A stretch of 64,000 nucleotides of DNA from Hyperoplus lanceolatus. Lineage: Eukaryota > Chordata > Actinopteri > Uranoscopiformes > Ammodytidae. The first letter of the stretch is position 1. Every line of letters begins with the position of its first letter. Made by a program: the position numbers and the translations under genes. Shown one piece after another: positions 1 through 64,000 of this stretch. The notes below the pieces were generated by a model. The model had not been told where the DNA came from. It searched no databases and saw only the letters and a list, made by a program, of their open reading frames with translations. Location: contig CM049395.1 of assembly GCA_026929865.2 (NCBI GenBank), forward strand, positions 10,747,501 through 10,811,500, read 5' to 3'.

Positions 1-1770
1 GATAATGACAGTTACAGGGATTACTTTTTTTATATGCACCTTTGTGGGACGAGGGTTCGCTAGGAGAAAAACAAACTCATGAAAACCTCAGCAAACCTTT
101 TTTTTTGTGTGAACATAACTTTAAATCAGCACCCTCTTCCTGCTGCCACTCTGTAAGTAGAATTGATTGCAGTGCAAAAGAGACATTTTAACAGCATGAG
201 AAATTCCAGTGCAACAACAAATGTGAGACATGACATCACCCAGCCAAGTCTTGGGCAAATGATCTGTACATACAGTACATCATACCACCTGCTTATATGT
301 GCATTCATGTGTAGACACTGAATTCACACATCCATTCATTCCTGCAATTATATTGGACTGAAAAAGATGGGAATTAATTGAATAAGTAGAGGAGCTGAAT
401 ATCTGACTATATCAAGACAAGATATTCATTTAGTCGTCCCACAGCCAGGATATTTACATTGTTAAACAGCTTCATTCAAATTAATCTAACAAACAAAAAG
501 AGGTATCAACGGTGTAGTGGTGACAGTATGACTGTAATGTGCACGTGCCAATAACTAACTGCGCCGTCCTTTTATCTCCTTTGCCCCTGGCCAAATCATT
601 ATCAGGCGGTCTGGTTGCAAAGATGCAGGTAGTAATCATGAACCAATCTATATTTTAATGAGCATGACATTAGATGGAAGTCTTGAATAGGCCATGCTCA
701 ACGATGCTAAGCAGAGGCATGGAGGGAAGTTTTGAGTGCTATGAAAGAAGGTAGAAACCAGCTGAATATGATTTGTGATAATTGGCATTGAGCTCTGCTT
801 TAAGCACACACACACACATCCCATTCACTCAGACAGTGTGGCTTCAATTAAAAAAGAAGCAAAGAGCATAATTATGTTTATTACTTTTTCCCCACACAAA
901 GTGAGTGCAATCGATCCCAACTGATGGCTTCAGTCTCAAGCAAGATATGACACTATATGTCATCCATCCCTAATTATTTTTGTGGAGCCTGGCAATATTC
1001 ACATTTTTCACATGCTCATAATAAGCAAACATGGGACCATATACAAAGGTTTGATGTATTATTAGCTGCTATGCATTGTGCAAAGTTATCTAAACTTGCT
1101 AATTATTAGCTGTTTGTCAATTCTTGGTTAAGCATGAACTATGCTCAGTTAACTAATGCTTTGTTAAGCATTAACAAAGCATTAATGTTATTTACAGTTT
1201 GTTAATGCTTAGTTAATGATTATTAAGCATAACAAGTAAGTAGTTTCAAAGAGGCGACAAACTGCTCCAGTACACTCATGCATGAGCTTTCATTACACGC
1301 CTGTCAGTAGTAGCCATGCTGGCTGAGTGACGTGCGACACCTAGTGGTGAAAGTCTGGTGTTACCTGTTTGGTCCGCTACTGGGCTTTTTATCAAACCGG
1401 TTTTGAAATGTTTAAATAGGGCCATCATTACCAGCAATGAAACAGGCGCAACAAAACAAACAGAACAAAGAATGTGTTAAAATAATGTGAGCGTGGGTAA
1501 GGGTGATCACCAGATTAAAATAAACTGTAGGTGATGAGCTCACAGAATGTGGACATAGGTGCGACGAGGCTGACAAAGGCCTCACCCTGGACCATAGAGC
1601 TGTTCTCACGTCTGCGTCATCATCCACATTGTGCTTTGTACTACACACAATGGTAACAGACATACTACAGTATAATAGAGCTCATTCAGTGGTGGATGAA
1701 TAATTTAGAAATTGTAATAGTGGTCATGAAAATATTCCACTACTGTAGAAGTCTTTCATATTAACATACT
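1..1770. other. Intergenic stretch, no gene seen
   Basis: AT-rich DNA with short, unconvincing open frames in every phase and no recognisable exon. It holds a short CA run near 806 and a 31-bp perfect hairpin at 1154-1184, listed separately. I recognise no transposon ends here. Confidence 0.6.
1154..1184. repeat. Short perfect hairpin
   Basis: Two 14-bp arms (TAATGCTTTGTTAA and its exact complement) are separated by the three bases GCA. The surrounding 1130-1240 repeats related TTAGTTAA/TTAATGCTT words, so it may be the end of an old palindromic transposon, but no partner end was found. Confidence 0.7.
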
Positions 1771-2151
1771 TTAAAGGTGCAGTGTGTAATATGACATCAT
1801 CAAGAAAGTTCTACAAAGTTCTAGAATGCAACGCTCCCTGGGTAACCCCACCCCTTTAGAGTAATAACAGAAGCTACAGTGGCCTTCAAGGACAAGAACA
1901 ATTCTAAATTTTAAACAATGCACCTGATGACATTCCAACTATGACACTTTCAAGATGGCGGCACTAGGTCTTGGTCCAAAATATGCAGAAATATGGACAT
2001 ATATGAGACTCTTTCTAAGGGAAAAAATAATAATTAAACAAAAAAATTCAGCTATTATGCACTAAATTAAATGTACTTATGGATATTATAATTACTTTCT
2101 ACAAAATCTGCTAGGAAATAAAACTCAACATTCTACACACTGCAGGTTTAA
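1771..2151. mobile_element. TTAA-flanked MITE
   Basis: Begins TTAAAGGTGCAGTGTGTA and ends with the near-complement TACACACTGCAGGTTTAA. TTAA at both limits is the target duplication expected for piggyBac/Kolobok-type elements. It is 381 bp with no coding capacity. Its terminal motif is one commonly seen in teleost genomes, a statement from general knowledge rather than a search. Confidence 0.8.
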
Positions 2152-2165
2152 CATTAACATTCTCC

Positions 2166-2414
2166 TTAAAGATGCTCTGAGGAACTTTCAGTTTGTTTTA
2201 ACTATTACACCCCTTTTGGATAAAAGTGGTAGTGTTTTTACTACACCATCTGTACAGTAGTTCCTGGGTGAGCGTACCCATGCCAAAGGCAGTAAGAAAA
2301 ACTACATACAAATAGCATTCTTTATACTGATGGTCTCATTTGCAGTTACATGTAATGTTTTAAAAGGAAAAATAAGTTTCAGAAATATCTAAAATTTCCT
2401 TGTAGCACCTTTAA
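2166..2414. mobile_element. TTAA-flanked MITE
   Basis: The left end TTAAAGATGCTCTGAGGAA pairs with the right end, which read on the other strand starts TTAAAGGTGCTACAAGGAA. It is 249 bp, TTAA-bounded and non-coding. It lies 14 bp from the preceding MITE and 13 bp from the following hAT element, so three insertions sit side by side. Confidence 0.7.
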
Positions 2415-2427
2415 GTATACTGTACAG

Positions 2428-4628
2428 TAGGGCTGGGCGATATGACGATATCATATTGTGGACAATATGAAAGTGTCTACCGGGGGAGATTTGGCCACAC
2501 ACGGGGGCTCTGCAGCAGAGTTATGGGCTGCAATATAGCTTGTCTGCCCTCAACAGAAGAAGCCTCATCTGTTGCTCTAGCTGTCTAGCTCCGGTGCGCC
2601 ATCACTACAGTTAACAAACCAACTCCTTGTCACGGTGGCGGAGCAGCTGGTATTAACGGTCAAAAATGTCATCGGGCAAAGGAAACTTGCTTGCTGCTTC
2701 AGCGTGCTGTTGCCGTGACGCAGAGTTGGCTTGTTTTAAGCCGCAAACTACATGGGTTAGCTCTCGTGAGCTAGCTGGCTAATAATGACATCTTTAGCCT
2801 ACTCGGGGCTTCACCCCATGGACATATAAAGAAATGGACACCAGATTGAAACATGGCGCCCATTCATTCCTATGAAAGCTGCTCATTGGCGCAGGAAAGC
2901 CACAAGGAAGTGACTTTCTGCTTCATGGGTGTCTAACACGCCCCTGAAGCATGACACGCAGGGTACGTTTCACTGACGTTGCTCATTCTCCAGCAGTGTA
3001 ACGTTATAATATGTCCGTGCATTAAGCTAAGCGGGACGAGCACAGTTGCATTGTTTATCGACCATGGAAGTATAAATTACTAATCCCCGATGATTCTCCA
3101 TGTAATCTTTAAGTTACACCCCGTCGTTGTAAAGTAATATAGTGATAAACAAAGATTCCTCCCGCCATCGGAGGCCGGGCCGGCTGAAGCAACGGTTGTT
3201 TCACTACGACTCCTTGTAGCGGCTCCACCCCTAACGGCTAAAACTGAAAATAAAACGGCTATAAAACGCTTTCGGTGGCGTTTTGAAAAGCGAAAACTTC
3301 CATCCTATTAGTACATGGTCCAAAGAATAGTATGAGCCTTTGATTGATATCCAGAAAAATTCAGCGGAGATACATTCTTGTTTGACGAAATTGTATTGGG
3401 AATGAATGGGGTCAGCACCCTATGATCTCCATTTTGTTTTACGGACCCGTCCCAGACAGTCCAATGCGTGTAATACCAGGCGTGGCCACCTGTCCATGCT
3501 GGCTGCTCCGAAAAGGCACAGTCCTGGGGGCCTGCTTCACCCCCGTGCTGTTATTGTTGGAGACAGCCAGCAAGGCTGGTTTTATGTAACTTTAAAACAT
3601 GTCAAACTTGAAAATATTATTTGTGTTGAAGCTGGAGTTAAAGAGGACCTATTATACTACTTTTCTGGTCTTAATTTCTTGTTTTACACTGATATAGAGC
3701 AACCTGACACGAATCACATCACAAAAAACTATGTAGATTTTCGGGAAGCTCTTTCTCTTATTTTGGCGATCCAGCACGTCCTGTCAACACTTGAGTGTGT
3801 GTGTTTCGGCCATCTCCGCTCCCTCCGCCTGTGCTTTGGCCATCTCCGCTCCCCCCCCCCCTCCTGCAAACCCCACTCTGTTGTGATTGGTTACCTTCCT
3901 CCCGGAACACTTTCAGTGGCGGGAAGCGCGAGCATGGACCTATAAGGACGCAAGGCAGACGCGAACAGGGAAGTGACAGCATTGCTATACATGGAAACAT
4001 CCGCGTGGTGACGACACCAAGTTACATGCAACGTCACAATATTACAAAGCGTCAAACCGCTTTGAACACGTGACTTCTCGACTAGCTAGAATAGTGTCTA
4101 GTGCTCTGCACAGACACCCCAGACGGTCAGCAGGGAATACGTCGAAATGCATGTAAGTCATTATTTGATAATTTAGTATGGTTAAGCATGACTATAAATC
4201 ATCATAACAACGTTTATAGGTCATAAAAGTCAAAAAGCATCATAGGTCCTCTTTAAAGTATTACCAGACATTTGCTCATTAGTTAATTTTGACAGCTTTT
4301 TAAAATGAAGATGAGCAAATACTGCAGGAAAATTCAAGTCTTTCATTATTTTGATATAGGCTACAATCAATTGGAAAATGTAAGCTGTTTGGTTGATGCT
4401 GTCATTTTTATTTTGCACTGCTGACTGACTAAAGTCAGACTGGTGTGGTATTTTGCACCAGTTTTTCTTTTGTATGGAAATTTAACTTCCAAGCAAAAGA
4501 TGAAAATAATCTAATGTGATTAAAGTTCAGTACGGTTATTGTAATCTATTGAATTTAAAGGAAAAATACTATACCGTGATATATACCCATATCGTGATAT
4601 AAAATTACCTATATCGTGATACGCCCTA
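2428..4628. mobile_element. Non-autonomous hAT-type DNA transposon
   Basis: The left end TAGGGCTGGGCGATAT and the right end ATCACGATAT...GCCCTA type termini are inverted repeats of the widespread hAT form (TAGGGCTGGGC). A perfect 8-bp duplication CTGTACAG flanks it at 2420-2427 and 4629-4636, as expected of hAT transposition. No transposase frame is visible in the 2.2 kb, so it is non-autonomous. A TTAA element (3638-4255) is nested in its right half. Near 2620-2760 the sequence is GC-richer, possibly the remnant of a promoter region; that part is inference. Confidence 0.9.
3638..4255. mobile_element. TTAA MITE, family A copy 1, nested in hAT
   Basis: Starts TTAAAGAGGACCTATTAT and ends ATAGGTCCTCTTTAA, a clear inverted pair with TTAA limits. 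The same body recurs at 26247-26798 (opposite orientation), 49450-50001 and, truncated, 60737-61071. Shared landmarks are a C-homopolymer near the middle (3851-3862 here) and the block CCCAGACGGTCAGCAGGGAA near the right end. ORFs in it are not conserved as proteins between copies. Confidence 0.85.
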
Positions 4629-4922
4629 CTGTACAGATGTATTAACATCAACGTGTCCAATAGCATTACTATTACTGATTATTAAAGGAAGGATTAAATG
4701 AATCATTAAAGGATTCAAATAATCATCAGGCTCTTGTTTGACATTTTATAACAATGAAGTAAAAACTATTAGTAAACATTTTTACTTATATAATGTATTT
4801 GTCTCTAAACTCAAGCAGAGTCAAAGTATAAAGTAGCATCAAATGAAAATACTTGAGTAAATAAAAAAGTACTTGGATACTGAGCACAATGTAAATGCTT
4901 GGGGTAGAAAGTAAGTTTAGGC

Positions 4923-5218
4923 TTAAAGGCCTACTTCACCAGTTGGAATATGAAGGTGTATTGAACTCGGAGATCCTATTTAGTATAAATGTGCAAAAAA
5001 TAAATAAATCGGATCACCTTAGCCTGAGAAAAGGCAGAAAGAATGTTTTATGGTCTAACCCTACAGTTTCCTTCTTGTGACATCACAGTAAGGGTTATGA
5101 TTAACAGGACAGCTGGGCCAAGGGAAGACTGAGGGAAGAAAAACCTCATTCATTATATTATAATAGTTATTTTATAATGATAGAACGCTGGTTCCGTATG
5201 GGTGAAGTATTCCTTTAA
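4923..5218. mobile_element. TTAA-flanked MITE
   Basis: The left end TTAAAGGCCTACTTCACC matches the complement of the right end, TTAAAGGAATACTTCACCC. It is 296 bp, TTAA-bounded and non-coding. Confidence 0.75.
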
Positions 5219-5709
5219 GCTTATTTGCCTTTTGGTTTGCATGCTACAGGGCTCTGCATGATTGCTCTGTTGGCTCACTGATCCACTAAAACAAAAACAA
5301 TGTGAATGTCAGCAGTGACACCTGCCTCCTGTACTCAAAGGTCAAAAGGTTTCCAGTGAAAGATGCCAATTGACAAATAAACTGGCGAATATAAATGAAC
5401 GCAAAGCAGTCTTCATGGTCTGTGAGAAATGAGTTAGAAGGGATGAGTAGAATAAGCATTTATGGAGTGTGTTTCAACAGTATAAATAATGAGACATGGT
5501 GATGGTCAAATTGTGATCCACAGATTGCTGAAATGGGTCATCAAGTAGGCACAAAGTGTATAAACCTTTTTTCTTTTATTTGGAAAATTAAACAGTAAAG
5601 GCCCATGGCCCTATACATAAAATCATATAGGGCTCATCTTCTAAATCTGCACTTCTGTTTTTAATTGTTTTGACATAAGGAACATAAGGAACAAGATGAA
5701 GTATATATA
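5219..5709. other. Intergenic stretch, nothing recognised
   Basis: No convincing ORF, RNA gene or repeat end was seen between the MITE at 4923-5218 and the Tc1 element that starts at 5710. Confidence 0.6.
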
Positions 5710-5884
5710 CAGGTGAAACTTGAAAAATTTGAATATTGTGCAAAAGTTAATTTATTTCAGTAATTCAAATTTATAGTTGAAAATAATATATTATACAGAC
5801 TCATTACATGCAAAGTGAGATATGTGAAGCATTTATTTTTTATAATTGTGATTATTATGGCTTACAGTTTATAAAAACCCCAAA

Positions 5885-6063
5885 ATGTGTATCTGTGTAT
5901 CTGAATCTGAATCTGATGAAAATGGGGGCGGGACTCGATAAGCCTTAGGCTTCTTCCGTCACCCTTCGGACAACACAAAGTATGATGTAAGATGTGAAAG
6001 AGATAATTGTGTATTGTGTGGAATTGTCCGAAAGAATAATAATAAATGAATAAATAAAAAAAT
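5885..6063 (+). mobile_element. 5'-truncated LINE 3' end in the left arm
   Basis: About 178 bp interrupt the left arm between AACCCCAAA and ATTCAAAATCTCAG; the right arm is uninterrupted at the matching place. The insert ends in an AATAAATGAATAAATAAA tail, and its GGGGGCGGGACTCGATAAGC block resembles 3' untranslated ends of teleost CR1/L2/jockey-like LINEs. Family assignment is from memory of such tails. The insertion must post-date formation of the palindrome or have escaped its duplication. Confidence 0.65.
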
Positions 6064-6176
6064 TCAAAATCTCAGAAAATTAGAATATTACATAAAATCA
6101 TTAAAAAAAGGATTTTAAATACAGAAATGTCGGCCCTCTAGAAAGTATAATCATGCATATGTACTAAGTACTTGGT

Positions 6177-6600
6177 GTGGGCCCCTTTTGCATGAATTAT
6201 TGCCTAAATGCGGCGTGGCATGGATGCTATCAGCCTGTGGCACTGCTGAGGTGTTATGGAAGCCCAGGTTGCTTTGATGTGGCCTTCAGCTCGTCTGTAT
6301 TGTTGGGTCTGGTGTGTATCATCTTCCTCTTGACAATAGTCCATAGTTTCTCTATGGAGTTCAGGTCAGGAGAGTTGTCTGGCCATTCATGCACAGTAAT
6401 ACCATGGTCAGTCAACCAGTTACCAGTGGGTTATGGTACCGTGGGCAGGTGCCAAGTCTTGCTGGAAATGGAAATTGTCATCTCCATAAAGCTTGTCAAC
6501 AGAAGCATGAAGTGCTCTAAAATCTTCTGGTAGATGGCTGTGGCGACTTTGGACTTGATAACACAGTGGACTAACAGCAGCAGATGACATGATACCTCAA
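6177..6600 (-). pseudogene. Tc1 transposase half, inverted copy (dead)
   Basis: Read on the minus strand, this repeats the transposase 3' half of the right arm, including the stretch for the catalytic-domain end (WPDNSPDLN region at about 6395-6350). It carries many substitutions, stops and shifts relative to the right arm copy, so neither is functional. The plus-strand 118-residue open frame over this interval is a shadow and not a real gene. Confidence 0.75.
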
Positions 6601-6639
6601 ATCATCACTGATCCAAATTAAATGTTGCGTTTCATTTGG

Positions 6640-7150
6640 AAATCAAGGTTCCACAGTCTAGAGGAAGAGTGGAGGGGCACAAAATCCAAGGGGCTTGAAG
6701 ACCACTGTCAAGTTTCAAAAGTCAGTGATGATTTGAGGCACCATGTCATCTGATGGTGTTGGTCCACTGTGTTATCAAGTCCAAAGTCAACACAGCTGTC
6801 TACCAGGATATGTTAGAGCACTTCATATTTCCTATCTGTTGACAAGCTTTATGGAGATGCTGAATTACTTTGTCCAGCAAGACTTGTCCACAGTGCCAAA
6901 ACCACAAGTAACTGGTTGACTGACCATGGTATTACTGTGTTGATTGGCCAGACAACTCTCCTGACCTGAACCCAATAGAGAAACTATGGAGTATTGTCAA
7001 GAGGCAGATGAGACACACCAGACCCAACAATACAGACGAGCTGAAGGCCTCTATCAAAGCAACCTGGGCTTCCATAACACCTCAGCAGTGCCACAGACTG
7101 ATAGCATCCATGCCACACTGCATTTAGGCAATAATTTGTGCAAAAGGGGC
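6640..7150 (+). pseudogene. Tc1-like transposase, C-terminal half (dead)
   Basis: Translation gives the Tc1 signature order: an 'IKSKVNTAVYQ' strand near 6775, then a degraded QQD..PxH region near 6880, then 'DWPDNSPDLNPIEKLW' near 6943-6990 containing the conserved final Glu of the DD34/35E triad, then 'RQMRHTRPNNTDELKASIKA' and 'MPHCI' at the C-terminus. Several in-frame stops (for example near 6690-6730 and 6860-6920) and shifts disrupt it. The N-terminal DNA-binding half is absent. It sits inside the palindromic element at 5710-7392. Identification rests on well-known Tc1 motifs and is secure at superfamily level. Confidence 0.85.
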
Positions 7151-7394
7151 CCAAACCAAGTACTTAGTACATATGCATGATTATACTTTCTAGACGGCCA
7201 ACATTTCTGTATTTAAAATCCTTTTTTTATTGATTTTATGTAATATTCTAATTTTCTGAGATTTTGAATTTGGGGTTTTCATAAGCTGTAAGCCATAATG
7301 AGTCTATATAATATATTAATTTCACCATTTAGGTTGAATTACTGAAATAAATGAACTTTTGCACGATATTCAAATTTTTCGAGTTTCACCTGTA

Positions 7395-8305
7395 TATTCC
7401 ACTGCACCTTTGAGCAAAGGTGTGTGTGTGTGCTTCACCAAAACATTAAGAGTGTAAATGTTTTACTAAAGAGCAATGGCTTCAGAGGGCTGGACGTCAG
7501 CCTCACCATGTTCAACGTAGACATTAGATTGCTAGTCAGCTTGTTGTAGTTCAAATGTATTACACAAAACTACTCACGCTTGTACATTGTTCCACTTAAA
7601 TACCTATAGATGATGAACCATTTATTACACCTGAATACATGACTTTAGGCTGTTATGCTAACTTCCACCCTGGTCTACAGATGAGAATTTGCTGCATAGA
7701 GTAACATTTGCAGTTTGATAGACACCTTTATTCCAAATGCCTCACTGTCACATCACTCCGTATTATTCTGCCGTATAAGTTTTCATTTCAATTTAGTCTA
7801 CAGCTCTATGATTGACAGCTTCTCGGACACCATCCAGATAGTCAGTCTGCTCTACTCCCAGCAGTTCAAGGCAAACATTAATATTTAATTTGCAAATAGT
7901 ATTTAATCAAGCTCTGATCTGTTTATATAAGATAGGAAATCCATTACCACGATGCAATATTTATCAAATTAAATGTTTAAGACAAACCCCAATAATTAAG
8001 AGTAATTATACAAGATGCCTGATTTTTTTCTTTGCCAATCAAAAATATATTTCTATTGGATACATTTCCCACAGATCTCAAAATTTCGGGAACCAGCGAT
8101 CCTGCAAACATTAGACCAATTCAGAAAGTTCTGTCACTGCAGGATTTTACCAAAATAAAAGATAAATGACAATATTTGTTCCACTTTGTTCTTGTGGTGA
8201 CTCAGTTGTGTGTGGCCACTACCCAGCTGCTGTAGAATCAAAGTGTATACACTTAAAGACCTGGAGCAGAGTGCTGACTAACTAGATCGCAATGTCCTTG
8301 TTTGT
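7395..8305. other. Intergenic stretch, no gene seen
   Basis: Contains a short TG run near 7420 and otherwise ordinary AT-rich DNA. The 74-residue open frame at 7890-8114 has no recognisable features and is probably chance. Confidence 0.55.
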
Positions 8306-9232
8306 TTAAAGCAGCTCCGAGTAACATTTAAATATATTTTAAACAGCCTCATGTTTCCTCTCATAATCATAAATTACTTTTAACAGCAAACAAGACCATC
8401 AGTGCAAAGAAAGAAGTTTTTATATAGTTTTTATTACTACGTTTGGTGTTGTCGCACACTCAGTCCGATTTTCGGTTCACGCGTGCATGCTCTATGGCCA
8501 CATATCCGTATTGGTCGCAGATTTCAGTGTGGCGCAGCAACGCGATTTGAGAAGCCTATCCCTCCAGGTGAGGGAAGGGGAGCAGGAGCCTTGTTTGAGA
8601 CAGTTATTTGTCGTCATAATGACTGATAACGGGGCTGAACCATCAAAGAAAAAAAAGAAAATGCAATGAAGAAAAGCTAAAAGGGAGAGTGGTAGGTGGG
8701 CGGGAGGGCGTTGCCAAGCAACGTACAATTTCACGGGACCGAACTAGGCTGCAGTGTTTACTCCTAAATGAATGAGCGGTGGCCTACTAAAACAAAGTTT
8801 ACTTTGCCTCACCAGCATCATCAGATGACCATTATTCATCTGAAATAGTCATTTTTTACAACAACATAAACACATTACCTCATTGTGATCCATACTAACT
8901 GCCGTCTCTCGTTCATTCGCTTTGCGTGAGGACACGTAATCTTTCAGCTCTGTGAGAGGTGACACTGCATCAACTCATTGCAATCATGTGTGTTTAGCAC
9001 TGACTGGCATTAGTTGATGCTGTGTCACTAACCACTCTCACTGAGCCGAAAAGAGTCCGGTGCCCTCTCACTTTCAACACACGGACATGCACTATATTGC
9101 TTCCTGATCATTTGAATCTTGAACGCCCGGCACAAGCTAGAAAACAGCTTCACGACAGCTGGCGTCGTAAAAGTACTACCGCTTTTGTCCAAAGGGGCCG
9201 CCAACGTGCAATGTTACTCGTAGTGGCTTTAA
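8306..9232. mobile_element. TTAA element, family B copy 1
   Basis: The left end TTAAAGCAGCTCCGAGTAAC pairs with the right end GTTACTCGTAGTGGCTTTAA, both with TTAA. It is 927 bp. Its first ~430 bp recur at about 56800-57285 (inverted) and from 63625 to the window end. A 60-codon frame (8487-8669) ends in a lysine-rich SKKKKKMQ tail and is intact in this copy and in the 63.8-kb copy; the third copy lacks its start. The element's right TTAA is also the left TTAA of the next MITE. Confidence 0.82.
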
Positions 9233-9825
9233 AGGTGGGGTGGAGGATTTGGTGAGAAAATGGCTGTTGGGATAGAGATTTGAATCTAAATACCTCAACC
9301 GCTCCACTTGTTCTCTTTGGTCCCTCCCCTATGGTCCCGCCCTGACACGCTCTAACACCAACAAAGTCGTGCCAAAGTGAAAGTCCCAACAGCCAATAAG
9401 AACAGAGAATCGGAGCCTCGCTCTGATTGGTCAAAGTGTACATGTGATACTTGTATTATTAGAATAATAAAGGGGGCCAAACCAAGTACTGAGTACATAT
9501 GGATGATTATACTTTATAGAGGACTGACATTTCTGTATTTAAAATCCCGTCTTCATTGATTTCATGTAATATTCAAATTTTCTGAGATTGGGGTTTTCAA
9601 GCTGTTAAACTTTGAGCTATAACAATCAAAATAAAGAAAATAAACAAATAAAGGCTTGGGATATCTAACTTTGCATGTAATTAATCTATATAATATATTA
9701 TTTTCACCTTTTAAGTTGAATTACTGAAATAAATGAACTTTTGCATGATATTCTAATTTTTCGCATTTCAACTGTACAACTCATGTTAACTTTGACCAAT
9801 CAGAAATCACATACCCCAGCTTTAA
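9229..9825. mobile_element. TTAA MITE, family C copy 1, split by Tc1 fragment
   Basis: Begins TTAAAGGTGGGGTGGAGGAT and ends ACCCCAGCTTTAA. A full-length, uninterrupted copy in the opposite orientation lies at 37322-37606, which shows that 9441-9774 is an insertion here at a TA. CCAAT-type boxes (GATTGGTCAAAG, CCAATCAG) flank the insertion point. Confidence 0.82.
9441..9774. mobile_element. Tc1-like fragment inserted in MITE C
   Basis: Flanked by TA on both sides (9439-9440 and 9775-9776), interrupting the MITE exactly where copy 37322-37606 is continuous. The right ~300 bp match the right arm end of the 5710-7392 element (CCAAACCAAGTACT..., GAATTACTGAAATAAATGAA). The left inverted repeat is reduced to a short degraded stretch, so it is a deletion derivative. 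Confidence 0.8.
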
Positions 9826-11859
9826 TTTGACATTGGAATTACAGTGTGAACATGATGGGTATAAACATATACAGTAGGTTATTAAAGGCAAATCTATTAG
9901 CAACAACTTTCAATTTATTTTGCTAGCAGTTTTACCTTTACAAAATCACTCAGACAATATTCTTGCCTTAAAACATTCTTATTATACTGTAGTGTGTACT
10001 CTTTAGCTTTGCTTGTTGCTGATAAAGCACTTACTGTATACCCTTGCCAGAAATAATTGATAGTTTGGTGTCAAAGACACTAATAGAAGACATTACTTAT
10101 AAAAGCTTACATTTTCATTTGCATAATGTTTAGGGAAAGGATATGTATGTACGATTTACAGTGCAGCCACCACTAGTGATATTCTTAATTTAAACAGGCC
10201 AGGCCACGTAAAATGTGTGGATAAATTGCCAAGGTAAAAAGTTAATTCAATTAAATATGATTTCCCTTATGTTTTATTTAAATCATATAAATAATCAAAT
10301 CACCAGCAATTTATTATGAAACTGCATCTTAGGCCTTCAAATTGGGATACTGGTATGAAAGTTGGGCATAAATGATTGCCTGGATGAATGGTTCTGATTG
10401 ACTTATAACATTCAATCTACCATGTTTTCAACATGTTGCATAGACTAAAATGAGCAATCGAATAAATGTTGTTGACTTCTCCACCATTTATATTGTCTCT
10501 TAAATCATCTAAGAAACCCAACGCCCTTGCACAGTTCCCATGTTGATTTTGTTGTATGTTGCCTTGGGCAAAGCCTCAAAGCCAAGCTGTATAGTCATGC
10601 TGGAGGAAACTGGGGGCCAAGGACCAAGGGCAGTCCTCATTGAGGCCCTGGGGCTGATGGCTGTGGGCAAGAGCAGAGAGACACAGGCCCATAGAAGACC
10701 ATACTGCACGGGTCTTGCATTCATTAGGAAGTATGGGGTTGAGAAATTGTTTTACGTGGGAGTAAAAAGTCTGCAGGCTGTAGATTGTCTTGAATAGGCC
10801 CAGTGGATTTCTCTGTTTCATGGTGAGCGAGGTTAAGTTGTGGCTTTGCTTCTGCTGCTTCCAGCTGCCTGACACACCAACACAGTCTCACTCGCAGTTC
10901 GGAAAAAACGGACGCTTGGTCATGGGCTTTTGACACACATTCCTGTGATATTCTGTCTGTCCTGTGTAAGGGTTTTGTGATGCATTACTCTTGTTGGTCA
11001 GAACCTTGTATTTTCTGGCTCATGTATGCATACACAGTGAGCTCACATATCCATGCACAAACATACACATGCATGCATGCACAAGTGCAGATGGAGGACT
11101 GTCATACTGCATAGCTGAATAATTTGGTTAAAGAGACTGGTGTGTTTCAAAGCAATGTAAAGCAAACCATCAGCCGGACTGTAATTTGGCAATATTTGGT
11201 TGCTGTGACAGGACAAAGGCCCTCTCCTACCATCAAAAGCAGGTTATTAAAATTAGCATGGTCCCAGCTAAAATACTGATATTGAAATTGATACTGGAAG
11301 TCTCCACAGACCCCGTGCTTCAGGACGTGGCTGAACAAAATTATTTCCTTAGGAACAGATTTGTTTGAACAAACGGAATTCACAATACAGTTTTAGAAGA
11401 TGTGGAAACCTTTTTTGACATTATTGGATGATATTTAACTGCTTGATTAATGTGCTGCTGTTTTTTTTCTTTTTTTGAGTTTACTCTGTATAGACTGTGT
11501 TATCCTGAGTACAAACTGATGTTTTTAGTTGTTAGTTTTTTTGCCTTCTGTTTTTGTTGTTGTTGTTGTTGTTGTTATTGTGTTTTGTGTCTGTTTATTG
11601 TAAATAAAACCTCAAAATTAAGTAAAAATAAATCAATAAAAGAGGTGTGTGAAATGTTCAACTAACAATTTTTCCTCTTTTTTTTCCCTTTCCAATGTCT
11701 CTTCCTGCGTGGCCATTCAACCATCTGTTTATGCGGATACCTGACAGGTAATTACAACCTCTATTCCTTCTATTGCTTTCAACTAAACATGCAAATAAGT
11801 AAAACAACAATACTGGAGTTTGCTTAAGTAATAGGCTGTGAAGTGATTCAACACCTAAC
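9826..11859. other. Intergenic stretch, no gene seen
   Basis: Mostly unique-looking AT-rich DNA. A (GTT)n run lies at about 11553-11580 and AATAAA-rich sequence at 11600-11640. The block 10540-10880 is GC-richer with overlapping small open frames on both strands, but none has domain-like composition or splice context that I would defend as coding. Confidence 0.5.
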
Positions 11860-12341
11860 TTAACCCTCATCCTACTGAGTGGAGTCATCATGACCCAAGA
11901 GGTAGACATCTTGTCATATCTCACAGGTATTTTATTCTATCGTTCCAATTCTTTATGACTTTGTCAATAATTTTGTTGCACATGAATACATATTATCGTT
12001 TTCTGATTCTCTTCTAATTAAAAACATATTGGGTTCATTTTGACCCCAGCCAATGCCACCTATGTATTTTTATTTATTGAGTTTATCTTTGCCATAGTTA
12101 CTTATTGAAAGTATCATACATCATCAGGGAGAGTAGGGAAACTCTATCACTCATTTTGAAGTTGACAAACAGCAGAGTAACACTTAAACTCTGAAATTTT
12201 CCATAAAACTCTGATATTCTCCTAAAAAAACAATATTTCCATTTTTCGCTTTGAGCATATCAACTTAAGCCAGTATTGTTTGCCTTGGGTCGTTAGTGAC
12301 CCCGTCGGTAGTCCAAGTATATAAAAGATTTTGCGGGTTAA
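11860..12341. mobile_element. Probable piggyBac-type MITE
   Basis: TTAACCCTCATCC at the left and GCGGGTTAA at the right give the TTAA plus CCC/GGG termini of piggyBac elements. Internal GACCC/GGGTC words near both ends add symmetry. It is 482 bp with no transposase. The inverted repeats match only over a short stretch, hence moderate confidence. Confidence 0.5.
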
Positions 12342-13340
12342 GCAGCAGTTGAACTGATGTCCTGAAATTGTCCTACACACTCTCCCAGGCATTACCTAAA
12401 ATGAATCCAGAGCTAAGTTAACCAAAGAGAACATTCAGTAGTCCTAAAGAGTCCCTTATTGTTTCATCCAAGAGTGTAGTAATGCAGATATTAGTGAAGC
12501 TCTTCCTCACACAAGAGCCCTTTTATGTTGGTGCCTGTAGGCAGTTGTCGTTGGCAGACTTGAAAACAGCACTGAGCTGAAAATTGATTCCAAATTAAAT
12601 ATAAAGCAGATTTCGAATGAGTTCCACAAGGTTACTTGTTCACAAAGAAATCACAACATTGATATGCAAAGTACATCCCTATGCACAGTGCAGCATGGCA
12701 GAAAGCATTTCAGCAGAGCTTGCATACTGGAATTTGTTTGAAGATATCAAGGCTATTGTTTTTCCCCTAGAGGAATTTGGCTTGCTGGAGGAGGACATTC
12801 TTGAGAATTGTTTTCTATTTTGAGGTGGTTGCGCAAGACGTTTAATGAATCTGTATATGAGGAGCTACATAAAAGTAACATTCGAAAAGGAATATGTAGA
12901 AGCTGTCAGCTGAGGACTCTTTATGTGAAGTGAATCTCTCGCTTTGGTAATATGAAACCAGAGCAGCATGTGACCAAATGCTTGTTGTGATCAAGTTGTC
13001 CCTTGGACCTGACACTCTGGGACACCACCAGGGATTTTGGGCAACCTGAAGATATAAAACATTGGGAACCACCACAAGCCACACCAATTCTTAATTGTAA
13101 TATTCTATAAACATGAATTAAATAGATTTAAATAGATATAACCTAAATATACATTAACCTCCTTTAATTAATATAAATTAACATCACGATCAACAGTATG
13201 ACATGCCGGTATATATACAGGTATTTATATATATATACACACAGTATATCAGTATTTTGGTTTCATGTAAGTTTCATGTAATGATCGGGATGTGGAAAAA
13301 ATAATTAGAGTGTTTTGCAATGTCTGTTATATAAACAGAA
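12342..13340. other. Intergenic stretch, no gene seen
   Basis: Small frames at 12617-12823 and 12842-13087 have no recognisable motif. From 13190 the DNA becomes TA-rich with short (TA)n runs. Confidence 0.55.
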
Positions 13341-13372
13341 AAAAACTCATGTTTTTTTTTCCAATTTTGAAT

Positions 13373-13440
13373 AATAATATTCTGGAAATACATGCTGTTA
13401 ATGTTGACAGGTTAATTATGTGATATTGATCATTCACAAG
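13373..13440 (+). repeat. Duplicate segment A2, upstream copy
   Basis: About 68 bp (AATAATATTCTGGAAATACA onward to ATTCACAAG) are identical to 14141-14208. In this copy the segment runs straight into segment B; in the other it continues into GCCGTTAGAGCC. It is part of the composite duplication described in the findings. Confidence 0.9.
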
Positions 13441-13882
13441 GTATGCAAATTGGAACAGAGCAACTATGTTCCTATATATGTATGTATGTACGTATAAATA
13501 TATATATTTTTTTTTTATTTATACTGTATGCTGGCCATAAAGAGTAAAAAAATAAAAAGATTGTAAGGATTATAACATTAAAGGTGGCGAATCAATGTGT
13601 ACGCTCCAGTCCTATTGTTCTAAGAAACACTTCATTCAAATGCACGTTGCTGTACGTTTGATGGGGAAGTATTTTATTTTCAATCTTAACTATATGAGAA
13701 AAAAAGAAATTAATTTAGGATTTTAGCTCACTGGCTGATATGTCCAGCTGTCCACCGCGATGACCCCATCCATGTGGACCCAAATCCAAGGCCTGAATGT
13801 GACCTTATAAAACAATACATGACCGGGAGAAATTGCTTTAGTCTACCAGGCTTTTCAATCTGGATTTAAGGTTTCTGGATGT
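13436..13882 (+). repeat. 447-bp direct repeat B, copy 1
   Basis: The segment from ACAAGGTATGCAAATTGG to TTTCTGGATGT matches 16215-16661 base for base in length, with roughly seven substitutions (for example GGTGGCGAATC against GGTGGAGAATC). The distance between copies is 2779 bp. No terminal inverted repeats or target duplications bound it, so it is a segmental duplication, not a transposon. Confidence 0.93.
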
Positions 13883-14138
13883 TTTTTCCAATTTTGAATA
13901 ATAATTACAAAAAAAGAAATCTCCACATATTCCTGCAATTAAGATGACTGACATGTCATTTAACAAAATGCTAATCGCCTGCATCTATTTGGCCTGTCAC
14001 CACTTGCTGGACAGGGACAGCTGATTCTATAGTTTGGTTAAAGTTTGCACGCGGTGATTCATTTGTCTATAAAGGAAGCATAATGCCAGAAGTGTCAATA
14101 CAGAGGCTCGTTACTTGGTGCCAAAAAACAAACAAGAA

Positions 14139-14208
14139 AATAATATTCTGGAAATACATGCTGTTAATGTTGACAGGTTAATTATGTGATATTGATCATT
14201 CACAAGGC
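14139..14208 (+). repeat. Duplicate segment A2, downstream copy
   Basis: Identical to 13373-13440. Here a unique ~235-bp block (about 13905-14140) separates it from the A1 piece (TTTTTCCAATTTTGAATAAT) at 13882-13904, whereas upstream A1 and A2 are contiguous. Confidence 0.9.
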
Positions 14209-14812
14209 CGTTAGAGCCAAACTTGGCTTGTATATGAGAGCAAAGGGGGATTGGGTGAGACCAAGTATGTCCCCACGGCGCTAAAGTGCCCTCCTCCTAT
14301 CACTGGTGTTTTATTAATCTAAATACTCAATATGGCTCAGCGATGGTTTCTACTCATTCTCACAACCATCACTCAACACACCCAGCCTAAGACGGCTGAC
14401 TCTTCCAGATACATTTGATTTACTCACTGGGTCAGAATCCTGAACTGTATTGATAGGACAAGAAGGCACATCTAGCCGTGAGGGGTCTGATTTGTTTAAT
14501 GATAACCATGCTGCACCTAAAAGATGTCGCCCTGACCTGAAATAACCCCCAAAAACAACCATGACACACAAATTGTATAAAAAATAATGTTTTATGCAGC
14601 ATATAGCTTTAACAACGGTTATCCATTGTGTGATGGTGAAGTTGGTGCACCATCACACAATTGGGGAGAGAATGCAAGCAAGCTGAAGCCGTCCCAGTTT
14701 TTTTGGCTGCACGATTAACTTCCGATCACATGATATATGATATCAGAAACTCAGCACCCACAATCTCCTCCCATTTGTGTCATATAACTTAGTTTTCCTA
14801 TGAACCCCCCCA
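14209..14812. other. Intergenic stretch, nothing recognised
   Basis: Ordinary non-coding sequence between the A2 repeat and the CA microsatellite. A short inverted pair GGTGCACCATCACACAAT / ATTGTGTGATGG lies near 14620-14663. Confidence 0.5.
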
Positions 14813-14848
14813 CCCCCACACACACACACACACACACGCACACACACA

Positions 14849-14892
<44 letters not shown>
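14813..14892. repeat. (CA)n microsatellite
   Basis: Nearly pure CA dinucleotides with two single-base interruptions (GCACAC, AAACAC), preceded by a C-rich run. The poly-His/Thr and poly-Cys/Val open frames across it are repeat artefacts. Confidence 0.97.
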
Positions 14893-14895
<3 letters not shown>

Positions 14896-15072
14896 GAGCG
14901 CTGCTCTGCTGAGACAGAAGGGCTGCTTGGCTCCCATCTCACACACCCAGCCAGAGAGCAGCCTTCCCACATACATAGATTGAACCCCCGTACCTATAGC
15001 TCGCCACAACACAATGTGGCCCACAATGCCACACAGTCTGTGGAGATTGATCAGGGTCAGCCTCCCACGCCT

Positions 15073-15128
15073 CACAGCCACACAGCCACACAGCCACACA
15101 GCCACACAGCCACACAGCCACACAGCCA
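15073..15128. repeat. 8-bp minisatellite (CACAGCCA)7
   Basis: Seven tandem copies of CACAGCCA with no interruption, lying between two CA microsatellites. It may have arisen by expansion of a CA-related unit. Confidence 0.95.
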
Positions 15129-15222
15129 GGCCTGAATATCATCCTGATCTTACCAATCCCTACTCACTGATGAAGCCAAGCTCATGCAATGATTGTTCCC
15201 TTGCATCTACACACATGCACGC

Positions 15223-15241
15223 ATGCACCAACACACACACA

Positions 15242-15304
<63 letters not shown>
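15223..15304. repeat. (CA)n microsatellite
   Basis: Long uninterrupted CA tract from about 15249, preceded by a more degenerate CACAAGCACA part. No coding role is supported. Confidence 0.97.
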
Positions 15305-15306
<2 letters not shown>

Positions 15307-15309
15307 AAA

Positions 15310-16214
15310 GGCTTGTGCATCAATGTTTTTATGTGTGGGGGCAGAGCACAGACCAAGGATATGAGACTGAACGGAACAACAGTGGCATTTTGTGTTGAAT
15401 GGTCAATGGCTGGTGACTAATGTCTTTTAAGGTTTTTAATGAAAGATAATCTTTTGAATTGATTTATATTTTAACGGAATCATGATGGAAAGATTTGGTC
15501 ACAACAGATGATAAGATATACCATTAAACTTTAATGTGCTACAGTGTCAGGTTTTGTTTTACCGGCTTTTGTCTTTTTGGTGAAGGGGGGGGGGATTGTA
15601 GAGAGACAGGTTCAGAGGACCCTCACGTTCAAGGAATGGAGCAATCATTTTGATTGATTTGCAATCGTATTACAGTAATGCACACAGACCAATGTTTTGA
15701 CACTAGCTTTGAAATGGACGGAGGCATTATGTCTATTTTTTAAGTTACAAGTTTCTTTACTTGTCAATTTACTCAAGGCACATTCAATATTTGTTTTATA
15801 GCATATCCGCTCTCAAGTTGCTGCATTAAAAAATGGATAAAGGGCAAGCCAATGTTTTAGTGCCACACCCTATTTCCTATGATCACATGAGCATTACTCC
15901 AATACTCATTCTTTCATGCTATTTGGTTTACCAGAAAATGCAGTGTATAAAAAATACTTGGATGTCCTACTACATGCGGTCACATTTTGCAGTATGCTAA
16001 CTAGCATGCTTTTTTGGCCATTCTGACCCACAATCATCTGCACAGTGGAAGTTACGTCACCTTGTGTGAGCCATCAAGAGAGAACAACCAGAGATGGGAT
16101 GAATAGATAAGCAATAGGGTCAAGTTAAAGGCACAATGCTATGACAAAATAGTATGTCCCATACAAATTCAAACTACATTATTTTTGAGGGAAGCTGCAG
16201 TATGTGGTATAGAA
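15310..16214. other. Intergenic stretch, no gene seen
   Basis: Contains a G homopolymer at about 15585-15593. No ORF, RNA gene or transposon end was recognised. Confidence 0.55.
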
Positions 16215-16661
16215 ACAAGGTATGCAAATTGGAACAGAGCAACTATGTTCCTATATATGTATGTATGTACGTATAAATATATATATTTTTTTTTTATTTA
16301 TACTGTATGCTGGCCATAAAGAGTAAAACAATAAAAAGATTGTAAGGATTATAACATTAAAGGTGGAGAATCAATGTGTACGCTCCAGTCCTATTGTTCT
16401 AAGAAACACTTCATTCAAATGCACGTTGCTTTACGTTTGATGGGGAAGTTGTTTATTTTCAATCTTAACTATATGAGAAAAAAAGAAATTAATTTAGGAT
16501 TTTAGCTCACTGGCTGATATGTCCAGCTGTCCACCTCGATGACCCCATCCATGTGGACCCAAATCCAAGGCCTGAAGGTGACCTTATAAAACAATACATG
16601 ACCGGGAGAAATTGCTTTAGTCTACCAGGCTTTTCAATCTGGATTTAAGGTTTCTGGATGT
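16215..16661 (+). repeat. 447-bp direct repeat B, copy 2
   Basis: Partner of 13436-13882. Its flanks (AGTATGTGGTATAGAAACAAGG before, TCATGACTCC after) are not shared with copy 1, apart from the few bases of microhomology at each join. This is probably the source copy, because its flanks read as continuous unique sequence; that direction is inference. Confidence 0.93.
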
Positions 16662-19600
16662 CATGACTCCAGTTATTCTTCAAGAAGGATGACATTGGAG
16701 AGGTAGCTCTGTAAGGCCATGTTCCATTGGCAGCTCAATGGATTAGAGGCTATACTCTGTTGAAATGTGTCACTCACAGTGGCTGGGACCAGGACCTGTT
16801 CACAGTGTTGTCAGTTGCACAGAGAAGCCAGCATTCCTTTGATCCAAATGTAGGATCAAGGATGTGTGTAGGATTTACCGACACATGCCTCAGCCTTCGC
16901 ACGTATAAAGGCCTTGTGATCGCTTACTGAGTCTCTTGCTAAACATGCCCCATAAACATGTTGTGCTGTATGCCCCGTAACAAAAAGTTATTATACAAAC
17001 ATCAGGAATTATATGACTTGTTTTCTATAGTCTGAAACGTTGGTACAAACCTAATAAATCCAGATGTTTCTTCAAGGTAATAATTATTTGTTTGTAGCCT
17101 TGAGGCATTGCTGTTTTCTCTGCCTCAGCGCTGTTCTCTTTCAATGATCATATAGCTAAAGGAAACACAACCACACCGAACCTAATTCACCAGCACACTG
17201 GCCTATTGTATTTATCCAAATCCAAAGTGGCACACAGCAGCCTGAATACCACAGCCTCCGCACAATTTGTGTGGCTCCTACGGTTCGGCGTTGAATTCGC
17301 TAGAAATCCCAAGCTTAGCATCCTACCCAATTAATTGTATCTTTAATATTGTTAAACCATTAACATATTCTGTTCTTAAATATAGTTCATTAAACAATGT
17401 TTCTGTTATCTTGACTGAGGGTGGTGGTCTTTGATTTATGTCTTGAGCATGCTGCCATTTTGGAAGTAGAGAATGACTCACATTGGGGAATAGCTGAGAC
17501 CTTTAACATTTGCAGCATCTGAGGGTTTGTGTTCATTCTTACACCTGTTGATTGGCTCTCACGGTCACTGTGTCACATCAAAGGCTGATAGCACCAAGGA
17601 GAGAAATCCAATTCCTCAGGATAACTGGACTGGAAAAGCACAAAAGACACACGGCTACTTGTCAGTTTTTGGTTATGAAACAAAAACCTACATCTGCTGG
17701 TTGCAACCTGAGAAACATCTGATGTATCCGTAGTGCTGCTGAAGTGTTTCCCTATACTGTATCTGTAATATACCCAGATCCTCTTAAGGTTTTATGTTCA
17801 CTAATATCTTATTATGTGCATTGACAGTATGTACATAAACTAATCCAGGCTCCGTGTTGTATTGTTAACCCAGAACTAGGAGTGCCAAACATTAACAAAT
17901 TGATACCAAAATTAAGATCAGTTCTATTACACAACAGCTGCAAAAGTAACTAGCTAACATCATTTCACAATACTCATCCAAAGCTTTAGAAGGCAATAGA
18001 GAGTATAGTTCTTAAGGTGGGAGTTGGCCTGACAGCGTCTGGCAGGGCAAGGTTACCTCCTTTCTGTCCTGTATGGAATGCCAGTTGGCAGGAGAAAAAC
18101 ATGCCTTACATTCTCAGACACCTAAAAGAGAAAAACATTCAAGGCTCCTTTTGATGTCGCAATTCTAAGCAAATACTTTTGCACCCTAGAATGCTTTTCA
18201 TTCCACTGAAACCGTACACGTTTTTAGTGTGCTTGTGTAAACCCGGGCACATGTGCTGTATTTGTGCATATTCATACCTTCAGAGTTGAGTCATACTAAA
18301 TATACTTAATACAGAATATGACATATTTGTGGACTAACAACATTGATGTAAATCAATATACATTTAAAATGTACAAAAAAATTAAACTGCTGACAGGGAC
18401 AACACCACCTAATGGTACATCAATTAAACACTTTATACTCATGCTTAACATGAGACAAAATGATTTACCCTAATCCTTACTGTCTTTCCTCTGCATAACC
18501 TTCAGAAAGCCTTTATTGCCAGACAGATGTTAGAATAACAGAACAATGACAGAACAATCACAAGTAATACATAGCAGACACACATAATCATATGCCACTG
18601 CAGCATAAAATCATTCCATTCCACATGAATTTAGTTAACACATAAAGGGGAAGTATTAGAGGGCAATTGTGCAATGTGAAATTAATGATAATTAATATGA
18701 TCATTGTTAGGCTTTAATTTAACAAATGAATATAGGATGCAGGAATACAGGTTCTCCGATTAGAAAAAAAGAGTTATATCAGAAATTGTTACCACAGGAG
18801 AGCCTGACTTTTTGGATGGAATTACAATTAACTGAACATAAAAAAATATATGAGCAAGGAAAAATAATGTGGACGCTATAGGCCTGATCTACTAAGATCC
18901 CAAATAAGGAGTGTTAAATTGCGTTTGTATTTGTATAGTGTGAATGTTTGGTTTGTGGGCGTTTTCTACTAAGAGTAACTGCCTAAATGGCAATGGGTGA
19001 AAACATGGTAGAGTATGAGGGTTTTGTATGCGTTACTGGTCTCCACCATGGAGCCCTTGGACAGAGAGCAGTGCGACCACATGCGTAACGAGAAATATAA
19101 TGCCATGAGACAAGAGGTTTTAGTGGAAGAGGCAAACAGAAAAATATGGGCCTCGGAATGTCCCGGACGCAAGGACGTGCAAGTAGCAGAACAACACACC
19201 TGTTCTCACCGTTGGCATTATAGTGACCGCAACAATAACTGCATGTTCTGTGTCGTTGAACACCGGCCTTTCACACAATCATAAGAACATGTTTGCATCT
19301 ACCCCTCCTAATAGGTTGGGCCCTCTGGAAGAAAACACCCGTGACATCTTATTCATAACTTGTTTTTATTTCTCTGTCATTGCTTTTGTTGTTCTTCTAG
19401 TTATACCTACGTCATTGTTGGCAGCTATTACATAACTTTTTAGCCACTAGAAGTCTGTATCAGATACTATACACCGATACTTATACACATACTGTGCTAT
19501 ATTTATCATTTGTTGCAACAACGCAGGCACCCAAAAACCTGTTCCCACCCCTAGACAGTTCATTGGCAAAGCTCAGAGGCAGGTTTTTATTTGTGTTCGT

Positions 19601-22312
19601 AGCGAAGAGGCCTACACAACCACACACACACACACACACACTAATAGCAGTAGGATGTGAAACCCTTAAAAACCCTTTATGGAAATATTTCACTATAGTT
19701 TATCTGGTTCTGCTCATCCTCATACGATTAACAAAGGATCAGTGGAGAGATCTTACTTGTGTAGAAGAAAGCGGGAGTGACATTTCCAGGTGTCTTCACT
19801 GATAGAGGAAAGATAGTGAAGCAAAGGGATTCAAAAACGTTTTATTAGAATCTGTCTCTCTATTTATGCAAAGGAAAGCTAAAAATAGCCTACAAAAGCC
19901 AATAACTTCTTCTGATTTCTTACTTTCATTATCACATATTTCTCAGATGAATTCTCATGTCAGTGATGGTTTAGCTTTGGATGTAAACTTCCATTGTCTC
20001 CCACCATGCTGACTTTACTGTGTTAGTGAGTTATTTACAAACCACCTAAGTGCCAGAGAGCTGTAATGGTTGACTTTTTCCAACATTAACTATTTATTGG
20101 AATTCTGTGCTGCACTTTCAAAGATCCCCCCCATGCCATCCATTATCCTTGAGGAAGAACAATGCATGAATGTGAACACAACTTCAAGCAGAGGATGAAT
20201 TTGAGTCCATTTTTCTAACCTGGCAATTCATTTGTCATCCTCACAGCCCGAGGAGCGGCTGCTACCTCCCAGGTCCCTGATTAAACAAGAGAGAATTAAT
20301 AACAGGTGTCGGAGGAAGAGGAGGCTCTGCCTATTGGAAAAAAGGGGTTCCTTGGAAAGAAAGGCCAAGCAATAAGCCACAAGCTGCAATTAAAGCAAGG
20401 GAGCAGCAAGTAACTTTAACCAGAGTGTATTTTTTTAATTTTTCAACAAATATGAATCACAACAGAATAAAATGTTTTATTAAGTGAAGTCTCAATCAAG
20501 TTGCTAGCATACGACTATGCCCAGTCAAAAAGAATACTCTGAAAAGTATATTCTCTTTATCTGTCCCTGATATGTATGCTGCTCTACATAAAGCAGCGGC
20601 ACAGTACACATTAAAAGCATTTATAAAAAACAATTTAATTTAGAAAGGTGATGCTTTAAGTCTACATTAGGAGATGCATGCATTTTTATATAATTATCTT
20701 AACCTGATTCTGAAAACTTCAAAATAATTCTTGCAAATTTAAAAGCACTGAGCAAAAAATTAAACTGACCAGAGTGTATTTGCTGTGTTACATCAGCCCA
20801 ACCCAGTAGCTTGTAGGCCTTACAGTTGTAGAGAAGTACAGTGTGGCTAGACTGACTCCAATTCAAATGTAAGAAACGTATTAGGATGTTGCTTTTGGTG
20901 AATATGTTGGTCCATACAGTCAAAGTGATACATTTTCACTTTAAATTGTCAAAAAGAAAAAGACTCTGTACCAAGTAGACATTTTTTCACGATAAATCTA
21001 CTTTAGATTGATGATTTATGCCCGTACATGACGTGCCCTTTAAATGCATCAGAGATGGAGAAAAAAATAGAAGGATGAAGGTGCTCGCTGGAAGCTATAC
21101 GGTAACAAATTCAGGAGAATCTTTGATTACCTGTAATGTGGTTATAGGTAATGGTGACCTGTCTCTAAGGAGCCAGGCCAGAGCTAAATTATATTTCAAA
21201 TCCATTAAACCTTACTTCAGATCCATGATTTGCTTCTAGGGAGCCACAACGCAGGGCAGCGGGTAATTGAATTTCAAACCTGAATCCAGGAAACAGATAG
21301 GCCCCTGAGCTGGGTCCTCTGCATGAGGTAGAACACTGCTATGCATAAAGTCATGATTTATTTGGGCATATCAAATCTTGTAATAGGCTGCTCTCTGCCA
21401 TGGAGGGAAATAACCCCATTTGTTGAAACAACACTTTTCTTGGAAGGAAAGAAATTAGATTGCTTTGACCAAAAGGCATCAGCAGTTATTCAATTTAGGC
21501 ATTTAACCGGGCTCCAGCTGCAGGGGGAACTTAAAGGGGATGGAGGGACATGCTTAATTATAGAGACATGAAAATCTGAACCTGCACTGTTACGCTCTGC
21601 TTTGATAGATCTGATTCATTTGCACTTTCTGCTACACAGGTTAGGATCATCAGGCCCTGAGGCTGTGCACTTTATACATTTTCCAGTGTAGATTGAAGTG
21701 GCTACAACCTATCATTAGGGCAACACATTTTAAAACAAACTTAGATCAGTTATTGGTTAAGGTAATGGATCAAAACCAGAGGTAATCATTTTTGTTTAAA
21801 GCATAGAATGAATAGGTAGGATCCTGTTCAGTATGTGTAGATGATAAAAAAAACTTTCATAATCAGCTTTAATTCAACCAGGAGATGGCCAGATGGAACC
21901 ATAACCTTGATGTGTCTAATTGCTTACAGTGGGCTGAACTCTCGGGGAGGCTCTTGGCTGTTAATAAGAGGATCACGCTCTCTCAGGGACAAAGTATTGG
22001 CTCCTCTTTCCTCTTTGCTGTCATGCCTGCTATTTCAAGACATCCTTCTCTGGCGAGTCGAGACAAATGACACCAAACCTGATGGCAAATCAATCATTAG
22101 ACCAATTTACCAATTAGGCTCATTGTACTCTATAAATAAACACATCACAGCCCTCCCATGCTCTGCCCCCCTCTTCCCCCCGTGATACCGTCTCCACATC
22201 GATCCGAGTAATCAGGGCTCACAGGCAATGACTAAAGACAAAGACTCTCTATCAGGAACCTCTGTTGTTCTGCTGTTTTCTTTGCCATGGGAAATTGCGT
22301 CCTCAGACAGAC
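16662..22312. other. Long repeat-poor intergenic stretch
   Basis: 5.6 kb with few recognisable transposon ends. A short CA run lies at 19617-19641. A frame at 19015-19284 has a fairly balanced composition but no motif I recognise. Blocks at about 20220-20340, 21100-21320 and 21880-22140 are GC-balanced with ATTA/TAAT words and low simple-repeat content, which makes them candidates for conserved non-coding DNA. This cannot be tested without alignment. Confidence 0.45.
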
Positions 22313-22834
22313 TTAAAGCTCCCATATTATACACTTTTCGGTTCTATTATACACCATATTATATGGTCTTAGTGGTCACTAATACGTTTTTCTTTAATTG
22401 TTTGCTGAAAAAAGCTTTCAGATAATTTATTGTACTATGCTGATTTTCAGCTAATCTCACAATGGCCTATTTTTTAAAAAGAGCTGCAGCTCCCCTCGTA
22501 AATGTACAATCTTTGAGCTGCCCCCACCCCCTGTCCGGATCGAAGCCAGATACGCCTCGCCCTCTGTCTGTCAGGGCCGTGGACCAATAAGAAATAGGGG
22601 TGTGGGCTGCACAGTGGAAGCTTCTGGCTTTTCAGTTTGTGAGGTCAGAAAAGGGGAAAATTCTGACTTGAGTATATTGGGGGGGAGGGGTGGGGGTTTC
22701 AGAAAGGGGGAGAGTGAGAACAGGAGAGATTGTTATTTTTTAAAATATTTTGGCAGTCTCTAGGCACACCGTGGACCCATGGATATGTTAGAAAACATTT
22801 AAAAAGTGCATTTAGCATAATATGTGACCTTTAA
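22313..22834. mobile_element. TTAA MITE, family D copy 1
   Basis: Left TTAAAGCTCCCATATTATAC pairs with right ATAATATGTGACCTTTAA, both TTAA-bounded. It is 522 bp. An inverted, incomplete copy lies at 30727-31020, sharing the blocks GCACAGTGGAAGCTTCTGGC and GGCACACCGTGGACCCAT. Confidence 0.82.
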
Positions 22835-25480
22835 AATACCAGCATCAGCTCTCCCACCAGTTGTGATTGTGACACATGTTGAATACACATTCCTACACTG
22901 TTTTTGTTAAGGCTGGGTTTGTTTGACTCAAGGGCAAAAAAAAACAAGCCAACGACAGTCCTGGATTCAAGGTTGTTTATTCAGACAAGCACAGACACAT
23001 ACACTGAGAAAGAGAGAGACTTGAAGACAGATGGCATGCCATTGTATTCATAACATGTATGCCTCACACATACAGTATTTTCACTTGGGTTCTCATATCT
23101 ACAACATCCATACATGCATAGTGTTAGGCTATCGATTGCAAATCAAATGTCCACGCAAAGAAATTTCAAAAACTCACCCAAGAATACACTATCGTTAATA
23201 TTACACTTATTTCTTATTAGTTCCATCATCATAGCAATTGCAACATCATACAGAAAAATGTTCTAAATGGATGTATGCACACTCAAATGAGGCGGCATTG
23301 AACACATTCGGAGATACCGGAGTAAAGATTGCATGGCGTACTACTGTAGTGAAGAGAGAGAGGCTTTGTAATGATACAACAGCTCTTGGCACCATCACCT
23401 CCCCTGGCGGGCCGTCTCCTGCTCTCAGCCTCAATGGTGGAGCTGCCACTGCTGCTGGTGCACAGCCTGCCAGGGCTCCTGCATGCTCTACCCCACCTGT
23501 CACCATGCACAGAAAAACATTTCATTCACACTGGAGACACATGTCACTAGTACGCACAGAGAACCACACGCATTTACAATAACTGTCAAATCACTGAGTT
23601 AAGGGCTAAAAATATCGAAGTTTCTTTTCTTCTGATATGCGTAACTGTCTTTCGAGGCTTGAGCATACAGCAAATGTCAGAGCCAGGATCACTCGATATA
23701 GCAACTAGAGCAACCTTTACAGGCATTGTTCTGGTGGTATGTAGGTGCAGAGACATGTTTGAGGCCTAGAACAAAGCCCAACATATATTGACGTACATGG
23801 TATGGGGATGAGAGCAGCAGGTGATATAAAATAAATTTTATAAAATACGTATAAAATCAATGATTTGATAATATGTTTGTCAAATCATTGAATATCTCCT
23901 CACAAGCCCCTACCTGTCTGTACTGTGTATGCGCTTAACATGTAAACAAAGGGGGTCCACCGCTAGCAAGCAACATGCCAGTTTACAGAGCCTAGGCTGT
24001 GTATTAACACTAGACTGTTTTGTATGCTAATGCTATTGGGGACTGTAAAAAGAAAAATAATACAAAGAAAGCTAAAACGGTTTGACTTCAACCACTATGC
24101 TGTTTATGTTTTTTTGTTTTTGAAGATTTTTTTCTTATAAAGGAAAAGGTCATTAAGTCATAACTAAGAATCTAAAATACCTGGTTTTGAGTAACAATGC
24201 ATTGCCTACATTTTAGATGTTTGTTGAAGAGTCAGAAGTGCAAATTGTAAATAATATTTCATCAGTACCTATATGTGTACATAAGGGGTGGTGATGAGTA
24301 CAGTGTCAGTGTGTACACAGATCTAAAGTGCTCAGCTGTGGTGCTTCGGGAGTCTTCCAGAAGGTGACCAATCACGATGGAGTGGGCTTGGGGAGAGAGA
24401 TGCAAGGGAGAGATGCAAGGGGGAGGAAAAACCTACAGAGACTGTTCTGAGCGAAGGGAACATGTGTGCAGTCAATCCAAGTTCCTCTTTGAATTCAGTG
24501 TTCTGAATGTACAACTTAAGTATTACTACTTATGTAACTTATGTATGACAAACTGTTTTAGAAGTTACAGTACAGTCAAGTTAGGCAAGACCGTCAAAAG
24601 AATCCAGTGCACCACAGAGCAGATGTGTTCTGGGAGTAACTGTCCGATTCTCACAACACAACTGTTGTTTTAGTGGAGAACATCCCAGAAACTGAGTACA
24701 GTCCAAGAATAGAATAGAACTGGTTATTGACTCTGCAGTACGCCCAAGTGGGCTTTATGATTTAGTGCAGTGAGCCGTCAGCTCTCCAAGCAATGTGCCG
24801 CAAAAAAACAAACATTTTATCAATATTCCATCAGGCAGGAGCCCTCTCCCTGTTAATATAGTGCCCAGAAACATCTTAGCACCCCAGAAGATTGTGCATT
24901 GAGGTGGCAGCTCAGCTCGAAGACAGCTGCCTGCAGCTCATGGGACAGTGTTGAATTAAATGGAACACCACTGGCTATGTCACTACGTTGACAAGCATGT
25001 GATGCTTTTTTTAAATTTTTTTGTTCCTATGTTGATGCATTGTGCATTTAAAAAAATCCCTTTTAGTAACCTTTTCATATCAATGCATGAAACCCGGATG
25101 TTTTAAAGAAATGTGTATATGTTTTGAGTGTAAATGTGATGTAAAAAATAATAATAATGATGATAATAATGATACAATAATAAATAAATAAATTGTAGTT
25201 TGATTAGTCATATTTACATATGCACTGTAATAAAATATGTAATAAAATATGTTTGACCGCTCTTGTATATTGAGATTGATCAAACTATATTTTGTTATAC
25301 TGTAGTTTTCTTATAAACTAGGGGTTTGTTTACATTTTTCTACCTTGGTCAATTTAAAATTAACCAGAAATTGGAGGGGATTTCATGCATAGGAATGTCC
25401 AATATTACTATTTCAAAGTTCACACACTCACTAATATTGAGTTTAGCCACCCATGACAGGCATTACAGCTTCTCACTCAT
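22835..25480. other. Intergenic stretch, possible transcript end
   Basis: No coding exon could be defended. On the minus strand an AATAAA sits at 22976-22981, and the sequence upstream of it (up to about 23580) is GC-balanced and repeat-poor, so it could be the 3' untranslated end of a minus-strand transcript. Overlapping frames at 23238-23582 on both strands lack motif support. AT-rich simple sequence fills 25140-25200. Confidence 0.35.
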
Positions 25481-25484
25481 GACA

Positions 25485-25740
25485 TGTTGTCTTTATGGAT
25501 GACAAAGGGTGCGTCGATTAAGTGGTTAGTTGGTATGGGCCGGTATTCATTATGGAGGAAAAACGCTATATGGTGCTGGATGGAAACGTCAATACCGTTG
25601 TGTACAGGGACATCATGGAGAACTATTGCCTCCCACAAGCAAGAAGGATTTATGGGAACAACCTTAGGCTGCAAGAAGACAAAGCAAAACCACATAGGGA
25701 AGCTGCATTGAGATAATGTCTTGATGCAGAGGGGTTGCAG
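25485..25740 (+). pseudogene. Tc1-like transposase fragment (dead)
   Basis: The frame starting near 25485 reads VVFMDDKGC, then after a stop a ...MVLDGNVNTVVYRDIMENY stretch, then LQEDKAKPHREA. These match in order three Tc1/mariner landmarks: the first-Asp strand (usually ...FTDES), the 'DGN.N...Y' strand, and the second-Asp segment (usually QQDNARPH). The second Asp is kept but its neighbours are changed, and an early stop (near 25520) and the missing N- and C-termini show it is dead. It is not a close match to the transposase in the 5710-7392 element, so it probably derives from a second Tc1 family. No terminal repeats were found around it. Confidence 0.72.
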
Positions 25741-26029
25741 CAGAAACCTGAATACACAGTTTGCAAAAAGTTAATTGTGGTTTAATGTTCACCATTATAT
25801 GTTTAGATAATATTGATCAATACAGTTGAGAAGATATACACTTTTCAAGAAAAAATCACATTATCACAATCATTTAATGAGAAGAGGTCGAACATATTTT
25901 ATTCTCATTTAGCTATATTTCAGTGTTCACATCTTGTACTGTACATACACCATGTATATAAATGTGAAAAAGAAAGATGGTGTGATGGTGGAAAGACCCA
26001 GGATTAGGTGGAGAGATTTGATCCCCACA

Positions 26030-26166
26030 CTGACCTGGGAACACTAGTCGGAGCTGGTCGATTTCCCTCGGGAAAGGCAAGTAAGAGGGTCCTCTGCTGG
26101 AGCTGCTGCGGCCACGATCTGACCCTGGATAATTAGTTGACGAGTGAGTGAGTGAGTGAGTGAGTA
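26030..26166 (+). mobile_element. LINE 3'-terminal fragment with (GAGT)n tail
   Basis: GACCTGGGAACACT ... GGAGCTGCTGCGGCCACGAT ... CTGGATAATTAG followed by (GAGT)n resembles the conserved 3' end of a common fish LINE, in which a 'GCTGCTGCCCCCGCGACCCG' block precedes a simple tetranucleotide tail. It is heavily truncated at the 5' side. The assignment is from memory of that tail, not from a search. Confidence 0.55.
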
Positions 26167-26246
26167 ATCCGCTTGGGTATTCTTAAAATTTTGATCAACT
26201 GAGGTTAAATTTGTAGATACCGTGCTACTTTTGCCATTGTCAGACT

Positions 26247-26798
26247 TTAAAGTGGACCTATTATACTTGTTCGACTGTTATGACCTATAAACGTTGTTAT
26301 AATGATTTATAGTCATATTTAACCATACTAAAGTATCAAATAATGACATACATGCATTTAGACGTATTCCCTGCTGACCGTCTGGGGTGGCTGTGCAGAG
26401 CGCTAAACACTAGGGCAGCCGGTCGAGAATTCACTTGTTCAAATTTCTGGGATTCATAACGTCAAAAATCCGGATTTTTCCATGTATGGTAATGCTGCAA
26501 CGTGCTCAGGCACACTCCGGCCATGCCCCCACCTGCCTGCTCAAATCTGCCCTCACGCTGCTGAAAGTGTTCCGGAAGGAAGGTAACCAATCACAACGGA
26601 GTGGGGTTTGCAGGAGGGGGGGGGGAAGGGGCGGAGAAGCACAAAGCCGAGTGTGGACAGAGACTGCTGAATGCACCCAGATGAGAGGAAGAGTTTCCCG
26701 AAAATCTACATGGTTTTTTGTGCTGTGATTCGGTTGCTCTATAGGAGTCATTAATGAGAAATTAAGACCAGAAAAGTAGTAAAATAGGAGATCTTTAA
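26247..26798. mobile_element. TTAA MITE, family A copy 2 (inverted)
   Basis: Left TTAAAGTGGACCTATTATAC, right AATAGGAGATCTTTAA, 552 bp. It runs opposite to copy 1: the CAGACGGT block now lies near the left (as ACCGTCTGGGGTGG) and the homopolymer reads as G. A short poorly matching piece near 26425-26470 may be a small insertion. Confidence 0.82.
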
Positions 26799-27555
26799 AG
26801 CACTTTTTCACAGACTATCCAGTTTTGCAGACATTGCTTCAGGCACATTCCTTCTGCATTTTTCATATTAGCTATCTAACTGATATCCAGAGTGACCTGA
26901 GAAGGACCTTTTAAATATGCAACAAAACCACTTGCCAACTTTGAGAACTAGAAAATATAGCATTCAAAAAAACAGAATTGGCATAATGGACGTGGAAGCA
27001 CCTCGAAGCACCACGGTTTTGCTATTCGCAAGGCATGGACAAAAACAATTAATACATGTACAGTTAATCATAAGACAATGTAATACAATTATTGCGAAAA
27101 GGTTGAATAAAAAAACAGAGGCAATATTTCGTATTGTATGAGTTTATAAAGGATTGCTGTTGTTTCTATAAACGAAAACCTCAAATGGCCACAGAGTTGA
27201 AATAACAGCCTTCTCCCCTACTCACAGAAAAAAATATAAGCTTCACAAAGGTAGAATTTATTACAGGGCTATTGTATTGCATTGCGTTATATTGCACAGG
27301 TGTTGCTTTGAGTGTGTTAACCCTCTCTATAGCCTAAAGTGACGCTTTCATTGTGCCAGGACTTCAGCTTCCTGGTCTTAAATGAGAAAATGTGATATGA
27401 CCACCAGACCTTCCCACTGCTCCAGCCAGTTTGAAGTTTACTGCAAATTACTTTACTTCTCTGTCACAGCTTGAGGATTCTATATATTAACCACAATGCC
27501 CAAAATAGAGCTCATCTCTAGTGAATTTTTATTGGTTATTGATTATTTGATTTCA
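26799..27555. other. Intergenic stretch, nothing recognised
   Basis: AT-rich unique sequence with no ORF of note and no repeat ends. Confidence 0.55.
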
Positions 27556-27571
27556 GAAATATTGTAACTCA

Positions 27572-27757
27572 AGGGGGCGCCCTTAGCTCAGTTGGTAGGG
27601 CGTCCCCCCCATGGGCCTCGGCCAGCAGCGGACCCGGGTTCGATTCCAGCCCGCGGTCGTTCTCTCTATGTCACTCCCCTCTCTGCCCCATTTCAACTCT
27701 GTCTCTACACTATCAATAAAGCATAAAAATGCCCAAAAAATATCTTTAAAAAAAAAG
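27572..27757 (+). mobile_element. tRNA-derived SINE
   Basis: Pol III box A (TAGCTCAGTTGGTAG, 27584-27598) and box B (GGTTCGATTCC, 27637-27647) are 38 bp apart, as in a tRNA head. The body continues with ATGTCACTCCCCTCTC and an AATAAAGC...AAAATGCCC 3' region and ends in an A-rich tail. A perfect 16-bp target duplication (GAAATATTGTAACTCA) flanks it at 27556-27571 and 27758-27773, so insertion was by LINE machinery. The head is too altered to be a working tRNA gene. Confidence 0.93.
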
Positions 27758-27773
27758 GAAATATTGTAACTCA

Positions 27774-28832
27774 CCAGTATATTGTGCAAATCCACAGTAC
27801 ATTTCAGTGTGTTTGTGCTGCAGACAGCCTGTGTTGTATGAGTAAGAGCCTCAGTGAACAATATGTATCCTGCGTACTTACTTTTTATGCTTTTTTTTTC
27901 TCCCCCATTTCCATATTTCGAGAACAGTTTGTCTTTATGCTGGTATTGAGGAGCCCACATGCAGGGGTGGGGGGGTTTTGGGGTGAATTCAAGAAGGCAT
28001 TACTCTGTGAAGTGGCACAGAATGTGTAGCGCCGCTTGTGTTGTGTTGTGGATTATGATGCTCATCATCTGGCAGTTTGACATTAAACATGGTGTGGTAA
28101 TCCAACAGCCCTCTGTGATCAGTAGATGGGGCCACAGATGATTGCGGCCCTGAGGAGAGGCGAATTGAGCTGCTGAACCAGAGCCCAGCCCGGCCGCCTC
28201 TATCAGCAGAGGAGAGGGCCACAGATGAGTACTCTTCACAGCAATCAGAATAGAATAGATGACTCTTTACTCAGAGTGGATATCGGTTATTGTGATCACA
28301 GTAATTTACCTATAAATACAAAGACCAGGACCTTTTAATGCAGCCTTTTTGCAAAAGTACAATGACATTTTCTCTGTTATCTCTTGAATAGATGAATACA
28401 AATGATAAAGACACTTGTATTAATGGTGATTTACCTAATAGAGAAGTATTTGTGCTGAAACTATTTTGGGAAAGACTAGTGCGCATTCCTGTCATAGTAT
28501 AGCTGGCAGGCGGTGAGTTCAGGTACGATTAAATGCCTGTTTTTGGACATTTTAATTTTTTCCGTCTGGGTACAAGGTTGGAAATCAGTAGAAATTGTTT
28601 AATTGGTCATTCGAAATTTGTATGGAAGGCAAGGCAAAGCTGTTGGACATGTTTGTTTAATGGAAACATTTTAGATTAGTTATCTCTTTGTGGATGAGAA
28701 ATGGACAATTACAGTTAATAACACATTATTCCAGAATTGGTAATTATGTAATAAAAGTGATGGCAACACTGTAAATTCAGCATGGAAGCAGTGGCATATT
28801 GCATTTTTACTGTAAGTTAAAACTGGGGTTGT
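27774..28832. other. Intergenic stretch, no gene seen
   Basis: Contains a G run near 27968 and a moderately GC-rich block at 28000-28230 with overlapping small frames on the minus strand. No motif, splice context or repeat boundary could be supported. Confidence 0.5.
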
Positions 28833-29031
28833 TTAAAGGCATACTAAGCAATCTCCATTGAACGCTTGGCTAACATTTGTATATTATACTTACTGTACCT
28901 TGCAAATAGTTCACACTCCTTGAAATGCACACAGCATGCACACACAACGGACAGGTAACATATTGGTGAGAAGATATTAGCTGATTTTGACAAAAAGTGT
29001 CCTGGATTACAATGGCTTAGCATGCCTTTAA
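28833..29031. mobile_element. TTAA-flanked MITE
   Basis: Left TTAAAGGCATACTAAGCAAT and right TGGCTTAGCATGCCTTTAA are inverted copies with TTAA limits. It is 199 bp and non-coding. Confidence 0.8.
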
Positions 29032-29884
29032 GATAGAACCCGCCAGTGAGGAAGCCAGCTGTGAGCTGAGGTTGAATGCAGCCCTTTTGGACAGCAACAA
29101 CATCATAATTCTCTCCTGGCTCGATCAAATTGCCAAAAAATGTTAATAGGCGAGGTGACCCCTGCAGAATGCGGAAAGGAAAGGGACGGGATGTGCAAAA
29201 ACTTCCCACCACAACACGTCCTTCAGTCTTGACACAGTGGCAAACAAGGGATTTGATGGGGAGCACTGGAGCAGTGGCTTGAGAGGCAGAATGCACCTAA
29301 AGCCCCAGCTAGTGCTAATGAGGCAGCTTGATGTAGCAACCAGGTCTACTGGGCCCAGGAAGGACCAGATGTCCCTCGTTCACTCAGTCATTCCTTCCAG
29401 CACAGCCTGCATTCACCGTGCAGCCCATCTGCTGCTACCAAGCACAGTCAATATTTAGCCACTGGGAAAAGGACAAGAACACTCTGCACCTGGATCATTA
29501 TAGTGCCTCTGGTAAACTGGAGATATAATTTTCTCTAAGCCTAGCTAAGAAAAAAGTAAACATGTTTTTTTCAGCCCACACTCCGTGACCCCTTGGACTC
29601 GACCTCCTGATGTTTCAGATACTTATTTTCAGTTGCTTTAACGGTGTATACAAATGAGAGGAAAATCTAACACATCTTAGTGCTAGATACTCATCCAGGC
29701 ACAGTTGAATAAGCTGCACAGCTCATGTTGCATGACTCAGCAGTGATTCTGCCAGGCAATATTCCAATTCTCGTCTGAAGATGAGACACATTTCTGAAGA
29801 AGAGACCAAAATCCATTTCAAGAAGAGAAAAGGGTTGAATATCTTTGTCTGTTGCACACTCACACAAGTATTGATAATATAATT
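29032..29884. other. Intergenic stretch, no gene seen
   Basis: Repeat-poor, GC-balanced sequence at about 29040-29460; a 73-codon frame at 29237-29458 has no recognisable feature. The block could be conserved non-coding DNA but nothing in the sequence proves it. Confidence 0.45.
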
Positions 29885-29945
29885 CAATCAATCAATCAAT
29901 CCATCAAACTTTATTTATAGAGCACTTTTCATACAAATAAATGGG
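29885..29945 (-). mobile_element. LINE 3' tail remnant
   Basis: (AATC)n followed by CAAACTTTATTTATAGAGCA is, on the minus strand, the 'gctctataaataaagtttg(gatt)n' 3' end common to fish CR1/L2/Rex1-type LINEs. Only about 60 bp can be assigned. Confidence 0.6.
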
Positions 29946-30726
29946 AACAAAATAAGTATAAAATTTTAACTTTATAAAAATTTTAATTTAAAATAATTTT
30001 AATTTTAATTTTTGTTTGGAATAAATTTTATTAAAAAAGTAACACAAAGTCCTTTATCTCATTCAATTATCTCAAGGCATCATGAATAGTGAGGTTCAGT
30101 TAGGGGTGTAAACGTAGCAGTAATGCCTCTTTTCCAAAGTAACCCTAGATCTGGCATGGCTTTGGGACGGCTTGGTACACCAATAAAATGGTGACGAAAA
30201 TATGGTTAGCTTATTTCAGTACCTTTTCCAACTTTTGACAGTGGAAATGCAAATAAAATTGTGCCAACCGGCACTGAACCACAGTGCTCAGTGTAAACAA
30301 GGCTCAGTGTAAACAAGAGACTTCCAAATCTAGGAGTAATGCTCATCCAGTGCCAGCCCTCAAAGGGAACTGAAAGCCCAGTTAGGACTTGGTAACCACT
30401 TTAGTCATTTATATAATTGCATAAGAGGTGACAAAATATAATGTCACTACTTGTGCAATTATAATATTTACCATATGATATCTGTACAAAACGTCCATCA
30501 ACAATTCTAGGAAAAACAGTGTATGTGCTTGGCTTGAATCTATTACGAACATTAAGGATAATCAACAGAACATTGCTTCAAACCTTTGTTTAAACTCAAA
30601 GATATGTGCTTAAATATTTGTTCAAGTCATCGGGTAAAAGAGAGTTATAACAAAGGGTTATTTTATATTACTCCTCAGACTCAATGCAAACATTCCAGAT
30701 TACTCTTCAGAATTAGACCACTGCAC
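29946..30726. other. Intergenic stretch, possible old repeat fragment
   Basis: The first 100 bp are an AT-only-like TTTTAATTTAAAATAATTTT tract. 30120-30300 carries a 'TTTTCCAAAGTAACCCTAGA...AGTGGAAATGCAAA' pattern reminiscent of a frequent fish DNA transposon, but I cannot place its ends. Confidence 0.4.
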
Positions 30727-31020
30727 TTAAAGCTCCCATATTGTGCAAATGCACTTTTCCGATGTTTTTGAACATAATTATGGGTCTACGGTGTGCCTAC
30801 AGACTGCCAAAGTATCAAAAAAAAGAAAGCTCTCTCCTTTTCTCACTCTCCCCTTTTCTGAAACCCTCCACCTCTCCACCCAATATACTCCAGTCAGAAT
30901 TCTCCCCGTGTCTGACGTCAAAAACTGAAAAGCCAGAAGCTTCCACTGTGCAGTCCACCCCCCTATTTCTTATTGTTCGACGGCCCCGAGATCCTCTCGA
31001 AAAATATTCCTTCACCCCCA
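30727..31020. mobile_element. TTAA MITE, family D copy 2 (partial, inverted)
   Basis: Starts TTAAAGCTCCCATATTGTGC and then runs as the reverse complement of the right half of 22313-22834 up to the block CCACTGTGCAGTCCACC. The other end of the family is not found, so the right limit is approximate; the tandem repeat at 31115 follows shortly after and may belong to a longer family member. Confidence 0.65.
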
Positions 31021-31114
31021 TGTTGTTTGCTTGTTGCTAAGCGACAATATGCCTGTAGTACGGCAAAACATGATGAATGTTGCATAATCCACTAATTTAT
31101 CTTAACCACAGCAG

Positions 31115-31545
31115 ACTCGTTTTTAATAAAACAACGGATCGGAAGCTACTTGTGCTTTTTTTCAAACAGTGAAACTGAAATAAATGTTTTTATTGGTATT
31201 TTTGCCTGACTGGTGTATAGCTATTAGCTTTGGGACAAGCATTCATCTTTTGCTCATAAAAACATATTTCTATTCCCCACACCAGTCTGGAAATGCCTCG
31301 TTTTTAATAGGACAAAGGATTGGAAGGTATACTGAACAAGTCTGACTTTGAAGATAATTTGTTCACTGATTTTAGTGGTATTTTTAGCAGCTAGCTCCCG
31401 AGCTAGCTTTAGAACAAGCATTCAGCTTTTGCTCATAAAAACATATTTCTATTCCCCACACCAGTCTGGAAATGCCTCGTTTTTAATAGGACAAAGGATT
31501 GGAAGGTATACTGAAGAAGTCTGACTTTGAAGATAATTGCAAACC
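31115..31545 (+). repeat. ~180-bp tandem repeat, about 2.4 units
   Basis: The word CTCGTTTTTAATA recurs at about 31118, 31298 and 31478, with matched flanks each time. Units 2 and 3 (from about 31238 and 31418) are almost identical over 120 bp; unit 1 is much more diverged. The unit includes AGCTAGC-type words and GCTCATAAAAACATATTTCT. The length is close to a nucleosomal repeat, but two to three copies do not make a satellite array. Confidence 0.88.
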
Positions 31546-32401
31546 TTCTCCTTGAAAACCAACAGCACCAACAAGCAGTAAATATATTGTAAAGAATTAT
31601 AGAATGTTTATTTTTCTTAAATCAACATTTGGGAGAAAAATGCAGTGTAACCCCTTTTAATGAAAAAACTGCAAGTACATAACAGATGAACATGTGTGTG
31701 GTTTTCTATGACCTGAAGTCTCTGTTCACTTATTTCCACTTAACTGTTATATAGCACCACTCAGCACCACCATTACCTCTAACATAGACCACATAATGTT
31801 TGTATGTCTGCCGACTTAGCTTGTCATTTCTAACTCTAAATGTACTCTGCTTGAACTTTTGGGTCGTCACATGTGGGATCCTTATGCAAAGACGTTAGAT
31901 ATGTTATGGAAATTTGATATATCCGCAACTTGTAAGAAAAAGAAACAAAACTCAACTGAGTTTTAAGAATTTTAATAAAAAAGGATAAAACAAACTATAC
32001 TCTTCGGCCGAGCAGGGTCAGCTCCTTCACCTAAAGTTGGTTCAAGAGACTGACAACATTCTATTGCCAGCCAGAATATTTATACAGGGGTTTACTCAAT
32101 AAGTTGATTCTCTCAGGAAACTTAAATAAAGACCCTTCACAAAACAGGACATTAAACAGAGGAAACACATGACAGATCAATATAAGGAAAACAGTCACCG
32201 TTCAGGGCTCAGGGCTCAACTGTTTTCTCTCATCAATTACTTGAAAAGACAATGTGTCACAAGACAGTAAACATTCTTAAAGTAGAGTGGAAAAAACCCA
32301 CTGAAAATATTTTTTACATCACAAGATACACATCTCGTTTGGAGTCAATCTTACGTCAATATTACTGTCTAAAGAGCTATACAATGTTTGTTAAATATGC
32401 A
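31546..32401. other. Intergenic stretch, no gene seen
   Basis: A block at 31930-32130 has an AATAAA-like signal on the minus strand and could be part of an LTR or a transcript end, but no LTR pair, primer-binding site or target duplication was found. Confidence 0.4.
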
Positions 32402-32462
32402 TTAAATAATATTGAGATACAATCTCAACAGAAATAATAATTTTTATTTTTTAAACGGCTCT
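32402..32462 (+). repeat. 60-bp direct repeat, copy 1
   Basis: TTAAATAATATTGAGATACA and the following ~40 bp (AATCTCAAC...AACGGCTC) recur at 32741-32802 with a few changes. Confidence 0.8.
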
Positions 32463-32740
32463 CTTTTTTATAATTGTTTTTCTTGTTTTATTACACTTTA
32501 TTCAAAAACAGACAATAAAACAAGTGGTACTTTAATTCATAAATGTCTAAGAAAGGTAAAGGGCAAATAGTAACCTTATATGCTGTTTATATTTCTTGCA
32601 AATAGGTTGAAGTAAACATCTGTTGAGTATTCTAACATAAAATGTTTGATTGTGTTGAGTTAAAAAGCCATGAAATGCAGTGGGTCCAACAGACCCACGA
32701 ACACTGGCTGTGTAACAACAATATGAACACCACACAAGGG

Positions 32741-32802
32741 TTAAATAATATTGAGATACAATCTCAACGGAAACAATCATATTTATTTATCAACGGCTCC
32801 CG
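32741..32802 (+). repeat. 60-bp direct repeat, copy 2, beside a TTAA transposon end
   Basis: Here the repeat begins at the TTAA that terminates ACACCACACAAGGGTTAA, the right end of a piggyBac-like MITE whose visible part starts near 32640 (AATGCAGTGGGTCCAACAGA). The left end of that MITE was not found. Confidence 0.6.
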
Positions 32803-35800
32803 TCAGGTTAGTGTGTTTTTTGGGCACAAAAGATGTCGTGAGTGAAGAAACACACTTCTTTGAAAAGTCCAGAACTTTGCAAATGTTGCTGAAATAGCAG
32901 GTTACAGTTTACAACCACTTCCTCTCTTTGATGCACACAAGTTCTTATTTTTGCACAGAAAATTAGTAGATGTAATACATGTAATGAGTAGAAGCGTAAT
33001 TAATATGCTCATTTAAACATATGCAGATGCCTTGTAGAGCTTTCAATTATGAACCATCAGGGAGTATTCCCCCAATGCCTGCATCAGTCGTCCTCCATCT
33101 TCATGTTCACCCTGCTTCTTAATAAACAGCCTCTGAGCAATGCTCTCTTTAAACGGCTTGTGACCTTTGGGTGATACTTATGCTCAACCACCATAACAGC
33201 TAATACTATCTCATTAGAATACAATAGCCAAGAAATGTAGCTTATAAAGCTGTGTCAGGAAGATTTACCCAAAAGCCACAGTGCCTGCATAAAGCAGTAA
33301 AGGAGAGCTCTCGTTATGTTTTTTTTTTCAATAAAGGACCACACTCTGCACATTTTACATAGCAGGATAAGTGACGTAACTACAGCATGATTGACTTCCT
33401 GTTCTTAAAATGATTAAAGGTGACTATAAGTGTAAAGGAAGAAAAGGAAAGCTTCCGTGACTTATGGCACTTTTCAGGTTCCATTCTTGAACCCAGTGGT
33501 CAAGCAGCCTCCCACTAACAGCCATTGACATCTCATTGTGTGCTGTGTGTGCTACATTAATTGAGTAAAAGGGATAAAAGCAAAGAGAGGTAGAGGAAAA
33601 AATTGCTAATTTTGGAGCAGATAGTCTCTTCACTATAGTGTGCACGCAGTTGCAGCTCGTGCAGTGGTGATATAATTACATTAGGAAGAATGGGGAAGGA
33701 AAAAAGCTCCTCAGGAGCAATGCTAGTGGTGAAAAGTTGCAGCTCATGTGTCCATTAGTGCCTATACAGAACATCATAAGGATTCAGCAGCTGCAGGGAA
33801 TTGAACAAAATATGTATTCTTTGAGTGACCAGTGGGCTTAAAGGAAACAACGCAGAGTTCTGACACATGTATTTCTCCATGGAAAAGTTTGGCAGTCATT
33901 CTTGACAGGGAGAAATTAATAAAAGAAACATGACGAAAAGCTCATATCAGTACTTGGGAGCAAAAAGAGCTTTTCTCTCAACCTAGAGAGGCACCCTATG
34001 AAGATTGCATCAATCATATTACTTTCTGGTCTCAGATTACTTTGATATATGCAGTGCAACCAATCCTATTACTCCCAGACACACAAGACCATTGAGTGTT
34101 CTGTGCTTTCACCAGCTCAGCACTTAACACCTTTGTGGAGAGTTATGATTCCATATGATATTGTCAAGGTCAGGTTGTTGGTACCTTACCCCTTTGCCCT
34201 TTGATTGGATGTTTTAAATCGTGTCTCGCCTGGCTCTCGGCCCACTATCAACTCACCCTTGGGAGTGCCACTCCAGAGGAGATCTCCCCCAGCAGTTAAA
34301 AGCAAGTGCTAGCGGGGAGCCTATAGTGAGAATATGCTTTTAGTGCAGAATAAATCAATCTTCAGGAGAGGCCTTAAATCAGGAATGACAATGTTGTCCC
34401 ATTTTGCTAGGCTCCACTCATGTGGCATTAGTTTAAGCTCAACTTCATCTCTGAAAACAGAAACGGACATTGCTTTGGCCAAGGTGTTTTTATCCCCTGT
34501 AATTTCTGAAGATCAATAGATGCAGTCATTGACCCACAAAGCTCAGAGGTTAGGCTCTATTTATAGTCATTGGTGTGTTCACTCTGTAGTACTTACACTC
34601 ACTACCATCGACCCTTCAGTTTTTCCACAAATTCAAGTTTGTTGGAGAAGTAGGTGGAGTAAGGACTCGCTAAGATAGCGTTGCCAGGTTTGGCATTAGT
34701 GGTGTTGATGGTGGTGGCAGAAGCATACAATTTGACTACTAGTGAAGTGAGGAAATGAGGTCAGCGACGCTTCCACTTTGAACGCTTCCGAGAATTTGAG
34801 TCAGAGCTGTGAGTAAATTCAAAGTGAAAAGGGGTTTCACTGAGTGCAGTACAACATCCCAAACTGTAATATTAAACCGATATGGTGCGGAAGAGCAACT
34901 AATCAATTAAAAGCAAAAGAAATTGGATGGCAGGCAAGGACAGGATGGACAGCTGATGACATATTTATCAAGGCACAATCACCACTGAGGAATATTCCAG
35001 CTCTGCGCAATGAGTGACAGATGGAGAGCGCTGCCTCTTTAACAGCGTCCCTGGGCGACAGGTTCTTGAGGAAATGGGACTATGCTGTACATTTGAGCAA
35101 TTTTGGGGTAGAATACTTGTGTTTTAAAGCTGGAAAGCATTTCATGCAATAAAGAATTCATCTTTTACCTGAAATAATGAAATGCAGGAGGTTGAATTAT
35201 ACATCTAATCCCAACGCATGCATTTCTAACAAAGTCAGGATTTAAAAATGCAAAGTAAAGCTAATTAATCCGACACGATGACTCTGAAAATGCATACATA
35301 CGGTATGTCATATTAATTAGCACAGAAGCCACACACAGAAAGAAAATTAGGTGATACAAATGAGAAGTAACATTTCTTGGTTTGCAGCTTAGTCCACTCT
35401 GTTTCCTCACTCACCAACCGTTGAAGCTTCCCGGGTTGTGCTCCCTGTCTAAGATACCTTAGCAAGGAGAAAGGCAAGCCATTGCAAGATGTGTTTTTTT
35501 TTTAATTTCTGGCCACTGTGTACGTTTCAAATGAATCACACAAATATTTATTTAAAGAGTTGAATTACTCTAACATAGATTGTTATTCATCAGGTCTTCA
35601 AGGGCATCCTGGCTTATAATATAGCTTGTCATTTTGTCCGACTGACTGAAGCACGGCTAAATTGTCCTGAATTATTCAGGTGGTTGGTAAATAAAACAGC
35701 AGGAGAGGCTTGCGTTTGACTGGATGGAACAGACTGAAATAACTGTTCGGTCTCCAGGTGAGGAGTCGGCTCCTCTATTTGAAGCAGGCATGCGAGAGAG

Positions 35801-37321
35801 AGAAATGCATATTATTTATGCTTAGAAACACTGGGCCTTGGTCCAAAGGCAGGAATATACTATAGGAGAGGCAGAGCAGTTGGCTGCCCACAGTTGAGCC
35901 TAGAGTGGGAAACAAACAGTACTGGTGAACAGAAGGTAACACCTTGGAGGAGGGGAAGACTTTACGGGCTGGACAGTACAGCATTGGAGAAAATATAACC
36001 TGCGGTGACTTTTGAGGACCTGGGGCTGTCTATTCTGATTCTTATCTGTAACATAATATAAATATGTTACATATACTCCATTTTTAAACCACTGATATCT
36101 ATTCATAGATCAAGGGCCATGCACCTGGCATTGGACTTATATCACAGTAGCTTGAGAACCAGTTAACCTCTCATTAACATTTATCATTTTGACAAATTAT
36201 AAAAAAAAGTCCTCATGATTATTGTGTAAAAATATTGAGAGAGGCAACCTATTCAATTTCATTTTTTAATCACGTTTCAGACTGTTATGCTTTCTCAGTA
36301 TACAAAAAAAACTGTAGAAGACACTTGAGCAGAAACAGATCCAGGACGACCTGAGGGAGACTCAGATGTGTCTGCGTTTATTCTTGTACTTTCCTGTCGG
36401 CTCTGAATACGTCTTTTATCAACCCGAAAATGTTGGTCCATTTATGCTCTCCAATTCAGACAGAGCAATTGACATGGTGGTCCATTCTACCCTCAGTTTG
36501 TATAAATGTACAGATCAGACTAGATATATTTGGTTGTGTACTAATGTGCCTTGCCAGGTTGTACAAGAACGATTTAATGATTTTGTTTTGCTCTTGTGGT
36601 TAATTAGTGAACATACTGTCTACAGTAGATGGACTATATTTTTCTTATGTAGGGTATCCTTGAAAACCATGGATTGCATAATGGTAATGGCCAGTGGTTA
36701 CTGGGCAGAAGTATGACTTGAGACAAGTGGGCCCAGACAGGATAATAGAGATGGTAATAAAAACTAATGGAGGCTCACTGAGCCATCAGGGTGTATTTCC
36801 CATGCACAGCATGATACGATGATTACTGGGGCACGGTTTGCCTTGTCATGACAGGTCTCTTATAAGGAAATCACTGAGAGGAAGGGGCATTGAAGTGGAC
36901 TGTTTCCTGCAGTGGATAATTGCAAACAGACAGCAGAACCATTTCACTGGGAGATGCCTCTTTGAAAAGCATGTGTTACACGGAAAACTACAAGTGATTA
37001 TGTTATATATGAGTGCTTGTACCCAACTGCTTTGAATTTGTGATGTAAATTCTTCTTTCATGCTTATATTGATGAAATTCTTACTTTTTTGCAAAGGTAT
37101 ATGTTAGGAAAAAAACCCATCTCCACACAGTCTAAAAGACAGCAATGAAAGTGACGGGGACAAAATCATACCCATCCCTTCAAATCCACTTTGAGTCAAT
37201 CAGTTAATCAGACAGGCTCACAGGATCCTGAAGCACCTGTCAATTATACTCTACAATGAGTATGAACTCTTTCCGTTGGGCAGACGCTATAGAGCCAGTA
37301 GGTGAAAAAAAAGGGTCCGCC
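32803..37321. other. Long repeat-poor intergenic stretch
   Basis: 4.5 kb almost free of recognisable transposon ends. Blocks at about 34180-34560 and 35210-35350 are GC-balanced or carry TTAATTAG/TAATTAAT words typical of homeodomain sites and of conserved vertebrate non-coding elements. Small frames (36366-36716 and others) have no motif. No exon is supported. Confidence 0.45.
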
Positions 37322-37606
37322 TTAAAGCTGGGGTATATGATTTCTGATTGGTTAAATTGAACATGAGCGGTACACTTTGACCAATCAGAGCGAGGCTCCG
37401 ATTCTAAAGAAAAAATTATCTGTTCTTATTGGCTGTTGGGACTGTCCATTCACTTTGGCACCGACGTTGTTAGTGTAGAGTGTGTCAGGGAGTAGAGGGA
37501 CCATAGGGGAGGGACCAAAGAGAACAAGTGGAGCGGTTGAGGTATTTGGATTCAAATCTCTATCCCAACTGCTATTTTCTCCCCAAATCCTCCACCCCAG
37601 CTTTAA
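37322..37606. mobile_element. TTAA MITE, family C copy 2 (intact)
   Basis: TTAAAGCTGGGGTATATGAT at the left, CTCCACCCCAGCTTTAA at the right, 285 bp. It is the uninterrupted counterpart, in inverse orientation, of 9229-9825. Contains inverted CCAAT boxes (GATTGGTTAAAT, GACCAATCAGAG). Confidence 0.87.
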
Positions 37607-38156
37607 GCTTTCCTTTATTCACAAATATATAGCACTTAGGAAACAACCAGTCCAGTGCTCATCAACTTTAAAATGCTGGATATAAATGCATGTTTAACTT
37701 CTTTATCATAGGGCATGTGCAATCTCCCTCATCGGCAATTTATCTTAACTTCATTTTATCTAGAGCAATTTCGATTTTATCATGGGTGATATACTTTTAA
37801 TTAAATTTACCATGTGAATTATTTTATCAAGTGCATCTTTTGTCAGCACTTTCTTTCGGGACAATAACAGTTTATCTCCTTATCTTAAAATATATTAGTC
37901 CTAATAATACAGATGATGGTTACAAATGTTTGTTTTATTTTCAAAATAATGATTTAGTTGGGATGAATTTTCTGGGATATTAAAAGTATATTTACTACAC
38001 CAATCTTAGTAATCCATTAAGCAGAATGTTTGCATTACAGTTTTTTTTTTAATCGCTAAACCACAGTGGGCACAACTGGAGCGACGTGCAAAACTCTAAC
38101 AACACTATGCACAGCAGCAGTTCATGTGGACCAAACTCTAGCTCGTTTTTCATTGC
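37607..38156. other. Intergenic stretch, nothing recognised
   Basis: AT-rich sequence with a T-homopolymer at 38041; no ORF or repeat end. Confidence 0.6.
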
Positions 38157-38399
38157 TTAACCCTCCTGTTATGTTCATTTGTCAGGAACAGCAATGGTGT
38201 TCCGGGTCAATTTGACCCGGTGCATGTTTAAATCTCCAAAAGAAATCCTAACAAGCAGTGTGAACATGTCATTGCCAACTCTATGACTTACTATTCAATC
38301 AATATTTAGTAATGTGGTGTTCCATACCTCTAACAGGTAATGGTTCAATAAGGATAATTCACTAGTTTTTCATTAAAAAATACATGTTGAAACTTTTTT

Positions 38400-38736
38400 T
38401 GTAATGTTTCACCACTTTATTACTTTTGAAACACTGGAGAAAATGTGAAAAGTCTCCAGAGACATTGTGGCTTGAAATATAGCCCTGCCTGTCTCTGCAT
38501 CCCACAGTCTGGCTGTCGATTCATCCTTTGACCCCAGCCAGGATGAGGAGCCCCATTTACACATCTAAATGTGTTTTGTCCAGCTCCTTCCACTTTTCTC
38601 CAAAAACACACCTCCCTTCTAAATTAGTAATTTCCAGAATGATTTTCTGTATTGAATCTGGCATGACCAGCTCAAAACTTGACTTGATGTCAGTCACACG
38701 AGTCAGTGCCATCCTAGTGGGCCCTGGCACTGTCTT
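38400..38736 (-). pseudogene. piggyBac-like transposase, conserved-domain fragment
   Basis: Minus-strand translation from about 38729 gives GPTRMALTRVTDIKSSFELV, then MPDSIQKIILEITNLEGR, GEKWKELDKTHLDV, a stop, then MGLLILAGV and a further stop near 38530. This is the N-terminal part of the DDE_Tnp_1_7 (piggyBac) domain, where 'ITNLEG...W..L...L.A.IGLLILAG' is characteristic. The catalytic aspartates further on are not present in recognisable form. Continues, beyond the nested Tc1 relic, the N-terminal fragment at 39880-40180. Non-functional: two stops and loss of the catalytic core. Confidence 0.85.
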
Positions 38737-39828
38737 TAAGGTGAAACTCGAAAAATTTGAATATCGTGCAAAAGTTCATTTATTTCAGTAATTTGACTCA
38801 AAAGGTGAAAGTAATATATTATATAGACCCATTACATGAAAGGTGAGACATCCAAAGCCTGTATTTGTTATCATTTAGATTATTATGGTTTACACAGCTT
38901 ATGAAAACCCCAAATTTAAAATCTCAGAACATTTGAATATTACATGAAATCAATAAAAAAAGGGATTTTTAATATGGAAATATCAGCCCTCTATAAAGTA
39001 TATTCATGCATGTGTACTCAGTAGGGGTGGGAAAAAAATTGATTTTCCGATTAATATCGATTCTCTCTCGAACGATTCTGAATCGATTCAGAAAAGTTAA
39101 TAATCGATTTTTTTTTTTTTTTTGTAAATACTAATACTTCCTGCGCCATTGCGCATGCACACCACATATGTGCGAGTTGTTTCCAAAGTGGCTTCAAAAG
39201 GGCTGAGAGCAGCAAACCCATGACCTGCACCGGCTTTATCTCTGTTTATGTTTTTGTATGAGAGCTGAATTCCAAGCCATACTTTTTGTACAATGTGTTG
39301 AAATGACATAGAAAATAATAGATAATAGAATAGAAATCCTATAGAAACATGATTTACAAGATTAGAAATGAAATAAAACTGAATCGGTTTAGTTTTTACA
39401 TACTTCCATATTGTGTTGAAATGCAAGCTGCATTGATTATTGCACTGTTCATAGAAAGTCATATTTGTGACAAGAACAGCTTTTCTCTTAAAACAATATT
39501 AGAGAAGGTAATTCATCTGTTGATTGTCTTTAATGATCATCATAAGTAGGAAGTGATTAGTAAACTCTGAGTAGCAAACTCAGATGTGCATATAAATATA
39601 TTTTTGAAATTCACACATGGGTATGTACATAAAAAATGTTTTGCATTGAGATCCATTGAAAATCGAATTTGAATCGAATCGTTGACCTCTGAATCGGAAT
39701 CGAATCGTGAGGTGCCAAGAGATTCCCACCCCTAGTACTCAGTACTTGGTTTGGGTCCATTTTGCATGACTTATTGCCTAAATTCCAATACATTTTCCAT
39801 GATATTCTAATTAAATGAGTTTCACCTG
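38737..39828. mobile_element. Tc1-like relic inside the piggyBac transposase gene
   Basis: The left part GGTGAAACTCGAAAAATTTG and the right end GAGTTTCACCTG are the same inverted repeats as the 5710-7392 element, and internal words (AACCCCAAATTTAAAATCTC, TACTCAGTACTTGG) follow in the same order. TA follows the right end; the left flank (TTTAA) has decayed. It contains no transposase. Its middle is interrupted by the hAT MITE 39022-39734. Confidence 0.85.
39022..39734. mobile_element. hAT MITE, innermost insertion
   Basis: TAGGGGTGGGAA at the left and TTCCCACCCCTA at the right, 713 bp, with a perfect 8-bp duplication GTACTCAG at 39014-39021 and 39735-39742. Subterminal GAATCGATTC / GAATCGAATCG words repeat near both ends. 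A 14-bp T run lies near 39110. There is no transposase; open frames are short and unshared. Confidence 0.93.
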
Positions 39829-39879
39829 TATGCTTTCTGCAGACAGGTCTGCCTGACGCATATTTGGGGATGAATTTCA

Positions 39880-40180
39880 CCAATTTGACATGAATGTCTT
39901 GCTTGGAGGAATAGGATTAGCAATTCCCTCATCTGGTTCAAATTCAGAATCATTAGAATCAGAATTTAGACATATCCTCCTCTATTTCACTGGCATGATC
40001 AATGATGACTTCCAGAGCCTCCTGGACTGTCATCCTTCTGCTTCTGCTTCTCATTTTGTAAAGGTCTGCCTGACAGAGTGTAATGTTGGTAGGACTCCCA
40101 CGCAGAGAATATTTTATATGTTTTGCCCCTCCCCTGTTGAGTGTCCACTGAATGTGGGTGGAGTTTTCCCAAGGGAACAT
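39880..40180 (-). pseudogene. piggyBac-like transposase, N-terminal fragment
   Basis: On the minus strand, RRMTVQEALEVIID followed by ASEIEEDMSKF and, after a stop and shift, NDSEFEPDEG form the acidic N-terminal leader typical of piggyBac transposases ('T.eEAL..l..SD.ED'). It lies upstream of the conserved-domain fragment at 38400-38736 in the expected order, separated by the nested insertion. At least one stop breaks it. Confidence 0.7.
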
Positions 40181-40560
40181 AAATGGTTCCTGTCAAAAGT
40201 CATAACACTTGCAACTGTGTGTGTGTTTGGGCGTGTGTGTGTGTGTATGTGTGTGCGAGATTTGGGTGAAATATGTATCACAGTTGTAAAGAAAGAAATA
40301 GTCTTATATTTCTGACACCCTTTTACCTCCAGTTTTACTGCCGGGTCAAATTGACCCGAACAGTATCTATGTGATATAAACATGCAGGGGGTGGTTGCAA
40401 ATGTGTGAGATGAAATATATATATTTTTTTATTATGTTGATTACCCTAATTAAGGCAAGCAGAAGAAGTTTTGTACTGAAAAAATACTTTTAACTATTTT
40501 TCCTAGATCTTCAAACTTTGAAATGGGTCAATTTGACCTGGAACATAACAGGAGGGTTAA

Positions 40561-41981
40561 ACACAGAATAATGTTCAGTTGAGTCCAATAGTGGTTATCC
40601 CAGAGGTTAGGCCAGGGGTACATCCAACACCACCTGACTGATACGTATATATTAGGACTTTGGCGGTCTGAGAAAGGAAACACTGAGCATGTTTACATGC
40701 ACAGCAATATCCGGATATTAACCTGTAAAATGTCATATTCCAAATAAGACATTGCCATGTTAACAGCAGTTTCTGCTCACCTTAATCAGAATAAAGTCAG
40801 TCGGAGTAAGTCATAATCGTATTAAGACATGACACACAAACACAAATTTGATTGTAAAGGAATTTAAATTCTGTGATATGTTATGCACAATTGTATTGCA
40901 AAGGAAAGTTTTTATTTTCATGAGACAATTTAAATGTTGGTAGGCCTGAAATTCTAAACTAAATAAAATATACCTGCTTGTTAGTGATTCATTGTATTGT
41001 TACGACTTGTAAAACTGTAAGACCGTGAGCATGACCGAGCATGACCGATGATAAACTATCGGCTGTACCATCACTGGCTTAGCACATTACTTTGTTTAAA
41101 GTTACCAGAGCTGAAGACTGGGATGTTGATTCTCAATAGGATTGGCAATACATGCAAGCAGGCCCGCCCACACACAAGGCTGGTTCCTTGCAAAGGCCCA
41201 GTCAATGGGCCCCCTTACTCGTATGTGTGTGTGCACTTATCCCTTACTAAACACACGTGTGTGTGTGGGGGGGGGGGCATTGCTGGTCACAAAATGTGAT
41301 TAACCAGATTTCTAGCTAAGCAGGTATTTTGGCCTTGGTCTGCACACCTGAAGGGACCCTACCGCCATAAAATGTTTGTCATGTGACATTTAGCATTTAT
41401 TGGGAAAGATTTGCATATTGTATGCACAGCAGGCAGGCCCACAGTCAATGGGCCCCCCTTACTTATGCTTCACTGGTATGTGTGTGCGTCCACTCATCCC
41501 TAAATTAAAACATACTGTACACATGCATTGTAGAGAGACTGAACTATCTTATCAACCAAGGAGGTGCAGCCTTTTTAACAGTTTCTGACTGACTTACCAA
41601 TTTGTTTGAATACCCTTATACTCAGGCAGATGGTCAATACTCAACAGATCTCTACAAAATAATCAGTTCACACAGAGACAATGGCCTTCTTTAGTATTCA
41701 CTGGGTTTATTAGTGGAGCAGGCAACAACAAAGGAAACATATTGCACATTGTCTATGCTACTAGTTTCAGGTATAGGCTATATTTACAATGCCTGCGCCA
41801 CGGAGAGGGACACAGTTTGGGAAGTTAATATGGTTAGGCCTACATATTAATGAACTGGCGATCTGCTAATTGATTAATCAACAAATAATTTCACTCCTTC
41901 TCCACATACCCAAAAGGTCTTATGAGGGCTGTGAGCTACTGTCAAAGATTATTCTCATTAAGGTTTTCATGCAAACCACCA
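40561..41981. other. Intergenic stretch with a local duplication
   Basis: No gene seen. Two related ~110-bp blocks, each with CAGTCAATGGGCCCCCCTTAC-type sequence followed by a GTATGTGTGTG run, lie at about 41158-41290 and 41425-41530. A CATGTTTACATGCACAGCAA word at 40690 resembles the edge of a common fish DNA transposon but has no partner. Confidence 0.5.
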
Positions 41982-41989
41982 CTTATAGA

Positions 41990-44605
41990 AAGTGTTGGGA
42001 ATAACGCTGTTTAAAATAACAGTGTTAGGTAACGCCGGTCTTTTTTCAGTGACGAGGTAATCTAACTAATTACTTTTTCCGTCGTTACAACGTTAAATGC
42101 GGTGTGTTACTATGAATTGGTTGAATATGCTGTGTAGTCCGAACGCACACCTGGCTCCATACAACACAAACTGCTAGTGAGGAGACCGGTGTGTTTTAAG
42201 TTGTGTTTTATTCAGTGTGGATGACATTATAACTGTCAGTTAGCGTCGTCACGTCAGTCAGCCAGAGCGCCTGTTTAGTGAAGTTTATTTTTCTTTCTCT
42301 CTCTGTTGTGTGAGCATGCATGTTGCCGCAGTAACCACCTATCAATTCACGGTTGAAACGTGCTCTCCCAGAGTTTCTTTGTTCCAGTTAAACAGCATAT
42401 AGGAAAAAAATTCAACTACTCGATTTAAAAAAAAATATTTAAAAATATACATCACAGTGGCTTCTGGAGCTATTTTTGTGCGAGAATTGTTCATCCGCAT
42501 CTAAAAAAATGCACAAGGCCGTGACGTCACGGGAGGGACTGCGGTCCATTCGAACAATAGAAATGAATGCGTTTTAGTGATATTTTGGACACTTGCAAAA
42601 ATATATTCATGTGGATATGACGGGACACACACTTATAATTGTGATCCGTATATGTCTAAGAGAACAGGACAAGTCAAGGATCAGAAAATAAAACTAAATA
42701 ATAACAGAAATATGGACGGGAGTGATGGCATGTTTGCAGGCTTACTGTGACTTACTACTGAGCGTTAGCTAAGGATATGCTGTGTCCACGTCGCGGCCAG
42801 ACTACCACACGCCTACACTGTGATCACGTTGTAAATGGTTGCTATTGTTTCAGCAGTAAGTGAACTAGTGTTGTGTAGGTTATCTAACACTGACAGGAGT
42901 AGCCTATTGATACCTGTTATGAAACTATAGTCTCGGACTAATTGTAACTCCTGCTGCTCTAACGTTACCGCACGGGAGAGAGAGCGGGCGGGCGAGCGAG
43001 AGAAAGAGAGCGAGTGATTTATCAGATTTGTTCTACAATAGGAATAAAAGCATTGAGGATCAAATTAAAGTAAATACAACATACAGTAAATTGATTATGA
43101 CTATGGGTTATGACTTGTTAGCTAGTGGTTATGCTGCCAGCAATACATTATAACCACACGTTGCTTCTCTCACCATTGAAATTAGTATGCCGACTAACTT
43201 TGGAAGTTTAAAAACATTAGCAAACAAGACTTACAGATCATAGTTTCTGTGGGATGAATTTCTGACGGCTCCGTGTCCGGTCGGCCCTAGCTAGGTCCTA
43301 GGTCTGTGTCCCACCGTGTGTCCGTGACCGTCAGTCCAGCTGCAGCTCGGGACAGAGATTGTGAAGCAGCTCAGCTGTTTATTAAACCACGCAGGTCAGG
43401 TGTTGTATGGGTATCCCCTCCTCAACTTCACCGTGTCGCATAATAAGCCTCCTGTCCTGTCTAAAATGATCACCGTGTGTTTCGTGAGGGAGGGAGGCGG
43501 CTGCGGCAGCGATGTAGTCCCGTCTCTTCACGTCTAAACACACCCGGTGACTACAGCTAGCTAGCGCGGCTTACAGTATGTACTGTTACAGACACCGTGG
43601 ACTACTTTTCCTCAAAGGCTGCAGTACACAATACTTCTCCATTATTTTAAAAATGCAATGTAAAACTACAGAACAAAAAGGAACACACTAAATGACAACA
43701 GTTCAATTCACTACTACCTACTACTGTGCATTGGTTGAGGCTGTTAGGTTCGGTCAGGTTCTCACGACTCCCTCCCGTGACGTATTCGAATGCTGTGAAC
43801 TTTTTAGCAGCGTAGCTCAAAAACGCCACTTGTCTCTCAGAATTTACATATTTGTGTTTTGAAAAACGTATAAAATCCTTCCTAGTCTTTTTGAATGGGC
43901 ATGTCCAGAGTAGGTTATGAATCAATCTCGGTTTTTTTTAACCTGCAAGTTGCTCTTTAAGAGTAAGTGCATGGAGTTTCCTGATCTCTATAAATTATAA
44001 TTGTTGCACGTTATTAAACGGCCGCGATTCGCCGGTTGCAACAGCTGTTTAGCGTGTCATCACAAGCCGAATATTGCTATTGTTCTTTTCCTGGGATCTG
44101 TATGCTGCTGTGCATGTTGAAGAAGGAAATAAACATAGGATAAATCCTTACTCCTCCTCTCATCGTCTCATGCTTCATAGTCTGACGTTTTTTGGCCTTA
44201 AGTAGTGTTTTAGCCGACTCCAGTGATATAGCAGATCAGCATGGGACATTCAGCAGTTTCCTCTAGGCCTACTACTTTTGTTGAGAACAAAATACTTGAA
44301 GTGCAGGATAAACCTCTTGCTGTCTGTTGATGTGCAATAAATATTGAAGGTTATGTAGCCTACAAGTAGGCCTACCTGTCTGTTCTACTCATTTCAACTG
44401 ACTTGTGAAAACTGCTCAGAAAAATCCAAATTTTTTTTTGACATATAGCAACTTTTTTTTTAAAGTAGGCTAACGCAAATAGTTACTTTCCCTGGTAACC
44501 AGTTACTTCTATTATAAAGTAATTCAGTTTCTAACTCAGTTACTTTTTGGAACAAGTAGTGAGTAACTAGCTAATTACTTTTTTAAAGTAACGTTCCCAA
44601 CACTG
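41990..44605. mobile_element. Non-autonomous hAT-type transposon, 2.6 kb
   Basis: AAGTGTTGGGAATAACG at the left (first base changed from the usual C) and CGTTCCCAACACTG at the right are inverted, with a perfect 8-bp duplication CTTATAGA at 41982-41989 and 44606-44613. Subterminal TAATTACTTTTT-type and GTTACTTTTTGGAA words follow the 'CAGTGTTGGGAA...TTAC' pattern of this fish hAT group. No transposase frame is present. A TTAA-bounded insertion probably occupies 42388-43960. Confidence 0.92.
42388..43960. mobile_element. Possible TTAA element nested in the hAT
   Basis: TTAAACAGCATATAGGAAAA at the left and, in inverse, TTAAAGAGCAACTTGCAGG at the right, with TTAA at both limits. Internal symmetry is seen in CGTGACGTCACGGGAGGGAC (42521) against the complement of GACTCCCTCCCGTGAC (43767). 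The inverted repeats are imperfect, so the call is tentative. The interior is CpG-rich around 42960-43010 and 43480-43530. Confidence 0.45.
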
Positions 44606-44929
44606 CTTATAGAGGTCATGAACTACATGGAAATTCTTGTCTTTTGAAATGTGTTCACAGGTCAGGCAGAGGGGATGAAGGTGTCTGTCTCCGAGTGTCA
44701 GGATATGAGGAGTGGCTGTGTACAGACCCGTCGCCAGACCTCAGTCTTAAGGGGGGCATATGAAATGCATAGGGGGGCACAATTATTATTAGCCCACAGT
44801 ACGTAGGCTATATTTTTAATAGTCCTCTATTCGCGCAGCACGTAATCGTCACGTTAAACTAACCAACAGCGGTAGCCTATAGCCTACAACATCAGTCCTC
44901 ATAATGTAAAGCAATACATTACATAGAAG

Positions 44930-47900
44930 CAATGTTATGAATATCCATACACTGACACTCTACATTCCAACACACGCACTGTCAATTCACATCAATCCCA
45001 GGATGACATTACCTGTTTATCTGACTTGATTAGTGATTACGAGCATGTACAGCTGAAAACTTCTGAATACACAGATTACCAAACACAGGATATTGATCAT
45101 GATATAGACCCAGACAATAACTTTTTCTTCAACCTCAATGAGAACTGTCATTATTACACTAGTGAGCAGTTCAATGCAAAAATTGACTGTACTGGAAAAC
45201 TGTCAATAATTCACTTTAACAGCAGGCATTTGAGCAAAAATTTCCATGCAATCAAGGAATATTTACGTCAATTGTCACAACCATTTAACATAATTGCAAT
45301 ATCAGAAACCTGGATCAACCCTGAAAAGGGGGTGGACTTTGATCTAGATGGCTATGAACTGAACTACAGAAGCAGAGAGAACAAGACTGGAGGAGGTGTG
45401 GCTCTGTATGTTGATATAAACCTTAATTGCAAGGTTGTTGATGAAATGACAACTGCAATCGGAAATGTATTAGAATGTCTAACTGTTGAAATCTGCATGG
45501 AAAATAAGAAGAATGTGATTGTTAGTTGTATTTATAGAGCACCGGGTTCTGATATTGACATATTCAAGGAATGGATGGAAAAAATGTACACATTGTCAAA
45601 GCAAAAGGTCATATTTATCTGTGGGGATTTTAATATAGATCTTCTTAATCCCAATAATCACAAACCAATTGATGACTTTATCAATACAATGTACAGTCTG
45701 TGTCTCTATCCGAAAATCACCAGACCAAGCAGGATCACATCTCACTGTGCCACATTGATAGACAACATATTTACAAACGTTATAGACAATAATACAATAT
45801 GTGGATTAATGATCAATGACATCAGTGACCATCTGCCAGTGTTTCTTGTGTACAATAACAACTACAAGAGGGAAAAACGGGAGAGTACATTCAAGTACAG
45901 AAGAGTACGGACAGAAGAGGCAATACACACTTTAAAAAATGAATTATTAAATCAAAATTGGGAACCATTATATAAAGAAGAAAATACTGATAAAGGTTAT
46001 GAAATATTCTTGGGGATATTTAAATTGTTGTATGATAAATATTGCCCAATAAAAGAAATTAAAATGAAATTTAAATATTCAGATAGTCCATGGATAACTA
46101 AGGGATTACAAAATGCCTGCAAAAAGAAAAATACACTATATAAAGAATTTATAAAGCTTAGAACCAAAGATGCTGAACATAAATATAAGAAATATAAAAA
46201 TAAACTAACTAACATCATGAGAATTAGTAAGAAAGAATATTATAGAAAATTAATAGATAATAATAAAAACAATATTAAAGGTCTATGGAAGATACTGAAT
46301 AATGTTATTGGAAATGGTTCTAGACAAGTTAATTATCCACATGAGTTTATTGAAAATGATATGACTATTGATAATATGGATGATGCAGTAAATGGCTTCA
46401 ACCAATATTTTGTAAATGTTGGACTAATACTGGCTGAAAAAATACCTGTTCCTGTGAGATCTGATGACAGGATTAATGATTTCATTGACATTAATCCAAA
46501 ATCAATGTTTCTAACAGCAGTGGAAGAGAGTGAAATTATAGAGATTGTCAATAAATGCAAAAATAAAACTTCTACTGACTATAGTGACATTGATATGAGA
46601 ATAGTCAAAGAGGTAATTCACGGAATTTCGAAACCATTACCGCACATCTGTAATTTATCATTTAAAACTGGTAAATTCCCAAGAAAAATGAAAATTGCAA
46701 AAGTCATACCGCTGTACAAAACTGGAGACAAACACCACTTCACAAACCACAGGCCTATTTCACTGCTTCCTCAATTCTCAAAAATATTAGAAAAAGTATT
46801 TGCTGCTAAACTTAACAAATTCATCAATAAACACAATTTACTAACTTACAGCCAATACGGATTCAGACCCAACCGATCCACTTCATTAGCAGTCATTGAG
46901 CTAATTGAAAAGATTACAAATTCCCTGGACCAAAAGAATTATGCAGCCGGTGTTTTTATTGATCTCAAAAAAGCATTTGGTACCATAAATCATGATATAA
47001 TAATTAATAAATTAGAACGGTATGGTATCAGGAGGGTTGTATTAAACTGGCTGAGGAGCTATCTACAGAACAGGCAACAGTTTGTGAAGATGGGTGAATA
47101 CGTGTCAGCTTGTTTGGACATTGCTTGTGGGGTCCCCCAGGGGTCAGTGTTAGGGCCAATTATTTTTATTCTGTACATAAATGACATATGTAAAACATCA
47201 AATATTTTACAATTTGTGTTATTTTCAGATGACACAAATATTTGTTGTACGGGAGAGGACTTGCAGCAGCTTCTGGAGTCAATTACAACTGAAATGAGCA
47301 AATTAAAAAGGTGGTTTGACAATAATAAATTATCATTGCATTTAAGCAAAACAAAAATCATGTTGTTTGGAAATTGTAATTTAAATAGTGGTGTAAATGT
47401 CAAGAAAGATAGATGGTGTTAATATTGAAAGAGTGTATGTAAATAAATTCCTGAGTGTGACAATAGACCACAAGCTCAGCTGGAAACCTCACATAAAACA
47501 TGTTAAATCTAAACTGTCATGAAGCATCTCAGTCCTGGGTAAAGCAAAGCATATATTGGATCACAAATCATTGCATATTCTTTACTGCTCTATGATCTTA
47601 CCTTATTTAAATTACTGTGTGGAGGTCTGGGGGACCACTTACAAAAGCTCACTGCAACCACTAGTCACACTTCAAAAACGAGCCATAAGAATAATCACTA
47701 AAGCTGGATATTATGATCACACCAACCTCTTCTTTTTACATTCCCACATCATAAAGTTCAAGGACCTGGTTGAATATCAAGTTACACAAATCATGTTCAA
47801 AGCTAGAAACAAACTGCTACCAGGTAACATTCAAAAACTTTTTTTGACAGAGAGGGGGGTTACAATTTGAGGGAACAGTTAAACTTTAAGACACTGGCTG

Positions 47901-48225
47901 CACACATGACTTTAAAATCTCATTGCATCTCAATTGGTGGTGTGAAACTGTGGAATGGTATGAGCACGGAGCTAAAGCAATGTCCAAACATGATTCAGTT
48001 AAAAACAAAATTCAAATCAATGATTTTTAACAGGTACAGGGATGAGGGAGAGATTTAAGACGGAAAGTATGTATGTGTGGATATGGATATGTGAGTTGTA
48101 CAAATATGGAGATATGGACGTATGAATTGTGTTGATGCATATGGTGGATGGATGTATGTAGTGGATATTTCATTTCATTTTTCGTTTTGATTTTTGTTTA
48201 TATATATATGTATATATATATAAAG
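44930..48225 (+). mobile_element. Near-complete LINE, CR1/L2/jockey-like
   Basis: Encodes an endonuclease plus reverse transcriptase protein (45026-48058, broken) followed by about 165 bp of 3' untranslated sequence with TATG-rich words and a (TA)n tract near 48200-48224. No ORF1 or clear 5' untranslated region is present, and target duplications were not identified, so both ends are approximate. The order APE endonuclease, RT, long C-terminal region is that of the CR1/L2/Rex1/jockey group; the exact clade cannot be fixed by eye. Confidence 0.85.
45026..48058 (+). pseudogene. LINE endonuclease-reverse transcriptase (frameshifted)
   Basis: The first 798 codons are open. Apurinic-like endonuclease motifs: SETWINPEKG near residue 94, IYRAPGS near 172, GDFN at 200-203, SDHLPV from 267. 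Reverse transcriptase motifs: NHRPISLLP, YGFRPNRS from 611, motif A IDLKKAFG with catalytic Asp 646 present but the usually conserved second Asp changed to Gly 652, motif B GVPQGSVLGP, motif C FSDD at 733-736. The frame is then lost near 47402, regained in a neighbouring frame (INDGVNIERV-like onward), stopped by TGA at 47520-47522, and shifted again in a G run near 47858 before the normal C-terminus at 48058. The frame is open upstream to about 44930 and the start codon is unclear; 45026 is a TTG. The enzyme would copy LINE RNA at a nicked target; this copy cannot make the full protein. Confidence 0.93.
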
Positions 48226-49449
48226 TTTTGCTAACCACACAAGCTACGTGAACTAATACATTTATCAATTTTCTCAAATTGTTCAGTGTACTGATTTTGC
48301 TCTTGTACACAGAGGACAATTTTAATGGACTAATTAAGTCAATTATCTCCAACTTTGCATCATGTGAACATTTTACATTTGCTTGGGATTACAAAATCAT
48401 CAACATGCCAGTTCTCAAACACAACTTTTTAAAATGTGTCACTTTCAAGGTATTTTTGGATTTAGATCAAAGTTGGCTAATCATACCAGAGAGATATTGT
48501 AATCCACTGCCAAACTGGAGGTGGCTTGTGTTGTTTCTATAACCAGCGATTTAACATCTCAGGAATTACTCGCATTCCTTTTTTCCTCACGTGGGGACTA
48601 CAAACCAGGATATCTCAATAGATAACACAACAGAACACTAAACAGCTCTGGGCGCTGACTTGGCCAATAAGGTACTTGGTAAAGCAGGCTGCATACCACT
48701 CAACTCACATCCCAGATGCTTTACAACACTACTGTCAGTCCATTAGTAGGAGACAGCAGCATGTTCAGGGATTAGGCTGGGTAATGGCGAGTGACTTCCT
48801 CCGGAGGCTACGGATGGTTTGTAGGGGTGGTGTCTGTGGAGGAAGCTGAAAAAATCTATTCCAGTATTTGCTGCATATTTTTAATGAAGACTGGCCCAGA
48901 CGAGTGTGTACATGTATGTTCCCATGTGAAGACTAGAGCAGTATTCTCTCTCTTCCCCCATGTCAATGTGGAAGAAAGGATTAGAGTGAGAGATTGTGAT
49001 TCAATTCCTGACTTTTGGCACAGCCACTCTAGATTCTCCTGGGGCGCTGCAAAGCCTGTATTATACTTGGGATGCTCACAGAACCCAGCTGCTAATGAAA
49101 TAAAAGCTCCTCTGAGCTTATACTCACTCCATATTTCAGTAGCAGTTGTTGGCACGCGGGACTGAGGACTTAAATACTTCTACCTAACAGCTTTGGTTTG
49201 AAAGCTTACAAGGGGTTCACTTAAAAAATGTATGTCATTAATTTTACTTTTTCTTTTTTTTAAGAACCCTAACCCTTGGAAAACTTCAATCAATCACAAA
49301 GTGACCAACCAATGACATCTGATCATAAATGTAACCGTGTCTTTACGTGATCAAACAATCCAAAATGAGTGTATTATGGCATTTTTCCACTGGCACTTTA
49401 GGCCGCGCCGACCCAAACGGCGGCACATCATTTTTAAATTATGTTTTTA
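48226..49449. other. Intergenic stretch, no gene seen
   Basis: A GC-balanced block at 48780-49170 has overlapping frames on both strands (124 and 99 codons) without recognisable motifs. 49375-49440 (TTTTTCCACTGGCACTTTAG) looks like a fragment of a frequent fish DNA transposon, with no second end. Confidence 0.45.
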
Positions 49450-50001
49450 TTAAAGAGATCCTATAAATTACTTTTCTGGTCTTAATTTATTGTTAAAAAC
49501 TGCTATAGAGCAACCTAACACGAATCGCATCACAAAAAACTATGTAGATTTTCGGGACACTCTTCCTAGCGAGCACAGCAGTCTCTCTCTGCTCTCTACC
49601 CACTGCTTTGAGCTTCTCCGCCCCCCCCCCCCCCTGCTGCAAACCCCACTCCGTTGTGATTGGTTACCTTCCTTCCAGTAGCGGGAAATTTCAGACAATT
49701 TCCAGGAAGGTGGGGGCATGCAGCCGGAGCTTGCCTGAGCGGCAGCATTACCATCCATGGAAACATGACAGAAATGATCCCAGCGTGACTCACACATACC
49801 GGAAATGTGAACAAGTTCGGCTCGACCGGCTGCCATAGTTTTTAGTGCTCTGCATAGCCACCCCAGACGGTCAGCAGGGAATACGTCGAAATGCATGTAC
49901 GTAATTATTTGATACTCAGATAGTATGGTTAAACATGACTATAAATCATTATAACAACGTTTATAGGTCATAAAAGTCAAAGTATCATGGGTCCTCTTTA
50001 A
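49450..50001. mobile_element. TTAA MITE, family A copy 3
   Basis: TTAAAGAGATCCTATAAATT at the left, CATGGGTCCTCTTTAA at the right, 552 bp, same orientation as 3638-4255. It keeps the C homopolymer (49621-49634) and the CCCAGACGGTCAGCAGGGAA block. Confidence 0.87.
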
Positions 50002-50324
50002 GCTAACAGGCAGTTGAGCTGGTTGATGGTAGACTACACTATCTGGTCAAAAACATTCACACACATAAGCCCCAGCGAGCGTTGCATCCACAGATGAGTA
50101 GCCCTGCTGTTATGGAAAAGGAAACCCCATCTGCGCTGGGCTGACATTTCTTGCCATATGCCAAGACAACCATCATAAAATATAACCGTTCCACACTTTG
50201 TACAACCCATTAAATCATTATTGACATCAGCAATAGAATAATAGCATGATAACATATCATCTATAGATGTATGAACAGGACACAAGAATCAAAGATGACG
50301 CCCACACTTGAATAGAATAGAACA
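50002..50324. other. Short spacer before the giant palindrome
   Basis: An 83-codon minus-strand frame (50034-50285) is present with no recognisable motif. No repeat ends were seen. This DNA would be continuous with 56093 onward if the palindromic element were removed. Confidence 0.45.
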
Positions 50325-50399
50325 AAATATTGGGTAACACTTTAGTTCGATAGTCCACAGTTGACACTCAACAAGCCATCAGTTGATACGCAGTTGCAT

Positions 50400-50750
50400 G
50401 TCAACAGTGAATGAGTTTACATATCTCAACAGATACGTAACGTGAATTCAACTAACTGTAAGTTAACCATAAGTTGCACTATTAGTAGATGTTTAGTTGA
50501 TATTCAATAGTGATTAAGTTGATACATATTTAGAATGCATTCAACTGTCAGTTAACTATAAGTTGCATTTTTAGTAGATGTTGTTTTGTACACGTAACAT
50601 GCATTCAACTGTCAGTTAACTATTAGTTGCATTATTAGTAAATGGTTAGTTGATATTAAACAGTGAGTTAGTTGATACTCAACAAAGCTTGTCAACAAAT
50701 ATGTAACATGCATTCAACTAAGTGTTAGTTAACTATACAATAATTTTATT
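50400..50750. repeat. Subterminal degenerate repeats, left arm
   Basis: At least four diverged units share the order 'ATGCATTCAACT..CAGTTAACTATAAGTTGCA..TTAGTAGATG' at about 50440, 50530, 50600 and 50710. The mirror set lies at 55660-55990. Dense AGTTGA/TCAACT words of this kind may be binding sites for the mobilising enzyme; this is inference. Confidence 0.75.
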
Positions 50751-51066
50751 TTGTTAATTTATTTTTACAAAAACAGTCTGCAACAGACATTGTACTTTTT
50801 ATTACATGTTCTTTACAAATATTCAACTATCAGTTGAGTGTCAACTTCTAGTAAGTTGACTATCAACTTCTATTATTAACCAATTCTCAACTTACGTTTC
50901 ATATGGATCAACTTTCCCACCACTCACAAGGAACACATCTAATGAATGAACATTCAACCCTCTGTTGATCATATATGTTCATTGTAAAATAAAGATGAGA
51001 ATGTTTTATCAATCAATAGGCACCCTGTGTAGGTGACTACCTGTTGATTGTCATATGACTGTCGAC

Positions 51067-51425
51067 AAACTATCAGTCAATATTCAACTTAGCATAAGTA
51101 GACAGGTCTTGGGACTGTCAAATTAAAGTGAAAACAGTTTAGTGTCTACACACTATTAACAGAGGAAAACAGAGAAAATGGTTGACTATCAGTTGATTCT
51201 CAACAAACTATCAGTCGATGTTTAACTAAGCATTAGTAGAACGGTCTTAGGACTGTCAAATTAAAGTGAAAACAGTTTAGTGTCTGCAAACTATCAACAG
51301 AGCAAAACAGAGAAAATAGTTGATTCTCAACAAACTATCAGTCGATATTCAACTAAGCATTAGTAGAGAGGTCTTAGGACTGTCAAATTAAAGTGAAAAC
51401 AGTTTAGTGTCTGTAGACACTCTAC
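51067..51425. repeat. Threefold ~130-bp repeat, left arm
   Basis: Units begin AAACTATCAGTC at about 51067, 51205 and 51332. Each contains GGACTGTCAAATTAAAGTGA and AACAGTTTAGTGTCT. The third is truncated after TTTAGTGTCTGTAGACACTC. The mirrored array is at about 54995-55350. Confidence 0.88.
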
Positions 51426-51710
51426 AAACTAGTAACAGTACAAAATAGAGACAAGTTTTGCTCAACTGATGAGTAACACTGGATGACCCCAAAGTAAAGT
51501 TAAAAAATATATAGGCAGCATATCTGAACAGGAAAGAACATTTATTTAAAGTAAATTTAACTTTTTTCAGTAGTTACACAACATGTAGGTACACAGCAAG
51601 TACCATCAATACCTCTAAAAAAGACAATAAAACTAATGCATGTATTTATTTAGGTGTCACTTAGGCAATTGTTTAACGACAGATCGTCCAAAAATTGACA
51701 TTCAAAAAGC

Positions 51711-51905
51711 TCAGTAAAGTGTACCATAACACCCAGTACCACTAGTTATGATACTGAGCAAACATATGTAATATATAACATCAGTTCTCATGAAACGCTT
51801 TGCTATGGTAAGAAAAAGATATATAATTTTGTTATGGACCAGAATATCTGAAGCTCCTAGTAGCTCGGGAGAAATTGGATTAACAGCAATGGTGAAACAA
51901 GACAC
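51711..51905 (-). other. 64-codon ORF in left arm, read outward
   Basis: The predicted product starts MSCFTIAVNPISPELLGAS and ends in TSGTGCYGTLY. The twin in the right arm (54507-54701) differs by one residue (Ala/Thr). The sequence preceding it in the direction of reading contains CTAAC...GAATCAG, resembling a branch point and acceptor, so it may be part of a spliced exon. No known domain is recognised, and coding status is unproven. Confidence 0.3.
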
Positions 51906-52092
51906 ACTGATTCAGCAGTTAGGTTTGTAAAAAAGTAAATGTAAAATACTTATTTTCTACTCTCTCTTCCTTGAAGTGTATGTCATTGTTGATTCTCAGT
52001 AAAACATAAAAAAAAACACAACAGTGACATTTTTTTCATTATGGACTCAAGATAAAACAACTTAATTATCACTCTCCTGTGACCAACCTAGT

Positions 52093-52365
52093 TTAACCTG
52101 GTCCTGCCACTGTTATTTGAATGAGCACATTTGAATAATTTTTCGCTCTCTTTAGATCTAGTTGTTGGGTTACTAGCCACTCCAGGCCTGCTGTACTCCT
52201 CTTCAATTGAAGCAGTCGGGCTGAAGAATCCAGGAATCTTGTCCTATCACCCAGTTGATGAACATAGAAAGAAATGATCTGAGAATTACCACAAAATAGT
52301 TCAAATGCATTTTGATTTCCTTTATCTAAATCATTATAGCATTGTGGTTCCACATTAAAACACAT
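52093..52365 (-). other. 90-codon ORF in left arm, read outward
   Basis: The product begins MCFNVEPQCYNDLDKGNQ and includes a QLGDRTRFLDSSARLLQLKR stretch. The frame is open upstream of the ATG for about 15 more codons, back to TTTGATTAG, an acceptor-like site, and the 3' side reads CCAG/GTTAAA, a weak donor-like site. The right-arm twin (54047-54319) is 87/90 identical. I do not recognise the family. It may be a transposon-encoded exon or a captured host exon; being in near-identical arms, its conservation alone does not prove selection. Confidence 0.4.
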
Positions 52366-52619
52366 AATGCTTTCTATTGCTTTAATAAAATATATTTGGT
52401 ACCCTAATCAAATAAAATTCTCACTGAACCTTGTACAGATTGAAATTATTTTTTAATTAAAGAAACATGTAATCTCTATGACCATTCTACACAACACCAC
52501 GTATGCATAGACTCAGTTTTTGCTCACTTTAGACTGAAATAGCAATGTGCACTTTGAATGTGGAACATGCAAACATTTATTCAAATACAGTTTAGTGTCT
52601 ATAAACACACTTTATTTAG

Positions 52620-52740
52620 ACAGATACTTGTGAAGCTAGGCAGCGCTAGGCTCATGCTAACGTTGCTAATATAGCTAGCACGCTAGGCGCGGCGCTAATG
52701 CTAACGTGGCTATGCTAGCGGGAGGCCGCGTCGCTAATAT
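52620..52740. repeat. GCTAGC/GCTAAC-rich block, left arm
   Basis: About 15 overlapping GCTAA/GCTAG words with a CpG-rich core (GGCGCGGCGCTAATG, GGAGGCCGCGTCGCTAAT). The mirror is at 53680-53800. It is the only GC-rich part of the element and is a plausible promoter region driving transcription outward; that is inference. Confidence 0.6.
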
Positions 52741-52877
52741 ATATGACATTATTCTTACATACACAAAACGATATCTCACAAATACCTCAGTTAACTCACC
52801 AATTATTCCCTTTGGCTAATGGCAGCATACTTGTGACCACCACGGGTCTTCAGTGTGAGATGGATGGGTTGGTCAAG

Positions 52878-53543
52878 CTGGCTTTTAGCACATAGCTTTA
52901 CTGTCCAGGCACACATTAATTTTTTAGCTGCCCAGGTCAGTAAAACGAGCCCTCTCTGTCTCGAAAAAGCCCTAACCACGCTGGGGCAGTTCAAGTGCTT
53001 GAAAAAGGTGGGTAATCGTAATGTCGATAATATTCGAAAATCCAGACTCCAAACATATTATCACCTTCCCAAAGTTTAAATACATATTTATAGATGTATC
53101 TATGTTTTTTTATATAATTGTTAATATCAGCAATGGCTGTATAAACCTCTCAAGATTAGAAGACCTAAATAGGCCTACATAGAGTGGTGTGCAATACAAT
53201 GCGAACGTATAGTGGTTACTGATAAATAACAACTATAACCTGTAGGACATTATTGATAATATTGTGAGCAGAAATTATATGAAACAAATATATATTGATC
53301 TATTAATGTGTATTTTAAACTTTGGGAAGGTGAAAATATGTTTGGAGAGACTTTATTTAGGAAACATATTTCATTTCTAACTGTATCGACATTACGATTT
53401 CCCACTTTTTTCAAGCACTTGAACTCCACCAGCTTGGTTGGTAAGGGCTGTTTAAGCGAGAGGTCTCGTTCTTTACTGGCAGCTAGAGAGAAGGTTGTGT
53501 GTCTGGTCAGTAAAAGCAGCAGCTATATGCTAAAGACCGCTTG
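52878..53543. other. Diverged inner arms and loop
   Basis: 52878-53080 and 53318-53543 remain recognisably complementary (for example AGTTCAAGTGCTTGAAAAA and AAACTTTGGGAAGGTGA in each) but differ by many substitutions and gaps. The transition from near identity to divergence is abrupt, right after GGTTGGTCAAGC. The loop 53081-53317 is AT-rich and unpaired. The 74-codon frame in the left inner arm is not preserved in the right. Confidence 0.85.
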
Positions 53544-54046
53544 ACCAACCAATCCATCTCACACTGAAGACCCGTGGTGGTCACAAGTATGCTGCCATTA
53601 GCCAAAGGGACTAATTGGTGAGTTAACTGAGGTATTTGTGAGATATCGTTTTGTGTATGTAAGAATAATGTCATATATATTAGCGACGCGGCCTCCCGCT
53701 AGCATAGCCACGTTAGCATTAGCGCCGCGCCTAGCGCGCTAGCTATATTAGCAACGTTAGCATGAGCCTAGCGCTGCCTAGCTTCACAAGTATCTGTCTA
53801 AATAAAGTGTGTTTATAGACACTGTATTTGAATAAATGTTTGCATGTTCCACATTCAAAGTGCACATTGCTATTTCAGTCTAAAGTGAGCAAAAACTGAG
53901 TCTATGCATACGTGGTGTTGTGTAGAATGGTCATAGAGATTACATGTTTCTTTAATTAAAAAATAATTTCAATCTGTACAAGGTTCAGTGAGAATTTTAT
54001 TTGATTAGGGTACCAAATATATTGTATTAAAGCAATAGAAAGCATT

Positions 54047-54319
54047 ATGTGTTTTAATGTGGAACCACAATGCTATAATGATTTAGATAAAGGAAATCAA
54101 AATGCATTTGAACTATTTTGTGGTAATGCTCAGATCATTTCTTTCTATGTTCATCAACTGGGTGATAGGACAAGATTCCTGGATTCTTCAGCCCGACTGC
54201 TTCAATTGAAAAGGAGTACAGCAGGCCTGGAGTGGCTAGTAACCCAACAACTGGATCTAAAGAGAGTGAACAATTATTCAAATGTGCTCATTCAAATAAC
54301 AGTGGCAGGACCAGGTTAA
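54047..54319 (+). other. 90-codon ORF in right arm, twin of 52093-52365
   Basis: Same frame and length as the left-arm ORF, with Ser to Ala at position 27 and Ala-Lys to Val-Asn near position 74. All three amino-acid changes sit in an otherwise almost unchanged DNA stretch. It is read toward the right end of the element. Function unknown. Confidence 0.4.
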
Positions 54320-54506
54320 ACTAGTGGTTGGTCACTGGAGAGTGATAATTAAGTTGTTTTATCTTGAGTCCATAATGAAAAAAATGTCACTGTTGTGTTT
54401 TTTTTATGTTTTACTGAGAATCAACAATGACATACACTTCAAGGAAGAGAGAGAGTAGAAAATAAGTATTTTACATTTACTTGTCAAACCTAACTGCTGA
54501 ATCAGT

Positions 54507-54701
54507 GTGTCTTGTTTCACCATTGCTGTTAATCCAATTTCTCCCGAGCTACTAGGAGCTTCAGATATTCTGGTCCATAACAAAATTATATATCTTTTTC
54601 TTACCATAACAAAGCGTTTCATGAGAACTGATGTTATATATTACATATGTTTGCTCAGTATCATAACTAGTGGTACTGGGTGTTATGGTACACTTTACTG
54701 A
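54507..54701 (+). other. 64-codon ORF in right arm, twin of 51711-51905
   Basis: One residue different from the left-arm frame and followed by the same ...GTACACTTTACTGAGCTTTT sequence. Read outward. No domain recognised. Confidence 0.3.
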
Positions 54702-54994
54702 GCTTTTTGAATGTCAATTTTTGGACGATCTGTCGTTAAACAATTGCCTAAGTGACACCTAAATAAATACATGCATTAGTTTTATTGTCTTTTTTAGAGG
54801 TATTGATGGTACTTGCTGTGTACCTACATGTTGTGTAACTACTGAAAAAAGTTAAATTTACTTTAAATAAATGTTCTTTCCTGTTCAGATATGCCGCCTA
54901 TATATTTTTTAACTTTACTTTGGGGTCATCCAGTGTTACTCATCAGTTGAGCAAAACGTGTCTCTATTTTGTACTGTTACTATTTTGTAGAGTG

Positions 54995-55350
54995 TCTACA
55001 GACACTAAACTGTTTTCACTTTAATTTGACAGTCCTAAGACCTCTCTACTAATGCTTAGTTGAATATCGACTGATAGTTTGTTGAGAATCAACTATTTTC
55101 TCTGTTTTGCTCTGTTGATAGTTTGCAGACACTAAACTGTTTTCACTTTAATTTGACAGTCCTAAGACCGTTCTACTAATGCTTAGTTAAACATCGACTG
55201 ATAGTTTGTTGAGAATCAACTGATAGTCAACCATTTTCTCTGTTTTCCTCTGTTAATAGTGTGTAGACACTAAACTGTTTTCACTTTAATTTGACAGTCC
55301 CAAGATCTGTCTACTTATGCTAAGTTGAATATTGACTGATAGTTTGTCGA
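54995..55350. repeat. Threefold ~130-bp repeat, right arm
   Basis: Mirror image of 51067-51425: three blocks each with ACTAAACTGTTTTCACTTTA and AATTTGACAGTCC, at about 55003, 55129 and 55266. The number and order of units agree with the left arm, so the array predates the inverted duplication or was copied by conversion. Confidence 0.88.
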
Positions 55351-55659
55351 CAGTCATATGACAATCAACAGGTAGTCACCTACACAGGGTGCCTATTGAT
55401 TGATAAAACATTCTCATCTTTATTTTACAATGAACATATATGATCAACAGAGGGTTGAATGTTCATTCATTAGATGTGTTCCTTGTGAGTGGTGGGAAAG
55501 TTGATCCATATGAAACGTAAGTTGAGAATTGGTTAATAATAGAAGTTGATAGTCAACTTACTAGAAGTTGACACTCAACTGATAGTTGAATATTTGTAAA
55601 GAACATGTAATAAAAAGTACAATGTCTGTTGCAGACTGTTTTTGTAAAAATAAATTAAC

Positions 55660-55990
55660 AAAATAAAATTATTGTATAGTTAACTAACACTTAGTTGAAT
55701 GCATGTTACATATTTGTTGACAAGCTTTGTTGAGTATCAACTAACTCACTGTTTAATATCAACTAACCATGTACTAATAATGCAACTAATAGTTAACTGA
55801 CAGTTAGTTGAATGCATGTTACGTGTACAAAACAACATCTACTAAAAATGCAACTTATAGTTAACTGACAGTTGAATGCATTCTAAATATGTATCAACTT
55901 AATCACTATTGAATGTCAACTAATCATCTACTAATAGTGCAACTTATGGTTAACTTACAGTTAGTTGAATTCACGTTACGTATCTGTTGA
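55660..55990. repeat. Subterminal degenerate repeats, right arm
   Basis: Mirror of 50400-50750, with AGTTGAATGCAT words at about 55691, 55806 and 55871. One unit has an extra TAGT (CAGTTAGTTGAATG) compared with the left arm. Confidence 0.75.
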
Positions 55991-56092
55991 GATATGTAAA
56001 CTCATTCACTGTTGACATGCAACTGCGTATCAACTGATGGCTTTGTTGAGTGTCAACTGTGGACTATCGAACTAAAGTGTTACCAAATATTG

Positions 56093-56799
56093 TTTTGCTG
56101 CTAGATTCTGAATGTTAGATTGTGGGCTTACTTCCACTATGATTCCCATGGTACATGTGCGTTAGTATTTATTCTGCTGGCATGCACCTTCCTGGCTTGC
56201 CTGTAGACACGGTCGAGAGGCAACTGGGACAAATTGGCAGGAAGGTTGAGTGGCGATGCTCTATCCAGCTGTCTTAATAAATCCATGATATCATTAGGGA
56301 GATTCAGGAAGCAGTCAGTCAGGTTGGGCTGCGGGTGTATGACTAGGGATTTCAATTTAGCCAACCAATACCCTAGCTCCGACAGGAGAGACAAGACAAA
56401 CTTTTAACACTCTATGGCAGCAATAATGCATCATATATTGGTGGTGTTCCTATACTAGTGTGAAGTTTTGAACATCTGAGACAACATGCAATGACCATGA
56501 ACACATGCCAAATACATTCACAACTTAAATGCCAATACATGTTTATAGTTGGAGGCTGGGGAAATGAAGAGGAATAAATTCCAGACAGAGGTGATGCAGC
56601 GAGGTTGCAGAGCCGAGCATCGCAGTATGGAGGGTGTATGGAACACATGACTATACAATGACTTCTGTAACTATATGGACTTCTGCAAAGCTCCATTCCA
56701 CAAAAAGAATAAAGTCTGTCCATCATCTTCAAAAATTAGTGGAGATAACATGTTTCCTTATTACCTTTTCAAAGGCAAACATGTTCAGTTCAAAATGTG
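56093..56799. other. Spacer with an unrecognised minus-strand ORF
   Basis: Minus-strand codons from about 56406 to 56140 are open: KFVLSLLSELGYWLAKL ... LDRASPLNLPANLSQLP ... RQARKVHAS, ending PWES. The composition is protein-like (few rare residues, amphipathic Leu spacing), but no family is recognised and no splice or promoter signal was identified. A second minus-strand frame (56412-56732) is Cys-rich and looks like chance. It may be a fragment of an unidentified transposon or a lone exon. Confidence 0.3.
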
Positions 56800-57285
56800 T
56801 TACAAGTAGGAGTAGGAGTAAACACTGCAGTCTAGTTTCGCTCTCGTGAAATTGTATACACGTTGCTTGGCAACGCCCTCGTCCCCCCGTAGCCTATATC
56901 ACTCTCCCTTTTAGCTTTTCTTCATTGCATTTTCTTTTTTTTCTTTGATGGTTCAGCCCCATTATCAGTCATTATGATGACAAATAACTGTATCAAACAA
57001 GGCTCCCGCTCCCCTTCCCTCACCTGGAGGGATAGGCTTCTCAATTCACGTTGCTGCGCCACACTGAAATCTGCGATCAATACGGATATGTGACCATAGA
57101 GCTTGCACGAGCGAACCGAAAATCGGACTGGGTGTGTGACCAGACCAAAAGCAGTAATAAAAACTATTTAAAAACGTCTTTCTTTGCACTGATGGTCTCG
57201 TTTGCTGTTAAAGGTAATTTATGATTATCAGAGGAAACATGAGGCTGTTTAAAAGATATTTAAATGTTACTCGTAGCCGCTTTAA
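56800..57285. mobile_element. TTAA element, family B copy 2 (inverted)
   Basis: The right end TGTTACTCGTAGCCGCTTTAA is the inverted family-B terminus, with TTAA at 57282-57285. The body matches 8306-8760 read backwards, including the lysine-rich AAGAAAAAAAAGAAAATGCA segment and GTTGCTTGGCAACGCC. The left limit near 56800 is approximate because the other terminus is absent. The start of the 60-codon frame is lost (ATG reads AAG). Confidence 0.75.
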
Positions 57286-58138
57286 GCAGAATAGTATGCT
57301 TCACCACATAAATATGTTAGCATCAAGGTGGCTGGTTTCTTGATTACGGTTGTTTGATTCGTCAACATGCCTCAAACAACGTGTTGTAGAAGCCTAATGA
57401 AAGTTCAATCACAAGCTGTGGGACTGTTCAGGGGACCATTGAAATCAACATCCATTCCAGCAGCCCTGCAGGTTCTGGCAGGAGAAATGCCACAAGAGGT
57501 CAGAGGGAAACAACGTGTGACTAATTGGTGTGCCAACATCAAAAGGCATGGAAAACATCATGGCTGTAAACTTGTGCTAAAGGCGTTCTGGGTATAAGGA
57601 AGCCAGCAGAAAGCAAGTTCCGTCTAGGTTGCTGTCAGTCCTTCTTTCATTTCTAGAAAGTCATCCCACAGCAATATGCATTGTGTTGGAGGAAAGAGGG
57701 TGTCAAGATGTTTTCTGTCACACCCATAAAGTGTTTACAAAAGATTGACATTGGTCACCCAATGACGCCTCAAATTCCCCTTGCAGACCGTCTCATCTCG
57801 GATGTTAGAAGTCATTCCTTTCATAGTTGTTTTTCATTTGACTCATCATCTCTGTTATGTTGTGTTGATTGTTTGAAATCAATCACACCCATCATCTGGT
57901 TTGCACATCAGCTCATTTAATACAATGAAGTTGTTGACACGGTAGCAACAGATGAATACCTGAACACCAGAAATAGACCTGGTTAAGAACCAACATTTAA
58001 ACAAAACAAAATCGAAATGTTGAATATCCTGAACTCCACCCTTAACCACTCAAGCCTTTCCCTTGGCTGGGAAAAGCATGCACGCATTGAACTCTTGCAA
58101 CTGTTGTTTATAGCTATACTCCTCTCACATGAGATTAA
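57286..58138. other. Intergenic stretch, no gene seen
   Basis: A 76-codon frame at 57367-57597 (MPQTTCCRSLMKVQSQA...) is unsupported by motif or splice context. Otherwise ordinary sequence. Confidence 0.45.
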
Positions 58139-59119
58139 GGCCCTGTTCTCACGGCAACACGAAACGGTGCAAACGCGGAAAAATTCCTGCGGTTGCATTA
58201 TATCATGTCCATGAAAACAGCAAACGCAGGAATGAAACCGCAAGTTTTTTGAGATCTACTCCCAGGGAGGATTTTTTGGAAAACACAACGGTTTTGGTTT
58301 CATGTGAACACCGAAAACATTTTCCCTGGTAACGCTGACGTCACGGCTCCACTTCACGTATGCATAGTCTATAACATTTGCTGTCAATACCCACACGCGA
58401 GTTATAAAGTTAGAAGACAACATAACGTGCAGGGCTTAAATAGGCCTATAACACTCGCCAATTTAGTCTGTAGTCTATTAGTAAGTTATTGATACCATGC
58501 ACCCGCCACTTTGTCTGGGGAAAGATTTGTGCTCTGTCGCTTTTTCTAGCAAAATAAACTTGTGTACACGGCTCTCTCTACATTAAAAACACTATCCATA
58601 GTTCAGTGCGCAGCGGTTAAGTTACTGTTCAACAAAAGGAGCATTAAGGCTACGGCATCACAGTAAAAGCATTTCACTGGCTAAACATTAACAGCATTTC
58701 ATCGGACAAACGTGAGTTGACTTTTACTTTGAAGTACGCCTAACAGGAAAAGTAGCCGCTCACAAAGCCCCTTCACTATCAGCATGTCTTCTGTTTTCAC
58801 GAGTTCAATGCGGTGAAATAAGAGGACAGAAAGCTTGTCATTTACAATACTTGTAACCCCAAGCTTACACCAACCGCTTTATGAACGTTAGTGGCATTAC
58901 TTTTCGGTTTCAGTAAGGTTTTATGCATCAAATTGCACCGGAAAAGCTACTACTACCTTGTACCGCCAACTGCTGGCCTGGCATGCTTACTACATCGATT
59001 TCGTCCCGTTTCCTCTGAAAACTTGCACGGGTGAAGATGTCAGATAAATTGTCTGAACGGGGTTTTTTTTTAAACCAAAAACGGGAAAACTGTCACGTTT
59101 TCACCGTGAGAACAGGGCC
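58139..59119. mobile_element. PIF/Harbinger-type MITE
   Basis: GGCCCTGTTCTCACGG at the left and CCGTGAGAACAGGGCC at the right are perfect inverted repeats, flanked by TAA on both sides (58136-58138 and 59120-59122). The 3-bp TAA/TTA target and GG-rich termini are those of PIF/Harbinger elements. It is 981 bp with no transposase or Myb-like frame. Confidence 0.85.
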
Positions 59120-59122
59120 TAA

Positions 59123-60736
59123 AGTGCAAATATAATTATTTTCCCACCTTGTGGATATAAAAAAAACATCCTCATATTATTGCCATGACATTATTATTCA
59201 GGGGTGTCACTTAATGCACTGCATCTTCATTTGCTGTCTCTGAGTGTTGGTGCAGAGAGCAGTGTAAGGAAGAGATAAAAAAAAATGAATCCTGCAGAGG
59301 ATATTAGATTATAAGGATATTAAAACAGCTCTTCAGGGGGGTATGAGGTAGTGTCTATGATCCAGTAGTTAATAAAGTATTGCTTTGGATATTCATAATA
59401 AAAACGGCATGATCTTTTACAGCTGCTTTCTTTCATTTTGAGAATGATTTATTGGTTCTGGGCACACTGCAGCTCAATGAAATGAAACTGAGCTTGTTTT
59501 CTTTATCCAGCTACCCAATTAACAGACAAAGAATAGCTGTCTTTTCAACGTGAGAAAGCTTGGCGATATTAATCCCACTGCACAGTGTGTTTCTTTTTAT
59601 ATACTGTGTGTCTACATGACATCACAACATTCAAAACCTTTTCAGTTTGACATAAGATGGTCAAAATAAAATAATTTACATGTTAAAAAATTACCAAAGA
59701 AAATATTTGAAATGTCCAAAATATTGCTTGTACTTGAGTTGTGTCAATTTGTATGCAACTCCTGGTAAACCTGAATAACTTGAATGTATTTATTTGTACT
59801 TAGTGACATTTAGGCTAACCTGCAACCTTTGAAGGTTTCTCTCCAATTTTGTTTTGCCTCTATAGACTCCTGTTAATGTCCCGATGAATTGCAGTTGTAC
59901 AGCTGTAGGAAATCTCACACAAACGGGGTCAATATATTTTCTAAGACTGAGCATCATCAGACTCTCGTTTTATTTTTCAAGCAGGATGGCATCCATCGAT
60001 TGGTCAGTAATGCGTAGGTGGGCCTGTGCCCGACAGACGACAACAAAGAAGTTCCATCAAAATAAACCCACTCACTGCCCTTCTTTGCAAACTGTTCCTT
60101 TTACTTTTATTTGCTCATCACTTCTTAAACGGAATAGCATATTATGTACAGATTGCAGTAATTTGTAATCCGGATTGCCAGTATTGATTGTGGTTGTCTT
60201 TCAAAAAAACAAATTAGGGTGTCCATGTGAACATGGAAACTGTGTTCAACTTGCTGTTTATAAATCCCTTCCTAATAGGCTTTCTATTAAAGTGATGTAT
60301 GCACTTGATTTGTCTTATTTGGATTTCTGATAAAGCCTCATACAAGCTTCAGATACGTTTTGGAATACATTTCTTTAAAAAAGGACTGTTGATGTTGTCT
60401 CCTATCACGGCCCAGTATAAAAGCAAGTTTATTCTGGTTATGGCATCAATACCTGTGAGGCAACAAAAAGATAAATTAATGATTCTTATTTGGCAAATAG
60501 CCTATTCTTTAAGATACCATAATATGCTATGTTTCGGGTTCAGATTTTTATTTTGTGACTCTACTAGAAACTGTTTTTATGGTGTAGTGTCCAAAAATGC
60601 CTTTTTATTTCTCACACTGGCATTGTTTATAGCCTCGCAGCGAAGACGTTTAGAGCCTAAACCGAACTCTCTTTAAGACCCCCGTCTGCCCTCTGGCCTC
60701 TGCCTGGAACCTCATTAGCCTCTGATACTCGCTACA
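59123..60736. other. Intergenic stretch, no gene seen
   Basis: No exon or complete element. 60130-60245 contains GTAATCCGGATTGCC and GTGTCCATGTGAACATGG, words often found at edges of a fish DNA transposon, but no pairing end lies in the region. Confidence 0.5.
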
Positions 60737-61071
60737 CTGCATGGACCTATTAGATATACTGTGAAGTGAGAAGAGCGGACTGCAGTGGGAGAGCGCCAGG
60801 TTTGAGTAGGCAGGGGAGGGCGTGGCAGGGACGGACCTTAGCTTGTAGCAGCATTTCCAAACATGGAAAATCTGTGTTGTTCGATACAAAAGGCACCATA
60901 GTTTTGAGCGCTGTACACAGCCACCCCAGACGGTAAACAGAGAATACGTTTAAATCCATGTAAGTTGTAAATCATGATTTGACACTTTGGTATCGTCCAA
61001 CATGACTATAAAACATTATAACAACATTGTTAGGTCAGAAAAGATTAAAAAGCATGATAGGTGTTCTTTAA
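60737..61071. mobile_element. TTAA MITE, family A copy 4 (truncated)
   Basis: ATGGACCTATTAGATATACT at the left has lost the TTAAAGA terminus; the right end ATAGGTGTTCTTTAA is complete. It keeps CCCAGACGGTAAACAGAGAA but lacks most of the central part including the C homopolymer. It is 335 bp and more diverged than the other three copies. Confidence 0.75.
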
Positions 61072-61411
61072 GGTGTAGTGTTGTGACAACAATACCTTTT
61101 CAAACTTATGCACATTGAGTATGGCACATTTGACAGTGATCTGTCTACACCAAAATGGAGCTACATGTGTAATCCTATGCCCACAGAGCAGCAACTAAAC
61201 CCCTATCAAGAATCTGAGACATGATGCATCTTTAATTACATGTTGAAAAAAACACAAGCCAGTTGTTGGTAATAAGCATAAGCCTCAGAATCCGTGTTAT
61301 TCAACCCGAACCCGAACGGCACCCTAGTTATATAATATATACTGTATATATTGGGTTAGCTATTAACCATGTTCACCTGACGTAAGTATTCAAATTACTT
61401 TTCTTCGTGTT

Positions 61412-61412
<1 letters not shown>
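61072..61412. other. Intergenic stretch, nothing recognised
   Basis: No ORF of interest; a short TATATA run lies near 61330. Confidence 0.6.

Positions 61413-61413
<1 letters not shown>

Positions 61414-61469
<56 letters not shown>
61414..61469. repeat. (TG)n microsatellite
   Basis: Uninterrupted TG dinucleotide tract of about 28 units. The poly-Cys/Val and poly-His/Thr frames across it are artefacts. Confidence 0.97.
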
Positions 61470-61471
<2 letters not shown>

Positions 61472-63210
61472 GTACACTGACCTTTGTCTGATGGATTGTT
61501 TTTCTCAGATGAAGACATTAAGGAGGGTGGGGGTTGTGTGGGGGATGGGTTTCCCCAGTAGAAATCAGGAAGGGGGTTCTTGGAGTACCTAGAGATGAGC
61601 TTCTGCTCTGCCATGTAATTATGTACACCTCTTTCTCCTCCCTCCATTTGCCTGTTCTCATCTTTCATTCTACAGCCGCTCCCAGCCGAGCCACACGTGG
61701 TGGCAATGTCTGTTGTACCACTGCTCTGACTGTATACACACAGCTGAGAAACTGGTGGGGGTGGGGGGGTGGGTGGTGCTGCACAATAACACAGGCTTTA
61801 CCTCTTGGGCAGCACAGCCACACTCAGGCATATGCCAACAAGTAAAGCACAGACAAACACACATACAAAAATGTGTATGAGAGTGCTCTTGCACACGTTG
61901 CATAAACATGGGTACACATGTGATAATAAATACGTGTAAACAAAGACATACACACAGAGGGGTATACTACAAAGCGAAATTAAGGGCTGAGCGAGGTCTG
62001 TCGAGTCTAAAGCCAGAGTTTTCAGTATCACGAAAGGTGACTCTCTTTCTACCTGGCTAGATCACTGTGGTAACAGAGGCTGCACGGCAAACCTGCCCAG
62101 ACCAGTTTTTGTTCCAGAGTTTGAGCTTAAAAGCAATTTGAGTGGCCTTGTGTTTGAATTGTGCTATATAAATACACTTGCCTTGCCTTGCCTTAAATTC
62201 AGCTCTTGGAGCTCTGCCCTTTAAGGAAATTACACCTTTTGAAATCCCGCGGAGCTGACTATATTGTCTGAGCGATACTTCTCACTGAGTAAACGAGAAA
62301 GTTAATGAACGAAACGAAGCCGTGACATAAGGTTTACTTTAGAGTGAACTGTAAAATCGCGTTGCGGCTTTTTGCCACATGCATAGTTATTGATGCAGAA
62401 AATGTAAAATAGCCTAGACCTACTGTATGCAGCGCCACGCTATGCTCTCACCTCAAATGATTTTACCTGGCGATCTACACACATTGGCTCTTAATGAAGC
62501 GTTCTATAAAATCACAGGTTGCAACATTATTTCACTGAAGGCTTTTTTCTTTTCATCAGTAGCGATTACAGTTTGGACGTGACAGGTGACAGCTGTCACA
62601 GTTCGGACATCGCTGCAGACTCGCAGGTTAAGCTTCTCACAGTAGATTCATATTTGTCCGGAAAATACAGACTACAGGTTTTGTATCTAGGCTATTTATT
62701 TTAATGGTATTTATAAGATGCAAATAAAGGGCTATTAGCCTAAATCAAAATCAAAATTGTATTAATTTTGATATGTCCAAAACTAAAGTGATTTTCCACA
62801 TAGGCTATGCTATTCATTAGGGGACAGTGTCAAACTTAAATCAGATTCTTAAGTGTAGGATTATCAACTAGGCTAAATGGTGTACTGTTTAAATCCGAGT
62901 TCAATCTTTTAATTGCTTTATAATGTCACGTTACGCACTGCGAGAACAATCTGTAAAATAAATTAATCAATTCAGTCGCCCAATTTTCTGACAACATTCC
63001 ACTCTCTCCTTATTTGAAGTAAGAGTTTTTTCGGCTCTCTGTTTTCTGCTGTTCTGTGATCATTCAGACTGACAAACTCTTCCTCTTGAGTGAAGTCAAC
63101 GACGCACTTTTTTTTTTTACTCAGCTGCTCGCAATCAGTCCGTTTGTGTAAAGTTAGCGGTACAAGATCAGTTCAGTCTGTGCGGAAGCAGAGTCAAATG
63201 ACGGGTCAAA
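61470..63210. other. Intergenic stretch with LINE tail and transposon edge
   Basis: 62150-62197 (GTGCTATATAAATACACTTG then (CCTTG)n) resembles the 3' tail of a CR1/L2-type LINE. GGGGTATACTACAAAGCGAA at 61959 resembles a fish Harbinger-like terminus, with no second end found. A G-run segment lies at 61755-61775. No exon supported. Confidence 0.45.
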
Positions 63211-63450
63211 CGCCCCCTCTTATGGGGACGCGCACAGAGCCTGAAGCCAAAACCCTTGTTCAACATAAAGGTGCCAACGCACTGCACATCGCCGCGCGGC
63301 GAGTTTACATAGAAAGTCAATGTATTTCGAGCGCCGCCGCGCGAATCGGCGGCCGGCGGCAAGCGGTTCACGCGGCGCGAATGGGGCGGCGCGGCCGCCA
63401 CAGAAGTTGAAAATATTGGACTTTTCGCCGCCGGCCGCGCCGCGATAGCC
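63211..63450. other. CpG-rich patch
   Basis: An island of CGCCGCGCGGCG-type words in otherwise AT-rich DNA, with internal inverted pairs (GCGGCCGGCGGCAAGCGG against CGCCGCCGGCCGCGCC). A CCAAT box (GCCAATCAGCG) follows at 63449. It is either the core of a GC-rich MITE or a small CpG island; no ORF here is credible as a gene. Confidence 0.5.
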
Positions 63451-63624
63451 AATCAGCGTTGAGCTCCTCCCGACGTCACTCGGGTGAGTCTGCTGAGCTA
63501 CAAGACACGTGAAACCTGGCTGGCGGTGCTGTCGGGAAAGGACGGATGAAGGGAAAAAAGAAGGAAGAGAGAGAGAGGGAGAGGGAGAAAGTTCCAACAC
63601 ATCGATAAAATGTATGACAGCAGT

Positions 63625-64000
63625 TTAAAGCGGCTACGAGTAACATTTAAATATCTTTTAAACAGCCTCATGTTTCCTCTCATAATCATAAATTACCTTT
63701 AACAGCAAACGAGACCATCAGTGCAAAGAAAGACGTTTTTATATAGTTTTTATTACTGCATTTGATCTGGTCGTACACCCAGTCCGATTTTCGGTTCACG
63801 CGTGCATGCTCTATGGTCACATATCCGTATTGGTCGCAGATTTCAGTGTGGCGCAGGAACGTGAATTGAGAAGCCTATCCCTCCAGGTGAGGGAAGGGGA
63901 GCGGGAGCCTTGTTTGAGACAGTTATTTGTCGTCATAATGACTGATAACGGGGCTGAACCATCAAAGAAAGAAAAGAAAATGCAATGAAGAAAAGCTAAA
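63625..64000. mobile_element. TTAA element, family B copy 3 (runs off the window)
   Basis: Starts TTAAAGCGGCTACGAGTAAC and matches 8306-8680 closely to the last base. The 60-codon frame (63806-63988, ending EKKMQ) is intact and differs from the 8487-8669 version at a handful of residues. Confidence 0.85.

Follow-up and report, generated by a model that had tools for sequence, protein, structure and literature searches.

The 5752-bp palindromic element of the window (the whole stretch of 64 kb that was analysed) is very probably a non-autonomous cut-and-paste DNA transposon of foldback design, a reading that includes an ancestral palindrome, copying between its arms, loss of the centre and altered target duplications. 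We favour it because the tips are precise, 8-bp duplications flank the element, two related empty sites exist and the family is recent and near-identical. Its features, in window coordinates, are the following:

50333..56084, no strand: whole palindromic element, 5752 bp (minus-strand self-alignment; exact ends)
50325..50332, +: target-site duplication AAATATTG, copy on the left flank
56085..56092, +: target-site duplication AAATATTG, copy on the right flank
50333..53119, +: left arm, 2787 bp (BLAST self-alignment and arm alignment)
53273..56084, -: right arm, 2812 bp (BLAST self-alignment and arm alignment)
53120..53272, no strand: unpaired loop, 153 bp (gap between the arms in the self-alignment)
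50333..50355, +: left 23-bp tip GGTAACACTTTAGTTCGATAGTC (exact occurrences genome-wide)
56062..56084, -: right 23-bp tip (exact occurrences genome-wide)
52886..53119, +: diverged inner part of the left arm (identity sharply lower beyond arm position ~2530)
53273..53531, -: diverged inner part of the right arm (arm alignment; core matches to opposite arms)
50333..51472, +: subterminal zone of the left arm with 34 GTTGA/TCAAC motifs (count against dinucleotide shuffles)
54945..56084, -: mirror image of this zone in the right arm (arm alignment; motifs counted in the left arm only)
51043..51454, +: overlapping repeated units of ~138 bp in the left arm (self-alignment)
52093..52365, -: open frame of 90 codons in the left arm, with its mirror image on the + strand at 54047-54319; nothing supports its status as a gene

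The BLAST self-alignment of the window pairs positions 50326-53119 with 53273-56091 (2838 columns, 95.9% identity), a pairing that extends a few bases into the target, since AATATT is a palindrome in its own right. Aligned over arm positions 1-2500, the two arms show 18 substitutions and 7 small gaps. The innermost ~240 bp display far lower likeness than the outer 2.5 kb in the arm alignment, and when the core query is compared with the own genome, its first 287 bases give matches of 74-77% to opposite arms. An earlier note, made from the letters of this DNA, had described an element of ~5.75 kb that is nearly all inverted repeat, with exact terminal complementarity and a perfect 8-bp duplication, and all of this is borne out by the exact ends and by AAATATTG being exact at both flanks; its arms of ~2.75 kb were nearly right, whereas its loop of ~240 bp is in fact 153 bp long. 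The window contains a single copy. Chance cannot account for the palindrome, since the inverted repeat is so large and an identical architecture recurs elsewhere in the assembly.

The exact 23-bp tip occurs 124 times in the 807-Mb assembly (61 on the + strand and 63 on the - strand; control 0 and 0), with two sub-types of 32 and 89 tips, and these tips form 41 end pairs. Among 21 end-to-end copies (the window's and 20 others), 16 are palindromes with arms longer than 1 kb. The 500 bp around the loop, scored at 40 places including the window's own, are 96-100% identical at 28 of them and 87-92% at the other 12, and the asymmetric core is present across the full 500 bp at 39. The element belongs to a recent family of near-identical copies. 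Centre deletions are found in L102, L103 and L104, the three short copies that were read through their middle, and several copies carry foreign segments confined to one arm; LINE endonuclease sequence is contained in L032. Two insertion sites have empty counterparts in related repeats: that of copy L035 in the window itself, at about 2229-2358, where 1 of 8 bases differs from the L035 duplication, and that of copy L048 in locus L055. The element displays the characters of the foldback class, being mostly inverted repeat, with arms built of subunits and movement as a unit with target duplication, in support of the foldback transposon with 8-bp duplication that had been proposed from the letters. 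Since long palindromes are difficult to sequence and this one is known from assembled sequence, one could suspect an artefact of assembly, by a read-through chimera or by a haplotype joined head to head. This is extremely improbable, for the repeat stops exactly at the 8-bp duplication, the arms differ by 18 substitutions over 2500 positions, the asymmetric core recurs at nearly all scored places and foreign segments stand in a single arm in several copies.

Homogenisation of the arms is partial, and copying from arm to arm is supported statistically. Arm identity within a copy is 99.15%, compared with 98.76, 98.49 and 98.57% between copies. Copy-private variants number 36 on both arms, in 11 of 13 copies, and 121 on one arm; several of the 36 lie within a few bases of each other in L039 and may represent one event. 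Both-arm instances amount to 101, whereas shuffling of the partners gives 33.5 +/- 9.6 (maximum 69 of 500). In the tree, the two arms are sisters in 7 of the 13 copies, and they stay separate in the group of L036, L037 and L048. The palindrome probably predates the burst and was already present in its ancestor, because the asymmetric core is common to almost every scored place. Since then, copying between the arms has maintained their likeness, presumably via hairpin repair or gene conversion, and some copies have lost their centre by deletion, giving rise to shorter palindromes. Giant near-perfect palindromes are expected to be unstable, and nonetheless a young family of them is present in a vertebrate-like genome. 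With their partly homogenised arms and their centre-deleted derivatives, these copies offer a natural series on the copying, repair and loss of long inverted repeats in an animal germline.

In the outer 1.1 kb of the left arm, GTTGA/TCAAC is counted 34 times, against 4.7 +/- 2.1 (maximum 14) in 1000 dinucleotide shuffles, the motifs not being independent because the zone contains repeated units. Eight same-strand pairs are spaced by exactly 22 bp, and the arrangement GTTGA-N3-TCAAC is found six times. The arms are partly built of repeated subunits of ~138 bp and ~90 bp, and Tandem Repeats Finder places a mirror array of arm units at 55089-55347. The GTTGA/TCAAC array probably consists of transposase binding sites. 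A transposase encoded elsewhere would bind the 23-bp tips together with this array, many sites of which stand about two helical turns apart, excise the element and insert it at a target cut with an 8-bp stagger.

Six-frame Pfam scanning of the left arm and loop recognised no transposase domain, in agreement with the first examination of the letters. The long frames tested from five further end-to-end copies gave none either, and the non-family segments of L035, L038, L046 and L050 (its first segment), scanned in six frames, were likewise without one. An autonomous relative, which the earlier note had suggested looking for, was not found, no transposase of the sequence scanned bearing the tip, and full-text searching of a paper library returned no transposon literature with the tip sequence. 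The frame of 90 codons has no Pfam and no PDB match. Of its 29 full-length copies in the arms, 25 are free of gaps and stops and 4 contain a gap. Distinct variants at codon level comprise 13 nonsynonymous and 7 synonymous changes and no stop, numbers that, at the young age of these copies, do not decide gene status.

That the element is a Galileo-like foldback of the P superfamily, mobilised by a P/THAP9-type transposase, is unlikely. The own genome contains 15 P-transposase domain matches (PF12017), and L052, one of the two P loci read, displays an exact 12-base tip GGTAACACTTTA ~0.9 kb beyond its P-type frame. However, this tip sits in a MITE-like stretch of ~255 bp with its left end GTTTACACTTTAG at 5633, the search upstream of the frame gave no convincing left end (6 mismatches in 20 at best), L051 only has a 12-mer with two mismatches, and the 23-bp tip is absent from both loci. 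None of the 15 PF12017 places lies within an exact-tip pair, although an autonomous member could carry altered tips. According to PMC3573991, Galileo of Drosophila shares with the element long, internally repetitive inverted repeats, for which multiple transposase binding sites are discussed, as well as several subfamilies and chimeric copies with non-matching flanks, arm sequence being recruited and lost. Its nearly complete copies retain transposase sequence between shorter arms, of which the longest reported measures ~1.26 kb, and its flanking duplications are of 7 bp (PMC3573991), whereas the element has an 8-bp duplication, 2.8-kb arms and no transposase that could be found; the kinship implied by ranking Galileo among the nearest designs, as had been done earlier, is unsupported. 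Zebrafish Pdre2 is a P-like, cut-and-paste element of a vertebrate that also makes 8-bp duplications (PMC10983969), the length here agreeing with P elements and disagreeing with Galileo, but its 13-bp tips CATACCTGTCAAC differ from GGTAACACTTTA and are accompanied by distant 12-bp repeats, and it has a THAP9 transposase-like gene.

That the element is a Mutator-like (MULE) foldback, as is frequently the case for long inverted repeats, is more doubtful still. The own genome has such an element, L101, with 556-bp inverted repeats at 96% identity, but this one locus read contains no exact 12-base tip, its one-mismatch 12-mer lies outside the inverted repeats, and 0 of 8 MULE-domain matches fall in an exact-tip pair. 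Target duplications of MULEs usually measure 9-11 bp, against 8 bp here. In root-knot nematodes, Tm1 is reportedly a Mutator-type foldback element (PMC3169594), and Tetris of Drosophila virilis is said to be a foldback transposon (PMC4079207); the likeness of both to the element is one of foldback architecture, by description only, with a different host group in the case of Tm1. TU elements of the sea urchin combine foldback design with 8-bp duplications and resemble the element in both respects, again by description. A transposase of hAT, Merlin or KDZ/Zisupton type, groups with 8-bp or near-8-bp duplications (as is known for Merlin), is a plausible mover of the element, and 18 KDZ and 11 IS1595/Merlin transposase matches exist in the own genome. 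None of these 18 and 11 matches lies in an exact-tip pair, however; of the two KDZ loci read (among 18), each over ~9 kb, L055 is without any tip 12-mer even with 2 mismatches allowed and L056 has a single one, with 2 mismatches, the exact 12-base tip being absent. Tips of hAT elements usually begin with CAG, against GGTAAC here. The 8-bp duplication fits both Zisupton, which produces this length, and hAT, which usually does (PMC12730594). The palindromic elements of cod are of a similar non-autonomous teleost design and are placed in hAT by their authors; palindromic or tandem-repeat, with mean lengths of 1.3 to 5.8 kb, such non-autonomous elements stand at inversion breakpoints (PMC12368964). 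By comparison with cod, large inverted repeats spread across many chromosomes are possible substrates for inversions.

The 8-bp duplication is exact in 18 of the 41 exact-tip pairs; with the window excluded, it is exact in 17 of the other 40, which provides the further copies with 8-bp duplications that the first examination had called for, and not exact in 23. In 20 non-exact duplications, 32 of 39 mismatches introduce a G at bases 6-8 of the outward strand, where chance gives 7.3, a pattern chosen after most of the data had been seen. Bases 6-8 outside the tip are altered in 18 of 41 copies; counted over the 38 end pairs with 0-4 mismatches, 18 have the outward strand changed to G at one or another of these bases. 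In many altered duplications the outside mirrors the terminal GG of the element over a five-base spacer, and in one copy the mirror extends over seven bases (TGTTACC-ATGTT-GGTAACA). These changes at bases 6-8 are most likely the trace of the transposase, or of cut repair, acting on that end. More tentatively, the duplications may possibly record an undescribed end processing, in which the transposase, either when inserting the element or during abortive excision, would cut the DNA or fold it into a hairpin at a point five bases beyond the tip; the site would then be marked by error-prone or hairpin-templated repair. Provided that changes at such a set distance are real, one could read from an old insertion how its transposase cuts DNA. 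It is unlikely that they reflect an error of base calling or polishing near palindromes: every change gives one base on the strand leaving the element, as a strand-specific read error would, and the changes are known from the sequence of one assembly, but their positions are fixed and one-arm private substitutions are without an excess of this kind (in the inward direction, 8 A>C and 5 T>G among 121). The bias is present in short copies too, altered duplications being found in 5 of 12 copies shorter than 3.6 kb and in 13 of 29 longer ones, and the empty site related to L048 has the sequence of the unaltered side.

The palindromic element of the window and its sister copies in the same genome form a family that works like a foldback element and is presumably mobilised in trans. 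As in foldback elements, the inverted repeats are long and repetitive, and no enzyme was found on board in the parts scanned. The element lies as follows.

Window 50333-56084: palindromic element, 5752 bp, starting with GGTAACACTTTAGTTCGATAGTCCACAG and ending with the reverse complement of that start.

Element-type tips read GGTAACACTTTA, and the target duplication AAATATTG flanks the element on the left and on the right. In the self-alignment (minus strand), 50326-53119 pairs with 53273-56091, with arms of 2787 and 2812 bp around a loop of 153 bp. Over arm positions 1-2500 the two arms are separated by 18 substitutions and 7 small gaps, and identity drops steeply past position ~2530. Galileo is distinguished by its 7-bp duplications, against 8 bp here (PMC3573991), and Pdre2 by its different tips (PMC10983969). 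A full-text literature search with the tip letters returned no transposon paper by title; the family may still have a name.

No second copy is present within the 64-kb window. Searches of the animal's own assembly covered 806,742,258 bases in 527 contigs. The first 300 bp of the element gave at least 75 matches there (40 of 266 candidates scored), and exact matches to the 23-bp tip number 61 on the plus strand and 63 on the minus, the reversed control giving 0 and 0. Two tip sub-types account for 32 and 89 of these 124 exact tips. When tips in opposite orientation and no more than 13 kb apart were paired by eye, 41 exact-tip pairs were obtained, each bounding one copy, and 42 of the 124 tips had no exact partner. 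Outside this assembly, viral_contigs gave no exact match to the 20-bp tip, and genome_contigs none to a slightly degenerate version of it; a pattern for a fish repeat was likewise without match in viral_contigs.

Among the 21 end-to-end copies (the window element and 20 fetched loci), 16 are palindromes with at least 1 kb of paired arm, some of them broken in one arm, and three others (L031, L049, L050) carry terminal repeats of ~150-290 bp. Two mini copies with exact tips, L034 (192 bp) and L047 (286 bp), have an inexact duplication and one exact at 8 bp, respectively. The central 500 bp (the core, 52833-53332) were scored at 40 of 233 candidate places, the window's own included, with identities of 96-100% at 28 places and 87-92% at 12. 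Since the core is shared over its full length by 39 of the 40 scored places, the asymmetric centre predates the burst of the family. Over its first 287 bases the core aligns with opposite arms at 74-77%. Three shorter pairs, of which ~1 kb of the middle was read, are palindromes with a deleted centre, the joint showing a 5-bp overlap in L103, a 2-bp overlap in L104 and a 5-bp insertion in L102.

Arm homogenisation within copies is real but intermittent. Since insertion in either orientation is possible, arms were oriented by the core rather than named left and right, and positions 450-2550 were compared in the 13 copies with both arms, the other 8 of the 21 lacking one arm or an oriented core. 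Mean arm identity within copies is 99.15%; between copies it is 98.76% (A) and 98.49% (B) for arms of the same type and 98.57% for arms of different types. Of the variants private to one copy, 36, spread over 11 of the 13 copies, occur in both arms and 121 in one arm. With unoriented arms, 101 both-arm instances were counted against 33.5 +/- 9.6 for shuffled partners (maximum 69 of 500). In the tree of core-oriented arms the two arms of a copy are sisters in 7 of 13 cases, those of L036, L037 and L048 standing apart. The unoriented tree also gives 7 of 13, in a different set: L040 pairs only there and L033 only with core-oriented arms. In L039 private variants are clustered and may represent single events. 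As pairwise divergence among copies is only ~1.2-1.5%, the sequences speak for a recent burst, to which we give no date.

Over the 41 pairs, a set that leaves out pair L083/L084 with its inexact right tip, the 8-bp duplications are exact in 18, carry 1-4 mismatches in 20 and at least 5 mismatches in 3. The last three may be chimeric copies; for Galileo copies with non-matching flanks the authors propose chimeras and also name assembly as a possible cause (PMC3573991). Counterparts without the element were found for two sites, in related repeats and not in alleles. That of L035 lies in the window (~2229-2358), its single target matching at 7 of 8 bases; that of L048, within L055, reads CAGTATTC, identical to the right duplication of L048, and by this comparison the left duplication is the altered side.

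In the 20 pairs with 1-4 mismatches, the 3 of 41 with at least 5 being left out, 32 of 39 mismatched cells are a C at left positions 1-3 or a G at right positions 6-8, where random mismatches would give 7.3 fitting cells (maximum 18 in 5000 simulations). Read on the outward strand, both come down to one kind of change, a G outside the tip, which falls on base 6 in 18 cases, on base 7 in 11 and on base 8 in 3. It occurs in 18 copies, three of them at both ends. As the pattern emerged from the first 35 pairs, it is post hoc for those, 27 of 30 cells fitting in the kept part. Among the seven pairs added later, it holds for 5 of 9 cells where 1.7 would be expected (P 0.015), four of the nine coming from L099/L100 alone, which may be out of register. 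The flanks of this 2594-bp copy share ATGTT out of register, and on the L100 right flank the five bases ATGTT separate the tip from GGTAACA, its seven-base mirror.

Two readings of the G changes may be considered. They could arise in a transposase or repair step acting ~5 bases outside the tip, or they could be a technical effect. An error provoked by long palindromes seems less likely, because short copies are affected too (5 of 12 copies under 3.6 kb against 13 of 29 longer ones) and one-arm substitutions inside the arms display no excess of matching changes. Pure hairpin templating of the altered duplications fits the L100 mirror and was set aside, three copies having GGG where GGT is predicted.

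In the window element, 8 open frames gave no Pfam match above cut-off, with a single sub-threshold one to a phage domain (E 0.054). Six-frame translation of left arm and loop, stops read as X, likewise gave none above cut-off and hence no transposase, a sub-threshold HAUS1 match (E 0.012) being set aside. A 90-aa frame had no PDB match, and its codon variants give no decision on coding. No RNA family reached gathering scores in the window. Frames of at least 130 codons were listed in all 21 end-to-end copies. In L032 and L050 the tested frames, like one in L054, encode LINE endonuclease or reverse transcriptase, except for one L050 frame without match; no transposase appeared among the tested long frames of L040, L042, L045 and L053, nor in six-frame scans of foreign segments of L038, L046, L050 (the first) and L035, where L046 gave a sub-threshold Gaa1 match (E 0.078). 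For the foreign segments of L032, L040, L042 and L045 this covers the tested long frames; the scan leaves aside the short ones of L033, L036 and L037 and small or split exons elsewhere, and for 15 pairs the sequence read is confined to the tips. The non-palindromic L050 was considered as an autonomous member and rejected: it holds a LINE, and the remaining foreign segment lacks any match in Pfam. The two longest pairs, with interiors partially read, contain nested self-inverted stretches (L053, whose 460-codon frame has no Pfam match) and a LINE (L054). In L053, a 10.4-kb tip pair on C15, these stretches are at 2170-4275 and 6193-7454.

Elsewhere in the genome, none of the matches to P (15), KDZ (18), MULE (8) or IS1595 (11) transposases lies inside an exact-tip pair, places being compared by eye, and the exact 12-base tip is absent at the P locus L051, two KDZ loci and the one MULE locus read. 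It is present at another P locus, L052, inside a MITE-like stretch beyond the P-type frame; this speaks for movement of the family by a P-type transposase, which we nevertheless hold to be unlikely. The stretch in question (L052 5633-5887, ~255 bp, ends GTTTACACTTTAG and GGTAACACTTTATAATAATG), downstream of the P/THAP-type frame, carries the family's first 12 bases at its right tip.

In the left arm, the outermost 1140 bp contain 34 GTTGA/TCAAC motifs against 4.7 +/- 2.1 in shuffles (maximum 14 of 1000); they stem partly from repeated units in the arm and are not independent events. Eight same-strand pairs are spaced exactly 22 bp apart, and GTTGA-N3-TCAAC occurs six times. Terminal repeats with several binding sites have been discussed for transposons including Galileo (PMC3573991), and by its sequence the array here is a probable set of binding sites.

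Other elements were seen as well. A segment of 1125 bp shared by L035 (3510-4634) and L036 (1371-2494) at 99.4%, in opposite orientation, with 24-bp inverted ends and no Pfam domain, is a further mobile element nested inside these two copies. The window holds LINE and Tc1-like relics, and these suggest teleost-like DNA. A LINE at 44927-47867 (+) has an 831-codon frame that encodes endonuclease and reverse transcriptase domains; another frame comes after it. A second palindromic element, at 5711-7391, has CAGGTGAAAC-type ends and matches its own reverse complement at 85% over 6060-7271; we read it as a probable Tc1-like foldback. A 447-bp direct repeat (13436-13882 and 16215-16661, 98.4%, 2.8 kb apart) is possibly a young LTR-type element. 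Finally, a MULE at L101 1037-5749 has a 430-codon frame with a MULE domain within 556-bp inverted repeats at 96%, and near-equal PF10551 scores on C8 and C17 suggest sister copies.
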